From Pseudomonas sp. P8_229 (GTDB lineage: Bacteria > Pseudomonadota > Gammaproteobacteria > Pseudomonadales > Pseudomonadaceae): DNA of 64,000 nt. Below the pieces are notes generated by a model. The model searched no databases, had not been told where the DNA came from, and was given only the letters and a program-made list of their open reading frames with translations. Location of the stretch: contig NZ_CP125378.1 of assembly GCF_034008635.1 (NCBI RefSeq), forward strand, positions 6,138,501 to 6,202,500, in the 5' to 3' direction. This document shows positions 1 through 64,000 of the stretch, one piece after another (within the stretch, counting starts at the first letter, position 1; the number at the start of each line of letters is the position of its first letter). The position numbers and the translations under genes were made by a program.

Positions 1-733
1 GATCAAGCGAAGGGTTGACCAGCAACAGCTCGCAGGAGCTGGCCAGAATCATCAATGGCGTGCGCAGTTCATGGCTCACGTCACTGGTGAAGAGCTTTTC
101 CCGATTCAGGGTTTCTCGTAACCGGCCAAGGGTCTGGTCAAAAGACTGTGCCAACTCCCCTACCTCATCATCGGCATAATCGGGACGCAATGCCGGGGCA
201 ACCGCAATCAACTGATCACGATGACGCACCTGCCCCGCCAGGCGAATCACCGGTGCCATGACCTGACGCGCCAACAACCTGCCGAGCGCGACAGCCAACA
301 TGACGCTGAGGATGAAGCCGACGATCACCACGACGAACAGCAGGTGCTCCCGCTGTTCAAAGCTTTCCTGATTGCGCAGCAGCACATATTTGCGTCCGCC
401 AACCGCGTCGACCATGGCGTAGAAGTCATCGCCGTTGAGCGATATCTCCTGGAAACCCAAGGGCAGGCTCGCCAATGGCTCCGTCAGCGCCATGGGACCC
501 GGGCCGTTCTCGAAGAAAAACAATTCGCTTTTTTCCGGCTCATGCCGCCATTGGCTGATGTCGTCCATCGCCAGCAACCGGCGCAACCCACCGTTCAGGG
601 CGGTCATGGTCAACTTGTGTTCCACGACATGTACGGTGGCGACAATGCCCATGGCGAACACACCGGCAACCAGAGCGCTCATCAAGGCGAACACAATCAC
701 AATTCGATTGGCGAGGCTTTGCTTGAGGTCCAT
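1..733 (-). CDS. Sensor histidine kinase, N-terminal part (cut by window edge)
   Basis: Reading the minus strand gives an open frame running off the left edge. It has a first membrane segment just after the start (MDLKQSLANRIVIVFALMSA), a periplasmic stretch, a second membrane segment (VVVIVGFILSVMLAVALG), a HAMP-like linker (RQVMAPVIRLAGQVRHRDQL) and a HisKA box with the phospho-acceptor His (SDVSHELRTPLMIL). The ATPase domain lies outside the window. The start is uncertain: 733 places the membrane segment normally, but the frame stays open to an ATG at 829 with a GGAG ten bases upstream. It is transcribed away from the Ais-like gene, and its nearness to the arn loci suggests a role in envelope-stress sensing, which is inference only. 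No cognate regulator is visible. Confidence 0.85.
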   Translation of the reverse strand, partial: MDLKQSLANRIVIVFALMSALVAGVFAMGIVATVHVVEHKLTMTALNGGLRRLLAMDDISQWRHEPEKSELFFFENGPGPMALTEPLASLPLGFQEISLNGDDFYAMVDAVGGRKYVLLRNQESFEQREHLLFVVVIVGFILSVMLAVALGRLLARQVMAPVIRLAGQVRHRDQLIAVAPALRPDYADDEVGELAQSFDQTLGRLRETLNREKLFTSDVSHELRTPLMILASSCELLLVNPSLD

Positions 734-1049
734 CCGGTTCAATGACTCCAGGGCTGATATCAGAACATAGGCAAGCTTGCGCGCGATGACGTTGCCCAAG
801 GGGCGCAGCTTCGCCTCCATCGCTGCCATTGTTAAGTAGCTCCGATAAACAAAACGCGTATTTGAGTTTGTTTATCAAATAGCCGTTTTAGTTAAAACAC
901 GCTGCCCCTCGCAAATTTTTCACATGTTCTTCACTGCCCCGCCACGTGTCTGACCGTAGTGTTCAGCAGCCATTCAAGCAAACCACCGTAAAGTAACTAA
1001 CCTTCTCGAGCTTACGTTGCACTTTGTGTGCGCTGAATGGAACTCGGGA
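734..1049. promoter_or_regulatory. Divergent intergenic region between the kinase and the Ais-like gene
   Basis: About 320 bases, AT-rich between roughly 840 and 930, lie between two divergently read genes and must hold both promoters. A short palindrome TTTTAGTTAAAA sits near 886-897. I could not assign a convincing -10/-35 pair or a PmrA/PhoP-type repeat. No protein-like frame is present apart from possible N-terminal extensions of the two flanking genes. Confidence 0.4.
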
Positions 1050-1730
1050 ATGACAAGGGGCAACGTTTTGGTTGAATTAATACAAGTACAATCAGCGTCC
1101 AAGCGATGGGATCTGTCTCGTCCGCGCACCTGGGCAATCATTGCTGCCGGTTTGCTGGTGATCGCACTCATTTGCGGCTTCGTCTGGATGCAACGCTCGC
1201 CCGCCAATCTGCGCTATGCCAGTGCGTCTGCCACCCAGGAATGGGTGAACGCCTGGCAGGCCGGCGAAGTCGTCGCGCTGGTGCGTCATACCGAGCGTTG
1301 CGACCGCTCGACCAATACCTGCCTGGGTCCGGCGGACGGTATCACTCAGGCTGGCAGTGTTGCTGCAGCTGGCGTAGGTCGTGGCTTCACGCAGCTGGGT
1401 CTGGAGAAAACCCAGTTCTTCAGCAGCCCGCTGACGCGCACCATGCAGACCGCGCATTACATGCTCGGCCACGATGCAGTCGCCCAGGAATGGCTGGAAA
1501 CCTGTGGCCCGTCACTGCGCGATGACGTGGTGGCGCACAAGACGCCCGGGCAGAACATGATCCTGGTGACTCACAGTGGCTGCATCGCCGACTTTGAAAG
1601 GCAAACCGGTTATCCCCGGGCAGTTGCTGCCGAATATGGCAGCGCTGTTTTAGTCCGGATAGACGCGCAAGGCCAGCTCAAAGTGATTGGCATCATGAAT
1701 CCCGAAGGCTGGCAACACATGAACAAATAA
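1050..1730 (+). CDS. Histidine phosphatase family protein, Ais/PmrG-like, membrane-anchored
   Basis: Histidine phosphatase superfamily protein of about 226 residues. It has a cytoplasmic N-terminus, one membrane anchor (WAIIAAGLLVIALICGFVW) and a periplasmic catalytic domain beginning with the RHG-type motif LVRHTERCDR; a second conserved region is SSPLTRTMQTA and the late His lies in LVTHSGC. Ais/PmrG of enterobacteria sits beside the arn operon, and a PmrG role in removing core heptose phosphate has been described, so the position beside arnT-like genes fits a lipopolysaccharide-modification job. The start at 1050 is chosen over an in-frame ATG at 1017 because the latter lacks any Shine-Dalgarno; neither is strong. 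The exact substrate here is inferred. Confidence 0.8.
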   Translation: MTRGNVLVELIQVQSASKRWDLSRPRTWAIIAAGLLVIALICGFVWMQRSPANLRYASASATQEWVNAWQAGEVVALVRHTERCDRSTNTCLGPADGITQAGSVAAAGVGRGFTQLGLEKTQFFSSPLTRTMQTAHYMLGHDAVAQEWLETCGPSLRDDVVAHKTPGQNMILVTHSGCIADFERQTGYPRAVAAEYGSAVLVRIDAQGQLKVIGIMNPEGWQHMNK

Positions 1731-1744
1731 ATAAGCAAGTTTTT

Positions 1745-1770
1745 TTGCGCAACTTTGCGGTATTGCGCAA
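1745..1770. repeat. Two palindromic TTGCGCAA octamers
   Basis: TTGCGCAA occurs at 1745-1752 and again at 1763-1770, 18 bases centre to centre, between the phosphatase gene and the second arnT. The pair could form one hairpin (8-bp stem, 10-base loop) or a tandem protein-binding site. The T run lies on the 5' side, so it does not look like a terminator for the plus strand. Confidence 0.4.
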
Positions 1771-1872
1771 ACAAGCCTCTGGCCTGCGGGTTGGCGCCTG
1801 CCAATTTGTAATAAAACATGTTTTTTAGTTTCAAAAACTGGACATATTCCGTTTTAAAGCTTGTCTTTCCAG

Positions 1873-1932
1873 AGAGAACTTAGAGCTGGAGGCACGCCAG
1901 TTCTCTGAATACAGGAGACGTCCACCGGACGT
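1873..1932 (+). promoter_or_regulatory. Hairpin-forming leader upstream of the second arnT
   Basis: Two inverted repeats lie in the 300-base gap before the arnT-like gene. AGAGAACT (1873-1880) pairs with AGTTCTCT (1899-1906), and ACGTCC-ACC-GGACGT spans 1918-1932. They fall in the probable 5' untranslated region. No known riboswitch class is recognised, and a simple structured leader is the most that can be claimed. Confidence 0.3.
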
Positions 1933-2030
1933 GCTCGCACCTGCATTCATCCAACCCGGTGACACGCCTGCTACGGAAATCGCCAGGCGCGTCACTGAAA
2001 CGCACACTTGTACTGCACCAAGGTCCAGTC

Positions 2031-3752
2031 ATGACGTCTGAGAACAAACCGTTGCATCACGCGGCTGTGAATTTGCCACGCCTCCACCAGAGCAGCTTGA
2101 TCGAGCGTTTTGCGATCCCCGGTCTGGTCTTGGCGTTCGTAGTGTTTTATCTGCTGCCACTGATGACCCACGGCCTGTGGATTCCCGATGAAACCCGGTA
2201 TGGCCAGATCAGCCAGGAAATGCTGCAGAGCGGCAACTGGGTGGCGCCGCACTTCATGGGCATTCGCTATTTTGAAAAACCGATTGCCGGCTACTGGATG
2301 ATTGCCATCGGCCAGGCGATTTTCGGCGAGAACCTGTTCGGCGTGCGCATCGCCTCGGCGCTCAGCAGCGGCGTCAGCGTATGGCTGGCGTATCTGCTGG
2401 CCCGCCGTCTGTGGAACAACCCACGCATCAGCGCTGCTTGTGCCCTCCTTTATATGAGCTTCGGTTTGATCGCCGGTCAGGCGGGCTATGCCAACCTCGA
2501 TCCGCAGTTCACGTTGTGGGTCAACCTGAGCCTGGTCGCGATCTGGTTTGCCATCGACAGCCACACCCCGCGCGGTCGCCTGGGGGGCTGGGCGCTGCTC
2601 GGACTCGCTTGCGGCATGGGTTTGATGACCAAGGGCTTTCTCGCCCTGATGTTGCCGGTGCTGATCGCCCTCCCCTACATGATCTGGCAGCGGCGTTTTG
2701 GCGAACTGGTGCGCTATGGCCTGGTGGCCGTGGCGGTGGCGGCACTGGTCAGCGTGCCGTGGGCCCTGGCCGTAAACGCCCGTGAACCGGACTTCTGGCG
2801 TTTCTTCTTCTGGCACGAACACATCCGTCGCTTTGCCGCCGGTGAAGACGCACAGCATGCGCGCCCATGGTGGTTCTATCTGCCGCTGCTGTTTGCTTCC
2901 ACCTTGCCGTGGGCACTGCTGTTGCCTTCGACGCTGCTGCGCACCTGGCGCGAAAAGCGCGATCCGAAAATCGGCTTCCTGGCCTTGTGGTTTGTATTGC
3001 CACTGGCATTTTTCAGCGCAAGCAGCGGCAAACTGCCGACCTACATCATGCCGTGCCTGCTGCCATTGGCCTTGTTGATGGGCCACACGCTGATGGGCTG
3101 GCTCGATCGCCAGGACGGCCGGGTCTTGCGGACCAACGGCGTGGTCAATGTGGTGCTGGCCTGTGCCGGACTGGTCGCGCTGATCTATCTGCAGGCGACC
3201 CGCGAAGTTTACGAACACACCGAAATGTTCAGCCTGTCGCTGGCCTACATCGTGCTGCTCGGCTGGCTCATCGGCGGCTCGCTGCAGACATTGCGGCCAC
3301 TGACGCTGTGGGCGATGCCGGCGCTGGGCATTGGCCTGCTCATCGCGCTGCTGCCGGCCGCCATGCCAGCGACCATCGTCAACAGCAAGATGCCGGATCA
3401 GTTCATTGCCGAACACCAGCAGGAACTGAGCGCAACCACCTCGTTGCTGAGTAACGACCTGGGGGCAGCGTCTGCGTTGTCCTGGCGCCTGCGCCGCCCG
3501 CAGGTGGATCTGTTCAACACCGTTGGCGAACTCAAGTACGGTCTCGATGACCCGGCCATGGCTTCGCGCAAAGTCAGTCTGGACAGTGTCGGGGAGTGGA
3601 TGACCGAAGCGCGTAAAAAAGGCTCGGTCGGCGTGGTGATGCGGGTCAACAGCACATCGGATGCGCAGCAACTCGAGCTGCTGCCCATCGATGGCAAGCA
3701 CTACCGCCGTGGCCAACTGGAAATCCTCATCTTCGACCAGAGCCAGCCATGA
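2031..3752 (+). CDS. arnT: ArnT-type lipid A 4-amino-4-deoxy-L-arabinose transferase, second copy
   Basis: Integral inner-membrane GT-C glycosyltransferase of 573 residues, very close to the ArnT of the arn operon in this window: both have [12 protein letters not shown] in the first periplasmic loop (catalytic Asp-Glu region), the [16 protein letters not shown] block, PWWFYLPLL and the C-terminal [12 protein letters not shown]. ArnT moves L-Ara4N from undecaprenyl phosphate to lipid A phosphate, which lowers binding of cationic peptides. The ATG at 2031 is chosen because AAGG precedes it by seven bases; an upstream in-frame start at 1959 lacks this. It overlaps the next glycosyltransferase by four bases (ATGA). 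Two ArnT proteins are known from P. fluorescens genomes; whether both use the same acceptor is unknown. Confidence 0.9.
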
Positions 3753-5266
3753 CCCGGAACAACACTGACCGGGGGCCGTTGCTGCTCCTGTTGGCGGCGA
3801 CTGCCCTGCTGTTATTGCTCGGCCTGGGCAGTCGCGAACTGTGGGGCGCGGAAACCCGCTGGGCCAACATCGCGCTGCAGATGCTGCAAAGCGGTGACTA
3901 TTTCGACCCGTACCTCAAGGGCAGTCCGTATTACGACAAGCCGCTGCTGTCGTACTGGCTGATCACCGCCACCTCCTGGTTGACCGGTGGGCTGGGGCAT
4001 TGGTCGCTGCGACTGTCTTCGGTCATTTCGGCGTGGTTCAGCGTGTGGCTGGTGTACCTGCTCGGCGAGCAACTGTTTCGCAAGGGCACCGGACTGATCG
4101 CGGGCTGGATGCTGGCGACCACCTTCTATTTCGTGTTCTGGGCGCGGGTGGCCACGGCCGACATCCTCACCGTGTGCGGGATTCTGGCCGCGGTCTGGTG
4201 GTACTGGCGCGGGCCGGATGACACGCGCTTTTCGCGTTATCTGGTGTTCTTCGGCTTGCTGTCGCTGACATCGCTGTTCAAGGGACTGATCGGTTTCATC
4301 CTGCCCGGGCTGGTGCTGTTGCCGCACCTGGTCAGCGAACATCGCTGGAAACGCCACCTGAACCTGCGCCTGTGCGCCGCCCTGCTGATTGCCGGCGCCT
4401 TCTATATGGTGCCGTTCCTGCTGTCGCATCTCTACGGTGCGCCGAACTACGGCGAAAGCGGCCTGGGCCTGGTTCTGCGGGAAAACGTCGTGCGGTTTTT
4501 CCAGCCGTTTGATCAATTCGGGCCGATTTACACCTACCTGATCTATCTGCCGGTCTACACCCTGCCCTGGGCGCCGTGCTGGATCATTGCGTTGTGGGTG
4601 GCGATCCGCAACTGGCGTGAGATCGAGCCGGACACCCGCTGGCTGATCCTCGGCCTCGGCTTGCTGATGCTGTTTTTCACCGCCAGCGGCAGCCGTCGCA
4701 GTTACTACGTGCTGCCACTGGTGCCGTTCGCGCAATTGCTCGGCGCCTGGTGGATCACCCGACGCATGGCCGCGCGCAACTCCGAAGGCCGTGGCTGGAA
4801 AATCGGCTTCGGCGTGGCCACCGTTGCCCTGGTTGCGATCCTTGGCGTGCTCTATCCGTGGACCAACAGTGGCGGCGGCGCGATTCCGTTTGGCGACTCG
4901 GTACGTCAGCAGGCCAGCCAACAGGCACCGCTCAACCAGTGGCGGATGGTCATGGTCGAGGTCGACAACAAGGTGCCGATGTACCTGCAAACCGGCGGTG
5001 CACCGTTCTATTACGTGCAAGAAGGTCAGGACTTTCCGCGCTCGGGAGACACCGCAGCGCTGATGAACTGGCTGGAGCGCACCAGCGGCCAGCATTGGGA
5101 TCCGCAACGCACGATCATTGTCGCCCAGTACCGCACCGGCGAAACACCGCCGCTGAATTATCTGAGTAGCGACCATCAGGTCATCACCACCACCCCCACC
5201 CGCGGCGAGCAGCTCTTTCACGGCCGTGAAGACCAGAGCGTTGCGTACATCCCAAACCCTTCCTGA
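3749..5266 (+). CDS. GT-C family glycosyltransferase (ArnT/PMT-like)
   Basis: A 505-residue polytopic protein distantly related to ArnT and the PMT_2 family. The first loop carries the acidic motif [19 protein letters not shown], followed by [20 protein letters not shown], equivalent to the ArnT periplasmic loop, then roughly eleven hydrophobic segments and a soluble C-terminal domain of about 110 residues. Its start overlaps the stop of the preceding ArnT by four bases, so the two are almost certainly co-translated. A likely job is attachment of a lipid-linked sugar to lipopolysaccharide or lipid A; the sugar cannot be told from sequence. It ends just before a GC-rich hairpin. Confidence 0.8.
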
Positions 5267-5281
5267 AAAACCACGTCATCG

Positions 5282-5302
5282 GGCGCACGGCAATCGTGCG
5301 CC
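5282..5302 (+). terminator. GC-rich hairpin after the glycosyltransferase pair
   Basis: GGCGCACG (5282-5289) and CGTGCGCC (5295-5302) form a perfect 8-bp stem with a 5-base loop, 16 bases after the stop codon. Outer bases CGTCA/TGACG may extend it. It has only a weak T tract, so it may be a terminator or an mRNA-stabilising structure. Confidence 0.55.
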
Positions 5303-5405
5303 TTGTGACGTCGTCGCCTAATCTGAATGACAATGACAAGTATTAACGGTTTGTTTGACGTTTTTTTCTCATTTGCCCCCCTAAATTGCCCTGCGACTTA
5401 ACACT

Positions 5406-5424
5406 TGCAAATCATTCGCATTGC
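5406..5424. promoter_or_regulatory. Possible Fur box upstream of fbpA
   Basis: The segment TGCAAATCATTCGCATTGC, 54 bases before fbpA, has the inverted GCAAAT/ATTGC look of pseudomonad Fur sites. A second, weaker repeat of GACAAT-type hexamers lies at 5329-5343. Both match the 19-bp consensus only partly; the iron-uptake function of the following operon is the main reason to list them. Confidence 0.35.
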
Positions 5425-5477
5425 ATCACGCTGCGAAGGCTTGCCTATAACGTCTTATAAACAGGAGCTCACCGGTC

Positions 5478-6491
5478 ATGCACCCACGTATTGCATCGTT
5501 CTTCAAACCCGCTCTGCTGACGACCGCCCTGCTCGTTGCCGGCCACGCAGTGGCTGCTGACGCCGTTGGTATCGTGGTCTACAACGCGCAACACGAAAGC
5601 CTGACCAAAGCCTGGGTTGACGGTTTCACCCAGGAAACCGGCATCCCGGTCACGATTCGCAATGGCGACGACACCGAGATGGGCAACCAACTCGTTCAGG
5701 AAGGTTCGGCCTCGCCGGCTGACGTGTTCCTCACGGAAAACTCTCCGGCCATGGTGCTGGTCGATAACGCCAGGCTGTTCGCCCCGGTAGCACCGACAAC
5801 GCTTGAGCAGGTGGATTCGGCTTACCGCCCGGCTCACGGCCAATGGGTCGGCATCGCTGCCCGCTCGACGGTGTTCGTCTACAACCCGGCCAAGCTGGCC
5901 GAGAAAGACTTGCCAAAATCCCTGCTCGACCTGGCCAAACCTGACTGGAAAGGTCGCTGGGCCGCCTCGCCTGCCGGTGCCGACTTCCAGGCGATCGTTG
6001 CCGCCGTGCTTGAGCAGAAAGGCGAAGCTGCCACGCTGGACTGGCTCAAAGGCATGAAAACCAACGCGACGATCTATCGCGGCAACAGCGCCGTGCTCAA
6101 AGCGGTGAATGCCGGCCAGATCGACAGCGGCGTGATCTACCACTATTACAGCTTCGTCGATCAGTCCAAGACCGGCGAAAACAGCAAGAACACCAAACTG
6201 CACTACTTCAAACATCAGGACCCGGGTGCGTTCGTGAGCATTTCCGGCGCTGGCGTACTGGCTTCCAGCAAGCATCAGGACGAAGCCCAGCAGTTCGTCA
6301 AATACATCACCGGCAAACAGGGCCAGGAAGTCCTGCACACCGGCAATTCGTTTGAGTACGCGGTTGGCAAGGGCGCCCAGTCCAACCCGAAACTGGTACC
6401 ACTCAAAGACCTCGATGCGCCAAAGGTCGATGCCTCGAAACTCGACAGCAAGAAAGCCGTCGAGCTGATGACTCAGGCCGGACTGCTCTAA
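5478..6491 (+). CDS. fbpA: Ferric iron ABC transporter, periplasmic binding protein
   Basis: A 337-residue FbpA/FutA-type solute-binding protein. It starts with a Sec signal peptide ending at VAGHAVAA, then IVVYNAQHESLTKAW, the typical start of the mature fold. Residues 221-224 read Y-H-Y-Y within GVIYHYYSFVDQ; adjacent tyrosines at this place bind Fe(III) in FbpA proteins. AGGAG precedes the ATG by eleven bases. It is followed directly by permease and ATPase genes in the standard fbpABC order, so it delivers periplasmic Fe(III) to them. Probably Fur-regulated, judged by the upstream sites. Related proteins bind thiamine or phosphonates, but the tyrosine pair favours iron. Confidence 0.92.
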   Translation: MHPRIASFFKPALLTTALLVAGHAVAADAVGIVVYNAQHESLTKAWVDGFTQETGIPVTIRNGDDTEMGNQLVQEGSASPADVFLTENSPAMVLVDNARLFAPVAPTTLEQVDSAYRPAHGQWVGIAARSTVFVYNPAKLAEKDLPKSLLDLAKPDWKGRWAASPAGADFQAIVAAVLEQKGEAATLDWLKGMKTNATIYRGNSAVLKAVNAGQIDSGVIYHYYSFVDQSKTGENSKNTKLHYFKHQDPGAFVSISGAGVLASSKHQDEAQQFVKYITGKQGQEVLHTGNSFEYAVGKGAQSNPKLVPLKDLDAPKVDASKLDSKKAVELMTQAGLL

Positions 6492-6494
6492 GTG

Positions 6495-8090
6495 ATGCCT
6501 GAAACCCTGCCGGCGGGGGTGGTTTCGGCCTCCCCCGCCCAGCGCTCACGTGCCACCCGCGCCCTCAATGGTCGCGGGGGATCGTGGGTGGTCGTTCTGG
6601 CGATTATCGTTTCCTTGCTGTCGCTGCTGCCGATCGGGTTCGTGATCGGCGTGTCGTGGTATACCGGCTGGGCGACTATCGAAGCCATGGTGTTCCGCCC
6701 ACGCGTGGCCGAATTATTGATCAACACCGTTTTGCTGGTGCTGATCACCCTGCCTATCTGCGTCGTGCTCGGCACGGCACTGGCCTGGTTGACCGAACGC
6801 AGCAATCTGCCCGGGCGCCGCCTCTGGTCGTTGCTCGCGGTTGCGCCGCTGGCGGTCCCGGCGTTCGTCCACAGTTATGCGTGGGTCAGCCTGGTGCCCT
6901 CGATTCACGGATTGCCGGCTGGTGTGCTGGTGTCGGTGATTGCGTACTTTCCGTTTCTTTATCTGCCGGTGGCCGCGACGTTGCGTCGTCTCGATCCAGC
7001 CATTGAAGACGTTGCCGAATCTCTCGGGCTCAAACCCCGGGCGGTGTTCTTGCGCGTGGTCTTGCCGCAGTTGCGGCTGGCGATTTGTGGGGGCGCACTG
7101 TTGGTCGGTCTGCATTTACTGGCCGAATACGGCCTGTACGCGATGATCCGTTTCGACACGTTCACCACGGCGATCTTCGATCAGTTCAAATCGACCTTTA
7201 ACGGCCCGGCCGCGAACATGCTCGCCGGGGTGTTAGCGCTCTGCTGCCTGGCCATGCTAAGCGCCGAGTCTACTGCGCGTGGCCAGGCGCGCTACGCCCG
7301 GGTTGGCTCGGGCAGCGCCCGTGAACAGCGCACGGTGCGCTTGAGTCGCGGTGCGATCGTCCTCGGCCTCGGCCTGCAAATCGTCACCTGCCTGCTGGCC
7401 CTCGGCGTGCCGCTGCTGACGCTGGGCCGCTGGTTGATGGCCGGTGGCGTAGAGGTCTGGGAAGGTGGCGAGTGGCTGCCGGCCTTGCTGCAGACGCTTG
7501 CATTGGGTGTCGCGGGGGCGCTGTTGACCACTGTGGCGGCGATCCCCATTGCCTGGCTGTCGATCCGTGCTCCCGGCCGATTGCAGCGCTTGCTCGAAGG
7601 CTGCAATTACATCACCAGTTCGCTGCCCGGCATTGTTGTGGCGCTGGCTTTGGTGACGGTCACCATTCACTTCGCCCGCCCGATCTACCAGACCACCATC
7701 ACCGTGCTGCTGGCATACCTACTGATGTTTCTGCCACGCGCGCTGGTCAGCTTGCGCGCCGGTTTCGCGCAAGCGCCGGTAGAGCTGGAAAACATCGCGC
7801 AAAGCCTCGGCCGCTCACCCGTGCGCGCCCTGTGGCTGATCACCCTGCGCCTGGCTGCGCCGGGTGCGGCTGCCGGTGCAGCACTGGTGTTTCTGGCGAT
7901 CACCAATGAATTGACCGCCACCCTGTTGCTCGCGCCTAACGGCACGCGCACCCTGGCCACCGGTTTCTGGGCCATGACCAGCGAAATCGACTACGCCGCC
8001 GCAGCGCCTTACGCCCTGCTGATGATCGTGCTCTCGCTGCCGTTGACGGCCATTCTCTATCACCAATCAAGACGTACGGCTGGCCGATGA
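6495..8090 (+). CDS. fbpB: Ferric iron ABC transporter permease
   Basis: About 531 residues with two homologous six-helix halves, as usual for FbpB (ThiP-like) permeases. Each half carries an EAA loop: [23 protein letters not shown] in the first and [23 protein letters not shown] in the second (the conserved Gly is in LG). The start may be ATG 6495 or GTG 6492; both lie within three bases of the fbpA stop and neither has a separate strong ribosome site, suggesting translational coupling. The stop overlaps fbpC by four bases. It forms the membrane channel through which iron from FbpA passes, powered by FbpC. Confidence 0.92.
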
Positions 8091-9145
8091 ACGCTCTCGA
8101 AATCACCTCACTCAGCAAAGCCTTCGGTGCCCAGACTGCTCTGGATGACATCTGCCTGTCGGTGCCGTCGGGCAGCCGCACGGTCATCGTCGGGCCGTCG
8201 GGCTCCGGTAAAACCACCTTGTTGCGAATGATTGCCGGGTTCGAATTCCCCGATGCCGGCAGCCTGTCGCTCAACGGCGAAGTGCTGGTCGACAGCAGCC
8301 ACGCGGTGCCGGCCTATCAACGCCAGATCGGCTATGTGCCGCAGGATGGCGCGCTGTTTCCGCACATGACCGTCGCCGCCAACATCGGCTTCGGCCTGAC
8401 GCAAAACGGCACCGCGAGAAACCAGCGCATCCTTGAGTTGATGGACAGCGTAGCGCTGGACGCCAACATGGCGACGCGTTGGCCTCACGAGTTGTCCGGC
8501 GGCCAGCAGCAACGTGTCTCGCTGGCGCGGGCTCTGGCGCAACAACCTCGTCTGATGCTGCTCGACGAGCCGTTTTCAGCGCTCGACACCGGTTTGCGCG
8601 GGGCCATGCGCAAAATGGTTGCGCGGCTGCTGGAGAACGCCGGGGTGACCACCATTCTGGTCACCCATGACCAAAGCGAAGCGCTGTCGTTTGCCGACCA
8701 GTTGGCGGTGATGCGCGGCGGCCGGCTGGTGCAGTCCGGGCACCCGATGGACCTTTATCGTTATCCGAGCGATGAACAGACGGCGCATTTCCTCGGTGAA
8801 GCCGTGGTCATGCCAGCGCGGATCGAGTCCGGCTGGGCGCATTGCGATCTCGGGCGTGTGGCCGTCAACACCAACGGTTTTGCCGGCAGCGCGCAGATCA
8901 TGCTGCGGCCCGAGCAACTGCAAATAACCGATGCGCCTGCCGACACCCAAGGCTGCCATGCGGTCGTGACCGAGCGGGATTTTGGTGGCAATACCTGCAC
9001 CCTGACCGTCGAACTGCGCCCGCAGACTGCACAGGATGCCGGGCGCTCGCTGTTGGTGCGCAGCACCGGCATGCATGCGCCACCAGCCGGTAGCGCCGTG
9101 CAGTTGTCGATTCTCGGTGCCGCGCACGTTTTTGACATGCGCTGA
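8087..9145 (+). CDS. fbpC: Ferric iron ABC transporter ATPase
   Basis: A 352-residue ABC ATPase. Walker [10 protein letters not shown] spans residues 36-44 with the catalytic Lys at 42, followed by the Q loop ([17 protein letters not shown]), signature LSGGQQQR, Walker [13 protein letters not shown] and switch His in [10 protein letters not shown]. The C-terminal third is a TOBE-like regulatory domain ([14 protein letters not shown]). It couples ATP hydrolysis to import through FbpB. The gene begins on the fbpB stop (ATGA) and ends at a TGA that abuts, with no gap, the stop of the convergent recombinase gene. Confidence 0.93.
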
Positions 9146-10084
9146 TCAGAGGTCGAAACGGTCCACCGCCCGCCGGCGTTCGTTGTCATCACGGACGTCG
9201 TAATTGGCCGTCGTCTGGATGTTGCTGTGGTGCGCGAGTTTCTGCGCGATCGACAGATCGTGCTCCTCGATCACCCGGGTGATGAACGAGCGGCGGAAGT
9301 CGTGAGGCATGATCTTCACCCCGACCTGTGTGCCGCGCTGGCGGGCGATGTAGTAGATCGCATGCTTGGTGATGCGCTCGCGGGTGATGTGGCTGCCACG
9401 GCGAATACGGTTGAACAGGAAGGCATCATCGCTCTCGCCTTCCTTGAGCTGCGAACGACGCAACTCAAGCCAGGCATCGAGTTTGGCGAAGGCCCAGGCC
9501 GGGGCGTACTTGATCAACTGCTTGTTGCCCTTGGCGGTCACGCACAGGCTGCGCTCGCTGAAATCGACCTGATTCAGGTCCAGATCCACTGACTCCGACT
9601 TGCGCATGCCGGTGCCGTACAGCAGCGCAATCACTGCGGCGTCGCGCAAGCCCTGCGGGCGCGGATCAGCGGCGCAGACCTCCATCAACTCGTGAATCAA
9701 CGTGCGTTTGAGATTGCGACCCTGCGACAACCGGGTGCCGGCGATGCCTTTTACGGAGCGCATTTTCAGCAGGTGTTCCTGACTGATCAGGCTCATGCGC
9801 CACGCCTCATTCATAACCCCACGCACGGCGTTTACATAGAGTGATGAGGTATTGGGCGCGTAGTTGTCTTCGCGCAAAGCCGCGACTAAGGCCACGACAT
9901 CTTCCGGTTGCAAGGCGTGCCACGGGATCTCTTCGACATTCATGTCTTCGAAGCCCAAACGGTCGGCAGCGTCTTGTAAAACGTAACGCATGGTGAGTTG
10001 GCTGGAAGGTGCCAAACGCGCCAGATACAGGGACATAGGGTTGGTTTTCGGGGTAACGGCAGGTAAAGCGGGTAAGTCAATCAA
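9146..10084 (-). CDS. Tyrosine-type site-specific recombinase
   Basis: A 312-residue tyrosine recombinase of XerC/D size. The catalytic set is complete: Arg161 (YGTGMRKSE), a Lys in VTAKGNKQ, His261-x-x-Arg264 (MPHDFRRSF), His286 and the nucleophile Tyr295 (ANYD). The N-terminal half is a SAM-like core-binding domain. The likely start is TTG at 10084, with AAGG eight bases upstream; ATG at 10036 is the alternative. It is read opposite to both neighbours and stands alone: no excisionase, phage genes or tRNA att target are visible. It may be a domesticated recombinase or a relic of an integrated element. Xer proper is unlikely because no dif-linked context is seen. Confidence 0.88.
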   Translation of the reverse strand: MIDLPALPAVTPKTNPMSLYLARLAPSSQLTMRYVLQDAADRLGFEDMNVEEIPWHALQPEDVVALVAALREDNYAPNTSSLYVNAVRGVMNEAWRMSLISQEHLLKMRSVKGIAGTRLSQGRNLKRTLIHELMEVCAADPRPQGLRDAAVIALLYGTGMRKSESVDLDLNQVDFSERSLCVTAKGNKQLIKYAPAWAFAKLDAWLELRRSQLKEGESDDAFLFNRIRRGSHITRERITKHAIYYIARQRGTQVGVKIMPHDFRRSFITRVIEEHDLSIAQKLAHHSNIQTTANYDVRDDNERRRAVDRFDL

Positions 10085-10472
10085 ACGAAAGGCCTTGATT
10101 AAAAACTGTTCAACACAACAACTAACAACTGCAATCTACTTAATATAAAACACGTGTGACTCTGTCGGACTTTGCAAAAAAGCGCCGCGATAAGCGCTGC
10201 AAGCCTGAACAGTGGCTGTATGAAGGGGAGATAAATGATTCACCGACCGGTTTTTCATATTCCTTTCACAAAATCGGGAATAACCTTGGGCCCGACCGAT
10301 CCTCAGCCGATATCGCCCAACCTGCCGGGCAACGCCTGAAAAGTCAACCAGCTCCCGACGTCCTGTCTTTTAGGCAAACGCTTGATGCAAAACCTTTTTT
10401 TGCGTCTACTCTGGAATTGGATCCGATGAAAATCAGAAGGATCTGTCCATCATTATCCGTAACGAGGTGCCC
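10085..10472. promoter_or_regulatory. Intergenic region with the arn operon promoter
   Basis: About 390 bases between the divergent recombinase and arnB. A weak promoter candidate for arn is TTGATG (10382-10387) with TACTCT (10407-10412), 19 bases apart. GCAAAA/TTTTGC repeats lie between 10387 and 10404. On the minus strand AGCGC-N8-GCGCT followed by T6 (10172-10195) resembles a terminator, though no minus-strand gene lies to the right. A 34-codon frame at 10235 is listed separately. No clear PmrA-type direct repeat was recognised. Confidence 0.4.
10235..10339 (+). CDS. Possible 34-residue leader peptide upstream of arnB
   Basis: An ATG six bases after a strong AAGGGGAG sequence opens a 34-codon frame beginning MIHRPVFHIPFTKSGITL and ending PISPNLPGNA. 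It lies between the recombinase and the arn operon and stops about 130 bases before arnB. It has no membrane segment or recognisable domain and is proline-rich. The ribosome site is the only real support. It could be a leader peptide or chance. Confidence 0.25.
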   Translation: MIHRPVFHIPFTKSGITLGPTDPQPISPNLPGNA

Positions 10473-11621
10473 ATGAGTCAGGCGTTTCTCCCCTTCTCCC
10501 GCCCGAGTATAGGCGAAGAAGAAATTGCAGCTGTCGAGCAGGTTTTACGCTCAGGCTGGATCACGACCGGGCCAAAAAATCAGGCACTCGAAGAGCAATT
10601 CGCCCAATACGTGGGCTGCAAGCATGCCGTGGCTCTGTCCTCGGCCACCGGCGGGATGCACATCACCCTGCTGGCGTTGGGCATCGGCCCGGGTGATGAA
10701 GTCATCACTCCGTCGCAGACCTGGGTCTCGACCGCCAACATGATTTCCCTGCTCGGCGCCAAACCGGTGTTCGTCGATGTCGACCGCGATACGCTGATGA
10801 CCGACGCTTCGCGCATCGAAGCGGCCATCACTGCGCGTACCAAGGCGATCATCCCGGTGCACTACGCCGGCGCCGCGTTCGACCTCGATCCGCTGTATGC
10901 CCTGGCTGACAAGCACGGGATCCCGGTCATCGAAGACGCTGCCCACGCCGCTGGCACCCGCTACAAGGGGCGTCACGTCGGTTCGCAAGGCACGGCGATT
11001 TTTTCCTTCCATGCGATCAAGAACATGACCTGTGCCGAAGGCGCGATGTTCGTCACCGACGACGAAGCCCTCGCCAGCCGTGTGCGCATGCTCAAATTCC
11101 ACGGTCTGGGCGTCGACGCCTATGACCGCCTGACCGGTGGCCGCAAGCCGCAGGCACAAGTGATGGAGCCGGGTTTCAAGTACAACCTGTCCGACATCAA
11201 TGCCGCGATTGCCCTGGTGCAACTGCAACGTCTGGACGAAATCAACGCCCGTCGCACCGAACTGGCCACGACCTATCTGCAAAGGTTCGAAGGCCTGCCG
11301 GTGCAACCGCTGGCCCTGCCCGCCTATGCCCAGCAACACGCCTGGCACCTGTTCATCCTGCGCATCGACAGCGAACGCTGCGGCATGGACCGCGAAGCCT
11401 TCATGAAGGCTTTGCAGGATCAGGGCATCGGCACCGGTATCCATTTCATTGCTACCCACCTGCACACCTGGTATCGCCAGCGTGACCCCGACCTGTATCT
11501 GCCCAATACCGAATGGAACTCGGCGCGGTTATGCTCGATTCCGCTGTTCCCCGACATGACCGGTCAAGACCTTGACCGCGTGGTCGGTGCCATCGAACAA
11601 ATCATGGAAAAACGCCTGTGA
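10473..11621 (+). CDS. arnB: UDP-Ara4O aminotransferase
   Basis: PLP-dependent aminotransferase of the DegT/DnrJ/EryC1 family, 382 residues, which converts UDP-4-keto-arabinose to UDP-L-Ara4N with glutamate as donor. The internal aldimine Lys is residue 183 in [13 protein letters not shown]; upstream are the phosphate-binding SSATGGMH and the cofactor Asp in [13 protein letters not shown]. The ATG at 10473 has GAGG five bases upstream; the in-frame GTG at 10467 overlaps that ribosome site and is rejected. It is first gene of a nine-gene operon in which every junction overlaps; its stop overlaps the arnC start as GTGA. Confidence 0.95.
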
Positions 11622-12649
11622 AACCTTATCCAATCCGTAGCGTGTCGATCGTTATCCCGGTCTACAACGAACAGGAAAGCCTGCCGGAACTGCTGCGTCG
11701 TACCGAAGCGGCCTGCCGTCAGCTGAATCACGATTTCGAAATCGTGCTGGTCGATGACGGCAGCCGCGACGAATCGGCGAACATGCTTGAAGAAGCCGCC
11801 GGCCGTGAAAACAGCCCGTTCGTGGCGGTGATCCTCAACCGCAACTATGGTCAGCACGCCGCGATCATGGCCGGTTTCGAACAGTGCAAAGGCGATGTGG
11901 TGATCACCCTCGACGCCGACCTGCAGAACCCGCCGGAAGAAATTCCACGGCTGGTGGCCGAGGCCGAAAAAGGTTACGACGTGGTCGGCACCGTGCGTGG
12001 CAACCGTCAGGATTCGGCCCTGCGCCGCTACCCGTCGAAGCTGATCAACCTTGCCGTGCAACGCTCCACCGGCGTGGCCATGAGCGACTACGGCTGCATG
12101 CTGCGCGCCTACCGCCGCACCATCATCGATGCGATGCTCGCCTGCCGCGAACGCAGCACGTTCATCCCGATCCTGGCCAACAGCTTCGCCCGCCACACCA
12201 CCGAAATCGTCGTGGCCCACGCCGAGCGTGAACACGGCGATTCGAAATACAGCCCGATGCGCCTGATCAACCTGATGTTCGATCTGGTCACCTGCATGAC
12301 CACAACCCCGTTGCGTCTGCTGAGCATCGTCGGCTTCGCCATGGCTGGCCTGGGTGTGCTGTTCGCGGTCGCGCTGATCATTCTGCGTCTGGCGTTCGGT
12401 GCCGGTTGGGCCGGCGACGGCACCTTCGTGCTGTTCGCCGTGCTGTTCGTGTTTACCGGTGGTCAATTCATCGGCATGGGGCTTCTGGGTGAATACCTGG
12501 GCCGCATGTACAGCGATGTGCGCGCCCGTCCGCGTTTCTTCATTGAAAAGGTGTTGCGCAGCCAGCCGGCCGCCCCGGCCCCTGCCGTCACCGTTGATGG
12601 TCTTTCTTCTACCACTACTTCTTCCACTTCCGATCAGGTTCTCTCATGA
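11618..12649 (+). CDS. arnC: Undecaprenyl-phosphate Ara4FN transferase
   Basis: Family 2 glycosyltransferase of 343 residues. The GT-A domain has [13 protein letters not shown] at the N-terminus, the nucleotide-binding LVDDGSRD, and the metal-binding [12 protein letters not shown]; two transmembrane helices near residues 228-255 and 265-290 anchor it in the inner membrane. It transfers formylated L-Ara4N from UDP to undecaprenyl phosphate on the cytoplasmic face. It starts at a GTG sharing bases with the arnB stop (GTGA) and ends overlapping arnA by four bases. The C-terminal tail is unusually rich in Pro, Ala, Ser and Thr, probably unstructured. Confidence 0.95.
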
Positions 12650-14637
12650 GTGCAAAAACTGTTGTCTTCGCCTACCACGATATTGGCTGCGCCGGCATTG
12701 AAGCCCTGCTCAACAGCGGCTATGACATTGCAGCAGTGTTCACTCACGCCGATGATCCGAAAGAAAACGCTTTCTATGCGTCGGTTGCGCAACTGTGCGC
12801 CACCAAAGGCATCCCGGTGCACGCACCGGAAGACGCCAACCACCCACTGTGGATCGAGCGCATCGCCAAGCTGGACCCGGAGTACATCTTCTCCTTCTAC
12901 TACCGCAACCTGCTGAGCGAGCCACTGCTGGCCCTGGCCAAAAAAGGCGCGTTCAACCTGCACGGTTCGCTGCTGCCACGCTACCGCGGCCGCGCTCCGG
13001 CGAACTGGGTGCTGGTCAACGGCGAAACCGAAACCGGCGTGACCCTGCACCGCATGGTCAAGCGCGCTGATGCCGGCGCCATCGTTGCCCAGCAGCGCGT
13101 TGCCATCGAGCGCAGCGACACCGGCCTGACCCTGCACGCCAAACTGCGCACGGCCGCCAGCGACCTGCTGCGCGACACCCTGCCGAACATGCTGCAAGGC
13201 AAGATCACCGAAACCCCGCAGGACGAATCCAAGGCCACCGTATTTGGCCGTCGTACCCCGGCGGACGGCAAACTGGTCTGGGCCAAACCGGCCGAAGAAC
13301 TGTTCAACCTGGTTCGCGCCGTCACCCGTCCATACCCGGGTGCCTTCTGCGCCGTGGGCGAGCACAAGCTGATCGTCTGGAGCGCCGAAGTCGTCAAGGG
13401 CAACGAAGGTCAGGCACCTGGCCGCGTGATCAGCGTCGATCCGCTGCGCATCGCTTGTGGTCAAGACTCGCTGGTGATCAACGCCGGTCAGCGCAACGAC
13501 AACGGTCTGTACCTGAGCGGCCCGCAACTGGCCAACGAACTGGGTCTGGTTGACGGCTCGCTGCTGCGCGGTGCCGAATCCGGTCGTGCACCACGCCGTA
13601 CTCGCGTGCTGATCCTCGGTGTCAACGGCTTCATCGGTAACCACCTGTCCGAGCGCCTGCTGCGTGACGACCGCTACGAAGTCTACGGTCTGGACATCGG
13701 CTCCGACGCCATCGAGCGTCTGCGCAGCCACCCGAACTTCCACTTCGTCGAAGGCGACATCAGCATTCACTCCGAGTGGATCGAGTACCACATCAAGAAG
13801 TGCGACGTGGTCTTGCCGCTGGTGGCCATCGCCACCCCGATCGAATACACCCGCAACCCGCTGCGCGTATTCGAACTCGACTTCGAAGAGAACCTGAAAC
13901 TGGTTCGCTACTGCGTCAAGTACAACAAGCGCGTGATCTTCCCGTCGACTTCGGAAGTCTATGGCATGTGCCAGGACAAGAACTTCGACGAAGACAGCTC
14001 GAACCTGATCGTCGGTCCGATCAACAAGCAGCGCTGGATCTACTCGGTCTCCAAGCAACTGCTCGACCGCGTAATCTGGGCTTACGGCGCCAAAGGCCTG
14101 AACTTCACCCTGTTCCGTCCGTTCAACTGGATGGGCCCGCGTCTGGACCGTCTGGATTCGGCCCGTATCGGCAGCTCCCGCGCCATCACCCAGTTGATCC
14201 TCAACCTGGTCGAAGGCACGCCAATCCGTCTGTTCGACGGCGGCGAGCAGAAGCGCTGCTTCACCGACATCGCTGACGGCGTCGAGGCGCTGGCACGCAT
14301 CATCGATAACGACAACGATGTCTGCAACGGCCAGATCATCAACATCGGCAACCCGGACAACGAAGCCAGCATCCGTCAGTTGGGCGAAGAGCTGCTGCGT
14401 CAGTTCGAAGCGCACCCGCTGCGTCACAACTTCCCTCCATTCGCCGGTTTCCGCGACGTGGAAAGCAAGGCGTTCTACGGTGCCGGCTACCAGGACGTGG
14501 AACACCGCAAGCCAAGCATTGCCAACGCCAAGCGCCTGCTGAACTGGGAGCCGACCGTGGAAATGCGCGAGACCATCGGCAACACCCTGGACTTCTTCCT
14601 GCGTGAAGCCATGCTCGAAATCGCGGACAAGAAGTAA
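12646..14637 (+). CDS. arnA: Bifunctional UDP-Ara4N formyltransferase / UDP-glucuronate decarboxylase
   Basis: A 663-residue two-domain enzyme. Residues 1 to about 305 are the N10-formyltetrahydrofolate-dependent formyltransferase with Asn104 and His106 in [12 protein letters not shown] and Asp142 in KRADAGAIV. The rest is an SDR oxidative decarboxylase with the NAD motif [10 protein letters not shown], Ser436-Glu437 and Tyr439 in PSTSEVYG, and the Lys of [10 protein letters not shown]. The C-terminal half turns UDP-glucuronate into UDP-Ara4O (substrate of ArnB); the N-terminal half formylates UDP-L-Ara4N (substrate of ArnC). Length matches E. coli ArnA (660). It overlaps arnC by ATGA and shares one base with arnD (TAATG). 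Confidence 0.96.
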
Positions 14638-15521
14638 TGCAGGCAGGTCTTCGTATCGATGTCGACACCTACCGTGGCACCCGTGAAGGTGTGCCGCGAC
14701 TGTTGGAGATGCTCGACGAGGCTCAGGTCAAGGCAACGTTTTTCTTCAGTGTCGGCCCGGACAACATGGGCCGGCATCTGTGGCGCCTGATCCGCCCGCA
14801 GTTCCTCTGGAAAATGCTCCGTTCCAACGCTGCCGGCCTGTACGGCTGGGACATTCTGCTGGCCGGCACTGCCTGGCCAGGCAAACCGATTGGCCGTGAT
14901 CTCGGGCACCTGATGCGTCAGGCCCGGGACGCTGGTCACGAAGTCGGCCTGCACGCCTGGGATCACCATGGCTGGCAGGCCAATGCCGGGCGCTGGAGCG
15001 AGGCCCAACTGATCGAACAGATCCGTCGGGGCGTCGACACCCTCAGCGATATTCTCGGAGAAAAGATCCAGTGTTCGGCCTCCGCCGGTTGGCGTGCGGA
15101 CGAACGCGTGATCCAGGCCAAGCAAACCTTCGGCTTTCGCTACAACAGCGATTGCCGCGGGCAAAGCCTGTTCCGTCCGCTGCTGGCTGATGGCACACCT
15201 GGCGCGCCGCAAATCCCGGTGGACCTGCCGACCTTCGATGAAGTCGTCGGTCCGACCGTGGCTGCCAAGGACTTCAACACCTTCATCCTCGACCGGTTCC
15301 GTCAGCAGGCACTCAACGTCTACACCATTCATGCCGAAGTAGAAGGGATTCTGATGGCTCAGGACTTTCGTCAATTGCTGGCCGCTGCACGCCAGCGCAG
15401 TATTGACTTCAAACCGCTGGGCGACTTGTTGCCCGAGTTTTTCAACACCCTGCCCGTGGGCCACGTACAACGTGGCGTACTTGAAGGCCGTGAAGGCTGG
15501 CTGGGAGTGCAAGGCGCATGA
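14637..15521 (+). CDS. arnD: Undecaprenyl-phosphate Ara4FN deformylase
   Basis: NodB-type polysaccharide deacetylase family, 294 residues. The acidic motif RIDVDTYRG holds the metal and base Asp residues, HAWDHHGWQ holds the metal His residues, and SASAGWRAD gives the conserved Arg. It removes the formyl group from undecaprenyl-P-L-Ara4FN so the lipid can be flipped and used by ArnT. Its ATG shares the final A of the arnA stop, and its stop overlaps the arnT start by four bases, so expression is coupled throughout. Confidence 0.95.
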
Positions 15522-17167
15522 CCAAACGCTGGGCACTGCCGCTGTTGGTCGGACTTTGTCTGCTGGCCTATCTGTTGCCGCTGGGCACCCATGGCTTGTG
15601 GATTCCCGATGAAACCCGTTACGCGCAAATCAGCCAGAGCATGCTGCTGAGCGGGGACTGGGTATCGCCACACTTCATGGGTTTGCGTTACTTCGAAAAA
15701 CCGATTGCCGGCTACTGGATGATCGCCATCGGTCAGGAGCTGTTCGGACAGAACCTGTTCGGCGTGCGTTTCGCCTCGGCGCTGAGCACCGGTTTGAGCG
15801 TTTTGCTGGGTTACCTGATCGCTCGCCGGTTATGGAACGACCCACGCAAAAGCTTTGTCTGCGCCCTGCTCTACATGAGCTTCACCATCGTTGCCGGCCA
15901 GGCCGGTTACGCCAACCTCGATCCGCAATTCACCTTCTGGGTCAACCTTAGCCTCGTCGCGCTGTGGTTTGCGCTGGACAGCCGCACTGGCGGGCAACGC
16001 TTCGCAGGTTGGGCGGTACTGGGCCTGGCGTGTGGCATGGGGTTCATGACCAAGGGCTTTCTCGCCTGGGCGCTGCCGGTACTGATCGCCCTGCCGTGGA
16101 TGCTCTGGCAAAAGCGCTGGCGTGAGCTGCTGGTCTTCGGGCCGGTGGCGATCGTCGTGGCGATTGCGGTCAGCCTGCCGTGGGCATTGGCGGTTCACGC
16201 CCATGAGCCGGACTACTGGCGGTTTTTCTTCTGGCATGAACACATTCGCCGTTTTGCCGGCGACGATGCCCAGCATGATTCGCCGTGGTGGTTCTATCTG
16301 CCGTTGCTGGTGGCGTTCAGCTTGCCGTGGGTCGGTCTGTTGCCGACCAGCCTCAAGCAAGCCTGGCAAACCCGCGCTCAACCGGCGATTGCGTTCCTGC
16401 TGCTGTGGCTGCTGATGCCGCTGCTGTTTTTCAGCCTGAGCAACGGCAAATTGCCGACCTACATTCTGCCTTGCCTGCTGCCGATGGCGTTGCTGCTGGG
16501 CAATGCCCTGGCGGACCGGTTGCGCCTTGAACAGGGCCGTGCCTTGAGCATCAACGGCCTGCTCAATCTGCTGCTGGGCATTGTGCTGCTGATTGCGCTG
16601 GTTTACCTGCAACTGAAAAAACCCGTGTATGACCACGAACTGCACAGTCTGGTGCTGGTGTTCATTGCACTGATCGGCTGGATCATCGCCAACCTGGCGC
16701 AAGCGTTCCTGCCGTTGCAGTGCTGGGCGGCGCCAGCGCTGGGCAGCCTGTTGCTGATCGGTGTCCTGCCGGCGGCACTGCCCAAGTCCGTGGTGTCCAA
16801 CAAGACTCCGGACCAATTCATCCTGCATCACATGGACGAGCTGTCCGGCACCACTCACTTGTTGAGCAATGACCTGGGCGCTGCGTCGGCGCTGGCCTGG
16901 CGCCTGCAACGGCCAAACGTCGCGCTGTACAACACCGTGGGCGAGTTGAAGTACGGCCTGTCCTATCCGGAAGGCGCCGAACAGCGGATCACCACCGACA
17001 AGGTGCAAGCCTGGATGCGCGATGCCCGTCGTACCGGTTCGGTCGGCGTGGTCATGCGGGTCAAGGGCGATGACGAGCTGCACGAAGTCGACCTGCTGCC
17101 CAAGGACGGTACTCGCTACGAGCAAGGCAATCTGGTGATCATGGTTCTGCCCAAGGACCCGTCATGA
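15518..17167 (+). CDS. arnT: Lipid A L-Ara4N transferase, operon copy
   Basis: Inner-membrane GT-C glycosyltransferase of 549 residues, the final enzyme of the pathway. The first periplasmic loop carries [14 protein letters not shown] with the catalytic acidic residues; [35 protein letters not shown] and PWWFYLPLL follow, with about twelve membrane segments and a C-terminal periplasmic domain ending in [19 protein letters not shown]. It transfers L-Ara4N from undecaprenyl phosphate to lipid A phosphates. It starts on the arnD stop and ends on the arnE start (both ATGA). A close paralogue lies about 13 kb upstream in the window. Confidence 0.95.
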
Positions 17168-17508
17168 GCTGGATCTTGCTGCTGACGGCATGCCTGCTGA
17201 CCTGCCTGGGTCAGGTTGCGCAGAAATACGCGGTTGAGAGCTGGCGCGGGGTCGACTCATCCTGGGCGGACAAATTGCGTTCGCCCTGGCTGTGGCTGGC
17301 ACTTTTGGCGCTGGGCAGCGGCTTGCTGGTCTGGCTGCTGGTCTTGCAACGGCTGGAAGTGGGCATCGCTTACCCGATGCTCAGCCTCAACTTTGTACTG
17401 ATCACACTGATCGCACGGTTTGTCTTCCGTGAACCGGTCGACCGCCGCCATTGGCTGGGCGTAGCCCTGGTGATCGGCGGTGTGGTGCTGTTGGGGCAAC
17501 ACTCATGA
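17164..17508 (+). CDS. arnE: Ara4N-undecaprenyl phosphate flippase subunit
   Basis: A 114-residue EmrE-like small multidrug resistance family protein with four hydrophobic helices ([75 protein letters not shown]). With ArnF it is proposed to move undecaprenyl-P-L-Ara4N across the inner membrane to ArnT. It overlaps arnT by four bases at its start and arnF by four bases at its end. Confidence 0.93.
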
Positions 17509-17918
17509 GCCAGGGACGTGGAATCGCTTTCGCTCTGGGCAGCGTGCTGCTGGTCAGCGGTGCCCAGTTGGGCATGCGCTGGAGCATGACGCGTCTGCCG
17601 CAGCCGGAACAATGGTGGTCCGCGCTCACCGCCGGCAGCGTCGATCTTGTCGCGCTGGGCGTGGTGTTCGTAGCCATTCTGGCTTACGCGCTGTCGATGC
17701 TCTGCTGGCTCGCCGCCCTGCGCGATCTGCCGCTGGGTCGGGCTTATTCGCTGCTGAGCATCAGTTACGCGCTGGTTTATCTGCTGGCGGCCAGTCTGCC
17801 GCTGTTCAACGAATCATTCAGTCTCACTAAATCACTGGGCGTGGCACTGGTCATGCTCGGGGTCATCACTATTAACACTCGTCCGTCTCGTGCGCCCGAA
17901 TTCAGGAGTGCTCCATGA
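17505..17918 (+). CDS. arnF: Ara4N-undecaprenyl phosphate flippase subunit
   Basis: A 137-residue SMR-family partner of ArnE with four hydrophobic segments ([78 protein letters not shown]). The start is the ATG at 17505 overlapping the arnE stop; a longer upstream frame lies inside arnE and is not used. The C-terminus runs into the ugd start as ATGA. Its role is translocation of the lipid-linked Ara4N donor. Confidence 0.92.
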
Positions 17919-19294
17919 AAATCACAGTATTTGGTAGCGGTTATGTCGGTCTGGTGCAGGCCGCCGTGTTGGCCGAAGTCGGTCACGACGTCGTGTGCAT
18001 GGACATCGACCAGAAGAAAGTCGAACTGCTGCGCCAGGGTCACGTCAGCATCTTTGAACCAGGGCTTTCGAGCCTGGTACGCGAAGGCCTGGACTCCGGT
18101 CGCCTGCATTTCACCTCCGATGAAAAACTCGCAGTGCTACACGGTCGCGTCGCCTTCATTGCGGTCGGTACGCCGTCCAGCGAAGACGGCTCAGCCGATC
18201 TGAAGTACGTGCTGTCGGTGGGTGACGCCGTGTCGCGTCATCGTGAGCAGCCGCTGATTCTGGTCGAGAAATCCACCGTACCGGTCGGCACCGGCGACAC
18301 CCTGCGCGCGCACATTCAGGCCGCGCTGGACAAGGCTGGCCGTCAACTGCAGTTCGATATCGTCTCCAACCCGGAATTCCTCAAGGAAGGTTCGGCGGTG
18401 TCCGACTGCCGTCGTCCGGATCGCATCGTCATCGGCTGCGAAGGTGACGAAGTGCGCGACGTGATGCGCGACCTGTACTCGCCGTTCAACCGCAACCATG
18501 ACCGCATCATGTTCATGGACCTGCGCAGCGCCGAGCTGACCAAATACGCCGCCAACTGCATGCTGGCGACCAAGATCAGCTTCATCAACCAGATCGCCGA
18601 ACTGGCCGAACACCTGGGCGCCGACATCGAGTCGGTCCGTCAGGGCATCGGCGCCGACACCCGCATCGGTTATCACTTCATCTACCCGGGCTGCGGTTAT
18701 GGCGGTTCGTGCTTCCCCAAAGACATGCGCGCCCTGATCCACAGCGCCGAACAGGCGCATTGCTCCAGCGACCTGCTGCAAGCGGTCGAGGCGATCAACG
18801 AGCGCCAGAAGCACAAGCTGTTCGATCGCATCAATGCGTTCTACAAGGGTGATCTGCGCGGCAAGACTTTCGCCCTGTGGGGCCTGGCGTTCAAGCCGAA
18901 CACCGATGACATGCGCGATGCGCCAAGCCGCGTATTGCTCGACTCGTTGTTCGCCGCCGGCGCCAGCGTGCGCGCGTTCGACCCGGAAGCGATGCAGGAA
19001 ACCCAGCATCTGTACCCGAACGAAGAAAAACTGATGCTGATGGGCACCCCGGAATCGGTGCTGTCAGGTTCCGATGCGCTGATCATCTGCACCGAGTGGC
19101 AGCAGTTCAAGGCGCCGGATTTCGACCTGATCCAGCAACGCCTGAAAGACCCGGTGATCTTCGACGGCCGCAACCTGTACGACGCCGACCGTCTGGCGCG
19201 CAATGGCTTCAAGTACTTCCCGATCGGCCGGGGTGATTCGCGCAAATTGCCGATCCCGCTGCAACAGTGGCCTAACAACGCGGTCGTCGCTTGA
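17915..19294 (+). CDS. ugd: UDP-glucose 6-dehydrogenase
   Basis: A 459-residue NAD-dependent enzyme oxidising UDP-glucose to UDP-glucuronate, the feedstock of ArnA. The N-terminal Rossmann motif is [12 protein letters not shown], the substrate Lys lies in [10 protein letters not shown], and the catalytic Cys266 in [12 protein letters not shown]; the UDP-binding C-terminal domain begins near [17 protein letters not shown]. Placing ugd within the arn operon makes the operon self-sufficient from UDP-glucose. It overlaps arnF by four bases and the next gene by TTGA. Confidence 0.95.
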
Positions 19295-20889
19295 TCACGT
19301 TGTCGCCTGTCATCCGCCGGCAGTCCCTGATCGCAGGGCTGCTGGCACTGCTGTTGTTTATCGCCGGGGTTTACGGACAGGCTCCCATTGGCTTCGATTC
19401 ACGCTTCGTACTGTTTGCCCAAGAGATGTTGAGACACGGGCCAACCGTATTCCCGACCACCTACGGCCAGCCGTACGCTGATTATTCAGCGGTTTCGACG
19501 CTGTTCATCTGGCTGTTGTCCCTGCCCTTCGGCGCGGTCAATACCCTGACTGCGTGGCTGCCCAGCGCGATTGCCGGTGCGCTGATCGTGACATTGATGT
19601 ACCGCTTGCTGGCGGTGCATTCGCAGCGTTGGGCCTTGATCAGCATTGCGCTGTTGATGCTCACCAGCACCTTCATCACCGAAGTGCGCGCGGTGTCGCA
19701 AGACCTGATGCTGGCGGCCGTGGCGCTGTCGGTGTTTTACCTGGGCTACGCGCACGACCACTTCGGCTCTCGCCGCCGCTGGCCGCTGATCTTTGTCCTG
19801 CTGTTGCTGGGTTTCGGGATTCGCGGGCCGATCGGTCTGGTGGTGCCAACCGGCATGCTCTGCAGTTACTACCTGCTCAACCGTGAGTGGAAACGCCTGT
19901 TCGTGTTCGGTGTGCTGGCGTCGATTCTGCTCGCCGCGTGCGTCGGCCTGCTGTTGTGGCTGGCGAAGCTCAGCGGTGGCGAGGCCTTCCTGCAGGACGT
20001 GATCCGCATGCAGTTCATGGGGCGCATGGATGGCAGTGAAGGCGTCAGCGGCTCGCTGTATTACTTCACCAGCTCCATGGGCAACTACGCGCTGGCGTAT
20101 CCGTTGGCAATCCTGGCGTTGGCCGCGACCTGGCTGAGCAAACCGCATCAGCGTGGTCCGGCGTTACGCCTGGTTCAATACTGCGCGGCTGCCGGCTTGA
20201 TCGTGATGGTCGGCCTGTCGATTCCGCAGGCGAAGAAAGCGCGTTACCTGCTGCCGATGCTGCCAATGGCGGCGATTATCGCAGCGTATCCGTTCCAGGT
20301 GCTGCACGGGCGGGTATTCCGGGTACTGCGTGGCGTGATTCAAGGGCTGTGGCTGCTGACGCCGGGGTTGTTGATGGTGGTCCTGCTGGTCGCCAAGCGC
20401 CGCTTTCCCGAGCAACTGAACGGCCTCACCCTGATACTGGTCGTGCTCGGCGCCCTGCAATTGCTCGCCTTGTCGCGTTTGCTGATCCCGCGCTGGCGTG
20501 CCGAAGTGTTGGCGCTGTGCTCGGTCCTCGCGTTGTGGACGGTGTATGCCGCGGTGTTCGAGCCGGTGGAGCGCCGCCTGTACGACACGCAGACCTTCAG
20601 TCGCGCTGCGTTCGCTCAGGTCCAGGCCAATCCGGCACCGCTGGTGCTGCACGGCATGGGCAAAGACGCCAAGGCGATCAAGTTCATGGTCAACGTCGAG
20701 CACGACCTGCAGCCGCAGTTCACCGAGACGGTGCAGCAACTCGAAGCCATCAAGGGCCCGGCGTGGCTGATGATGGACAGCAAGGACCTGCAAACACTGC
20801 AAGGCACCGCGCTGGCCGGCCTGCAACCGGTGGTGACGGGAAGCTTCGACAAGAACGATTACGTGCTGTTGTACGTCAAGCCCTTGTAG
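19291..20889 (+). CDS. GT-C family membrane glycosyltransferase at the end of the arn operon
   Basis: A 532-residue polytopic protein of the ArnT/PMT type. The first loop has the motif GFDSRFVLFAQEMLRHG and FPTTYGQPYADYSAV in the place of the ArnT acidic loop, followed by about eleven hydrophobic segments and a C-terminal soluble domain of about 110 residues. It begins at a TTG that overlaps the ugd stop (TTGA), which makes it the ninth coupled gene of the operon. It is not required in the textbook Ara4N pathway; a further sugar transfer to lipopolysaccharide is the natural guess. It is only distantly similar to the enzyme at 3749-5266. Confidence 0.78.
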   Translation: MITLSPVIRRQSLIAGLLALLLFIAGVYGQAPIGFDSRFVLFAQEMLRHGPTVFPTTYGQPYADYSAVSTLFIWLLSLPFGAVNTLTAWLPSAIAGALIVTLMYRLLAVHSQRWALISIALLMLTSTFITEVRAVSQDLMLAAVALSVFYLGYAHDHFGSRRRWPLIFVLLLLGFGIRGPIGLVVPTGMLCSYYLLNREWKRLFVFGVLASILLAACVGLLLWLAKLSGGEAFLQDVIRMQFMGRMDGSEGVSGSLYYFTSSMGNYALAYPLAILALAATWLSKPHQRGPALRLVQYCAAAGLIVMVGLSIPQAKKARYLLPMLPMAAIIAAYPFQVLHGRVFRVLRGVIQGLWLLTPGLLMVVLLVAKRRFPEQLNGLTLILVVLGALQLLALSRLLIPRWRAEVLALCSVLALWTVYAAVFEPVERRLYDTQTFSRAAFAQVQANPAPLVLHGMGKDAKAIKFMVNVEHDLQPQFTETVQQLEAIKGPAWLMMDSKDLQTLQGTALAGLQPVVTGSFDKNDYVLLYVKPL

Positions 20890-20900
20890 ACGCCGTCGAA

Positions 20901-20944
20901 GGCTGCGATCTTCGGGTCTTTCTCAAGATCAAACGATCGCAGCC
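20901..20944 (+). terminator. Inverted repeat ending the arn operon
   Basis: GGCTGCGATC (20901-20910) and GATCGCAGCC (20935-20944) are a perfect 10-bp inverted repeat with a 24-base centre, 11 bases after the last stop of the operon. The centre itself holds TTCGGGTC and AAGATCAAA. It resembles a palindrome often found after pseudomonad genes and probably serves as terminator or 3' stabiliser. Confidence 0.5.
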
Positions 20945-20959
20945 ATCGGCAACGCTTAC

Positions 20960-21478
20960 ATGACCCTCACGATTCGCCCCGCACGGGCTACTGATGCATC
21001 CGCCCTCCCCGCCATCGAACGCTCGGCCGCCGAGCTGTTTCGCGTAGATCCTGCCCTCGCCTGGCTCGCCGACAGTGACGTGGCAAGCGCCGCACAACAC
21101 CGCCAGGCCATCGAACAGGCCCACGTCTGGGTTGCCGAAAGCGCGACCGCGCAACTCGCAGGATTTATCCGCGCGCTGGACGTCGGCAACCAACTGCACA
21201 TTGAAGAACTGTCGGTCAGCCAGGCGTTTCAGGGCCAGGGCGCGGGCCGCCGGCTGGTGATGGCCGCGATTGAGCATGCGCGCCACCGGCAGATGCGCGC
21301 CGTGACCCTGACCACGTTTCGCGATGTGCCGTGGAATGCGCCTTTTTATCAGCGGATGGGCTTTGTCGTGGCTGCGCCGGGTGAGCTTGAGGCGCACTTG
21401 ATCGAGGCACTGCAAAAGGAAGTCGAGCACGGCTTTGCCGCCGAGCGACGCTGCGCAATGCGCCTGCGCCTGCTCTGA
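20960..21478 (+). CDS. GNAT family N-acetyltransferase
   Basis: A 172-residue GNAT protein that transfers an acetyl group from acetyl-CoA to an unknown amine. The acetyl-CoA binding loop is QAFQGQGAGRRLVMAAIEHA, preceded by the beta strand LHIEELSVS, and motif B is VPWNAPFYQRMGFVV. The start codon is 15 bases after an inverted repeat and has no strong ribosome site. It stands alone in the same direction as the arn operon but beyond the operon hairpin, so a functional link is not supported. Confidence 0.85.
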   Translation: MTLTIRPARATDASALPAIERSAAELFRVDPALAWLADSDVASAAQHRQAIEQAHVWVAESATAQLAGFIRALDVGNQLHIEELSVSQAFQGQGAGRRLVMAAIEHARHRQMRAVTLTTFRDVPWNAPFYQRMGFVVAAPGELEAHLIEALQKEVEHGFAAERRCAMRLRLL

Positions 21479-21492
21479 AAACACTACAGATG

Positions 21493-21590
21493 CCCCCTGT
21501 GGGAGCGAGCTTGCTCGCGAAGACGATGTGACTGTCGACACTTCTTTGACTGAACAGACGCCTTCGCGAGCAAGCTCACTCCCCCAGGGG
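21493..21590. repeat. REPIN, GTGGGAGCGAGCTTGCTCGCGA type
   Basis: Two REP arms in inverted orientation (21498-21522 and 21561-21586) separated by about 40 bases, with extra complementary C5/G4 ends. It lies between the GNAT and MFS genes. Confidence 0.9.
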
Positions 21591-21634
21591 ATTTACGGTG
21601 TGCCAGGTTGACCGTTGAGCGGGACCCGGTGAGG

Positions 21635-22861
21635 ATGGCCACGCCAACCCGCGCATTTTGCAATAAGGACATTGACCCCTTCGTGGCCACTTACTCCCGC
21701 CTGATCCGCCGACTGATGATCACCTCGCTGAGCATCGTCATCAGCCGTGCCCTGATCAGTCCGCTGCTGACTCTATTCCTCAGTAACAAGCTGGGCCTCA
21801 ACCCGCAGGACGTCGGTCTGTTGCTGGGCATCGCAGTGTTCAGTGCCACGCTGTTTTCGCTGTATGGCGGCTACATCATCGATCGGCTCGACAAGCGCCG
21901 GCTATTGATTCTGACCATGCTTTCCAGCGGGGTTGGCCTGATCCTGCTGACCTTCGCGCAGAATCTGTACCTGGTCACACTGGTGCTGATCATCAGCGAG
22001 ACCGCGTCGGCGCTGTTCCTGATCTGCTCCAAGGCGATCCTCAGTGAAAACCTGCCGGTTGGCCAGCGGGTGAAAGCGTTCTCGTTGAACTACACGCTGA
22101 CCAACATTGGTTACGCCGTCGGCCCAATGATTGGCGTGGTGATTGCCGGAGTCTGGCCCTCGGCGCCGTTTATCGTTGCGGGCCTGATTGCCAGTGGCAG
22201 CATTTTCCTGTTGCTGGGCGTCTCCCGCCAGGTCAGTCCGGTGTCGCTGGGCAGCCCGCCACAGAGTTTCCTGAACACCCTGATCATCCTGAAAAACGAC
22301 CGCACGATGATCCTGTTTACCCTCGGCTGCCTGCTCAGCACTCTGGTTCACGGGCGCTTCACCCTGTACCTGTCGCAATACCTGCTGGCGACCCACACCC
22401 AACAACAGACGCTCGACACCATGGCCGCCCTGCTCGCCTGCAACGCGATCACCGTGATCCTGTTGCAATACCAGATCGGTCGTTTCCTCAAGCGCGAACA
22501 CCTGCGGTTCTGGATTGCCGGCGGCACCGCGTTGTTCATCGTCGGCCTGATCGGCTTCAGCCTGGCGGACAGCCTCGTCGGCTGGTGCGTGGCGATGTTC
22601 ATCTTCACCTTGGGCGAGATGATCATTTACCCGGCGGATTTCCTGTTTGTCGACACGCTGGCCCCGGAAGAACTGCGCGGCAGCTACTACGGTGCGCAGA
22701 ATCTGGCCGCACTGGGCGGCGCCGTGAGTCCGGTGATGTGCGGGTTCCTGCTGATGCACACGCCGGCGCCGAGCATGTTCTACGCCTTGAGCGCCCTGGC
22801 CGCCCTCGGCGGGTATTTATGTTTTGTCAGCGGACGGCGCGTGGCGATAATTCAAAAATAA
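21635..22861 (+). CDS. MFS transporter
   Basis: Major facilitator with about twelve membrane segments in roughly 400 residues. The loop between helices 2 and 3 reads YGGYIIDRLDKRRLLIL, the family motif G-x-x-x-D-R-x-x-R-R, and LNYTLTNIGYAVGPMIGVVI is the helix 5 motif typical of drug exporters. The substrate is not predictable; the closest general resemblance is to YdeE/MdtH-like exporters. The start is uncertain: ATG 21635 has GAGG almost touching it, TTG 21608 and GTG 21680 are in frame, and the first helix begins near residue 20 from 21635. It follows a REPIN and precedes a possible small RNA. Confidence 0.85.
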   Translation: MATPTRAFCNKDIDPFVATYSRLIRRLMITSLSIVISRALISPLLTLFLSNKLGLNPQDVGLLLGIAVFSATLFSLYGGYIIDRLDKRRLLILTMLSSGVGLILLTFAQNLYLVTLVLIISETASALFLICSKAILSENLPVGQRVKAFSLNYTLTNIGYAVGPMIGVVIAGVWPSAPFIVAGLIASGSIFLLLGVSRQVSPVSLGSPPQSFLNTLIILKNDRTMILFTLGCLLSTLVHGRFTLYLSQYLLATHTQQQTLDTMAALLACNAITVILLQYQIGRFLKREHLRFWIAGGTALFIVGLIGFSLADSLVGWCVAMFIFTLGEMIIYPADFLFVDTLAPEELRGSYYGAQNLAALGGAVSPVMCGFLLMHTPAPSMFYALSALAALGGYLCFVSGRRVAIIQK

Positions 22862-22920
22862 TGCACTGAAGCAGCATCAATATGAATTTGTCAGCATCGA
22901 CATTGCACGGCACACTGTGC

Positions 22921-22984
22921 GCGTTCCTCCCCCAATAGTTGGAACGCTTCGAGGACTTTCCGAAACGGACAAGTCCTTTTTTTT
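22921..22984 (+). ncRNA. Candidate small RNA or attenuator: C-rich hairpin plus intrinsic terminator
   Basis: Two hairpins lie in tandem in the gap before the HPP gene. The first pairs GCGTTCC (22921-22927) with GGAACGC (22941-22947) and exposes a C-rich loop with CTCCCCCAAT. The second is an intrinsic terminator: AGGACTT (22952-22958) pairs with AAGTCCT (22971-22977) around an inner CCG-AAA-CGG stem, followed by T7. A promoter guess is TTGTCA (22888-22893) with CACACT (22911-22916), which is weak. The layout resembles Hfq-type sRNAs such as ErsA of Pseudomonas, from memory only. It may simply terminate the MFS gene or attenuate the HPP gene. Confidence 0.45.
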
Positions 22985-23015
22985 GCCTCGAATTTACTGC
23001 AAGGACCCGATTCAC

Positions 23016-23711
23016 ATGCTCGCTCGCTGGTTGCCCGCCGCCATCAACACCCGCCCCACCGAATGGAGCCGCGCTGCCATCGGCATGGCTTTGGGCACGC
23101 TGTTCAGCGTCTGGGCGTGCAGTCAGGTGTTCGGCCATGAAGTGGCGTATCACCTGATCGGGCCACTGGGCGCCTCGGCGGTGTTGCTGTTCGCCGTGTC
23201 CTCCGGCGCGCTTGCGCAACCGTGGTCGATCATCGGCGGCTACCTGTGCGCCAGCGTTGTCGCACTGCTCGTGGCCCACGTCCTCGGCCGCACCCTGGGC
23301 AGTGCGTGTCTGGCGGCAGGCATGGCGCTGATCCTGATGTGCTGGCTGCGCTGCCTGCACCCACCGGCCGGCGCGCTCGCGCTGACCCTGGTGCTGGCCG
23401 ATCCCGCCACCATCGCCATGGACTGGAAAGCCATGGAGCCAGTGATGTTGGCCGCTTCGTGCATGCTGCTCAGCGCTTTGGCCTACAACAACCTGACGCG
23501 CATCCGCTACCCGAAACGCCCAGCTGAGCCTGCGCCACCTGTAGCACCGGTCGATAGCCAGGCAATTACCGCCGAGGACCTGAAGTTGGCGCTGGCGGAT
23601 ATGGAAGCCTTCATCGACGTGACGCCTGAGGATCTGGAGCAACTGATTCACGCGAGCGAGCTGCACGCCAAACGGCGCAGTATCAGTGAAGTCCTGTCAC
23701 AACGTACCTGA
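23016..23711 (+). CDS. HPP family integral membrane protein
   Basis: A 231-residue HPP family protein. Four to five hydrophobic helices include the namesake motif LHPPAGALALTLVLADP near residue 112; a cytoplasmic tail of about 70 residues follows (EDLKLALADMEAFIDVTPEDLEQLI). Some HPP proteins in plants and cyanobacteria take part in nitrite transport, but the family is mostly uncharacterised. The ATG at 23016 has AAGGA ten bases upstream; longer upstream frames would run through a terminator hairpin and are rejected. If that hairpin is read in cis, expression may be attenuated. Confidence 0.85.
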   Translation: MLARWLPAAINTRPTEWSRAAIGMALGTLFSVWACSQVFGHEVAYHLIGPLGASAVLLFAVSSGALAQPWSIIGGYLCASVVALLVAHVLGRTLGSACLAAGMALILMCWLRCLHPPAGALALTLVLADPATIAMDWKAMEPVMLAASCMLLSALAYNNLTRIRYPKRPAEPAPPVAPVDSQAITAEDLKLALADMEAFIDVTPEDLEQLIHASELHAKRRSISEVLSQRT

Positions 23712-23725
23712 CAATCGCGCTTCTC

Positions 23726-23856
23726 TGTGGCGAGGGGGCTTGCCCCCGTTGACTCGCGAAGCGCCCCATAACTGCTCGCGGTTTCCTTGTGGCTCAACCG
23801 ACTCAGCGAATTTGCGACGGCTGCGCCGCCGAACGGGGGCAAGCCCCCTCGCCACA
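23726..23856. repeat. REPIN, GTGGCGAGGGGGCTTGCCCCC type
   Basis: An inverted pair of REP arms, TGTGGCGAGGGGGCTTGCCC (23726 on) and its complement ending at 23856, separated by about 80 bases. This subtype differs from the GAGCGAGCTTGCTCGC type seen elsewhere in the window. The remaining 140 bases to the next gene carry a possible promoter (TTGTAC, 18 bases, TACGAT near 23913-23942) and a palindrome GCAAATTTGC. Confidence 0.88.
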
Positions 23857-23996
23857 ACAGGGTCGGTGCTCAATGCAAAAACGCAGACAGCCTGTGCACA
23901 TATCCCCGTTGTACACGGCAAATTTGCACTGTTACGATCCATCAACGCTCGCGCGCGAGCTTCTCGAATAAAGACAATAAAAGCAGGGAGTTAGTG

Positions 23997-25103
23997 ATGA
24001 CTGCTCAGGCTTCATCCCCGCGGACCCCGTCCATGGATGCCACGCAAAACGAAGTGCTGGCCGAGGTTCGCAATCACATCGGTCACCTGACCCTCAACCG
24101 CCCCGCCGGTCTCAACGCCATCACCCTCGACATGGTTCGTCAGTTGCAGCAGCAGCTCGACGCCTGGACCACGGACCCTGGCGTGCGTGCCGTGGTGTTG
24201 CGCGGTGCCGGAGAAAAGGCGTTCTGCGCCGGCGGCGATATCCGTTCCCTGTACGACAGCTTCAAAAGCGGCGACACACTGCATGAAGACTTCTTCGTCG
24301 AGGAATACGCCCTCGACCTGACGATTCACCACTACCGCAAACCGGTGCTGGCGTTGATGGACGGCTTCGTCCTCGGTGGCGGCATGGGTCTGGTGCAAGG
24401 CGCGGATCTGCGTGTGGTCACCGAGAAGAGCCGTCTGGCGATGCCGGAAGTGGCCATCGGGTATTTCCCGGATGTCGGCGGCAGCTATTTCCTCTCGCGG
24501 ATTCCCGGGGAACTGGGGATTTATCTGGGCGTCAGCGGCGTGCAGATTCGCGCGGCCGATGCGCTGTATTGCGGGCTGGCCGACTGGTATGTCGACAGCA
24601 GCAAACTGGCGAGCGTGGACGAGCAACTCGATCACCTGGAGTGGCACGACACACCGCTCAAGGACCTGCAGAGCCTGCTCGCGAAAAACGGCGTGCAGAC
24701 CCTGGCCGATGCACCACTGCAGAAACTGCGCCCGGTCATCGACCACTTCTTCGCCCTGCCGGACGTGCCGAGCATCGTCGAGCAACTGCGCGTGGTCACG
24801 GTCGCCGACAGCCACGCGTGGGCCACCGCCACTGCCGACCTGCTGGAGACCCGCTCACCGCTGGCAATGGCGGTGACCCTGGAGATGCTCCGGCGCGGCC
24901 GGCAACTGAGCCTGGAACACTGCTTCGCCCTCGAACTGCATCTGGATCGCCAGTGGTTCGAGCGCGGCGACCTGATCGAAGGCGTACGCGCCCTGTTGAT
25001 TGACAAAGACAAGACACCACGCTGGAACCCGCCGACCCTCGCTGCGCTGGACGCCGAGCACGTCGCGAGTTTCTTCCACGGGTTTGATGAGAGCGGGAAC
25101 TGA
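23997..25103 (+). CDS. 3-hydroxyisobutyryl-CoA hydrolase (enoyl-CoA hydratase family)
   Basis: A 368-residue crotonase-fold protein, longer than ordinary hydratases (about 260) and matching HIBCH-type hydrolases. It shows GEKAFCAGGDIRSLYD (oxyanion-hole loop), MDGFVLGGGMGLVQGADLRVV and PEVAIGYFPDVGGSYFLSR with the Glu and Asp of hydrolases, and an extra C-terminal region (LDRQWFERGDLIEGVRALLIDKD). It should release 3-hydroxyisobutyrate from its CoA ester in valine catabolism. AGCAGGGAG precedes the ATG at 23997. It is followed after three bases by an acyl-CoA dehydrogenase, which would supply the upstream step. Confidence 0.88.
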   Translation: MTAQASSPRTPSMDATQNEVLAEVRNHIGHLTLNRPAGLNAITLDMVRQLQQQLDAWTTDPGVRAVVLRGAGEKAFCAGGDIRSLYDSFKSGDTLHEDFFVEEYALDLTIHHYRKPVLALMDGFVLGGGMGLVQGADLRVVTEKSRLAMPEVAIGYFPDVGGSYFLSRIPGELGIYLGVSGVQIRAADALYCGLADWYVDSSKLASVDEQLDHLEWHDTPLKDLQSLLAKNGVQTLADAPLQKLRPVIDHFFALPDVPSIVEQLRVVTVADSHAWATATADLLETRSPLAMAVTLEMLRRGRQLSLEHCFALELHLDRQWFERGDLIEGVRALLIDKDKTPRWNPPTLAALDAEHVASFFHGFDESGN

Positions 25104-25106
25104 GCC

Positions 25107-26258
25107 ATGCACGATCTCGAACTGACTGAAGAACAAGTGATGATCCGCGACATGGCCCGGGACTTTGCCCGTGGCGAAATCGCGCCCCATGCGCAAGCCT
25201 GGGAAAAGGCCGGCTGGATCGACGACGCGCTGGTAGCGAAGATGGGCGAACTGGGCCTGCTGGGCATGGTGGTGCCCGAGGAATGGGGCGGCACTTACGT
25301 CGATTACGTGGCGTACGCCTTGGCCGTGGAAGAGATTTCTGCCGGCGACGGCGCGACCGGCGCGTTCATGAGCATCCACAACTCGGTGGGCTGCGGCCCG
25401 GTAATGAACTACGGCAGCGAAGAGCAGAAACAGACCTGGCTGGCCGATCTCGCCAGCGGTCAGGTAATCGGCTGTTTCTGCCTGACCGAACCGCAGGCCG
25501 GCTCCGAAGCGCACAACCTGCGCACCCGCGCCGAACTGCGCGACGGCCAGTGGGTGATCAACGGCGCCAAGCAATTCGTCAGCAATGGCAAACGGGCGAA
25601 ACTGGCGATCGTGTTTGCGGTGACCGACCCGGATCTGGGCAAGAAAGGCATTTCCGCGTTCCTGGTGCCCACCGCTACTGCGGGTTTCATCGTCGATCGT
25701 ACCGAACACAAAATGGGTATCCGCGCCTCCGACACCTGTGCGGTGACGCTGAACAACTGCAGCATTCCCCAGGCCAACCTGCTCGGCGAGCGCGGCAAGG
25801 GCCTGGCGATTGCCCTGTCCAACCTCGAAGGCGGACGTATCGGCATCGCCGCGCAAGCCTTGGGCATCGCCCGGGCGGCGTTCGACGCGGCGCTGGTGTA
25901 TTCCCGTGATCGCATCCAGTTCGGCAAGCCGATCAACGAACACCAGAGCATCGCCAACCTGCTGGCCGACATGCACATGCAAATCAACGCGGCGCGCTTG
26001 ATGATCCTGCACGCGGCGCGCCTGCGCACGGCGGGCAAACCGTGTCTGTCGGAGGCTTCACAGGCCAAACTGTTCGCGTCGGAAATGGCCGAAAAGGTCT
26101 GCTCCTCGGCGATTCAGATTCATGGCGGGTATGGGTATCTGGAGGATTATCCGGTCGAGAAGTACTACCGCGATGCGCGGATTACCCAGATCTACGAAGG
26201 CTCGAGCGAAATTCAGCGGATGGTGATTGCGCGTGAGCTGAAGAACTACCAGCTCTAA
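25107..26258 (+). CDS. Acyl-CoA dehydrogenase, isobutyryl-CoA type
   Basis: A 383-residue FAD-dependent acyl-CoA dehydrogenase. FAD and substrate motifs are [13 protein letters not shown] and the C-terminal [34 protein letters not shown], where the catalytic Glu of short-chain enzymes lies in YEGSSE. Pairing with a 3-hydroxyisobutyryl-CoA hydrolase points to isobutyryl-CoA oxidation in valine breakdown; this is inference from context. It is paralogous to the interrupted dehydrogenase at 27148-28275 and shows Gln-bearing [14 protein letters not shown] where that gene has a stop. It ends just before a REPIN that separates it from a convergent operon. Confidence 0.9.
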
Positions 26259-26261
26259 AAG

Positions 26262-26338
26262 CATCGCGAGCAGGCTCACTCCTACATTGGATCTGTGTCG
26301 TACACAAATCTCCTGTAGGAGTGAGCCTGCTCGCGATG
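26262..26338. repeat. REPIN between convergent catabolic operons
   Basis: CATCGCGAGCAGGCTCACTC begins at 26262, and its complement ends at 26338. Arms point the opposite way to most copies in the window, with the conserved CTCACTCCTACA ends facing inward. It sits three bases after one stop codon and 21 before the facing one, so it probably acts as the shared 3' structure. Confidence 0.9.
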
Positions 26339-26358
26339 AGGTCAGCCCAGGCGCTGCT

Positions 26359-27132
26359 TTATTTGCCCTGAAACTCCGGCGCCCGTTTGGCCACAAACGC
26401 CGCCATGCCTTCCTTCTGATCCTGCGTGGCAAACGCCGCATGGAACACCCGGCGTTCAAAGCGCACACCTTCAGTCAGGTTGACCTCAAAGGCGCGGTTG
26501 ACGCTTTCCTTGACCATCATGGCAATCGGCAGCGATTTACTGGCGATCACGGCGGCGACTTTCAGCGCTTCGTCCAGCAACTCATCGCTCGGCACGATCC
26601 GCGCAACGATGCCGCAACGCTCGGCTTCGACTGCATCGATCAGGCGCCCGCTCAGGCACATCTCCATGGCCTTGGCCTTGCCCACAGCGCGGGTCAGGCG
26701 TTGGGTGCCGCCCATGCCCGGCAGCACGCCGAGGTTGATTTCCGGTTGACCGAATTTGGCATTGTCGCCGGCCAGAATGAAGTCGCACATCAACGCCAGT
26801 TCACAGCCGCCACCGAGGGCGAAGCCATTGACCGCCGCGATGATCGGCTTGCGTCGGTTGGCCACGCGGTCGCTGTCGCTGAACAGATCATCCATGTAGA
26901 TCTGCGGGTAGGTCAGCTCGGCCATTTCCTTGATGTCGGCACCGGCGGCGAAGGCTTTTTTCGAGCCGGTAATGACGATGCAACCGATGTTCGCATCCGC
27001 TTCCAGGCCATCGAGGGCGTGGTTCACTTCGCTGACCAGTTGCGCGTTCAGGGCGTTCAGCGCCTGCGGGCGGTTCAGGGTGATCAGGCCGACGCGGCCG
27101 TGGTTTTCCAGCAGAATCGTTTCGTAAGTCAT
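26359..27132 (-). CDS. Enoyl-CoA hydratase
   Basis: A 257-residue crotonase. The two catalytic Glu residues are in [20 protein letters not shown] (GxPE-type) and [16 protein letters not shown]; the oxyanion loop is [15 protein letters not shown]. It adds water to 2-enoyl-CoA, plausibly tiglyl-CoA or crotonyl-CoA. The ATG at 27132 is preceded by AAGGA; an in-frame TTG six bases upstream is less likely. It is the last gene of a minus-strand operon with dehydrogenase, thiolase, SDR and CoA ligase genes. Confidence 0.9.
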
Positions 27133-27147
27133 GGGCAAGATTCCTTG

Positions 27148-28275
27148 TCAGAGATTGCGCGAAATAACCATGCGCTGAATGTCGCTGGTGCCTTCGTAGA
27201 TCTGGCAGACGCGCACGTCGCGGTAGATCCGTTCCAGCGGGAAGTCATTGAGATAACCGTAACCGCCCAGCGTCTGCAACGCCATCGAGCAGACCTTCTC
27301 GGCCATTTCCGAGGCGAACAGTTTGGCCATCGAGGCCTCGACCAGCGCGGGTTGACCGCTGTCACGCAGGGCGGCGGCGTAATGCACCATTTGCCGGGCG
27401 ACGGCGATCTGCGTCGCCATGTCGGCAAGGCGGAAGGCCACGGCCTGGTGCTCGATGATCGGTTTGCCAAAGGTGTCGCGCTCACGGGCGTAATCGCGGG
27501 CCGCTTCAAACGCAGCGCGGGCCATGCCCACCGATTACGAGGCGATACCAACCCGTCCGCCTTCAAGGTTGGCCAGGGCGATCCTGTAGCCTTCGCCCTC
27601 TTCGCCCAAGCGGTTGGCGACCGGCACTTTCACGTCTTCAAAGAGGATCTGGCAGGTGTCCGAGGCGTGCTGGCCGAGTTTGTCTTCGACCCGAGCGACT
27701 TTGTAGCCCGGCGAATCGGTGGGCACGATGAACGCGGTAATGCCACGTTTGCCGGCGCTCGGGTCGGTCACCGCAAACACAATCACGATCCCGGCGTTCT
27801 GCCCGGAGGTGATGAATTGCTTGCAGCCATTGAGCACGTAGTGATCGCCTTCCAGGCGTGCGCGGGTTTTCAGGCTGCTGGCGTCAGATCCGGCCTGTGG
27901 CTCGGTCAAGGCGAAAGCCCCGAGCATGGCACCGCTGGCCAGTGGCTTGAGGAAACGTTCGCGTTGGTCGTCGTTGCCGAACTTGAGGATCGGCACGCAC
28001 CCCACCGAATTGTGCACGCTCATGATGGTCGAGCAGGCACCGTCGCCGGCGGCGATTTCTTCCAGGGCCATGGCATAGGCCAGGTAACCGGTGTCACAGC
28101 CGCCCCACTGCTCCGGCACCAGCATGCCGAAAAAGCCCAGCCCGGCCATCTCGCCGATGGCTTCCTTGGGGAAACGGTGCTCGCGATCCCACTCGGCGGC
28201 GAACGGCTTCAGCCGTTCCTCGGCGAACTGCCGGGCCATATCGCGGATCTGGGTTTGGTCTTCGTTGGGAATCAT
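27148..28275 (-). pseudogene. Short-chain acyl-CoA dehydrogenase interrupted by one stop codon
   Basis: Read from ATG 28275 (AAGGA eight bases upstream) the frame gives 246 residues of a normal acyl-CoA dehydrogenase ([30 protein letters not shown]), then TAA at 27535-27537, then continues in the same frame for about 127 residues to the usual C-terminus ([34 protein letters not shown] with the catalytic Glu). The paralogue 2 kb away has [14 protein letters not shown] at the same place, so CAA (Gln) to TAA is the simplest change. The gene otherwise looks intact and lies in frame with its operon. A sequencing error or very recent inactivation is likely; the N-terminal piece lacks the catalytic base and should not work. 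Confidence 0.88.
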
Positions 28276-28311
28276 GGTGAATCCTTAAATTAAGTCGCAC
28301 CGCATACCCTT

Positions 28312-28400
28312 TGTAGGAGTGAGCCTGCTCGCGATGGCGGTGTGTCATAGACATAAATGTTGACTGACACGACGCTATCGCGAGCAGGCTCACTCCTACA
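28312..28400. repeat. REPIN inside the catabolic operon
   Basis: TGTAGGAGTGAGCCTGCTCGCGAT starts at 28312 and the inverse arm ends at 28400. It fills most of the gap between the thiolase and the acyl-CoA dehydrogenase of the minus-strand operon, so it is probably carried on the polycistronic mRNA. Confidence 0.9.
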
Positions 28401-28415
28401 GGGGGATTGCGTGGA

Positions 28416-29609
28416 TCAATAGACGCATTCCACGGCCATGGCCGTGGCTTCACCGCCGCCGATGCAGATTGCCGCAATCCCGCGTTTCAGGCCTTTCTGG
28501 CGCAGGGCCGAGAGCAAGGTCACCAGAATTCGCGCACCCGAGGCGCCGATCGGATGGCCAAGCGCGCAGGCGCCGCCATGCACGTTGAGTTTGTCGTGGG
28601 GGATTTCCAGATGGCTCATCGCGGCCATCGCCACCACGGCGAACGCTTCGTTGATCTCAAACAGATCGACCTGATCCAGCGCCCAGCCGGTCTTTTTCAC
28701 CAGTTTCTTGATTGCGCCAATCGGCGCCACCGGGAACAGGCCCGGGGTGTCGGCAAACGCCGAGTGACCATGAATCACCGCCAGCGGCTTCAGGCCGAGT
28801 TTGTGTGCCTGCGACTGGCGCATCAGCACCAGTGCCGCCGCGCCGTCGGAGATCGAGCTGGAGTTGGCCGCCGTCACGGTACCGCCTTCGCGGAACGCCG
28901 GTTTCAGCGAAGCAACCTTGTCCAGCTTGGCTTTCGGCGGCTGCTCGTCGTTGCTGATCAGCAGTTGTTCCTTGCCGACGGTCACCGTCAGCGGCACGAT
29001 CTCGGCCTTGAAGCTGCCGTCCTTGATCGCCTGCTGGGCGCGGGTGGTCGAGGCGATGGCAAAGGCGTCCTGCGCTTCGCGGCTGAAGTCGTTGGTTTCG
29101 GCACAGTCTTCGGCGAAGGTGCCCATCAGGCGACCCTTGTCGTAGGCGTCTTCGAGGCCGTCGAGGAACATCGAGTCGAGCACTCGGCCATGGCCCATGC
29201 GGTAACCGGCGCGGGCACGGTCCAGCAGGTACGGCGAGTTGGACATGCTTTCCATGCCGCCGGCGATCACCACATCGGCACTGCCTGCGATCAGCATGTC
29301 GTGGGCAAGAATGGTGGTTTCCATGCCCGAACCGCACATCTTGTTGACTGTCGTGCAACGGGTGGATTTGTCCAGCCCGGCGCCGAGTGCCGCTTGCCGC
29401 GCCGGGGCCTGACCGAGGCCTGCCGGCAATACGCAACCGAACAGCACTTCGTCGACCGCGTCGCTGGCAACCCCGGCGCGTTCCACTGCAGCCTTGATCG
29501 CGGCAGCGCCGAGTTGTGGTGCAGTGAGGCTTTTCAGTTCGCCCTGAAAACCGCCCATCGGGGTGCGGACGGCGCTGACAATAACAATCGGATCGTTGGA
29601 AATAGTCAT
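28416..29609 (-). CDS. Acetyl-CoA C-acyltransferase (thiolase)
   Basis: A 397-residue thiolase. The acylated Cys is in [12 protein letters not shown], the His in [15 protein letters not shown], and the second Cys in [13 protein letters not shown]; the N-terminus has [14 protein letters not shown]. It cleaves acetoacetyl-CoA or 2-methylacetoacetyl-CoA. GGAGG precedes the ATG. It lies 12 bases after the SDR gene, in operon order CoA ligase, SDR, thiolase, dehydrogenase, hydratase, which resembles a P. putida cluster for short-chain and isoleucine-derived acyl-CoAs. Confidence 0.92.
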
Positions 29610-29621
29610 GACAAATCCTCC

Positions 29622-30383
29622 TTACTTGGCGGCCATGCGCAAGGCGCCGTCGAGACGGATCACCTCACCGTTGAGCATGCTGTTTTCGATGATATGCCGA
29701 ACCAGCGCGGCGTACTCGGCCGGTTTGCCCAGGCGCGGCGGGAACGGCACGCCGGCAGCCAGCGACTCACGGACTTCCGGGGTCATGCCGGCCATCATCG
29801 GGGTTTCGAAAATGCCCGGGGCGATGGTCATCACGCGGATGCCGAAGCGCGCCAGTTCACGGGCGGCCGGCAGGGTCAGGCTGGCGATTGCGCCTTTGGA
29901 GGCGGAATACGCCGCCTGGCCGATCTGGCCGTCGAACGCCGCCACCGACGCGGTGTTGATGATCACCCCGCGCTCGCCATCGGCATTCGCTTCGCTCTCG
30001 GCGATGGCCGCCGCTGCCAGGCGCAGCATATTGAAGCTGCCGATCAGATTGACGTTGATCACCTGAGCAAAACTGGACAATGCATGCGGGCCGTTTTTGC
30101 CGAGGATCTTCTCGCCCCGGACGACGCCGGCGCAGTTGACCAGGCCGTTGAGGCTGCCAAAGGCTTTGACAGTCGCCTGCACCGCGGCCTCGGCGGCAGC
30201 TTCATTGCTGATATCGGCCACCACACTGTGCGCGCCAAGGCGCTGGGCCTGGGCGGCAACGGCTTCGGCGTTCATGTCCACCAGCATCACTTTGGCGCCG
30301 GCGTTGACCAGCAGTTCAGCGGTGGCCGCACCCAGGCCGGACGCGCCGCCAGTGACGATAAAAACCTTGTTCTCGATCTGCAT
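29622..30383 (-). CDS. 3-hydroxyacyl-CoA dehydrogenase type II (HSD10-like SDR)
   Basis: A 253-residue short-chain dehydrogenase. NAD motif [15 protein letters not shown], acidic selector VDMN favouring NAD, NNAG-equivalent NCAGV, catalytic Ser in [11 protein letters not shown] and Tyr-x-x-x-Lys in YSASKGA. The C-terminus ([30 protein letters not shown]) is characteristic of type II 3-hydroxyacyl-CoA dehydrogenase, which oxidises 2-methyl-3-hydroxybutyryl-CoA in isoleucine catabolism. It sits 12 bases upstream of the thiolase that would use its product. Confidence 0.92.
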
Positions 30384-30398
30384 GACTGACTTCCTGAT

Positions 30399-32063
30399 TC
30401 AAGCTGAAACGTTGTGCGCCGCGGCCTCTTGAGCCTTGGCGATTTCCTGGTTGCGCAAGATAAAGCGCTGCAATTTGCCGCTTGGGGTTTTCGGCAATTC
30501 GCTGACAAATTCGATTTCACGCGGGTATGAATGTGCGGCCAGACGCTTGCGCACGTGTTGCCGCAACTCTTCGGCCAGCGCGGGTTCCGCGCGGTATTGC
30601 GGGTTGAGCACCACGAAGGCTTTGACCAGTTCGGTGCGCTCCGGGTCCGGTTTGCCGACCACTGCTGCTTCGACCACGGCCGGGTGCTCGATCAGCGCGC
30701 TTTCGACGTCGAACGGGCCGACGCGATAGCCCGACGTGGTGATCACGTCATCGCTGCGACCGACGAAGCTGATGCTGCCGTCGGGGTTCCATTCCACGGT
30801 GTCGCCGCTCAGGTAATAGTTGCCGACGAAGGCCTTGGTCGGCACGCCTTCGTAGCCGCCGAACCAGCACATCGGCGATTGCGGGCGGTCGATGGCGAGG
30901 ATCCCCGGCTGGCCAACGCCGAGTTCGTTGTAGTGCTCGTCGAGCACCACGATGCGATGGCCCGGCGAGGCGAAACCGGCGGCGCCGAGGTGGATCGGGT
31001 GTTCCAGACCGTGGTGGTTGCACAGGACCATGCCCAGTTCGGTCTGACCGTAGTGATCGTGAATGACCACGCCAAGGTTGTCGGCGAACCAGCGGATCAC
31101 CTCCGGGTTCAGCGGCTCACCGGCGCTGCTGACGATACGCAGCTTGCCCTTGATCGACTTGGCGAATTCGTTGCCGCCGGCTATCAACAGGCGATACGCG
31201 GTCGGCGAGCCGGTAAGGTTGGTGATGCCGTATTTGTTGATCACCCGGCAGGTGCTTTCGAGGGTGAACGGACCATCGTAAAAGGTGATCGGATGCCCCA
31301 TCGCCATCGGCCCGGTGACGCCGAAATAAATGCCGTAGGCCCAGCCCGGATCGGCGACGTTCCAGAACGCGTCTTCGGGGCGCAGATCCACCGCGTCCCG
31401 GGTGTAGCTCTGGAACGCGACGATGGCTTTGAGCGGCACCGACAGCGCTTTCGACGGGCCGGTGGTGCCCGAGGTGAACATCAACAGGAACGGGTCTTCG
31501 CCCGTCAGCAGGACCGGTTCGCAGACATTGGAATAGTTGGCCAGCTCGGCCCAGAAACTGAAATCGCCACGAACGATGCCCTGCCCTTTGGCGCCGCCGA
31601 CGGTGACCACGGTCGGGCAATCGGCGACTTCGGCGAGTTTCGGCCGGTTGGTCGCGTCGGTGACCACCACTTTGGCGCCGGAACTGTTCAGGCGATGTTC
31701 GATCGCCTTGGGACCAAACGCGGTGAACAGTGGTTGATACACCGCGCCAATGCGCCAGGTGGCGAACACGGTGACAAGCAATTCGATGTTGCGCGGCAGC
31801 AGGCCGGCGACCTTGTCGCCCTTCTGCACACCCTGGGCGAGCAGGAAATTGGCGAAGCGTGCAGCTTTGTCCTGCAAGTCGCTGAAGGTGTACGTCGCAC
31901 TGGCGCCGTCGCGGCCCTCCCAGAACAGCGCGATGCGCCCCGGCAAAGCGTGACGGTCGCAACATTCGACGCAGGCGTTGAGCGCCTCCAGCGAGCCGCT
32001 CAGCGCAGCGTCCACGGTGTGCTGATAGTTGAACTGTTCGGTGGCAGACAAGTAATCGCGCAT
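30399..32063 (-). CDS. Acyl-CoA synthetase (AMP-binding family)
   Basis: A 554-residue adenylate-forming enzyme. Motifs are the P-loop LMFTSGTTGPSKALSVP, VADPGWAYGIYFG, HDHYGQTELGM, the hinge VGRSDDVITTSGYRVGPFD and the catalytic Lys in PKTPSGKLQRF. It activates a short or medium carboxylic acid to its CoA ester; AcsA-like enzymes of this size often take propionate, butyrate or branched acids. It is the first gene of the minus-strand operon, and the AraC gene upstream is separated from it by a tandem repeat array. Confidence 0.9.
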   Translation of the reverse strand: MRDYLSATEQFNYQHTVDAALSGSLEALNACVECCDRHALPGRIALFWEGRDGASATYTFSDLQDKAARFANFLLAQGVQKGDKVAGLLPRNIELLVTVFATWRIGAVYQPLFTAFGPKAIEHRLNSSGAKVVVTDATNRPKLAEVADCPTVVTVGGAKGQGIVRGDFSFWAELANYSNVCEPVLLTGEDPFLLMFTSGTTGPSKALSVPLKAIVAFQSYTRDAVDLRPEDAFWNVADPGWAYGIYFGVTGPMAMGHPITFYDGPFTLESTCRVINKYGITNLTGSPTAYRLLIAGGNEFAKSIKGKLRIVSSAGEPLNPEVIRWFADNLGVVIHDHYGQTELGMVLCNHHGLEHPIHLGAAGFASPGHRIVVLDEHYNELGVGQPGILAIDRPQSPMCWFGGYEGVPTKAFVGNYYLSGDTVEWNPDGSISFVGRSDDVITTSGYRVGPFDVESALIEHPAVVEAAVVGKPDPERTELVKAFVVLNPQYRAEPALAEELRQHVRKRLAAHSYPREIEFVSELPKTPSGKLQRFILRNQEIAKAQEAAAHNVSA

Positions 32064-32214
32064 TGCCAGAATCCCTCTGTGTTTTTATTAGGCTGGGAAC
32101 CGTAAACAACACAGGGATAGTCGCGCTGCGGCGCGGAGGCGGCAATGGTCAAAGCCATCAAGTTGGATGACTGGTTTGGCCAAGATTCCAGAGATGCGCT
32201 GCCTGGACTGGCGC

Positions 32215-32803
32215 CTTCGGGAGCAAGCCCCCTCCCACAGGGAATTGCATTTCAAATGGGGGATCACCTGTGACTGCCGGGCAAGCTGCAATCACAGGGA
32301 GCATGCATTTCAAAGGTGGGATCACCTGTGACTGACGGGCAAGCTGCAATCACAGGGAGAATGCATTTCAAAGGTGGGATCACCTGTGACTGCCGGGTAA
32401 GCTGCAATCACAGGGAGCATGCATTTCAAAGGTGGGATCACCTGTGACTGCCGGGCAAGCTGCAATTACAGGGAGCATGCATTTCAAAGGTGGGATCACC
32501 TGTGACTGCCGGGCAAGCTGCAATCACAGGGAGCATGCATTTCAAAGGTGGGATCACCTGTGACTGCCGGGCAAGCTGCAATTACAGGGAGCATGCATTT
32601 CAAAGGTGAGATCACCTGTGACTGCCGGGCAAGCTGCAATCACAGCGAGCATACATTTCAAAGGTGGGATCACCTGTGACTGCCGGGCAAGCTGCAATCA
32701 CAGGGAGCATGCATTTCAGAGGTGGGATCACCTGTGACTGCCGGGCAAGCTGCAATCACGGGAAGAATGCATTTCAAATGTGGGAGGGGGCTTGCTCCCG
32801 AAG
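32215..32803. repeat. 58-bp tandem repeat array enclosed by two REP arms
   Basis: Nine complete 58-bp units start at 32246, 32304, 32362, 32420, 32478, 32536, 32594, 32652 and 32710, and a tenth partial unit at 32768. Units are over 90 percent alike and each holds the inverted repeat CCTGTGA-N18-TCACAGG. A REP arm in one direction (32215-32239) precedes the array and its inverse (32779-32803) follows it, so the array occupies the interior of a REPIN. Unit ends (CACAGGGA and GTGGGA) match REP ends, which hints at amplification from the element. There are no unique spacers, so it is not CRISPR. It lies between the AraC gene and the operon it may control. Confidence 0.95.
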
Positions 32804-32832
32804 AGGCCCGATCAGGCTGCAAACCATCCGGA

Positions 32833-33849
32833 TCAGACGGCTTCGTTGAGGATCAAGGTGCGGTAATGCCCTGGATTCGACCCCGACCACTTGCGAAACG
32901 CCTTGTAGAACGAACTCGCATCGGCAAACCCCAGCCGCGTCGCGATCTCGACGAAACTGATCGACGGTTCCGCCAGCCAGGTGATCGCCAGTTCCTTGCG
33001 CACGCTGTCCTTGAGGCCTTGATAGGTCTGCCCTTCTTCCGACAAACGCCGGCGCAGGGTCGAGGCGGACATGCACATCTGTTGCGCCAGAACCTCGGTT
33101 TCCGGCCACTGCTCGGCGGGCAACTGCCGCAGATCCTGCTTGATCCGGCTGGCAAGGCTCTCCGGGTCGCGGTACTTCACCAGAATGTTGGCCGGCGCGT
33201 GGGCCAGAAAACGCTTCAGCTCTTCGGCCGTGCGTTTGATCGGCAGGTCGAGGCAGTCTGCGGCAAAGATCATCCGCGTGCGTGGGCGGTCGAAACGCAG
33301 GTTTTCCGAGAACATCACCCGGTAGTCGTCGCAGAAGTCCGGCTCGGCGCAGCGCAGTTCGATCGCCAGAATCGGAATCCGCCGCCCGGCCAGCCAGCAG
33401 GCCACGCCGTGGACAATCATCCAGTAGGTGAAATAGGTGAAGGCGCGGCGCGGTTCGGGGTCGTCTTCGAGCAGGACGATTTCCGCCAGACTTTGCTGGT
33501 GCAGCACTTGCGCCGGCATTTTTTCCAGCATCAGCGAGAGGAAATTCAGGCCGGTGCTCAAACCAGCGGCCAGGGTCGGTTGCGCCATGGCGCTGCGGCA
33601 GAGGAATTCGAGGCTGCCCGATTTGAGCTGACGCGGGTCCATGCCGAAGAACTCGTCATCGCCGCGCCGCGCCAGCAGTCGCCAGAGTCTGGCGTATTGC
33701 GAGGCAGGCACCCGCCCCTGTTCGCTGTGCAGCAGGGCCGGAGCAATCCCGACCTTGTTCAAGACTTCATCCGTGGCCACGCCCGGGGCACAACTTTGCA
33801 GCAGCGCTTCACGCACCAGTTGAACGGCAATGGTGTCTTTTTCCGACAT
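32833..33849 (-). CDS. AraC family transcriptional regulator (OruR/ArgR-like)
   Basis: About 338 residues. The N-terminal part is an arabinose-binding-like ligand domain of the OruR group (LVREALLQSCAPGVATDEVLNKVGI), and the C-terminal part has two helix-turn-helix units (VLAQQMCMSASTLRRRLSEEG and SFVEIATRLGFADASSFYKAFRKWSG). ATG 33849 is preferred because the sequence starting MSEKDTIAVQLV aligns with the domain start; ATG 33888 is in frame but has no better ribosome site. It is read toward the acyl-CoA operon and probably activates it in response to a substrate acid or CoA ester; this is inference from position. Confidence 0.85.
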   Translation of the reverse strand: MSEKDTIAVQLVREALLQSCAPGVATDEVLNKVGIAPALLHSEQGRVPASQYARLWRLLARRGDDEFFGMDPRQLKSGSLEFLCRSAMAQPTLAAGLSTGLNFLSLMLEKMPAQVLHQQSLAEIVLLEDDPEPRRAFTYFTYWMIVHGVACWLAGRRIPILAIELRCAEPDFCDDYRVMFSENLRFDRPRTRMIFAADCLDLPIKRTAEELKRFLAHAPANILVKYRDPESLASRIKQDLRQLPAEQWPETEVLAQQMCMSASTLRRRLSEEGQTYQGLKDSVRKELAITWLAEPSISFVEIATRLGFADASSFYKAFRKWSGSNPGHYRTLILNEAV

Positions 33850-33996
33850 GGAGCGAGGCAGACCTTGTTGTTTTCGGGTGACGGGCATCTTAACGCAGGA
33901 TTCGGACTCAGCACGAATCCCCACAATTGGATCTGAGCAAGGCAAAGACAGGTGCCGTTCAGCGAGTGTTCAGGTAAATGTCAACCACCCCCATTT

Positions 33997-34015
33997 GGGA
34001 ATGAGTGTCATTATG
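33997..34015. promoter_or_regulatory. Fur box upstream of efeU
   Basis: GGGAATGAGTGTCATTATG matches 13 of 19 positions of the Fur consensus GATAATGATAATCATTATC and has the perfect core AATGA-N3-TCATT. It lies 43 bases before the likely efeU start and covers the in-frame ATGs at 34001 and 34013, which argues that those are promoter sequence rather than coding. Confidence 0.75.
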
Positions 34016-34057
34016 TTACAACTTAGCCACCTATCTAAATCACTCGTGGTTGCCGCA

Positions 34058-34906
34058 ATGCTCGTTCCTTTTCTGATCATGCTGCGTGAAGGCATTGAAG
34101 CCGCCCTGATCGTTGGCATCATCGCCAGCTACCTGCAACAGACCGGCCGTGGTCAATGGATGCCGGCGGTGTGGATCGGCGTGTTTCTCGCCGCCGCGCT
34201 GGCGCTGCTGGTCGGCGGTGGCCTGGAATTGGTCAGCGCCGAATTCCCGCAAAAACAGCAGGAATTGTTCGAAGGCGTGGTCGGTCTGGTCGCCGTCGGC
34301 ATTCTCAGTTCCATGGTGTTCTGGATGCGCAAGGTCGCGCGTTCGATCAAGCATTCGCTGCAGGCGTCGCTGGATCACGCCCTGACGTCTTCAAAGCATC
34401 AGGTAATCGCGCTGATCGCCATGGTGTTCTTCGCCGTCGCGCGCGAAGGCCTGGAAACCGTGTTCTTCCTGCTCGCGGTGTTCCAGCAGAGCGAAGGCCC
34501 GGGCGCGCCGGTCGGTGCCCTGCTCGGCCTGGTGCTGGCAATCGTCGTCGGCTTCCTGATCTACAGCGGCAGCATGCGCCTGAACCTGTCGGCGTTTTTC
34601 AAGTGGACCGGGCTGTTCATCCTCGTGGTCGCCGCCGGGATCCTCGCCAACTCGGTGCAGGCCCTGCATGAAGCGGGCCTCTGGAATCACCTGCAAACCG
34701 TGCTGTTCGACTTCAGCGCGACGCTGCCGATGGATGGCCCGCTGGGCTCGGTGCTGGCCGGCATGTTCGGCTATCAGGATGCGCCGACCGTCAGCACCCT
34801 CGGCGCGTATCTGCTCTATCTGGTGGTGGCGCTGGTGATGTTTTTCTTCCCGGCCGCGCCTGCTACGCCCAAGCCTGCCAATTCGTCTTCCGCTTCCAGC
34901 CAATAA
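34058..34906 (+). CDS. efeU: Iron permease EfeU (FTR1 family)
   Basis: A 282-residue inner-membrane permease with seven hydrophobic segments. The two iron-path motifs R-E-x-x-E are residues 10-14 (LREGIEA) and 129-133 (AREGLET). The start at 34058 gives MLVPFLIMLREGIEAALIV, which lines up with the E. coli EfeU N-terminus; longer frames would cross the Fur box. No good Shine-Dalgarno precedes it, which leaves some doubt. With EfeO and EfeB, the next two genes, it forms the EfeUOB system that takes up iron, best known for Fe(II) at acidic pH. Confidence 0.92.
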   Translation: MLVPFLIMLREGIEAALIVGIIASYLQQTGRGQWMPAVWIGVFLAAALALLVGGGLELVSAEFPQKQQELFEGVVGLVAVGILSSMVFWMRKVARSIKHSLQASLDHALTSSKHQVIALIAMVFFAVAREGLETVFFLLAVFQQSEGPGAPVGALLGLVLAIVVGFLIYSGSMRLNLSAFFKWTGLFILVVAAGILANSVQALHEAGLWNHLQTVLFDFSATLPMDGPLGSVLAGMFGYQDAPTVSTLGAYLLYLVVALVMFFFPAAPATPKPANSSSASSQ

Positions 34907-34914
34907 GGGCACTC

Positions 34915-36114
34915 ATGTCAAAGCCTAATACTCCTCAGGCCTCCCCTCCCCACGCCCTGCGCTGGGCGGTGGCCGGCTCGGTGGTCGTGATGATCGCTGC
35001 CGGTGGCTTGTTTTACTACGCCTCGAAAATGGCCGCGGCCAAGCGTCAGCACAACCATGACGAAGTGGTGGTCAACATCAACGCCCACAGCTGTGATCCG
35101 AACGAGCTGAGCGTACCGGCGGGCCACGCCAGTTTCCGCATCGTCAACCGTTCCGACCGCGCGGTGGAATGGGAAATCCTCGACGGCGTGCTGGTGATCG
35201 AAGAGCGCGAGAACATTGCCCCGGGCCTGAGCCAGGTGATCAACGCCAACCTGCAACCGGGCGACTACGCCATCACCTGCGGGCTGTTGAGCAACCCACG
35301 TGGCGTGCTCCACGTGACGCCAACCGCAGCTTCCGATGCCGCCGCCAAGGCCAAACCGTCGATGGTCGCCTTCGTCGGGCCGCTGTCGGAGTTCCGTGTC
35401 TACCTCGCCAGCCAGGGCAGCGCGCTGATCAAAGCGGTGACCGCGCTGAATCAGGCGATTGAAAGCGCTGACCTGAGCCTGGCGCAGGCTTTGTACCTGC
35501 CGGCGCGTGCCGCCTACCAGCGCCTGGCCCCGGCGGCGCAACGCCTGGCGGAACTGGACAACAGCATCAATGCCCGCGCCGATTATTTCGAAAGACGCGA
35601 GCAGGACCCGGCCTTCGTCGGTTTCCACCGCATTGAATACGCGCTGTTCCAGCAACGCAGCCTCGATGGTTTGAACCCGGTCGCCGAGCGCCTGCTGGCC
35701 GACGTCACCACGCTCAAACAGCAACTGCTGGCCCAGTCCCTGCCGCCGGAACAGTTGGTCAACATCGTGGTGCGCAACCTCAACACCCTGGCTGACGTGC
35801 GCGCCGCCAGTGGTGAAGAAGAACGCTACAGCCACGGCGACGTCAACGGTTTTGCCGGCAACCTGCAAACCGCACACAAGGTCGTCGAGTTACTGCGGCC
35901 GATGCTGACTAAGTCGGCGCCGGATCTGCTGCCGAAAATCGATGCTGCGCTGAGCGATTTCGACAACGTATTGAACAGCTTCAAGGTCAAGGACGGCTAC
36001 GCCACTTACGACACGGTCAGCGGCGAACAACGCAAACAGATCGCCGACAAGGCCAAGGCACTCGCCGACGCTCTGGATGGCATCGATCCCGCCCTCGGCC
36101 TCTCCGGCCTGTAA
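34915..36114 (+). CDS. efeO: Iron uptake protein EfeO (cupredoxin plus M75 domain)
   Basis: A 399-residue periplasmic protein with an N-terminal membrane helix or uncleaved signal ([21 protein letters not shown]). Residues about 45-130 form the cupredoxin-like domain ([20 protein letters not shown]), and the rest is the imelysin/M75 domain with the H-x-x-E motif in [11 protein letters not shown] and the conserved [13 protein letters not shown]. EfeO is thought to bind iron and pass it to EfeU. It follows efeU after eight bases with AAGGG before the ATG. Confidence 0.93.
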
Positions 36115-36131
36115 GCAGAAGACGAATACCG

Positions 36132-37430
36132 ATGAAAGATTTGCAAAACCTCGATCTGCAACGTCGCCGCCTCCTGATGGGCATGGGTGTCGCCGGTGTG
36201 GCACTGGCCGGTTCGGCCCTGAGCTGCCCGGCGATGGCCGCAGCACCGGCGCAAGTCACCGAAGCGCCGAGCAGCGATAAGACTGAAGACCGTCATGACT
36301 TCCACGGCGCGCACCAGACCGGCATCGTTACTCCGCGCCCGGCGTCCGGCATGTTCGTTTCGTTCGACGTGCTGGCCAGCGATCGCGAAGACCTCGAACG
36401 GCTGTTCCGCACCCTCAACGAGCGCATCGCGTTCCTGATGAAGGGCGGCCCTGTAGCGCAGATCGACCCGAAACTGCCGCCACCGGACTCCGGTATCCTC
36501 GGCCCGGTCGTGACCCCGGACAACCTGACCATCACCGTGTCGGTGGGCGAATCGCTGTTCGATGAACGCTTCGGCCTGGCCGCCGCCAAACCGAAACGCC
36601 TGCAACGCATGGTCGGTTTCCCCAACGATGCGCTGGAGGCTGATTGCTGCCACGGCGACCTGAGCCTGCAGTTCTGCTCGAACACCGCCGACACCAACAT
36701 TCACGCCCTGCGCGACATCGTGAAAAACCTGCCGGACCTGCTGCTGGTGCGCTGGAAACAGGAAGGCAGCGTGCCACCGCAAGCCCCGGCCAAACCGGGG
36801 GTGCCGGCGCAATCGGCGCGCAACTTCCTCGGTTTCCGCGACGGCTCGGCCAACCCCGATTCCAACGACGCCAAGACGATGGACAAGCTTGTCTGGGTGC
36901 AACCGGGCAGCGATGAGCCGGCCTGGGCTGCGCACGGCAGCTATCAAGCGGTGCGGATCATCCGCAACTTCGTCGAGCGCTGGGACCGTACGCCGTTGCA
37001 GGAACAAGAAAGCATCATCGGTCGGGTCAAGACCACGGGGGCACCGATGGGCGCACAACACGAGACCGAAGTCCCGGATTACAGCAAGGACCCGCAAGGC
37101 AAGCTGACCAAGCTCGACGCACACATCCGCCTCGCCAACCCGCGCACCGCCGCGAGCCAGGCCAACCTGATCCTGCGCCGGCCGTTCAACTACTCCAACG
37201 GCGTGAACAAGAACGGCCAGCTCGACATGGGCCTGCTGTTCATCTGCTACCAGGCCGACCTGGAAAAAGGCTTCATCTCCGTGCAGACCCGGCTCAACGG
37301 CGAGCCGCTTGAGGAATACCTCAAACCGGTCGGCGGCGGTTACTTCTTCACCCTGCCGGGTGTTACCGGCGACAAGGATTTCATCGGTCGCTCGCTGCTC
37401 AACGCCTCACAACCCAAAACAGCTGCCTAA
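36132..37430 (+). CDS. efeB: Deferrochelatase/peroxidase EfeB (DyP-type, Tat-exported)
   Basis: A 432-residue dye-decolorising heme peroxidase. The N-terminus carries a twin-arginine signal ([19 protein letters not shown]). The DyP fingerprint [13 protein letters not shown] holds the distal Asp, the proximal His is in [12 protein letters not shown], and the distal Arg lies in the [13 protein letters not shown] region. In the Efe system it is proposed to oxidise ferrous iron or release iron from heme before uptake. It is the third gene of the efe operon, 17 bases after efeO, with a further EfeO-like gene behind it. Confidence 0.94.
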
Positions 37431-37455
37431 CCATAAAAACCCTCGGAGCCGCTCC

Positions 37456-38280
37456 ATGAAAAAGTCGCCACTCGCGTTATTGCTGACCCTCGGTTTGCTC
37501 AACACCCCGCTGTCGGCGTTCGCCGCGACAGCGCCTCTGGATCTGGTGGGGCCGGTGTCGGACTACAAGATCTACGTTACCGAGCAACTGGATGAGCTGG
37601 GCAGCCACACCAACCAATTCACCGACGCCGTGAAAAAAGGTGATCTGGCCACCGCGCAAAAGCTCTACGCACCGACCCGCGTCTACTACGAGTCGATCGA
37701 GCCGATTGCCGAGCTGTTCAGTGACCTCGATGCGTCCATCGATTCGCGCGTCGACGATCACGAAAAAGGCGTGAAGGCCGAAGACTTCACCGGCTTCCAC
37801 CGCATCGAATACTCGCTGTTCTCGGAGAAGAGCACCGAAGGCCTCGGCGCCCTGGCGGACAAGCTGGACAGTGACGTCAAAGACCTGCAGACCCGCGTTG
37901 CCGGCCTGACCTTCCCGCCGGAGAAAGTCGTCGGTGGTGCGGCCGCGTTGCTGGAAGAAGTCGCCGCGACCAAGATCTCCGGTGAGGAAGACCGCTACAG
38001 CCACACCGACCTGTACGACTTCCAGGGCAACATCGACGGGGCGAAGAAAATCGTCGACCTGTTCCGGCCGCAGATCGAGAAGCAGGACAAGGCGTTCGTC
38101 GCCAAAGTGGACAAGAACTTCGCCACCGTGGACAAGATCCTCGCCAAGTACAAGACCAGGGACGGTGGTTTCGAGACGTATGACAAAGTCAAAGAGAATG
38201 ATCGCAAGGCGCTGGTTGGCCCGGTCAATACCTTGGCCGAAGACCTGTCCACATTGCGTGGCAAGCTGGGTCTGAACTGA
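37456..38280 (+). CDS. EfeM-like periplasmic imelysin (M75) protein
   Basis: A 274-residue secreted protein with a cleavable signal peptide (MKKSPLALLLTLGLLNTPLSA, cut after AFA) and a single M75 domain carrying GFHRIEYSLFSEKS (H-x-x-E) and GEEDRYSHTDLYDFQGN. It lacks the cupredoxin domain of EfeO, which is the EfeM layout. CGGAG lies before the ATG at 37456, 25 bases after efeB, so it is a fourth operon member. It may be a second metal-binding carrier for EfeU. Confidence 0.9.
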   Translation: MKKSPLALLLTLGLLNTPLSAFAATAPLDLVGPVSDYKIYVTEQLDELGSHTNQFTDAVKKGDLATAQKLYAPTRVYYESIEPIAELFSDLDASIDSRVDDHEKGVKAEDFTGFHRIEYSLFSEKSTEGLGALADKLDSDVKDLQTRVAGLTFPPEKVVGGAAALLEEVAATKISGEEDRYSHTDLYDFQGNIDGAKKIVDLFRPQIEKQDKAFVAKVDKNFATVDKILAKYKTRDGGFETYDKVKENDRKALVGPVNTLAEDLSTLRGKLGLN

Positions 38281-38304
38281 TTGATGTAGAGACTTTCAGG
38301 ACCT

Positions 38305-38371
38305 CATCGCGAGCAGGCTCACTCCTACAGTTGGAATGCATTCCCCTGTAGGAGTGAGCCTGCTCGCGATA
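38305..38371. repeat. REPIN between efe operon and pssA
   Basis: CATCGCGAGCAGGCTCACTC (38305 on) and the inverse ending in GCTCGCGAT at 38371, separated by about 17 bases. It lies between convergent genes and is probably present in both 3' ends. Confidence 0.9.
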
Positions 38372-38402
38372 GCGTTTTTAGCCGTCCTGAATGACTTGAG
38401 GT

Positions 38403-39746
38403 TTACAGGATTCGGTAAAGCAACCGCTCGATCCGCACCCGACTCACCCGCTTCAAAAACTTCGCCACTCCCGCCGGGTACTCCGGCAAGGTCTCCAGGC
38501 TCTGGAAGCTGGCAATCCGCGTGGTATTGCGGAAAATCGCTTCCTGCTCCTTCGCCCGTGGCTGCAGCCACTCGCCTTGCGGGTCGTCGATCAGCAGCGC
38601 GTTTTCCAGATCCAGGCGGAACGCCCGCGGATTGAGGTTGTTGCCGGTCAGCAGCGTATAACGCTGGTCGACCCACATGCCCTTGAGGTGATAACTGTTG
38701 TCGCCGTCACGCCACAAGTGCAGGTTCAACTGGCCATTGTCGATGTTGCGCTGATGACGCTTGGCGAAGCGGCGCAGGCTGATTTCGTACAGGTAAGGCA
38801 ACGCCGCGATCACCTTGAACGGCTCGCTCGGCGGAATGTAGAAATCGTTTGCGGTCTTGTCGCCGACCACGATGTCGATCTTCACGCCACGGGCCAGCGC
38901 GCGGTTGACCTCACGGATGATCGGCAGCGGCAGGTTGAAGTACGGCGTGCAGATGGTCAGCTGCTTTTGCGCACTGGCGATCAGCTCGACAATCACCCGG
39001 TTCAACGGGTTGTTCTTGCCCACGCCCAGCAGCGGACTCACCGACAGGCCGGTATGCGCCGTGCTGCCGGCACTGGTGTCGTAGGTCGCATATTTGAGGC
39101 GGCTGCGCAGGTCACCGATGTCGTTGCGCAAGCTGCGGGTGGTCGGCAAGTTCGGCAGGTCAAGGCGATGCACGGCCTTGGATTCAATCAGGCCGTGCTT
39201 GATCAGGTGGTGCATCGAGTCCGCCAGTTCGCGGCTGAGCAGCACGTGATAGCGGTCGAAACGGTACTTGTCGAACTTGTGCAGGTACACGTTGTTCAGG
39301 CTCGCACCGCTGTAGACCACGCAATCGTCGATCACGAAACCTTTCAAGTGCAGGACGCCGAACAGCTCGCGGGTCTGCACCGGCACGCCGTAGACCGGCA
39401 CTTCACTCTGGTGAGTGCGGGTCATCTCCTGGTACCACGCCGCGTTGCCCGGCTGCTTGCCGGCACCGATCAGCCCGCGCTGGGCGCGCAGCCAGTCGAC
39501 CACCACGACAATTTCCAGCGTCGGGCGCTTGAGCTTGGCGGCGTGCAAGGCATCGAGGATTTCCTGACCGGCCTCGTCGTGCTGCAGGTACAGCGCAACA
39601 ATGTAGATGCGCTGGGTCGCCTCGGCGATTTTCTCCAGCAGGCAACGACGGAACTCGGCAGCGCCAGGCAGAATGGTCACGGCCTCGGCAGTCAGCGGAA
39701 AGCTGCGCAGTTTGGGCAGCAAAGAGCGTTTGAAAAGCAACGGCAT
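38403..39746 (-). CDS. pssA: CDP-diacylglycerol-serine O-phosphatidyltransferase
   Basis: A 447-residue PLD-superfamily protein, close to the 451 residues of E. coli PssA. Two H-x-K catalytic motifs are visible: VLHLKGFVIDD and YHLKGMWVDQRY, each followed by an Asp and by SGASLNN or TGNNLNPRAF. It condenses CDP-diacylglycerol with serine to phosphatidylserine, precursor of phosphatidylethanolamine, at the inner membrane surface. The start at ATG 39746 is chosen because upstream in-frame codons run into REP sequence. Confidence 0.9.
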   Translation of the reverse strand: MPLLFKRSLLPKLRSFPLTAEAVTILPGAAEFRRCLLEKIAEATQRIYIVALYLQHDEAGQEILDALHAAKLKRPTLEIVVVVDWLRAQRGLIGAGKQPGNAAWYQEMTRTHQSEVPVYGVPVQTRELFGVLHLKGFVIDDCVVYSGASLNNVYLHKFDKYRFDRYHVLLSRELADSMHHLIKHGLIESKAVHRLDLPNLPTTRSLRNDIGDLRSRLKYATYDTSAGSTAHTGLSVSPLLGVGKNNPLNRVIVELIASAQKQLTICTPYFNLPLPIIREVNRALARGVKIDIVVGDKTANDFYIPPSEPFKVIAALPYLYEISLRRFAKRHQRNIDNGQLNLHLWRDGDNSYHLKGMWVDQRYTLLTGNNLNPRAFRLDLENALLIDDPQGEWLQPRAKEQEAIFRNTTRIASFQSLETLPEYPAGVAKFLKRVSRVRIERLLYRIL

Positions 39747-39830
39747 AGGGCTCGCAATGGGTCGAATCCGAAGAACCCGAGAGCTTACACCATCGCTCGG
39801 TTCGGGTCTTGTAACTGTCTGTGATGACGC

Positions 39831-39898
39831 CTTCGCGAGCAGGCTCACTCCGACAGTTGAAAGGCGATCCCCTGTGGGAGCGAGCTTGCTCGCGAAAG
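39831..39898. repeat. REPIN upstream of the TetR gene
   Basis: CTTCGCGAGCAGGCTCACTC starts at 39831, and the facing arm TGTGGGAGCGAGCTTGCTCG ends at 39898. One arm is of the GGCTCACTC subtype and the other of the GAGCGAGCTTGC subtype. It lies between the divergent pssA and TetR genes. Confidence 0.88.
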
Positions 39899-39926
39899 CG
39901 GTACGGCAAACACAAAAAATACCAAC

Positions 39927-39955
39927 TTGACCAAGGAGAACGATCGTTCTACTGT
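39927..39955 (+). promoter_or_regulatory. TetR gene promoter with operator palindrome in the spacer
   Basis: TTGACC (39927-39932) and TACTGT (39950-39955) are separated by exactly 17 bases, and the perfect palindrome AGAACGATCGTTCT (39937-39950) fills the spacer. The downstream gene encodes a TetR repressor, so autorepression is the natural reading. Initiation would fall within one or two bases of the ATG at 39963. Confidence 0.7.
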
Positions 39956-39962
39956 TCGCCAC

Positions 39963-40526
39963 ATGAACGAATCAACCCGCAACGAAACCCGCGACATCAT
40001 TCTGGATGTCACCGAAAAGTTGATCTACAAAAGTGGCATCGCGGCCACCGGCATGGATCTACTGGTAAAGACCGCCGGCGTCTCCAGAAAAAGCATCTAC
40101 CGCTACTTCGCCAACAAGGAGGAACTGACCGTCGCCGCCCTGCAGCGCCGCGACGTGCGCTGGATGCATTGGTACCGCAGCGCGGTCGATCAGGCCGAAA
40201 CCCCGGCCGATCGCCTGCTCAACCTGTTCACCGTGCTCAAGGGCTGGTTCGCCTCGGAAGGCTTCCGCGGCTGCGCCTTCATCAATACCAGTGGCGAAAC
40301 CGGTGACCCCGAAGATCCGGTGCGCCAGGTCGCCAAGGACCACAAACAGAAACTGCTCGACTACCTGTGCGAGCTGTGTACCGAACATGGCACCGAAGAT
40401 CCGCAATTGCTGGCCAGACAGTTGCTGATCCTGATTGACGGCGCCATTACCGTAGCGCTTGTTATGGGTGATCACAGTGCCGCTGATAATGCGCAATGCA
40501 TGGCGCGTAAGTTATTGGACCTGTAA
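39963..40526 (+). CDS. TetR/AcrR family transcriptional repressor
   Basis: A 187-residue TetR protein. The N-terminal helix-turn-helix is IAATGMDLLVKTAGVSRKSIYRYFANKEELTVAAL, and the rest is a ligand-binding domain of the YcdC/AcrR type (FRGCAFINTSGE). It probably represses itself through the palindrome in its own promoter and may control the NTF2-like gene 55 bases downstream. No Shine-Dalgarno precedes the ATG, which fits a leaderless message; an alternative TTG at 39927 would start inside the promoter and is less likely. Confidence 0.88.
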   Translation: MNESTRNETRDIILDVTEKLIYKSGIAATGMDLLVKTAGVSRKSIYRYFANKEELTVAALQRRDVRWMHWYRSAVDQAETPADRLLNLFTVLKGWFASEGFRGCAFINTSGETGDPEDPVRQVAKDHKQKLLDYLCELCTEHGTEDPQLLARQLLILIDGAITVALVMGDHSAADNAQCMARKLLDL

Positions 40527-40581
40527 CGCCTTAAATAAGCCTGACCGTTGTTTAATCGTCAATTAGATCGGGAGACTGAAA

Positions 40582-41061
40582 ATGTCGACTGCTGCCCAAG
40601 TGCGTCCGCCTTTACCGCCGTTCAACCGTGAATCGGCCATTGAAAAAGTGCGTCTGGCCGAAGACGGCTGGAACTCCCGCGATCCGGAAAAGGTATCGCT
40701 GGCGTATACCCTGGACACCCAGTGGCGTAACCGCGCCGAGTTCGCCCACAATCGTGAAGAAGCCAAGGCCTTCCTGACCCGTAAATGGGCGAAAGAACTG
40801 GACTACCGCTTGATCAAGGAGCTCTGGGCTTACTCGGATACGCGCATTGCCGTGCGCTACGCCTATGAATGGCACGACGATTCGGGCAACTGGTTCCGCT
40901 CTTATGGCAATGAAAACTGGGAGTTCGATGAGCACGGCCTGATGTTCCAGCGTTATGCCTGCATCAACGACATGCCGATCAAGGAAAGCGAGCGCAAGTT
41001 CCACTGGCCGCTGGGGCGGCGCCCGGATGATCATCCGGGCCTGTCCGACCTCGGCCTGTAA
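40582..41061 (+). CDS. Nuclear transport factor 2-like (DUF1348) protein
   Basis: A 159-residue cytosolic protein of the SnoaL/NTF2-like fold (DUF1348): [67 protein letters not shown] and the end [20 protein letters not shown]. The function is not established; such folds bind small hydrophobic molecules. GGGAG lies ten bases before the ATG. It follows a TetR regulator with a 55-base gap and no terminator, so joint transcription is likely. Confidence 0.85.
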
Positions 41062-41079
41062 ATTCACACAGATCGAAAA

Positions 41080-41168
41080 TGTGCGAGCGGGCTTGCTCGC
41101 GAAGGCGGTGTATCAGCGACATGAATATTGACTGACACAACGCTTTCGCGAGCAAGCCCGCTCCCACG
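41080..41168. repeat. REPIN left of the aminotransferase remnant
   Basis: TGTGCGAGCGGGCTTGCTCGC to the inverse arm AGCAAGCCCGCTCCCACG, 89 bases in total, with a centre containing ATGAATATTGACTGACAC that is nearly the same in the next copy at 41361. Confidence 0.9.
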
Positions 41169-41223
41169 TTGGTTTTGCATTGCCATCGCAAGAAATGCAT
41201 CCAGCACACGATCAAACTCGCCC

Positions 41224-41343
41224 GTTCTCGACTTCGGTGATCAACACCAGCAATTCGTACGCCTGAACTTCGGCTGCCCGCGCTCGCTGCTCGAAGAAGG
41301 CATCGCCCGCATGGAGCACGCCCTGACTAACCGCAACTCCTGA
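41224..41343 (+). pseudogene. C-terminal remnant of a class I/II (PatB/MalY-like) aminotransferase
   Basis: A frame ending at TGA 41343 reads VLDFGDQHQQFVRLNFGCPRSLLEEGIARMEHAL, the C-terminal signature of PatB/MalY-type C-S lyases (the Arg in FVRLNFGCPR binds the substrate carboxylate). About 40 codons are left; nothing upstream continues the family and no start or ribosome site is present. The fragment is boxed by a REPIN on each side, and the loss probably came from deletion between repeats. It is not expected to be expressed. Confidence 0.7.
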
Positions 41344-41360
41344 ACCCACAGCAGTTCCCC

Positions 41361-41449
41361 TGTGGGAGCGGGCTTGCTCGCGAAGGCGGTGTATCCGCGA
41401 CATGAATGCTGACTGACACGACGCTTTCGCGAGCAAGCCTGCTCCCACA
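41361..41449. repeat. REPIN right of the aminotransferase remnant
   Basis: TGTGGGAGCGGGCTTGCTCG at 41361 to the inverse arm ending at 41449. Its interior (GGCGGTGTATCCGCGACATG, then CTGACTGACACGACGC) matches that of the copy at 41080, so the two are near-identical direct copies about 280 bases apart. Confidence 0.9.
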
Positions 41450-41464
41450 TTTGCTTTGTAGTGG

Positions 41465-42559
41465 TCAGGCGACTGCCGGAGTCTTTTGAGAATGCGTTTC
41501 AGCCTCCAGTTCGCGCACCAACGGCAACACTCGCTTGCCGAAATACTCCACCTCCTCCTGAAAGTGCAGGAACCCCGCCAACACCAGATCCACTCCCACC
41601 GCCTTCAGCGCCACAATCCGTTCGGCAATCTGCAATGGCGTACCGATCAGGTTGGTCTTGAAGCCATCGTTGTATTGCACCAGATCCTCGAACGTCGATT
41701 TCGCCCAGTTACCCTCACCTTCCGGCGATGCCCTGCCCGCCTGCTTCGCCGCGTCGCCAAAAGCATTCACCGCTTCCGGATCAGCCTGCTCGATGATCTG
41801 CGCCAGTACGGCGCGCGCCTCTTCTTCGGTGTCACGGGCGATGACGAAGGCGTTGACGCCGATTTTCACCGAGTGATTGTTCGCCGCCGCCTTGGCACGA
41901 ATGTCATCAACCTGCGCCTTGATCCCCTCGACGCTGTTGCCGTTGGTGAAATACCAGTCTGACACCCGTGCCGCCATGTCCCGCGCGGCACGTGAACTGC
42001 CGCCCTGGAAGATCTCCGGGCGCCCCAGCGGTTTGGGCTTGAGGCTGTAATTGTCGAACCGGTAGAAGTCGCCGCGAAAGCTGAAGTTGTCCTGACTCCA
42101 GATCCCGCGCAGCGAACGAATGAACTCCTCGGAACGCCGATAGCGTTCGTCGTGTTCCAGCCAGTGCTCGCCGATCGCCTGAAACTCGCCCTTGAACCAG
42201 CCACTGACAATGTTCACCGCGATCCGGCCGTTGGTGAGTTGATCGATGGTTGCCAGTTGCTTGGCCGCCAGCGCCGGTTGCCATGGCCCCGGCAGAATCG
42301 CCGCGATCACTTTGAGCTTGCTGGTGGCGGCCAGCAGTGCGTGACTGAAAGCCACCGATTCATGCTGGAACTCGGCGCCGTAACCGGCAGTGAAGCGGAT
42401 CTGCGTCAGCGCATATTCGAACCCCGCCGCTTCGGCGAGCTGCGCCAGTTTGCGGTTGTAGTCGATGCCCCAATCAGTGCGCTGCTCGATCTTGCTGACC
42501 ACCAGACCACCACTGACGTTCGGCACCCAGTAGGCGAATTTCACGGCTTGCTTGCTCAT
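41465..42559 (-). CDS. sfnG: FMNH2-dependent dimethylsulfone monooxygenase
   Basis: A 364-residue flavin-dependent monooxygenase of the SsuD/LLM family. The start VKFAYWVPNVSGGLVVSKIEQRTDWGIDYN and the run QIRFTAGYGAEFQHESVAFSHALLAAT are those I recognise from SfnG, which splits dimethylsulfone to methanesulfinate in sulfur scavenging. The family core ATIDQLTNGRIAVNIVSGW is present. GAGGA lies eight bases before the ATG, and a sigma-54 promoter motif sits 40 bases upstream, as expected for sfn genes activated by SfnR. No sfnR or reductase is in the window. Confidence 0.92.
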   Translation of the reverse strand: MSKQAVKFAYWVPNVSGGLVVSKIEQRTDWGIDYNRKLAQLAEAAGFEYALTQIRFTAGYGAEFQHESVAFSHALLAATSKLKVIAAILPGPWQPALAAKQLATIDQLTNGRIAVNIVSGWFKGEFQAIGEHWLEHDERYRRSEEFIRSLRGIWSQDNFSFRGDFYRFDNYSLKPKPLGRPEIFQGGSSRAARDMAARVSDWYFTNGNSVEGIKAQVDDIRAKAAANNHSVKIGVNAFVIARDTEEEARAVLAQIIEQADPEAVNAFGDAAKQAGRASPEGEGNWAKSTFEDLVQYNDGFKTNLIGTPLQIAERIVALKAVGVDLVLAGFLHFQEEVEYFGKRVLPLVRELEAETHSQKTPAVA

Positions 42560-42598
42560 TGGCGTGTCCTCGGGACATTGGGAAGGTCAAGGAGTCAG

Positions 42599-42615
42599 AG
42601 CAGCAAGCGTGCCAG
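42599..42615 (-). promoter_or_regulatory. Sigma-54 promoter for sfnG
   Basis: On the minus strand, CTGGCACG-CTTG-CTGCT matches the sigma-54 consensus TGGCACG-N4-TTGCW with one mismatch and the correct GG-to-GC spacing. Transcription would start near 42589, leaving about 30 bases of leader with the GAGGA ribosome site. The region from 42616 to 42732 holds the likely enhancer space. Confidence 0.75.
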
Positions 42616-42732
42616 CGTCCAGTCACCCGTTTTTATTGGGGTTGAGGCTGATGGAGTTGCATTGTTGGAGGGTGATTTGTTGTCGAGGTGTTGGGTGGGC
42701 AACAGTTGAATAGTCAGTGCCTGAGCTGGCCT

Positions 42733-42791
42733 CTTCGCGAGCAAGCCCGCTCCCACAGATGCAACATGTGGGAGTGGGCTTGCTCGCAAAG
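42733..42791. repeat. Short REPIN between sfnG and the TSUP permease
   Basis: CTTCGCGAGCAAGCCCGCTCC (42733 on) faces TGTGGGAGTGGGCTTGCTCGC (ending about 42791) with only a few bases between, so it would fold as one long hairpin. It lies between two divergent genes, which is unusual for a 3'-end element. Confidence 0.88.
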
Positions 42792-42881
42792 GCGTCCGAC
42801 GGGTCGCCGCAAAAGCCGGATGCAGGTAACATGGCCGACCTCCCCGCAGCCCTTCTGCGCCCTGCCGAATAAGCCGACTCC

Positions 42882-43661
42882 ATGCCTTTCGAACTCAGCG
42901 TTGACCTCACTACCCTGGCCGTTCTGGCCCTCGTCGCTTTCATTGCCGGTTTCATCGACGCCATCGCTGGCGGCGGCGGTCTGCTGACCACCCCGGCGCT
43001 GCTCACCGCCGGCTTGCCGCCGCACCTGGTACTGGGCACCAACAAGCTGAGTTCGACCTTCGGTTCGGCCACCGCCAGTTTCACTTTCTACCGGCGCAAG
43101 CTGTTCCACCCCCGGCAGTGGACGCACGCGATCATCGGCACCTTGGTCGGCGCACTGACCGGCGCCATCGTCGCCCACTATCTGCCAGCAGAATGGCTGA
43201 ATAAAATGCTGCCAGTGATCGTGTTTGCCTGCGGCGTGTATCTGTTGTTCGGCGGCACGCCCAAAGCGCCGCTGGACAGCGATGCGCCGATCAAGAAGAA
43301 ATGGCAGTCGAGTCAGGGCTTCAGCCTGGGTTTCTACGACGGCGTTGCCGGCCCCGGCACTGGCGCGTTCTGGACCGTCAGCAGCCTGCTGCTCTACCCG
43401 ATCGATCTGGTCAAGGCCAGCGGCGTGGCGCGCAGCATGAACTTCGTCAGCAACATCGCGGCGCTGTCGGTGTTCGTGTTTTCCGGGCAAGTGGACTGGA
43501 TCATCGGCCTGAGCATGGGCCTGTCGGTGATGGTCGGCGCGTTCTTCGGGGCGCGCACCGCGATCAGCGGTGGCGCCAAGTTCATTCGCCCGGTGTTCAT
43601 CACCGTGGTGCTGGGGCTGACCGTGCGGTTAGCCTGGCAGCACTGGTTCAGCGTGGCCTGA
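42882..43661 (+). CDS. TSUP family permease (TauE/SafE, YfcA-like)
   Basis: A 259-residue membrane protein with seven to eight helices. Family motifs are [20 protein letters not shown] at the N-terminus, [21 protein letters not shown] and the second-repeat [19 protein letters not shown] proteins export sulfite, sulfoacetate or related anions. It lies divergent from sfnG, and a sulfur link is possible but not shown. The coding end overlaps the facing nudC gene by 33 bases, so the two messages are complementary there. Confidence 0.88.
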
Positions 43662-44459
43662 ACGCCGCGCCACGTAGACGTCGATCAGGTAACGGGCAAT
43701 CGATTTTGACGCCGGCAACGGCGGCAGATCGTGCACGTTGAACCACTGGGCATCTTCGATCTCGTCTTCCTGACAGACAATCTCGCCACCGGCGTATTCG
43801 GCATGGAAGCCGAGCATCATCGAATGCGGGAACGGCCAGCACTGGCTGCCCATGTACTGGATGTTCTTCACCTCGATCTGCACTTCTTCGCGCACTTCGC
43901 GAACCAGGCAGTCTTCCGCCGACTCGCCCGGCTCGGCAAAACCGGCCAGCGTGCTGTAAACCCCGGTGACAAAACGCGGTGAGCGCGCCAGCAGAATCTC
44001 GTCGCCGCGCGTGATCAGCACAATCATGCTCGGCGAAATGCGCGGATAACTGCGCAGATCGCACGGCTGGCAATACATCGCCCGCTCGCGCGACACCTGC
44101 GTCATCGCCTGCCCGCAGTTGCCGCAAAAGCGATGTTCGCGCGCCCAGGTGCCGATCTGCGCGGCATAACCCAGCACTTTGTAGACGGTGTGATCGCCAT
44201 CGAGCATGAACGCCCGCAGGCCTTTCCAGTTGCAGCCCGGCACTTCGCTGGAACTGCGCAATTCCAGCAGAAACACCGGCTCGCCATCAAGGTGACCGAT
44301 GCCGTGTTCGGCGAGGACTGACAGGTCCTGACGCTTGAGCCAATCGCGGGGGAACAGCGCGCCGTTGTCATCGAACAGAAAGCCTTCGGGGCTGCGCGCC
44401 ACGGCCCAGCCGCCGGGTTGATCGGTGTCCAGTACTGCAGTGGTCCAACGAGCTGTCAT
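43629..44459 (-). CDS. nudC: NADH pyrophosphatase / RNA decapping enzyme
   Basis: A 276-residue NudC. The zinc ribbon is CGNCG-x13-CQPC, followed by the Nudix box [21 protein letters not shown] with the catalytic Glu pair, then [18 protein letters not shown], the SQPWPFPxS motif of NudC in slightly altered form (Cys for the usual Pro). It hydrolyses NADH and removes NAD caps from RNA. It is followed six bases upstream by the dienoyl-CoA isomerase gene, so they may be co-transcribed. It overlaps the TSUP gene at the 3' end. Confidence 0.93.
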
Positions 44460-44465
44460 GGTTTC

Positions 44466-45278
44466 TCAATCCAGAAATTCGGGTTTCTGTTTACTCATAT
44501 GGGCGGCCATGGCCACGCGCAAGTCGGTGGATTGCAACATGGCGGCGTTCCAGGTGGCAACGTATTCGAGACCGTCGTCGATGCGATGGTCGCGCATGTA
44601 GCTGATCATTTCCTTGGTGCCAGTGACCGCAATCGGCGACTTGCCGGCGATGGCGCGGGCAATGTCCATCACGCCTTCGAGCAGCAGTTCCTTGTCACTG
44701 TACACGCGATTGACCAGGCCGATGCTGCGCGCCTCTTCGGCGCCAAAGGTGCGACCGGTATAAGCCAGTTCACGCAGCATGCCGTCACCGATGATCCGTG
44801 GCAACCGTTGCAAGGTGCCAACATCGGCGGCCATGCCGATGTCGATTTCCTTGATCGAGAATTGCGCGTCTTCAGCGGCGTAACGCATATCGCAGGCAGC
44901 GATCAGGTCGATCGCGCCGCCCAGGCAGTAGCCCTGAATCGCGGCCAGCACCGGTTTGCGACAGTTGTCGACAGCGTTGAACGAGGCCTGCAGGGTGAGG
45001 ATCTTGCGCCGCAGCAGGCGCGCGTTACGGCCGACATCCTTGCCCAGTTCATTGGCGACGCCGGCGAGCATCATCAGGTCGATGCCGGAGGAAAAGTGTT
45101 TGCCGTTGCCGCTGAGCACCACCACCCGCACTTCGTCGGTGTCATCGATCCACTGGAAAATCTCGACGATCTCGCTCCAGAACGCGGCGTTCATCGAGTT
45201 GATCTTTTCCGGACGGTTGATCTGCACATGAGCGATGTTGTCGGCCAGTTCGACGCTGAAGGCGGTGTATTGAGACAT
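44466..45278 (-). CDS. Delta(3,5)-delta(2,4)-dienoyl-CoA isomerase-like crotonase
   Basis: A 270-residue enoyl-CoA hydratase/isomerase family protein. Instead of the hydratase Glu pair it has FSIKEIDIGMAADVGTLQRLP, the Glu and Asp arrangement of mammalian ECH1 dienoyl-CoA isomerase, with the oxyanion loop KHFSSGIDLMMLAG and GYCLGGAIDLIAACDMRYA. It would shift double bonds in 3,5-dienoyl-CoA during breakdown of odd-numbered unsaturated fatty acids. It lies upstream of nudC in the same direction. Confidence 0.88.
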   Translation of the reverse strand: MSQYTAFSVELADNIAHVQINRPEKINSMNAAFWSEIVEIFQWIDDTDEVRVVVLSGNGKHFSSGIDLMMLAGVANELGKDVGRNARLLRRKILTLQASFNAVDNCRKPVLAAIQGYCLGGAIDLIAACDMRYAAEDAQFSIKEIDIGMAADVGTLQRLPRIIGDGMLRELAYTGRTFGAEEARSIGLVNRVYSDKELLLEGVMDIARAIAGKSPIAVTGTKEMISYMRDHRIDDGLEYVATWNAAMLQSTDLRVAMAAHMSKQKPEFLD

Positions 45279-45391
45279 GGCAGTGATCCTTTACCGGGCA
45301 GAAAATGAGGCCCGAACTATAACAAGGCATCACAATGGCGGTTCGGCCAAATGCGGGACTGGGTCGAGAGATGTGGTGTCAGGGCCGGCCC

Positions 45392-45484
45392 CTTCGCGAG
45401 CAGGCTCACTCCTACAGGGATCGGTGGTGACTGCAGAATCCCTGTTCACTGAAGATCAATGTGGGAGCGAGCCTGCTCGCGAAG
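45392..45484. repeat. REPIN with mixed arm subtypes
   Basis: CTTCGCGAGCAGGCTCACTC at 45392 faces TGTGGGAGCGAGCCTGCTCG ending at 45484, with 40 bases of loop. It lies between two minus-strand genes just past the methyltransferase stop. Confidence 0.88.
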
Positions 45485-45499
45485 GGCCGCACCGCCGGT

Positions 45500-46273
45500 C
45501 TAACCGCCCTTTACCGCCACATACGCCGCCGTCTCATAAGGCACCGTCAGCACATGCCGGCCGCGCAACGCCGGCTCCGAGGCGATCAGTGCGCGGATCT
45601 GTTCATCGACCTTGTCGCGCTGCGCCTGAGGCAGCGCGGCAATGAAACTGGTGGAGCGCACCCGATTGAAAATCACGTCCTCGGGCGAGCCGGTGTGCCC
45701 ATGGTGAAACTGCTGCAATTGCAGGCCCCCGAACGCCGGATGCGGGAACGCCTCGCGCCATTGGCCGGTGTAATAACGCGGCGTATCACCTTCCAGGGCG
45801 TTGACGATAGCGTCGAGTTTCGGCACCCAACTGATTTGTGTGTCACGCAGGTTCCAGATCAGGCCGAGCTTGCCGCCGGGCTTGAGCACCCGGGCAATCT
45901 CTGTCAAGGCCTCGGAGGTGGCGAACCAGTGAAATGCCTGGGCGCAGACCACCACGTCCACCGACGCGTCGGGCAATGGCAGATCCGTCGCGGTGCCGCT
46001 CACGGCCAGCACTTCGGGCCAGGCGGCGGAGAGTTTTTCCAGCATCTGCGCCACCGGCTCCACAGCGATCACCTGCGCGTCGGTGGCCGCCAGCCGCCCG
46101 GTGAACTTGCCAGTGCCGGCACCCAGATCGATGACCGTCTTGCGACTGTCCAGGCCTAACGTTTGCGTCAGCCACTGACTGACCTGCGGCGGATAGTCGG
46201 GGCGGCCTTTGACGTAGGTATCGGCGGCAGTTTTGTAGCCGGCGGCAGCGCAATGATGAACCTGATCTTTCAT
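45500..46273 (-). CDS. Class I SAM-dependent methyltransferase
   Basis: A 257-residue methyltransferase. Motif I is VIDLGAGTGKFTGRLA, the acidic residue after strand 2 is in VIAVEPVAQML, motif for strand 4 is VDVVVCAQAFHWF, and RVLKPGGKLGLIWN follows. This pattern (AQAFHWF) is common in a group with trans-aconitate-methyltransferase-like folds. Substrate unknown. Start at ATG 46273; a longer upstream frame overlaps the divergent promoter region and is not supported. Confidence 0.88.
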   Translation of the reverse strand: MKDQVHHCAAAGYKTAADTYVKGRPDYPPQVSQWLTQTLGLDSRKTVIDLGAGTGKFTGRLAATDAQVIAVEPVAQMLEKLSAAWPEVLAVSGTATDLPLPDASVDVVVCAQAFHWFATSEALTEIARVLKPGGKLGLIWNLRDTQISWVPKLDAIVNALEGDTPRYYTGQWREAFPHPAFGGLQLQQFHHGHTGSPEDVIFNRVRSTSFIAALPQAQRDKVDEQIRALIASEPALRGRHVLTVPYETAAYVAVKGG

Positions 46274-46448
46274 GGCAGTTCCTCGTGTGTCAGCGCGGCG
46301 GCATGGCAAGGCGCTGGATGGACGGCTGGCATTCCTGAGCATAACGCCACAATTTGCGCGTACCTTGAACAGAGCCTGACAAAGCAATGAATAAAATCCC
46401 GTGCTGTGGTGTTCAAAGTGAAACATAACCCTCTGTGGAGCCTTGCCC

Positions 46449-46982
46449 ATGACTATCCGTTCCGTTATGTTCGCCGCCCCGTTGCTGCTGGTGACCGCGT
46501 TGTCCGCATCGATGGCGTTTGCCAACGGTGATGAAAGCGCGCCCGTGCAGAAACCCAACTGCCCCAAAGGCCAGGTCTGGGACAGCAAATCGAAGAAATG
46601 CGTGATGCAGACCAGCAGCGCCGTGCCGGATGCCGACCGTACCGACTACGCCTACAGATTGGCCAAGGACGGTCGGTACGAAGAGGCCCTGGCCCTGCTC
46701 GACACCCTGAAACAGCCGAACACCGCCAAGGCCCTCAATTACCGCGGTTACGCCACACGAAAACTGGGGCGCACCGATGAAGGCATCAGCTATTACCTGC
46801 AGTCAGTAAAACTCGATCCGCAATACGCGCAAGTACGCGAATATCTCGGCGAAGCCTATGTGATCAAAGGCCGCGTCGACCTGGCGCAGGAACAGTTGCA
46901 GCAGATCAAATCGATATGCGGTATGTCCTGCGAGGAATACCAGGACCTGGCCGAAGCCATCAACGATTCATCGAAAACCTGA
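46449..46982 (+). CDS. Secreted tetratricopeptide-repeat protein
   Basis: A 177-residue protein with a signal peptide (MTIRSVMFAAPLLLVTALSASMAFA). The mature part has a Cys pair region (NCPKGQVWDSKSKKCV) and two TPR-like units: DYAYRLAKDGRYEEALALLDTL and KALNYRGYATRKLGRTDEGISYYLQSVKLDP, with a third in YAQVREYLGEAYVIKGRVDLA. GGAG lies before the ATG. It is 18 bases upstream of an ECF sigma gene and probably in its operon, so it may take part in the same envelope response. Partner unknown. Confidence 0.8.
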   Translation: MTIRSVMFAAPLLLVTALSASMAFANGDESAPVQKPNCPKGQVWDSKSKKCVMQTSSAVPDADRTDYAYRLAKDGRYEEALALLDTLKQPNTAKALNYRGYATRKLGRTDEGISYYLQSVKLDPQYAQVREYLGEAYVIKGRVDLAQEQLQQIKSICGMSCEEYQDLAEAINDSSKT

Positions 46983-47000
46983 AATTAATAAAGGAACGCC

Positions 47001-47531
47001 ATCATCGTCAGCGATCAGGCATTCAGAGCAGAACTCGGACAGCACCTGGCGCGTTTGTGGCGCTACGGTCTGCTGCTGTCGCGCAATCGGCACGTGGCCG
47101 AGGATCTGGTGCAGGCGACCTGTGTGCGGGCGCTGGAACGTGCCGGTCAATACGTGGCCGGCACACGCATGGATCGCTGGCTGCTGAGCATCCTGCATTC
47201 GATCTGGCTCAACGAAGTACGCGCACGCCGGGTGCGTCAGGGCGCGGGCCAGGTCGATGCAGACGGTCAACTGGCCATCGATGGCGAGTACGCCGCGCAG
47301 ACGCACGTGATGGCGGCGCAGGTGATCCGCCGGGTCGATGCCTTGCCCGAAGCCCAGCGCGAAACCGTATACCTGGCCTATGTCGAAGGGTTGTCCTACC
47401 GCGAGGTCGCCGAGATCCTGCAAGTGCCGATCGGGACGGTCATGAGTCGCCTGGCCACCGCGCGCCTGAAACTGGCGCAATACCCGCCCCTGCAAGCCGT
47501 ACCGAAATCCACCGGAGGTGACCACCCATGA
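47001..47531 (+). CDS. ECF RNA polymerase sigma factor, probable ATC start
   Basis: Sigma-70 family ECF factor of about 176 residues. Region 2 reads LWRYGLLLSRNRHVAEDLVQATCVRALERAGQY, and region 4 reads LPEAQRETVYLAYVEGLSYREVAEILQVPIGTVMSRLATAR. The frame opens at 46992 after a TAA, but no ATG, GTG or TTG occurs before TTG 47055, which would cut region 2. A clear AAGGA (46991-46995) lies five to eight bases before two ATC codons (47001, 47004), so initiation at ATC is the best reading. It overlaps the anti-sigma gene by ATGA. Confidence 0.8.
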   Translation: MIVSDQAFRAELGQHLARLWRYGLLLSRNRHVAEDLVQATCVRALERAGQYVAGTRMDRWLLSILHSIWLNEVRARRVRQGAGQVDADGQLAIDGEYAAQTHVMAAQVIRRVDALPEAQRETVYLAYVEGLSYREVAEILQVPIGTVMSRLATARLKLAQYPPLQAVPKSTGGDHP

Positions 47532-48286
47532 ACAAGCCCTCCGACGAACAACTGACGGCCTACCTCGATGACGAACTGGACCCGGCCTATCGCAGCCAGC
47601 TCGACAGCGCGATTGCCGACGACTCGTTGCTCAGCCTGCGCGTGCAATGGCTCGACCGCAGCAGCCTGCCGTACAAAGAGGCCTATGACGAGCTGGCGCA
47701 ACAGGCGCCACTGGAGCGTTTGCAAGCACGCCTCGATGCCATCGCCGCGCCTCAGCGGCCGGGCCTGAGCCGTCGCTGGTTTATCGGCGCGACCGCTGCT
47801 GGCCTGCTGGCTGGCGGCGTGTTGGCTGATCGGCTGTTTATCGCCTGGCAGGCGCAACAAGCGCATAACTGGCGCGCGCTGGTCGGTGATTACATGGCGC
47901 TCTATGTGCCGCAGACCCTCGATCACTTGCCGAGCGACGAAGCCAGTCAACGCGCGCAACTGCGCACGGTGGACGCACGGCTGGGGTTGAATCTGTCACC
48001 GGCACTGGTGACGTTGCCGGGCGCCGAACTCAAGCGGGCACAGATGCTTGAGTACGACGGCGTGCCGATTGCACAGTTGACCTATCTGGACGCGAAGCAT
48101 GGCCCGCTGGCCCTGTGTGTCACGCGGTCCAACAGCGGCAGCCGGCCACTGGCGCACGAACGGCGGCATGAGATGAACGTGGTGTACTGGGCCGAAGGCG
48201 AGCACGCGTGGATGTTGATCGGGCACAACCCGGCGCTGGAGCTGGAGGAGCGGGCAAAACACTTGATCGAAAAGTTGGGCGCGTAA
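47528..48286 (+). CDS. Anti-sigma factor, membrane-anchored
   Basis: A 252-residue anti-sigma protein of the FecR-unrelated, RseA/ChrR-like kind. The cytoplasmic N-terminus has DEQLTAYLDDELDPAYRSQLD, typical of anti-sigma domains, without the zinc H-x3-C-x2-C. One membrane segment near residues 86-106 (RRWFIGATAAGLLAGGVLA) is followed by a periplasmic domain. It should hold the sigma factor encoded just before it, with which it shares four bases (ATGA); GGAGGTG lies before the start. The signal that frees the sigma factor is unknown. Confidence 0.85.
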   Translation: MNKPSDEQLTAYLDDELDPAYRSQLDSAIADDSLLSLRVQWLDRSSLPYKEAYDELAQQAPLERLQARLDAIAAPQRPGLSRRWFIGATAAGLLAGGVLADRLFIAWQAQQAHNWRALVGDYMALYVPQTLDHLPSDEASQRAQLRTVDARLGLNLSPALVTLPGAELKRAQMLEYDGVPIAQLTYLDAKHGPLALCVTRSNSGSRPLAHERRHEMNVVYWAEGEHAWMLIGHNPALELEERAKHLIEKLGA

Positions 48287-48335
48287 ATGCCGCTCCACTA
48301 TGCTGGACCGGTGATTATCCAAGGAGGCCCCACCG

Positions 48336-48962
48336 ATGCAGATTTCACCCCGCACCGCCCTGCTGGTCATTGACGTGCAGAACGACTTCACCCCCGGCGG
48401 CCAATTGGCCGTGCCCGAAGGCGATCTGATTGTGCCGCTGATCAATCGCCTGGGCGGCCTGTTCAAACAGGTGGTCATTGCCCAGGACTGGCACCCGACC
48501 GGCCACGCCTCGTTTGCCTCAAGTCACCCCGGGCGCAAGCCTTACGAGATGATTCAGTTGCCCTACGGCGAACAGACACTCTGGCCGGAGCATTGTGTAC
48601 AAGGCACGGCCGGCGCCGAGTTCCACCCGGCGCTGGATCTGCCCCACGCGCAACTGATCATTCGCAAAGGCTGCAATCCGGATATCGACAGTTATTCGGC
48701 GTTTCTCGAAGCGGATCGGCGCACCACCACAGGGCTGGCCGGTTATCTGAAGGAGCGCGGTATCGACACGGTCTATATGGTCGGTCTGGCACTGGATTTC
48801 TGCGTGATGTTTTCCGCGCTGGATGCCCGGGCGGCCGGATTCAATACGTTTGTGCTGCTGGATGCCTGCCGCGCCATTGACAGGGACGGATCACTGGCGG
48901 CGGCCATGGAGCGGATGCAGACCGCCGGGGTTGGTCTGATTCAATCGAACCAACTGATCTGA
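48336..48962 (+). CDS. pncA: Nicotinamidase
   Basis: A 208-residue isochorismatase-fold amidase. Catalytic Asp14 lies in LLVIDVQNDFTPGG, the metal-binding DWHP-x-x-H region in AQDWHPTGHASF, the catalytic Lys in LIIRKGCNPDIDSYSAF, and the nucleophilic Cys in GLALDFCVMFSALDA. It converts nicotinamide to nicotinate for NAD salvage. A strong AGGAGG precedes the ATG. It is monocistronic by context, between the anti-sigma gene and a REPIN. Confidence 0.94.
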   Translation: MQISPRTALLVIDVQNDFTPGGQLAVPEGDLIVPLINRLGGLFKQVVIAQDWHPTGHASFASSHPGRKPYEMIQLPYGEQTLWPEHCVQGTAGAEFHPALDLPHAQLIIRKGCNPDIDSYSAFLEADRRTTTGLAGYLKERGIDTVYMVGLALDFCVMFSALDARAAGFNTFVLLDACRAIDRDGSLAAAMERMQTAGVGLIQSNQLI

Positions 48963-48981
48963 CCGACGCGTTCCCCCTCCC

Positions 48982-49070
48982 TGTAGGAGTGAGCCTGCTC
49001 GCGATAGCGGTGTGTCAGTCACCCGATATTTGGCTGACCCACAGCTTTCGCGAGCAAGCCCGCTCCCACA
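48982..49070. repeat. REPIN between pncA and the facing kinase gene
   Basis: TGTAGGAGTGAGCCTGCTCG at 48982 and inverse arm AGCAAGCCCGCTCCCACA ending at 49070. The two arms belong to different subtypes. It lies between convergent genes, 20 bases after the pncA stop. Confidence 0.9.
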
Positions 49071-49079
49071 GGTTTCGGG

Positions 49080-50381
49080 TCAAGCCATGTCAGGCAACCA
49101 CAACCGGAACCGCGCCCCACCCAACGGCGAGTTCTCTACCGTCAACGTCCCACCCTGCGCCTCCAGCGCCCGGCGGCTGATTGCCAACCCGAGACCAAAC
49201 CCACCTGTAGCCCGGTCGCGGCTGCGGTCAAGCCGATAGAACGGTTCGAAAATCCGCTCACGCTCGTCATCCGGGATACCGATACCATCGTCGTCGACCC
49301 AGATCTCGCAGCCATCGGGACTGACCTGCACGCCAATCTGAATGCGCTTCTCGCAATAGCGCATGGCATTGCGCAGCAGGTTCTGGATGGCCCGCGCGGT
49401 CAGGCGCGGATCCAGCGAAAACCGTTCGAGCTGACCGTGCAAAAGCACATCAATAACGATGTCCGGTGAGTCCAGTTCTTCATCGACGCTGCCCAGAATG
49501 CTGTCGATGAACTCGTCCAGCGAGACCTCGATCTGCTCGGGCAATTGCGCCGGATTCTGCAGGCGGCTGTAGGACAGCAACTCCAGCACCAACTCATCCA
49601 GTTCACGAATGTGCGCCACCAGCCCCTGCAGGCGCTCGCGGCTGGTCGCCGGCAAGTCATCGGAGAGCGCCAGCGCCAGACCGAAATCCAGCCGGGTCAG
49701 CGGCGTGCGCAATTCGTGGGACACCGCGTTGAGCAAGTCACGCTGTTGGTTGAGCAGGTTCTCGATGTCGCCGGCCATGGTGTCGAAGACATTGGCCAGG
49801 CTGCCGATGTTGGAGCTGGCCGGGATCTGCGTGCGCTCGCTCAGGTGCCCCTTGCCGAAGCGTTCGGCAGCGCCCTTGAGGCGTTCCAGGTCGCGCCAGT
49901 GCGGGCGAATCCACAGCAGCAGGCAGGCGAGCATGCTCGCGCCGATCAGCACGTTGATGCTCCAGTACAGCAGATTGACGTCCATCGGGTCCGGCGGAAC
50001 TACCATTTGCACGGCGACGTCTTCGTTCAGCGGCGCAACCGCCAATGTTCGCCAGCCCCAGTCGCCGATGCGCACCACGTTTTCTCCGCGACGCAAACGC
50101 GCCTGCTCGGCGGCGGTGAACTCGGCGTTGTCGATGCGCGCCAGCACAATGTGCAGCGGCTGGAAGTCCTTGTCCATCGACTGCGCCAGTGCCGGCCATT
50201 GATCATGCGGCACCGCGTGAAACTGGCGGGTGATCAGCGATTGCAGGCCACGCGAGTAATCGAGGTTATAGGCGATGAAGCGATCACGGAACGCCATGAT
50301 CACCAGATCCGGCACCAGGTAGATCGCCGCGCTGTAGGAAACAATCGTCACCAGATACAGGCGAAAGAGGATTCTGAACAT
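49080..50381 (-). CDS. Two-component sensor histidine kinase (RstB-like)
   Basis: A 433-residue kinase. Membrane helices flank a short periplasmic domain (near residues 8-30 and 135-158), then HAMP, the HisKA box LLNAVSHELRTPLTRLDFG, N box NLLRNAMRYCEKR, G1 VDDDGIGIPDDERERIF and G2 GGFGLGLAISRRA. The layout matches RstB-type kinases. The start is the ATG at 50381, four bases after the response regulator stop, so both are in one operon that is divergent from an RND pump. It would sense an envelope signal and phosphorylate the adjacent regulator. Confidence 0.92.
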   Translation of the reverse strand: MFRILFRLYLVTIVSYSAAIYLVPDLVIMAFRDRFIAYNLDYSRGLQSLITRQFHAVPHDQWPALAQSMDKDFQPLHIVLARIDNAEFTAAEQARLRRGENVVRIGDWGWRTLAVAPLNEDVAVQMVVPPDPMDVNLLYWSINVLIGASMLACLLLWIRPHWRDLERLKGAAERFGKGHLSERTQIPASSNIGSLANVFDTMAGDIENLLNQQRDLLNAVSHELRTPLTRLDFGLALALSDDLPATSRERLQGLVAHIRELDELVLELLSYSRLQNPAQLPEQIEVSLDEFIDSILGSVDEELDSPDIVIDVLLHGQLERFSLDPRLTARAIQNLLRNAMRYCEKRIQIGVQVSPDGCEIWVDDDGIGIPDDERERIFEPFYRLDRSRDRATGGFGLGLAISRRALEAQGGTLTVENSPLGGARFRLWLPDMA

Positions 50382-50385
50382 CAGC

Positions 50386-51087
50386 TCAGCATTCCCATTC
50401 GGAACGACTGAACAAGTAACCCTTGCCCCACACGGTCTTGATCTTGCGCGCCTCGCCGGCGTGGTCGTCGAACTTGCGCCGCAACTTGGAAATCGCCACA
50501 TCCACCGAGCGGTCGGTACCGTTGAACTCGATGCCGCGCAGGCGTTGCAGGATCTGATCGCGGCTCAGCACTTCGCCGGCATGCCGGGCCAGCACCACCA
50601 GCAAATTATATTCGCCGCTGGACAGCTCCACGGGCTGCTCGCGCCAGGTCACGGTGCGCTCGGACAGGTCGATGCACAGGTTGCCCATGACGATCCGGTC
50701 ATTGACGGTCATTGGTTCACCGAGGCTGCTACGGCGCAGCAAGGTACGCACTCGGGCCAGCAGAACCCGTGGCTCGCACGGTTTGGTGACGTAATCGTCA
50801 GCGCCCATTTCCAGGCCCAGCACCTGATCGTGGCTGTCATCGCGGGCGGTGAGCATCAGGATCGGCAACGTCGCCGAATCCGCCCGCAGCAAACGGCAGA
50901 CCTGCAGACCGTCGAGGCCGGGCAGCATCAGGTCGAGGATCACCAGGTCGGGCGGGTTGATCCGTGCCCGTTCACGCACATGGTCGCCACGCCCGATCAC
51001 GCTGACGGAATAGCCGTTGCGCTCCAGGTAGCTGGAAATCAGTTCGGCGAGGGCGGTGTCGTCTTCGACCAGGAGGATGTTGGGCAT
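50386..51087 (-). CDS. OmpR-family response regulator (RstA-like)
   Basis: A 233-residue regulator. The receiver has acidic residues in LLVEDDTAL, the phospho-Asp in LVILDLMLPGLDG, Thr in MLTARDD and Lys in DDYVTKPCEP. The C-terminal winged helix ends RSVDVAISKLRRKFDD-x-KIKTVWGKGYLF. The ATG at 51087 has AGGAGG upstream. Divergent arrangement with the pump genes suggests it controls them; in P. aeruginosa a similar pair (PA1437-PA1438) adjoins mexMN. This parallel is from memory. Confidence 0.93.
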   Translation of the reverse strand: MPNILLVEDDTALAELISSYLERNGYSVSVIGRGDHVRERARINPPDLVILDLMLPGLDGLQVCRLLRADSATLPILMLTARDDSHDQVLGLEMGADDYVTKPCEPRVLLARVRTLLRRSSLGEPMTVNDRIVMGNLCIDLSERTVTWREQPVELSSGEYNLLVVLARHAGEVLSRDQILQRLRGIEFNGTDRSVDVAISKLRRKFDDHAGEARKIKTVWGKGYLFSRSEWEC

Positions 51088-51288
51088 GGGGTGTTCCAAG
51101 GAAAGTGCAGTGGCGACTGCTCGCGATGGCGGTTTATCTGTCGCAATAAATTTCAAGGCGTAAAGGATATACGCCCTCACCCGTCCCTGAGTAAAACCCT
51201 TACACAATTTCACACAGCGCCTACAAAGCTTCACCGCTACCCTCGGCGTCTGACCGTAGGATGCGGGCTTCAATATTGGGGGTGGTAC
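51088..51288. promoter_or_regulatory. Shared control region of the two-component system and the RND pump
   Basis: A 200-base divergent gap. It holds the inverted repeat GGCGTA-N7-TACGCC (51157-51175) and a direct repeat CTTACACAA-TTTCACACA near 51199-51217, which could be a response-regulator site because RstA-like proteins bind tandem TACA-type sequences. A degenerate REP fragment (CTGCTCGCGATGGCGG) lies near 51118. Confidence 0.4.
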
Positions 51289-52446
51289 ATGTCGAAAAAT
51301 CTGCTGGCCGGGCTCGGCCTGATCGCAATCGCACTGTCGCTGAGTGCCTGTGATTCGTCCTCTAAAGCCGAAGAGGAAGCGCCGCCGGCCACCGTGCGCA
51401 TCGAAACCATCGAGGCCCGCCCCCTGACGATCAGCAGCGAACTGAGCGGGCGCATCGCCGCGCCACGCATCGCCGAAGTGCGTGCACGGGTGGCCGGTGT
51501 GGTGCTGCAACGCACCTTCCGCGAAGGCAGCGACGTGAAAAAGGGTGATGTGCTGTTCCGCATCGACCCGGCGCCGTTCAAGGCTGACCTCGACAGCGCC
51601 GAAGCCGCGCTGCGCAAGGCCGAGGCCAACGCGTTCCAGGCAAAGTTGCAGGAGCAGCGTTACGCGCAGTTGATCGACGATAAAGCCATCAGCGCTCAGG
51701 ATTACGACAACGCACGCGCCAATGCCCGGCAAACCGCTGCCGATGTAGCCGGCAACAAGGCGGCGGTGGAGCGCGCGAAATTGAACTTGGGCTACGCCAC
51801 CGTCACCGCGCCGATTTCCGGGCGTGTCGGGCGTGCACTGGTCACCGAAGGTGCGCTGGTCGGGCAGAACGAAACCACGCCCCTGGCGCTGATTCAGCAG
51901 CTCAACCCGATCCACGCTGACCTCACCCAGTCGACCCGTGAACTGAATGAACTGCGCCGCGCCTTCCGTTCCGGGCAATTGCAGGCAGTCGGTCAGGACC
52001 AGGTGAAAGCCACGCTGATTCAGGATGACGGCAGCCTCTACCCGTTGCCGGGCAAGCTGCTGTTCAGCGACATCACCGTCGACCCGGGCACTGGCCAGAT
52101 CATTCTGCGCAGCGAATTTCCCAACCCGGACCTCGACCTGCTGCCGGGCAGCTTCATCCGCGTACGCCTGCAACAAGCGACCATCGAGCACGGCATCACC
52201 GTGCCACAGCGTGCAGTGCAGCGTGACAGCGCGGGTATCGCCCAAGTGCTGACCGTCGATGAGCAGATGCGTGTGGCCCAGCAACCGGTGCAACTGGGCG
52301 CGGTGCAGAACGACCGCTGGATCGTCACCGGCGGCCTCAAGCCCGGCGACCGCATTGTCATCGAAGGCCTGCAACACGCCCGTCCCGGCGAAAAAGTGCA
52401 GATCGACGACACCCCTCTTCCACTTGCCCAGACCACTGGTCAGTAA
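51289..52446 (+). CDS. mexM: RND efflux periplasmic adaptor subunit (MexM-like lipoprotein)
   Basis: A 385-residue membrane fusion protein. Signal peptide and lipobox LSLSAC give lipid attachment at Cys near residue 20. The lipoyl halves are EVRARVAGVVLQRTFREGSDVKKGDVLFRIDP and VTAPISGRVGRALVTEGALVG, with a coiled-coil hairpin between (AEAALRKAEANAFQAKLQEQRYAQLIDD). The length equals that of P. aeruginosa MexM as I recall it, and the neighbouring regulator pair agrees; naming as mexM rests on that and could be wrong. It bridges the RND pump to an outer-membrane channel. Confidence 0.85.
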   Translation: MSKNLLAGLGLIAIALSLSACDSSSKAEEEAPPATVRIETIEARPLTISSELSGRIAAPRIAEVRARVAGVVLQRTFREGSDVKKGDVLFRIDPAPFKADLDSAEAALRKAEANAFQAKLQEQRYAQLIDDKAISAQDYDNARANARQTAADVAGNKAAVERAKLNLGYATVTAPISGRVGRALVTEGALVGQNETTPLALIQQLNPIHADLTQSTRELNELRRAFRSGQLQAVGQDQVKATLIQDDGSLYPLPGKLLFSDITVDPGTGQIILRSEFPNPDLDLLPGSFIRVRLQQATIEHGITVPQRAVQRDSAGIAQVLTVDEQMRVAQQPVQLGAVQNDRWIVTGGLKPGDRIVIEGLQHARPGEKVQIDDTPLPLAQTTGQ

Positions 52447-52461
52447 GCAGGACGCTTCTAT

Positions 52462-55400
52462 ATGCCGCAGTTTTTTATCGATCGCCCGGTGTTCGCCTGG
52501 GTCGTCGCCCTGTTCATCCTGCTGGCCGGTGCGCTGTCCATTCCGCAATTGCCGGTGGCGCAATACCCGGACGTTGCACCGCCGCAGATCGAAATCTACG
52601 CCGTGTACCCTGGCGCCTCGGCGCAGACCGTCGATGAAAGTGTGGTCAGCCTGATCGAGGAAGAGCTCAACGGTGCCGATCACCTGCTGTACTTCGAATC
52701 GCAGAGCAGCCTCGGCAGTGCCACAATCAAGGCCACTTTCCAGCCGGGCACCAACCCGGAGCTGGCTCAGGTCGATGTGCAGAATCGCCTCAAAGTGGTC
52801 GAGTCACGGCTGCCGCAAGCGGTGAACCAGCAAGGTTTGCAGGTGGAGAAAGTGTCTGCCGGCTTCCTGTTGCTGATCACCCTGACCTCCAGCGACGGCA
52901 AACTCGATGACGTGGCGCTCAGTGACTATCTGGCGCGCAACGTGATGAACGAGATCAAACGCATCGATGGCGTCGGCAAGGCGCAACTGTACGGCGCCGA
53001 GCGGGCGATGCGGATCTGGATCGATCCGCAGAAGCTGATCGGTTTCAACCTGACGCCGGCCGACGTCAACGCCGCCATCGTCGCGCAAAACGCCCAGGTA
53101 TCGGCAGGCAGCATTGGCGACTTGCCCAATCCCTCCGCCCAGGAAATCACCGCAACGATTCTGGTGAAAGGTCAGCTGTCGACCCCGGAAGAGTTCGCCG
53201 ACATCGTGCTCAAGGCCAATCGTGACGGTTCCACCGTACGCATCGGTGACGTGGCGCGGGTCGAGATTGGCAGTCAGGAATACCAGTTCGGCACGCGCCT
53301 GAACGGCAAGCCGTCGACCGCCGTCGGCGTGCAGTTGGCACCGGGGGCCAATGCGCTGGCGACCGCGACCTTGATCCGGGCGAAGATGGACGAGCTGTCG
53401 CGCTACTTCCCGGCCGGTGTCGAATACAAGATTCCCTACGACACTTCGCCATTCGTGAAGGTCTCGATCACCAAGGTTGTCTACACACTCGGCGAAGCGA
53501 TGCTGCTGGTGTTTGCGGTGATGTTCCTGTTTCTGCAGAACATCCGCTACACGCTGATCCCGACGCTGGTGGTGCCCGTGGCCTTGATGGGCACTTTCGC
53601 CACCATGCTCGCGCTGGGTTTCTCGATCAACGTGCTGACCATGTTCGGCATGGTGCTGGCCATCGGTATTCTGGTGGACGACGCCATCGTCGTGGTGGAA
53701 AACGTCGAACGGATCATGGCTACCGAAGGCCTGTCGCCGAAAGAGGCGACGCGCAAGGCGATGAAGCAGATCACCGGGGCTATCATCGGCATCACCCTGG
53801 TGCTGGTGGCGGTGTTCATCCCGATGGCGTTCATGCAGGGCTCGGTGGGCGTGATCTACCGGCAGTTCTCGCTGTCGATGGCGACCTCGATCCTGTTCTC
53901 GGCGTTTCTTGCGCTGACCCTGACCCCGGCACTGTGTGCAACGCTGCTCAAGCCGATTGCCAAGGGCGAGCATCACGAGAAGAGCGGTTTCTTTGGCTGG
54001 TTCAACCGCCGCTTCGAACAATTGACCGATCGTTATCAAGGCTGGGTTGGCTACGCATTGAAGCGTAGCGGGCGTTATCTGTTGATCTACGTTGTGTTGC
54101 TGGTCGGCCTGGGCCTGTGCTTTGCGCGACTGCCCTCCTCGTTCCTGCCGGTGGAGGATCAGGGTTACACCATCACTGACATTCAACTGCCACCCGGCGC
54201 GACCAAAAACCGTACGGTGCAGGTGGCCGAACAGCTGGAGGCGCATAACGCCGGCGAGCCGGGTATCAGTGACAGCGTGGTGATTCTGGGCTTCAGCTTC
54301 TCCGGCAGCGGACAGAACGCAGCACTGGCGTTCTCCACGCTCAAGGACTGGTCACAACGCGGCGGCGATGACTCGGCCAGCTCCATTGCCGATCGTGCCA
54401 ACATCGCCCTGAGCCAGATCAAGGACGCCATGGCTTTCTCCGTGTTGCCGCCACCGGTGGACGGCCTCGGTACGTCGAGCGGTTTCGAGTTCCGCCTGCA
54501 GGATCGCGGCGGCCTCGGCCACGCCACGTTGATGCAGGCGCGCGGCGAGTTGCTCGCCGCTGCGGAAAAAAGCCCGGTACTGATGAACGTGCGTGAAAGC
54601 GCGCTGGCCGAAGCGCCGCAGGTGCAACTGGAAGTAGACCGCAAGCAGGCCAACGCGCTGGGTGTGTCGTTCGCTGACATCGGCAACGTACTGTCCACCG
54701 CCGTGGGTTCCTCATACATCAACGACTTCCCCAATCAGGGGCGCATGCAGCGGGTGGTGGTACAGGCCGAAGGCGATCAGCGCAGTCAGGTCGATGATCT
54801 GCTGAAAATGCACGTGCGCAACAACACCGGGCACATGGTGCCGCTGTCGGCGTTCGTTCAGGCGAAATGGACGCAAGGCCCGGCGCAACTGACCCGTTAC
54901 AACGGTTACCCGGCGATCGCGATTTCCGGCGAACCGTCGCCGGGGCACAGTACCGGTGAAGCGATGGCGGAGATTGAGCGTCTGGTCGCTCAGGGGCCGA
55001 AAGGTCTGGGCCAGGAATGGACCGGGCTGTCGTTGCAGGAGCGCTTGTCCGGCAGTCAGGCACCGATCCTGCTCGGTCTGTCGCTGCTGATCGTGTTCCT
55101 GTGTCTGGCGGCGCTGTACGAGAGCTGGTCGATTCCGACCTCGGTGCTGCTGGTGGTGCCGCTGGGTGTGCTCGGTGCAGTGTTGGCGGTGACTCTGCGC
55201 GGTATGCCCAACGACGTGTTCTTCAAGGTCGGCCTGATCACGATCATTGGTCTGTCGGCGAAGAACGCGATCCTGATCATCGAGTTTGCCAAGAGCCTGT
55301 ATGACGAAGGCCATGACCTGATCGACGCGACGTTGCAGGCAGCGCGCCTGCGTCTGCGGCCGATCGTCATGACTTCGCTGGCGTTCATCCTTGGCGTGGT

Positions 55401-55560
55401 GCCGTTGGCCATCGCCACTGGCGCCAGTTCGGCGAGCCAGCAGGCGATCGGCACCGGGGTGATCGGCGGGATGATCACGGCGACGCTGGCGGTGATCTTT
55501 GTACCGTTGTTCTTCGTCGTCGTGATGAAACTCGTGCAGCGCTTCACGAGACACCACTAA
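52462..55560 (+). CDS. mexN: RND multidrug efflux transporter (HAE-1, MexN-like)
   Basis: A 1032-residue AcrB-type pump. It starts PQFFIDRPVFAWVVALFILLAG, and the proton-relay Asp406-Asp407 lie in IGILVDDAIVVVENVERIM; GFSFSGSGQNAALAF and SAKNAILIIEFAK are family blocks. Twelve membrane helices and two large periplasmic loops fit drug export. No outer-membrane channel gene follows, so it must borrow one (MexMN of P. aeruginosa uses OprM). It follows the adaptor gene by 15 bases. The exact orthology to mexN is an inference from context and length. Confidence 0.9.
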   Translation: MPQFFIDRPVFAWVVALFILLAGALSIPQLPVAQYPDVAPPQIEIYAVYPGASAQTVDESVVSLIEEELNGADHLLYFESQSSLGSATIKATFQPGTNPELAQVDVQNRLKVVESRLPQAVNQQGLQVEKVSAGFLLLITLTSSDGKLDDVALSDYLARNVMNEIKRIDGVGKAQLYGAERAMRIWIDPQKLIGFNLTPADVNAAIVAQNAQVSAGSIGDLPNPSAQEITATILVKGQLSTPEEFADIVLKANRDGSTVRIGDVARVEIGSQEYQFGTRLNGKPSTAVGVQLAPGANALATATLIRAKMDELSRYFPAGVEYKIPYDTSPFVKVSITKVVYTLGEAMLLVFAVMFLFLQNIRYTLIPTLVVPVALMGTFATMLALGFSINVLTMFGMVLAIGILVDDAIVVVENVERIMATEGLSPKEATRKAMKQITGAIIGITLVLVAVFIPMAFMQGSVGVIYRQFSLSMATSILFSAFLALTLTPALCATLLKPIAKGEHHEKSGFFGWFNRRFEQLTDRYQGWVGYALKRSGRYLLIYVVLLVGLGLCFARLPSSFLPVEDQGYTITDIQLPPGATKNRTVQVAEQLEAHNAGEPGISDSVVILGFSFSGSGQNAALAFSTLKDWSQRGGDDSASSIADRANIALSQIKDAMAFSVLPPPVDGLGTSSGFEFRLQDRGGLGHATLMQARGELLAAAEKSPVLMNVRESALAEAPQVQLEVDRKQANALGVSFADIGNVLSTAVGSSYINDFPNQGRMQRVVVQAEGDQRSQVDDLLKMHVRNNTGHMVPLSAFVQAKWTQGPAQLTRYNGYPAIAISGEPSPGHSTGEAMAEIERLVAQGPKGLGQEWTGLSLQERLSGSQAPILLGLSLLIVFLCLAALYESWSIPTSVLLVVPLGVLGAVLAVTLRGMPNDVFFKVGLITIIGLSAKNAILIIEFAKSLYDEGHDLIDATLQAARLRLRPIVMTSLAFILGVVPLAIATGASSASQQAIGTGVIGGMITATLAVIFVPLFFVVVMKLVQRFTRHH

Positions 55561-55565
55561 CCCTT

Positions 55566-55655
55566 TGTAGGAGTGAGCCTGCTCGCGATAGCGTCCGTTC
55601 AGTCAACATCAGTGTTGAATCTACCGACGCAATCGCGAGCAGGCTCACTCCTACA
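55566..55655. repeat. REPIN after the RND operon
   Basis: TGTAGGAGTGAGCCTGCTCG begins five bases after the pump stop, and its perfect inverse ends at 55655, giving two arms of 25 bases around a 40-base centre. It is well placed to end or stabilise the pump mRNA. Confidence 0.92.
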
Positions 55656-55729
55656 AGGTTTGCTGGCCGGTAGTCAGGCAGCGCATCGCTGGGCTAAGGT
55701 GTTTCTACATCCTGGCCCATCGAGTCCCC

Positions 55730-56371
55730 ATGCGCTTCCTCGCCCGCACCCACCCTCGCCTTTCCGCCGCTGCCCTGGTTGGCCTTGCCAGCGGTCTTCT
55801 GGTGCCTGCCGAATCCATCGTCGGCAAAATCCTCATCGGCTGGAACGCCGGTGTCTGGACCTACCTGATTCTGATGTTCTGGCTGACCGTCAGGGCCAAG
55901 GCGCCGGACGTCAAACGCATCGCCGTCATCGAAGACGAAAACGCCGGACTGGTGCTGTTCGTGGTGTGTATCGCAGCGTTGGCCAGCCTGGCCGCCATCA
56001 CTCTGGAGCTGGCCGGCACCAAGGATCTGGATACCCATCGTAAACTTCTGCACTACGCGTTCACCGCGCTTACCGTGGTGGGTTCATGGCTGGTGATCGG
56101 AGTGATCTTCAGCGTGCACTATGCACGCCTGTTTTACACCTGGGACGGCAAGGAACCGGCGCTGCGTTTTGCCGAGGGATTGACCACGCCCAACTATTGG
56201 GACTTTCTGTATTTCTCCTTCACCATCGGCGTGGCAGTGCAGACTGCAGATGTGGGCGTCGCCACACGTGACATTCGCAAGATCGTGCTGGCGCAGTCAT
56301 TGATCGGGTTTGTGTTCAATACGGCGATTCTGGGGTTTTCAATCAATATTGCAGCGGGATTGTTTGGCTGA
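55730..56371 (+). CDS. DUF1345 family membrane protein
   Basis: A 213-residue inner-membrane protein with five predicted helices: [12 protein letters not shown] region, [49 protein letters not shown] and [19 protein letters not shown]. The conserved block [21 protein letters not shown] resembles the pore/filter segment of two-pore-like channels and marks the DUF1345 family. No function is established. It is the last gene with ordinary GC content and codon use before the accessory block. Confidence 0.85.
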
Positions 56372-56450
56372 GTGGCTCAAAAACTGTTCGGAGATTTTTA
56401 CTCGTTTGAATGCGCTGTCAAAAGGGCAGCTTAAAAAAGCACAAAGAAAT

Positions 56451-56488
56451 GCGGCTGTAACCTGTCAACTATGACAGTTTACAGCCGC
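56451..56488. repeat. Long near-perfect hairpin, 16 of 17 pairs
   Basis: GCGGCTGTAACCTGTCA and TGACAGTTTACAGCCGC pair with a single mismatch around a four-base loop ACTA. It contains the putative LuxR-type box at 56462-56477. It follows the DUF1345 gene and could also work as a terminator, though no T run follows. Confidence 0.85.
56460..56478 (+). promoter_or_regulatory. Putative LuxR-family box upstream of the 165-residue gene
   Basis: AACCTGTCA-ACTA-TGACAGT, read toward the gene at 56575. It shares T(A/T)ACCTGTCA-N4-TGACAGT with the site at 63087-63105 in the same polarity relative to its gene, and fits the CT-N12-AG form of pseudomonad quorum-sensing boxes. A weak -10 (CATACA, 56505-56510) follows about 27 bases later. 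Confidence 0.55.
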
Positions 56489-56574
56489 CTCCTGTTTGAG
56501 CTTCCATACAACATCCAGAAGTAGGACCGGTCAGTCTTTGGATGACTCTTACCATTCTGTATGGAGATAAACTC

Positions 56575-57072
56575 ATGAGCTACGCAGCCCGAGCCTACGC
56601 AACAACGTTTCCTGCGCAACCGTACTTGTCGGCCACCATCAATGGTGATGCCAATCCAAACTTCAGACACGTCAAGATCCCGCCATACAAAGATTTTCGC
56701 TCGACCTCTGTCCCTGCACTCGAGTTAAAAGACTACCCCAATGGCCGCTTTTATTGGCTGAGGGCTGGACAGACCGAAAATGGCTTGACACAGACGATTG
56801 AATTTGTCTTTGCGGCGAAGCCTTCGACAGGAACGTTTACACTATCCAAAAATATTGAAGATATCCGAGTGACCTACAATTCCAACCCGGTGAACGGTGA
56901 TTTACACATGGCCGAGAGCGGTAGCATCACGTTTGAATACAATGACATCGAAAAAACCCTGACCGGGACGTGGAGCGGTCTGTTTGATCACGGGGGCGCA
57001 GACGCTTCCGATCTGTTTCCGATTAATGGGGAGTTTTTTGTTAATACCGACCTCAGCAAGATCCGAAAATAA
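56575..57072 (+). CDS. Hypothetical protein, 165 residues
   Basis: I do not recognise this family. The protein has no signal peptide or membrane helix and alternates short polar and hydrophobic runs, as in a beta-sandwich (TIEFVFAAKPSTGTFTLSKN, GSITFEYNDIEKTLTGTWSG). It ends basic (LSKIRK). GGAG lies eight bases before the ATG at 56575. GC content and codon use are lower and more relaxed than in the neighbours, suggesting recent acquisition. It has its own palindromic promoter site upstream and an intrinsic terminator behind, so it is a single-gene unit at the left end of the accessory block. Confidence 0.75.
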   Translation: MSYAARAYATTFPAQPYLSATINGDANPNFRHVKIPPYKDFRSTSVPALELKDYPNGRFYWLRAGQTENGLTQTIEFVFAAKPSTGTFTLSKNIEDIRVTYNSNPVNGDLHMAESGSITFEYNDIEKTLTGTWSGLFDHGGADASDLFPINGEFFVNTDLSKIRK

Positions 57073-57091
57073 TTCGTCGACACTCCATAAT

Positions 57092-57121
57092 AAAAAAGGA
57101 AGCTTTCAAGCTTCCTTTTTT
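57092..57121. terminator. Bidirectional intrinsic terminator
   Basis: GGAAGCTT-TC-AAGCTTCC (57098-57115) with A6 on the left and T6 on the right. It ends the 165-residue gene on the plus strand and the autotransporter gene on the minus strand, whose stop is 15 bases beyond it. Confidence 0.92.
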
Positions 57122-57135
57122 ATTTCTGATTCTAT

Positions 57136-59745
57136 TTAAAAGTTATAACTCAGACCCACACTCCCACCCAGCTCCTGGTCGACTTTAGTGCCGCGGCTGG
57201 TGCCAACCTCGGCGTAAACCTGCCATTTTTTGTTGGCCGGAACCCAGTTCATTCCGCCAGTCAATTCCAGGCTGGTACTGGACAAGTCATTATTGAAACT
57301 GGTGTCGTTGACACTGAGGCGGTTGTTATTGACAAACTCGTGGCTGACGGCGGCGCGAAGACGCGGCTGCAGCTTGCTGCCATTGTCCAGCGTGAGCTCT
57401 CGCCCCACCGTCATGCCGACCTTGCCGAGTAGCGAGCGAGTTTCGTCGCTGTCCACTTGCAAGCCATTGTCCAGTTTGTAGCGCTTACCCTCAACGGCCG
57501 CTACCCCTATTTGTGCGGAAGGCTCAATGAAATACCCCCTGTTCAAAGGAATGTGCTTGCCGACTTCGACGGACCCGCTCAACCCCATGTTATCGAAGTT
57601 TCCTTTGGTTCGAGTGTCGTCGCTCAAGGTGACTTTGACATCGTTGTTGAAGCGGTTGATCTTGCCGACGGTATCCAGGTAATACCCGGTAGCTTGATCA
57701 AACCAGGTCAAGTAAAGGCCTGCATAACCGCTGCCAATCGTACCGGAACTGCCTCGCGCCAGATCCAGACGCGTGTTGCTGTACCCGCCAAAAACACCGA
57801 TCAACCACTGACCATCCCAAAATGGCAATGCTCTGTCCAACCCCACCGAGACACCTGTCTGGTTCTGATTGAAACCGTTACCGTAGGCGCCCTTTACGTT
57901 GTACTGATTACCATAGGTTCGAATCCAGAGACCGGATGAAGAGTCTTGACCATTCGAACTCAGTGCCCCGGCCGATTGTGCCACAGGCTGAGTGCCGGCC
58001 ATGCGTCGGTCTCCGAGGCGGGTATTGAGGGTTGTCATTTCAGAATAAATGACCGTGGGCGTGGTCCCGGAGATCGCGAGAGCAGTTTGAGACCCCGTGC
58101 TCGGTGTGGTCGCATCGGGTTTCAGAAACAGCCCCTCGCCCTCTTTTACCAGCTTGTAGGCCAGGGCGCCGACATCGACTTGTCCATTTTTCAGGGAAAA
58201 CTGCGCATCTCCGGAAGCGATGTTCCCCACCTTGACCGGCGCGCCACTGGCGGGCTCACTGGCGGTAGCCGCCACCACCAGTTGATGCTGGCCGGTTGCC
58301 GATTGGGTGACATTCAAAAAATCCGACTGAGCAGTACCCACATCCGAGCGCATCAAAAACTGACCCGTGCCCGATAAAGTGGCTATATCCAGCTGATTGT
58401 AGGCCTGGTCTGTTCCAAAACTCACTGTACCGCCCTGCATGTCCAGGCGAGTGACTGCGTTGTTGCCCACCATGTTCCATGAGGCACCACGGCTGATCGA
58501 CATATTGCCGACACCGGAAACAGCACCGTTGAATTGCGCATTGTTGTCCAGCACCACCGCTCCCGCGCCGCTGCCCTGGATATTGCCAGTGAGAACACTC
58601 TGGGTGTCGAGCTTTACCGAGTCGACATTGATCAGGTTGCCGTCCAGGGTCGCAGCGTTTCGCAACGAAACGCTGGCGACGCCGGAAATTGCGCCCTTGA
58701 ACTTCGCACTGTTATCCAGCGCCACTGTTCCTGCGCCGGAGCCCTGGATATTACCGGTGAGAATGCTGCGGGTATCAAGCGTGACCGAATCAACATTGAC
58801 CAGGTTGCCATCAAGGGTGGCGGCATTTCGCAACGAAACACTGGCGACACCACCCTCAGCGACTTCGATGTTCCCGGATAATTGGCTGTTGTCGGCCTGA
58901 AACTGCACAGCGGCTCCATCGTTCACTTCGAGGATATTGCCGTTACCCCCGATCAAACGAGAGCCGTTGTTGACATCGATCAGAACCGGCTGACCAGCGG
59001 GTGTTGCGAAATCGACAGTAATCGCCGCGCCACTGAGGCCCTCGACCGTGGCGCCATCCAGTATCAAATGACTTTGGCCAGTGACATCACCGGGATTCGC
59101 CACGGTGTCCTGCCCGAAAGTGACCCCATTGAGACCGCCGGTAATCTTGCTGCCGGCACTCACATTGGCATTCCCGCCAAACAGGGCCAACCCGACTCCG
59201 TCCGCATCCGTTGCGCTCACTTGGGTATTGATCAGGTTCAACGTGCTGAGTGAGGTCACCGCAGCACCGAATATCCCGCCGCGCAACGTACTGCCAGTGA
59301 CAGTAGCAGTGGATCCCACGGGGATCAGCAGATCACGGGCCAATGTCAGTGCCGCGCCCTGGCTGATCAATGTGCTGTTCGTGATGTTGGCCTGGCTGTC
59401 CGTCAACGCCAGAGCCGCTTCAAAACCTGTGCTGGTAACAGTAGATCCGGACAGGCTGACACGAGCGCCTGCGAATGCATCAATCTGTGATGTCGCGGCG
59501 GTATCGCCATTGAGCGCGCCACCACCGACTTGAATATCCAGTGCACTCGCGCTGTTGATATTGAGTGTAGCGCTCGCAGGAACAAACCAGGCTTCGGGTG
59601 TAGCGCCTGTGGAAACGGTCGCCACCTCCCCCGGCAGAAGGTTACGCGCATAAGCGGGCCCTGAAGTGGTCATTATCACCACAGCATAAGTGAGTGCACC
59701 GGTAAGTTTCATGACCGTCAGTCCCAGTATCTTTTCAAACTTCAT
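57136..59745 (-). CDS. Autotransporter with pertactin-like passenger
   Basis: About 869 residues. A signal peptide (MKFEKILGLTVMKLTGALTY to PAYA) precedes a passenger of short beta-helix repeats (SLSTLNLINTQVSATDADGV, GVASVSLRNAATLDGNL), a pertactin-like linker (MTTLNTRLGDRRM) and a C-terminal 12-strand barrel of about 270 residues from GLWIRTYGNQYNVKGAYG, ending in aromatic GLSYNF as outer-membrane proteins do. It is probably a surface adhesin. No catalytic or RGD motif was seen. ATG 59745 is preferred over 59805 because it opens the signal peptide. Two adjacent 56-residue passenger units are nearly identical. Confidence 0.9.
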   Translation of the reverse strand: MKFEKILGLTVMKLTGALTYAVVIMTTSGPAYARNLLPGEVATVSTGATPEAWFVPASATLNINSASALDIQVGGGALNGDTAATSQIDAFAGARVSLSGSTVTSTGFEAALALTDSQANITNSTLISQGAALTLARDLLIPVGSTATVTGSTLRGGIFGAAVTSLSTLNLINTQVSATDADGVGLALFGGNANVSAGSKITGGLNGVTFGQDTVANPGDVTGQSHLILDGATVEGLSGAAITVDFATPAGQPVLIDVNNGSRLIGGNGNILEVNDGAAVQFQADNSQLSGNIEVAEGGVASVSLRNAATLDGNLVNVDSVTLDTRSILTGNIQGSGAGTVALDNSAKFKGAISGVASVSLRNAATLDGNLINVDSVKLDTQSVLTGNIQGSGAGAVVLDNNAQFNGAVSGVGNMSISRGASWNMVGNNAVTRLDMQGGTVSFGTDQAYNQLDIATLSGTGQFLMRSDVGTAQSDFLNVTQSATGQHQLVVAATASEPASGAPVKVGNIASGDAQFSLKNGQVDVGALAYKLVKEGEGLFLKPDATTPSTGSQTALAISGTTPTVIYSEMTTLNTRLGDRRMAGTQPVAQSAGALSSNGQDSSSGLWIRTYGNQYNVKGAYGNGFNQNQTGVSVGLDRALPFWDGQWLIGVFGGYSNTRLDLARGSSGTIGSGYAGLYLTWFDQATGYYLDTVGKINRFNNDVKVTLSDDTRTKGNFDNMGLSGSVEVGKHIPLNRGYFIEPSAQIGVAAVEGKRYKLDNGLQVDSDETRSLLGKVGMTVGRELTLDNGSKLQPRLRAAVSHEFVNNNRLSVNDTSFNNDLSSTSLELTGGMNWVPANKKWQVYAEVGTSRGTKVDQELGGSVGLSYNF
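58513..58848 (-). repeat. 168-bp tandem duplication within the autotransporter passenger
   Basis: Bases 58681-58848 and 58513-58680 encode nearly the same 56 residues: GVASVSLRNAATLDGNLVNV and GVASVSLRNAATLDGNLINV, then SVTLDTRSILTGNIQGSGAG and SVKLDTQSVLTGNIQGSGAG. The frame is kept. The copies would add turns to the beta-helix. Confidence 0.9.
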
Positions 59746-59856
59746 AACAGCGGCTCTCTGAGTTTTGTCAGGACAGGAGAAAGACGGTTCGCAGTAAGGC
59801 TCCATCAGACGCCCATCGTTGGCGACGTCGGAGAATACCTACAACCTCGAATCATC

Positions 59857-59885
59857 TATGTAGGACTAATCCTCTTTATAGGTAA
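59857..59885 (-). promoter_or_regulatory. Autotransporter promoter with a palindrome in the spacer
   Basis: On the minus strand TTACCT and TACATA are 17 bases apart, and the spacer and -10 edge hold the near-perfect palindrome AGGATTAGTCCT (59862-59873). The gap between the autotransporter and the 694-residue gene downstream on this strand has no other clear signal apart from CCTACA/TGTAGG repeats near 59837-59864. Confidence 0.45.
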
Positions 59886-59991
59886 GGCTCATCCCTGCCG
59901 AATGAAGTGCCATCAACGTTTCCGAAGCCGGAACAACGGCACCGCCGGGAGAGCAGTGATCTCCCGGCGAATGCAGCCCCTGACATTCATA

Positions 59992-62076
59992 CTATGGCGC
60001 AGGATTCCAACCTGGTTCTGTCTCGCAGTACTTGAAGTCTCCGTTGAGCAGGTAGACGGTCATTTCCGTAACACCGGATGTAGGAACTGTCGGTGTCGAA
60101 TACCAGACTTTTACATAACCCGCGTAGAAGTCTGAAGGATCCGGAGTAGCGGGTGGTGGCCTTGGTACATTCCGCACCACCGGATCATAAGCCCCGACAT
60201 CAAAGATCATCCCGGCGGTCAACTCAGGCAGGGAAATGTTTCGGGTTCGGGTGAACTCCGTATCAGCCGGTGCCGGCGTCGCATAATCATCCGTGCGGAA
60301 CCCGCGCCAGTTGAATGTGACAGGCATACCATCGACAAAGTGGGGATTTGGCGGAATACGGAATCTGGCCACATGCTCTCCGGACACCAGGGTCAGACTT
60401 TCGCAAATAATATTCGGATCAGAAGCCCCATCTGCTGGTGGCCGCACGAACTGTGGCGGATCAAGATTGATGACCACCGTATTGACCGTCACCTCGGTTT
60501 CTATCGAAATCTGTTTGTTGTTACGGTTGGGGTTCTCATATACCCACCATACTTTTTTCTTTCCCAGACCGCCGGGGCCGACAATGCTGTAAGGCAGATC
60601 GATATCAATTATCGTATTGATATTTGTGGCGGTCATCAGCTTTGAACCGACAACGACCTCGCCTGCGTCACCCAGGTAAAATGCGGTGACCAGATCACCG
60701 GGTTCCGGGTCTGGGAATACCCCGCCACTTTCAGGTGATACATCAATAAATATCTTGGCGGTTTGATTGGCATCATGTGGGCCCAGCACATTATCGGTAA
60801 CAGGCGCTTGTCCCCGAACGATCGCCAGCTGGAACTCGGGATTGACAACTGGAGGTGGGTTAATCGGATCGACGATATAGGGTGGGTGCGTCGAAAAGTC
60901 AGTGTTTACGCTCGTATCCACATCACTGACGGAAATATTGTTGCGCATCAAATCGGCTGTGACCTGAACAGGCACCTCGTAAATCTGGCCGGTCTGATTA
61001 TCGAAATACTCCTTGCTCAAATCGCCCCATGGAATAGTGAAAACCAGTTTGTTCAGGATGCCAAATGGCAAGTCCTGGGCTGACTGACTGCCCCATTTCG
61101 CGCTCACCTCATCGGTATTGAGTGCGTTCACCGGCCGATCGACTTCTACGGTAACACCTGTACGCGCATCGTCCAGATTGATCAGCCCGTCATTGTTTGC
61201 CGGTACGTGCAGTGGCCCCAATGAGGGCAACGGCAGAAAGCGAGTGTTTTTGAAGCTTACTGATGTCGCGCTTATGTTGCCTGCAGCATCCTCAATTTCG
61301 AACCAGATAAAAGCCCTGCCACTGGTTATTTTCCTCAACTCGGCAGTCGGAATCAGCACCTCGCCATTGGTCGGCATGGGGTCATCGAAGAAAGCCGGCA
61401 CCTCCGGAGGATTGCTTCGTTGATTGGCCACATACAGCCGCACGTGGTCATCAGGTTGAGCATTGGGATACGTGGTGTTTATTACAACCCTCAACCCCAT
61501 CGCGCTACCCGGAAGAGCTGCCCAGGTATCGTCCAGATCGCCAGGGGCGTTGGGAAATGACACTGCCGGGATTGATTTGGCGCCGGGTCTTTGCCCGGGA
61601 TTGGGCGCAGTCTGAATCGGTTTTGCTTGCCAGGGTGCCGTGCGGTCAATCTGGTACTCCACGAAACCCGAAGTCAACGCATTAAAACCTCGCTCAAAGT
61701 ACACGCCGCGGACCCAGATTGTAGTCGGACCGACTGGTGTTGCGTTCTCCCCCAAATGTTCCGTGGGTATTTGAACCGGAAATTTAACCGGTCGTTGTGC
61801 CATATCCGGGAGGGTCAAGCGTGGCAGCCTTGTGTAGTCTGCGGGCGTCGGAACCGCAGGCGGTTGGGTTCGCGTGACATCTATTGTTACCTGATCACCA
61901 TTTTGCCGGTTATCAGGAACGGTTGTATCCAGTAATAGCTGAAGCGTCCCGCCCACGGCAATTGCAGCGATGGGAATGATATCGCCCTGCGGGCCGCGGC
62001 CATCCGGTAACTCGGGAGTTGGTGCCACCAAAATCCCACCGCCCTGCGCCGCAGTTCCAGCTTGATAACTTGTCAT
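59992..62076 (-). CDS. Large hypothetical protein with Ig-like segments, 694 residues
   Basis: I do not recognise a named family. It has no signal peptide or membrane helix and consists of Pro/Asn/Asp-rich beta-sandwich-like stretches, several with bacterial Ig-like features (GDQVTIDVTRTQPP, DHVRLYVANQRSNPPEVP, VEVDRPVNALNTDEVSAKWG, GMPVTFNWRGFRTDDYATP). The last block resembles DVISLSWRGWRSLNG in the gene just upstream, so the two are related. GGAG lies eight bases before the ATG. It is second in a minus-strand pair and has lower GC than the core genome. Without a signal peptide, export (if any) would need another route. Confidence 0.75.
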   Translation of the reverse strand: MTSYQAGTAAQGGGILVAPTPELPDGRGPQGDIIPIAAIAVGGTLQLLLDTTVPDNRQNGDQVTIDVTRTQPPAVPTPADYTRLPRLTLPDMAQRPVKFPVQIPTEHLGENATPVGPTTIWVRGVYFERGFNALTSGFVEYQIDRTAPWQAKPIQTAPNPGQRPGAKSIPAVSFPNAPGDLDDTWAALPGSAMGLRVVINTTYPNAQPDDHVRLYVANQRSNPPEVPAFFDDPMPTNGEVLIPTAELRKITSGRAFIWFEIEDAAGNISATSVSFKNTRFLPLPSLGPLHVPANNDGLINLDDARTGVTVEVDRPVNALNTDEVSAKWGSQSAQDLPFGILNKLVFTIPWGDLSKEYFDNQTGQIYEVPVQVTADLMRNNISVSDVDTSVNTDFSTHPPYIVDPINPPPVVNPEFQLAIVRGQAPVTDNVLGPHDANQTAKIFIDVSPESGGVFPDPEPGDLVTAFYLGDAGEVVVGSKLMTATNINTIIDIDLPYSIVGPGGLGKKKVWWVYENPNRNNKQISIETEVTVNTVVINLDPPQFVRPPADGASDPNIICESLTLVSGEHVARFRIPPNPHFVDGMPVTFNWRGFRTDDYATPAPADTEFTRTRNISLPELTAGMIFDVGAYDPVVRNVPRPPPATPDPSDFYAGYVKVWYSTPTVPTSGVTEMTVYLLNGDFKYCETEPGWNPAP

Positions 62077-62094
62077 GTGTTTTCTCCAATATTC

Positions 62095-63038
62095 TTAACA
62101 ATGGATATCAATACTTCCTTCATCGACAAGGGCGTTATCGCCGACAGCAGTCGCCTTTCTGTTACAGCAAATCGTCATGTCATCCAGCGTGCACTCGAGC
62201 AAAAACCAGGAGTACCCGGAATCACTCTGTCTATTTTCACCAGGCCTGTAAAAGAACTGAAAATTGAAACTCCGTTTCGCACTAACAGGTATTCGGTCGT
62301 CGCAGAATCGTTCTCGCGCATAGGTTCGATGTGTGTAGCAAACGGTCTTATTACAATTAAGACCGGTTTTTTGTTGGCTACATCCGTTACAGCAGCAGTA
62401 AAGGTATATAAGGGGGTTAACGCAGCTCCCGTTCCATTCAGCGAACGCCATCCTCGCCAGCTGAGACTGATCACATCGCCCACTCGGAAAAGATCATTGA
62501 ACGGAATCAGAGTGCGTATGCCCTCCCAGATAAATAAAGCATCAGGATCCAGAGGATTGTTTTTTGTGCAGCCGATATAGCCCCAGAGATCTGCATCCGG
62601 AAACGTTGACTCTTTCAACAACTGAGGTGGAGGTGTAATTGCAAACGTCAGGCGCCGTGACGGTGACGTTGTCGCATTGATCGAGCGCACGGTGTAAAAA
62701 ACTTCGAACGTAGCCAGATTGGGCAGCGACAACGGCGCTATTGGAATATGAAACTCGGGGGCATTGTCGGCAGCACTATATTCTGCCCACGCGACAAACT
62801 TCGGATTGCCGACGATAAAGATCTCGACGCGATCAATACGCGTATCTACAGGAAACGCTGGCCAGATATCGATGATGCAGACAATTCCGTTTTGCTTCGC
62901 ATCCGGTGGTAATGTCCCGGCCGGATCCGACGGGTCGACGCCTTCGAATCGAGGCGGATTGAGTAAAATGCCTGCATTGACAGCGCTGCTTGTCACATGG
63001 GGGTCATCGGCTGACATGGATACTGTCTCGCTCTTCAT
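62095..63038 (-). pseudogene. Hypothetical protein related to the 694-residue neighbour, apparent frameshift near its end
   Basis: The open frame from 63038 gives 287 residues (stop 62175-62177) of beta-rich sequence with DVISLSWRGWRSLNG and PVLIVIRPFATHIEPMR. It ends in an odd tail, GFCSSARWMT. One base slip at an A5/T5 run (62201-62205) joins a second frame reading FLLECTLDDMTICCNRKATAV to IDIHC, which stops at 62095, just before the next ribosome site. A lost T in a T6 run explains this. Starts at 63038 or 63017 are possible. The gene has a palindromic promoter site upstream and is first of the pair. Function unknown; it may still work if the tail is dispensable. Confidence 0.65.
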
Positions 63039-63086
63039 TCGCCATTCACGTGGAAGAAATTAAACGCCCGTATCCAGTTGTTGCCT

Positions 63087-63105
63087 ACTGTCAGATCTGA
63101 CAGGT
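63087..63105 (-). promoter_or_regulatory. Putative LuxR-family box upstream of the 62-63 kb hypothetical genes
   Basis: Read toward the gene on the minus strand: TACCTGTCA-GATC-TGACAGT, with a perfect 16-bp palindrome at 63088-63103. A good -10 (TTTAAT, 63058-63063 on the minus strand) follows 23 to 24 bases later, placing the box centre near -44, the usual place for LuxR-type activation. Confidence 0.6.
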
Positions 63106-63189
63106 AAAACCACCGCCTGTCGGAAACGCCAGACAGATTCAACTTCACTCCAAACACATCAGTTGACGGCTACCGTACAAATGGTGTCT

Positions 63190-63207
63190 TCTGAAACCGG
63201 TTTCAGA
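63190..63207. promoter_or_regulatory. PtxS operator
   Basis: TCTGAAACCGGTTTCAGA is a perfect 18-bp palindrome containing TGAAACCGGTTTCA, the operator described for PtxS. It ends 18 bases before the ptxS start, so it should mediate self-repression, relieved by 2-ketogluconate. Confidence 0.9.
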
Positions 63208-63225
63208 CAATAAGAAGACTCAACC

Positions 63226-64000
63226 GTGAACGATTTCTCCGCCGCCCAGCGCAGCCGCGTGACCATGCTTGATGTCGCCGAACGTGCCGGCGTCTCCAAG
63301 GCCAGCGTCTCGCGCTTCATCGGCGATGACCGCGCCCTGCTCTCCGATGCCATTGCCCAGCGTATCGAGCAGGCGATTGCCGAACTCGGCTACCGCCCCA
63401 ATCAAATGGCCCGTGGCCTGAAGCGCGGGCGCACACGCCTGATCGGCATGCTGGTGGCCGATATCCGCAACCCTTATTCGATTGCCGTGATGCACGGGGT
63501 GGAAACCGCCTGCCGTGCGCACGGTTACAGCCTGGTGGTGTGCAACACCGACCGTGACGACGAGCAGGAACGCCAACATCTGGCGTTGTTGCGCTCGTAC
63601 AACATCGAAGGGCTGATCGTGAACACCCTCGGTCATCACCGTGACGAACTCCATGAACTGCACCGCGAAATGCCGCTGGTGCTGGTGGATCGCAAGGTCG
63701 ATGGCCTCGACAGCGACATGGTCGGTCTCAACAACTCGCTGGCTGTCGAGATGGCGCTGACGCACCTTCAACAGCGTGGCTACCGGGATGCGTTGTTGGT
63801 GACCGAACCCTTTGACGGCACCAGTTCACGCATCGAGCGGGTCAACAGTTTTCAGAAGCAGATTGCCCAGCGTCCCGGGTTGACCGGAGCGGTGCAGGAA
63901 ACCGGCGCAGAACTTGCGACTCAACTTCAACGTTTTTTACAGCAACCGGCGAATGGGCCGAAAGCGCTGTTCTGCGCCAACGGCGTGGCCGCGCTGGCCT
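63226..64000 (+). CDS. ptxS: LacI family regulator PtxS, N-terminal part (cut by window edge)
   Basis: From a GTG at 63226 the frame is open to the window end (258 codons of about 340). The LacI helix-turn-helix reads VTMLDVAERAGVSKASVSRF with the hinge YRPNQMARGLKRGRT, followed by the periplasmic-binding-protein-like core (IGMLVADIRNPYSIAVMHGV, NIEGLIVNTLGHH). The N-terminal sequence and the exact operator upstream identify PtxS, the 2-ketogluconate-responsive repressor of glucose and ketogluconate genes. Target kgu or gad genes would be expected to the right of the window. Confidence 0.9.
   Translation, partial: MNDFSAAQRSRVTMLDVAERAGVSKASVSRFIGDDRALLSDAIAQRIEQAIAELGYRPNQMARGLKRGRTRLIGMLVADIRNPYSIAVMHGVETACRAHGYSLVVCNTDRDDEQERQHLALLRSYNIEGLIVNTLGHHRDELHELHREMPLVLVDRKVDGLDSDMVGLNNSLAVEMALTHLQQRGYRDALLVTEPFDGTSSRIERVNSFQKQIAQRPGLTGAVQETGAELATQLQRFLQQPANGPKALFCANGVAALA

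Follow-up and report, generated by a model that had tools for sequence, protein, structure and literature searches.

A putative las/rhl-type lux box upstream of dispersed genes across much of Pseudomonas, and the fpr–rlmG LuxR solo as its most likely reader

Both outer genes of an accessory block in Pseudomonas sp. P8_229 (genome G000, 6.37 Mb) are preceded by a similar palindrome, which raises the question of what kind of site this is and which regulator reads it. The window, i.e., the whole stretch of DNA that was analyzed, covers 64,000 nt of NZ_CP125378.1 (6,138,501–6,202,500) and includes the following features.

56451..56488, no strand assigned: longer inverted repeat holding box 1 (from comparison of the outer arms)
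56460..56478, plus strand: box 1, ACCTGTCA-ACTA-TGACAGT, 97 bases upstream of the ATG of the 165-aa gene
56575..57072, plus strand: gene for a 165-aa protein, predicted to be beta-rich (model pLDDT 85)
57136..59805, minus strand: autotransporter gene (pertactin-like passenger and beta-barrel)
59992..62076, minus strand: gene for a 694-aa protein, second behind box 2
62175..63038, minus strand: gene for a 287-aa protein, the type member of the main family of predicted targets; tandem domains of Ig/FN3-like fold are predicted
63059..63064, minus strand: −10 hexamer TTTAAT, 31 bases from the dyad centre of box 2
63087..63105, minus strand: box 2, ACCTGTCA-GATC-TGACAGT(AG) (from the motif scan and homologous promoters)

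An earlier note on this DNA had described the palindromes as LuxR-type sites with no other copy in the window. Both were found where it had placed them (ACCTGTCAACTATGACAGT at 56460–56478, plus strand; ACCTGTCAGATCTGACAGT at 63087–63105, minus strand), and a scan allowing up to three mismatches returned four matches, i.e., the same two places read on both strands. The significance judged from the window is mild, as 4 of 100 shuffles also reached four matches. Genome-wide, the frequency of the box is far beyond chance: CTGTCA-N4-TGACAG occurred exactly at 20 places in P8_229, against 0.29 expected from base composition, while the reversed control motif occurred at none (and at approximately 22 across 249 genomes, summed by eye). 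The 24 sites read in this genome (20 exact and four with one mismatch, with the place at 442608 left out and further core one-mismatch places included only in part) all lie 48–135 bases upstream of the start of an ORF, the ORFs being picked by eye, and concern 25 genes. Across the 249 Pseudomonas genomes there are 1668 exact sites, distributed over 180 genomes with a maximum of 35 per genome. In a literature text search of mainly openly accessible papers, the exact sequence CTGTCAGATCTGACAG was not found, CTGTCAGAT together with Pseudomonas and LuxR occurred in one paper, as part of a primer, and no mention of the box was noticed in the search listings.

The box can be written as CT-GTCAGATCTGAC-AG, an imperfect CT-N12-AG form of about 18–20 bases. 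A CT-N12-AG dyad near −43 is a mark of LuxR-type activators. Comparison of the promoters of 287-aa homologues, which the earlier note had proposed, revealed that the box is kept in 28 of 30 loci, in a single polarity and in the form ACCTGTCA-GATM-TGACAGTAG, and that YYTAAT stands exactly 31 bases from the box centre in 28/28 boxed promoters. At box 2 itself, the good −10 that had been pointed out is TTTAAT (63064–63059, minus strand), which starts 31 bases from the dyad centre. The box centre of this family therefore falls near −43, the site of a LuxR-type activator, and both box 2 and the 27 homologous promoters show the centre near −42.5 looked for with sigma-70 promoters. Among 83 sites of named genomes, 61% had at least four of the six TATAAT bases at an offset of 31 from box to −10, compared to 0–11% at any other tested offset; in P8_229, a −10-like hexamer was found at offsets 31–32 in 8/25. 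On this sequence evidence, the palindromes look like real promoter switches.

Further analyses of the gene behind box 2 revealed that the ATG at codon 8 (63017) is nearly invariant in 25 aligned sequences, and this is probably the true start. The fold search returned Ig/FN3-like domains with TM-scores of 0.20–0.35 by query length among the 50 matches listed, values so low that they support only the fold class, Ig/FN3-like, for the modeled protein. The 694-aa gene has no box directly upstream in the window scan; its transcription probably continues from the 287-aa gene. In six of the relatives fetched, the 287-aa homologue sits in an open frame of 945–1046 aa, a length that suggests fusion there.

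At box 1, CTGTCAN4TGACAG is kept in all four genomes (of 249) found with the 165-aa gene, and in three relatives the box is symmetrical, AACTGTCA...TGACAGTTT, within a longer palindrome. The outer arms of this inverted repeat change compensatorily in G034, G230, and G241. No −10 was found at an offset of 31–32, nor a centre near −42.5. Given that it lies inside a longer palindrome and is without the fixed −10, box 1 is a weaker case than box 2. Similarly, the polarity that both sites were said to share is borne out at the second site, being the same in 27 other boxed homologous promoters, but rests on one base at the first. The 165-aa protein matched no Pfam family and had no match under E 0.001 in the fold search. 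The proposal that the block is one regulon holds only in part: both outer genes are boxed in 4/4 genomes having the block, but the boxed loci number about 20 chromosome-wide, and neither the 694-aa gene nor the autotransporter gene is boxed, the latter having no box directly upstream in the window scan.

The predicted targets belong mainly to one Ig-like superfamily. The others are Tc-toxin genes, with TcA/TcB-type genes found behind boxes, a tyrosinase, the strain's own LuxI/LuxR pair, and a BvgA/RocA-like response regulator (G000:5131781-5132404). Of 30 response-regulator loci examined, 19 have the box approximately 80–115 bases upstream of the gene, and the 11 unboxed loci are mostly weaker matches from box-poor genomes. 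The gene is boxed in most box-bearing genomes examined. The fetched loci L047, L048, L049, L219, L222, and L223 were left out, and box centres refer to sites fetched or among the places listed.

That the boxes form a regulon under a LuxR-family regulator, as the earlier note had suggested, is supported by the CT-N12-AG dyad, the fixed distance to the −10, the conservation in homologous promoters, and the co-distribution with a LuxR solo. This candidate, with ACCTGTCAGATCTGACAGTAG as its putative binding site, is encoded in the fpr–rlmG interval (G000:C1:2058284-2059009) and belongs to the PpoR family, "subgroup A," the flank definition of which was taken from PMC8546723 and PMC10134790. The 30 closest solos are all surrounded by fpr and rlmG, with no luxI beside them. 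The protein has PF03472 above cut-off, an HTH in the alignment, and a match over nearly its whole length to QscR, the closest solved structure (E 1e-35). As it keeps all six canonical AHL-pocket residues (W57, Y61, D70, P71, W85, and G113 in TraR numbering, with the alignment columns chosen by motif in one sequence), the solo is probably AHL-responsive. Against its being the reader, the gene for the solo itself carried no box at any locus examined. P8_229 also has a third LuxR gene, at 5618757.

A close solo orthologue (E ≤ 1e-51) is found in 119 genomes, all of which have boxes (at least three in 117; mean 12.4), and the other 130 genomes have a mean of 1.4 boxes, with none in 69, a co-distribution that is confounded by phylogeny. 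Natural loss speaks for the solo as well: G201 keeps fpr, rlmG, and the response regulator but has only a decayed solo, and in G221, which has the response regulator, a solo was looked for and not found. The two genomes have two sites apiece, their centres differ from the usual one, and no homologue of a known target follows any of these four sites. Against the solo are G178, which has 18 sites though its solo is split, and 23 of the 130 genomes lacking a close solo, which hold at least three boxes each. Nine genomes without the solo were examined further: each has 5–10 boxes, most of which differ in their centre, and another LuxR type is present in eight of the nine. Because 10 of the 15 sites fetched from them precede homologues of known targets, the solo is not needed in these genomes. 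Nor is the solo gene alone sufficient, since genomes with zero sites can carry divergent fpr–rlmG solos (8 loci, 30–37% identity); the recognition helix of these solos differs.

The box may instead be read by some other transcription factor common to box-bearing genomes, given that the proteins tested comprised autoinducer-domain LuxR types, LuxI, and one response regulator, that a phyletic match does not identify the binder, and that such promoters can persist in genomes without the solo. We consider this unlikely, as the dyad and its position are typical of LuxR-type activators and solo decay accompanies the absence of the regulon in G201. Binding by the response regulator, which would then control its own boxed gene, has a similarly low probability. 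In its co-distribution with the boxes it almost equals the solo (Spearman 0.74 vs. 0.75), but 22 genomes with the solo and no close response regulator have a mean of 15.8 boxes, none having zero, although some of them may hold diverged orthologues (G016 and G210 have theirs boxed). G201 and G221, moreover, have the response regulator without the regulon, and these discordant genomes weaken it as driver.

The search for LuxI/LuxR genes found, at 4.066 Mb, a gene for LuxI (PF00765) that diverges from one for LuxR (PF03472 and PF00196); the region that separates them contains CCTGTCACCCTTGACAG, at distances of 59 and 76 bases to the respective starts. Genomes with LuxI homologues have somewhat more boxes (mean 9.6 vs. 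6.0; Mann-Whitney p 0.004). Ordinary quorum sensing through this pair is nevertheless very unlikely: LuxI homologues are found in 49 and boxes in 180 of the 249 genomes, the best-scoring other LuxI is 45% identical, and many genomes with 20–34 boxes have no LuxI homologue. A cognate LuxI does not accompany the boxes as in a canonical quorum-sensing regulon, and the distribution across the 249 genomes led us to reject the pair as driver; in this strain it could be one of the targets or act as a partner. Where quorum sensing or a LuxR solo had been suggested, the solo thus fits better, LuxI being a poor predictor of boxes. Several sites, box 1 included, extend into longer palindromes, but a mobile repeat or hairpin terminator is rejected as most improbable, because the flanks vary from gene to gene with no conservation beyond the core, the core and its distance to the −10 are constant, and the sites read lie upstream of gene starts rather than irrespective of them.

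We return to the fpr–rlmG solo, which, as far as sequence comparison can tell, is probably the reader of a las/rhl-type lux-box regulon over much of Pseudomonas. A LuxR-type dimer, most likely of this solo, would bind the GATM-centred box near −43 and recruit RNA polymerase to the YYTAAT −10, the position of which is observed. The solo would probably answer an acyl-homoserine lactone, from neighbours or from this strain's own LuxI, and turn on the Ig-like repeat protein family along with the Tc-toxin genes, the tyrosinase gene, and others; a second tier may be reached via the response-regulator gene. In a set of solo-less genomes, its role at these promoters seems to be filled by another type of LuxR, acting via TTTC-centre boxes. 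More tentatively, there could be one largely LuxI-independent LuxR-solo "eavesdropping" circuit through the P. fluorescens group, controlling a dispersed arsenal of surface or secreted proteins (the large Ig-like repeat family, a tyrosinase, Tc-toxin complexes, and small proteins rich in beta structure), in which promoter and regulator coevolve, a different recognition helix or a different LuxR corresponding to a different centre (GATM vs. TTTC) at the same genes.

PMC8546723 reports subgroup A solos in nearly every fluorescent Pseudomonas species that it analyzed, and the best candidate for the box reader is a widespread signal receptor. The box provides a concrete list of predicted direct targets and promoter positions, genome by genome, and connects the candidate solo with Tc-toxin clusters as well as with a large uncharacterized Ig-like protein family. 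In addition, the apparent change of hands of one promoter set between two LuxR-type regulators is a natural experiment.

The las-rhl boxes of P. aeruginosa, read by LasR, RhlR, and QscR, have the CT-N12-AG form, the half-site CTGCCA, and a position overlapping the −35. The boxes in this study share the dyad and the overlap of the −35, and among solved structures QscR is also the one closest to the solo. They differ in the half-site (CTGTCA), in a constant right-hand extension, AGTAG, in needing no cognate LuxI, and in their target genes.

The candidate resembles PpoR and other subgroup A solos in its fpr–rlmG locus, AHL-receptor architecture, and lack of an adjoining LuxI (PMC2703642, PMC11543582, PMC10134790, PMC8546723). 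AHL binding is reported for both PpoR and PplR, and the papers on these two describe 62 and 84 genes with altered expression, whether directly or indirectly; no direct evidence for AHL binding is reported for Ppu16R of subgroup A, and none of gene targets or AHL binding for the subgroup A member tested in PMC8546723. These P. putida-type transcriptomes, as far as their accessible text shows, do not point to the predicted targets, which counts against the solo, though such genomes may not carry the boxes. The terms "lux box" and "palindrom" are absent from the accessible text of the PpoR paper, and no DNA box was noticed in the accessible subgroup A literature. TcA/TcB-type genes, here found behind boxes, also occur in the Tc-toxin clusters described for the P. 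fluorescens group in PMC5006985; the words LuxR, promoter, and quorum are absent from the main text of that paper. The LuxR of the TTTC-box genomes, which in the one locus examined adjoins an ORF read as enolase-phosphatase, is likely of the type of PsaR1, a solo of P. syringae pv. actinidiae (PMC10134790). It differs from the fpr–rlmG solo in locus and recognition helix, with 25–29% identity over most of its length where aligned, and is the putative reader of the TTTC boxes.

The palindrome CTGTCA-N4-TGACAG (hereafter the box) occurs only twice in the window, exactly where the earlier note had placed it (56460-56478, +, and 63087-63105, -), and no further copy is found there. Given that the window-only statistics were modest (at three mismatches, 4 of 100 shuffles reached an equal number of hits), the search was extended to the whole genome of Pseudomonas sp. 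P8_229 (6,365,050 bases in a single contig, of which the window is bases 6138501-6202500). The genome holds the box at 20 places, against 0.29 expected from base composition and none for the reversed control motif. An ORF start lies 48-135 bases downstream at every one of the 24 sites read (20 exact and 4 with one core mismatch; 25 genes, ORFs picked by eye; place 442608 was omitted from the flank reading). Both the scan and the list of downstream genes had been proposed in the earlier note.

Box-preceded genes of P8_229, followed by the candidate regulator
Window 56575-57072, +: gene for a 165-aa protein
Window 62175-63038, -: gene for a 287-aa protein
Genome 1.50-1.53 Mb: Tc-toxin locus, boxes before TcA-like, Ig-like and TcB-like genes (domains VRP1, TcA_TcB_BD, SpvB and TcdB_mid)
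Genome 4.066 Mb: divergent LuxI/LuxR pair, box between both genes
Ig-like proteins of 1096 and >999 aa (Pfam Big_6)
Ig-like protein of 463 aa (class from blast links)
Tyrosinase
SET-domain protein
DUF6252-like protein (score slightly under the family cut-off)
GtrA-like protein
Thioredoxin-like protein
Lytic-transglycosylase-like ORF (our reading of the ORF)
Response regulator
Several proteins without a family
Genome 2058284-2059009: LuxR solo, flanked by fpr and by an ORF for an rlmG-type methyltransferase (flank names are our reading)

The box centre is GATC/GATA at 11 of the 20 places and TTTC at none. Three nearly identical one-mismatch boxes, ACCTGTAATTTCTGACAGTAGAC, at 1664795, 2419252 and 5778576 (L028:2996, L032:3053 and L043:3077 of the fetched loci) precede the GtrA-like, tyrosinase and thioredoxin-like genes, and their centre is the TTTC typical of other genomes. 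Four ORFs with the same beginning and a 288-base period (L042:116-1249; genome ~5531215-5532348) are antisense to a very large Ig-repeat protein gene behind a box; judging from the sequence, the period is that of near-identical repeats within this gene.

In the genus, 95 genomes out of 249 contain a match to the 287-aa protein. Comparison with promoters of its homologues, also called for earlier, bore out the box: an exact copy lies upstream in 28 of the 30 best loci (the gene itself and 29 homologues of 31-68% identity), while G112 has none and G046 has one with a mismatch. All 28 have one polarity, reading (A/C)CCTGTCA-N4-TGACAGT(A/T)G toward the gene; in each of them C/T-C/T-TAAT stands at a distance of exactly 31 bases from the centre of the dyad, and 27 have CGGT at a fixed upstream place. 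Named genomes, scanned for ACCTGTCAGATNTGACAGTAG, gave at least 119 stretches, and all 80 listed are from Pseudomonas. At the 83 sites of these 80 loci, which are not all independent as some genomes are near relatives, at least four of six TATAAT bases stand at offset 31 in 61%, compared with 0-11% at the remaining offsets between 10 and 53. Single-linkage clustering by blast puts 57 of the 82 ORFs behind these sites into one cluster, which the window's 287-aa protein matches, and 8 of the 82 are TcA-like. The 287-aa protein is modeled as tandem Ig/FN3-like sandwiches (pLDDT 85, pTM 0.54), whose nearest PDB hits, with low TM-scores, are adhesin and FN3 domains; the 165-aa model is beta-rich (pLDDT 85, pTM 0.80) and has no significant PDB match. 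From the company of Tc genes, our guess is that the box-preceded genes are an "arsenal."

Across the 249 genomes, 1668 boxes were found in 180, and about 22 for the reversed control (added by eye). The search for LuxR/LuxI genes that the earlier note had suggested found three LuxR proteins in P8_229 that contain an autoinducer domain, one of them being the LuxR of the LuxI/LuxR pair. LuxI homologues occur in 49 of the 249 genomes, the best-scoring outside P8_229 being 45% identical. The LuxI of the pair (L037:5430-6859; genome 4065829-4067258) is distant from all other genus homologues found, with one partial match of 50% identity.

The solo, a BvgA/RocA-like response regulator and box counts were compared over the same 249 genomes, with values compiled by hand. 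At E<=1e-51, a cut picked after the data were seen, the solo is present in 119 genomes, none box-free and 117 with at least three boxes (mean 12.4); the other 130 include 69 box-free genomes and 23 with at least three boxes (mean 1.4). With the cut at 1e-45, 11 of 138 genomes with the solo are box-free vs. 58 of 111 without it. The 22 genomes with the solo and no close response regulator average 15.8 boxes, and the seven with the response regulator and no close solo average 5.4; four of these seven fall slightly below the solo cut, and in G088 the solo is split. G201 and G221 gave no intact solo. In G201 the fpr-rlmG locus (L380:1102-2009) has both flanks in place, and the solo between them has decayed to remnants. 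The four sites of G201 and G221 together all have other centres, and none is followed by a known-target homologue. Since phylogeny confounds genome counts, the co-distribution is circumstantial evidence, not proof. In 19 of the 30 loci inspected, a box lies upstream of the response regulator (L041:3182-3808; genome 5131781-5132404), which is adjoined by an ORF resembling a receiver-EAL protein and may form a second tier of the regulon.

Among the genomes that lack the solo, nine with 5-10 boxes were looked at more closely (G018, G020, G022, G068, G085, G126, G152, G184, and G195; others with 3-6 boxes were left out). The most frequent centre is TTTC/GAAA in seven of them, with a tie in G020, and CTTC/GAAG in G022 (6 of 10). 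Ten of their 15 fetched sites precede a known-target homologue: nine of these genes belong to the Ig-like superfamily, and one encodes a homologue of the P8_229 303-aa protein. One more site gives a weak match, and a hexamer ending in AAT stands at offset 31 in most of the nine. A different LuxR, with helix type SEATVKxHxKSIYxKLG, is found in twelve exception genomes, including eight of the nine (the G022 helix was not extractable and is missing from the comparison). In the solo orthologues of G037, G044 and G070 the helix is TxRTVGFHMSTIMRKxG, and TTTC/GAAA is the centre in 6 of 8 among the matches listed for G037 (22 sites in all). On this partial tally of sites, the helix and centre differences fit regulator-box coevolution. 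Zero-box genomes can hold fpr-rlmG solos as well (8 loci, 30-37% identity); where their helix was extracted, it is of a further type.

The window block, in which the boxed 165-aa gene is convergent with the 287-aa, 694-aa and autotransporter genes and their single box before the 287-aa gene, is present in 4 of the 249 genomes (P8_229, G034, G230, and G241); two ORFs of the G034 copy are each split in two. The other three genomes keep the core of the box before the 165-aa gene, and the outer arms of the longer palindrome around it (56451-56488, a 38-base inverted repeat) change in step, each change compensating the other. This box has no -10 at offset 31-32; it is probably a regulon member, less certainly so, and the 38-base repeat could also be a transcribed hairpin. 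A perfect palindrome, TGAAACCGGTTTCA, at 63192-63205 directly precedes a LacI-like regulator ORF starting at 63226 (+), and the two resemble the PtxS operator and gene.

Dyad, position, polarity, target families and co-distribution are what the sequences show. The regulon, whose box is of the LuxR type, is real and widespread, and its regulator is probably the PpoR-type solo. The solo would bind the box and, once bound, activate the downstream genes. Its ligand may be an AHL, as all six AHL-pocket residues are kept, QscR is the nearest solved structure, and AHL binding is reported for P. putida-type relatives (PMC2703642, PMC11543582); PMC8546723 reports no direct evidence of AHL binding by Ppu16R. 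The box within the luxI/luxR promoter suggests cross-talk between the solo and LuxI/LuxR in P8_229.

The fpr and rlmG flanks of the solo are those that define subgroup A in PMC8546723 and that are likewise given for PpoR in PMC10134790. The SEATVKxHxKSIYxKLG-type LuxR, in the one locus read, adjoins an ORF read as enolase-phosphatase, a neighbour that it shares with PsaR1 as described in PMC10134790. As far as our literature searches reach, the regulon is new and of a known kind.
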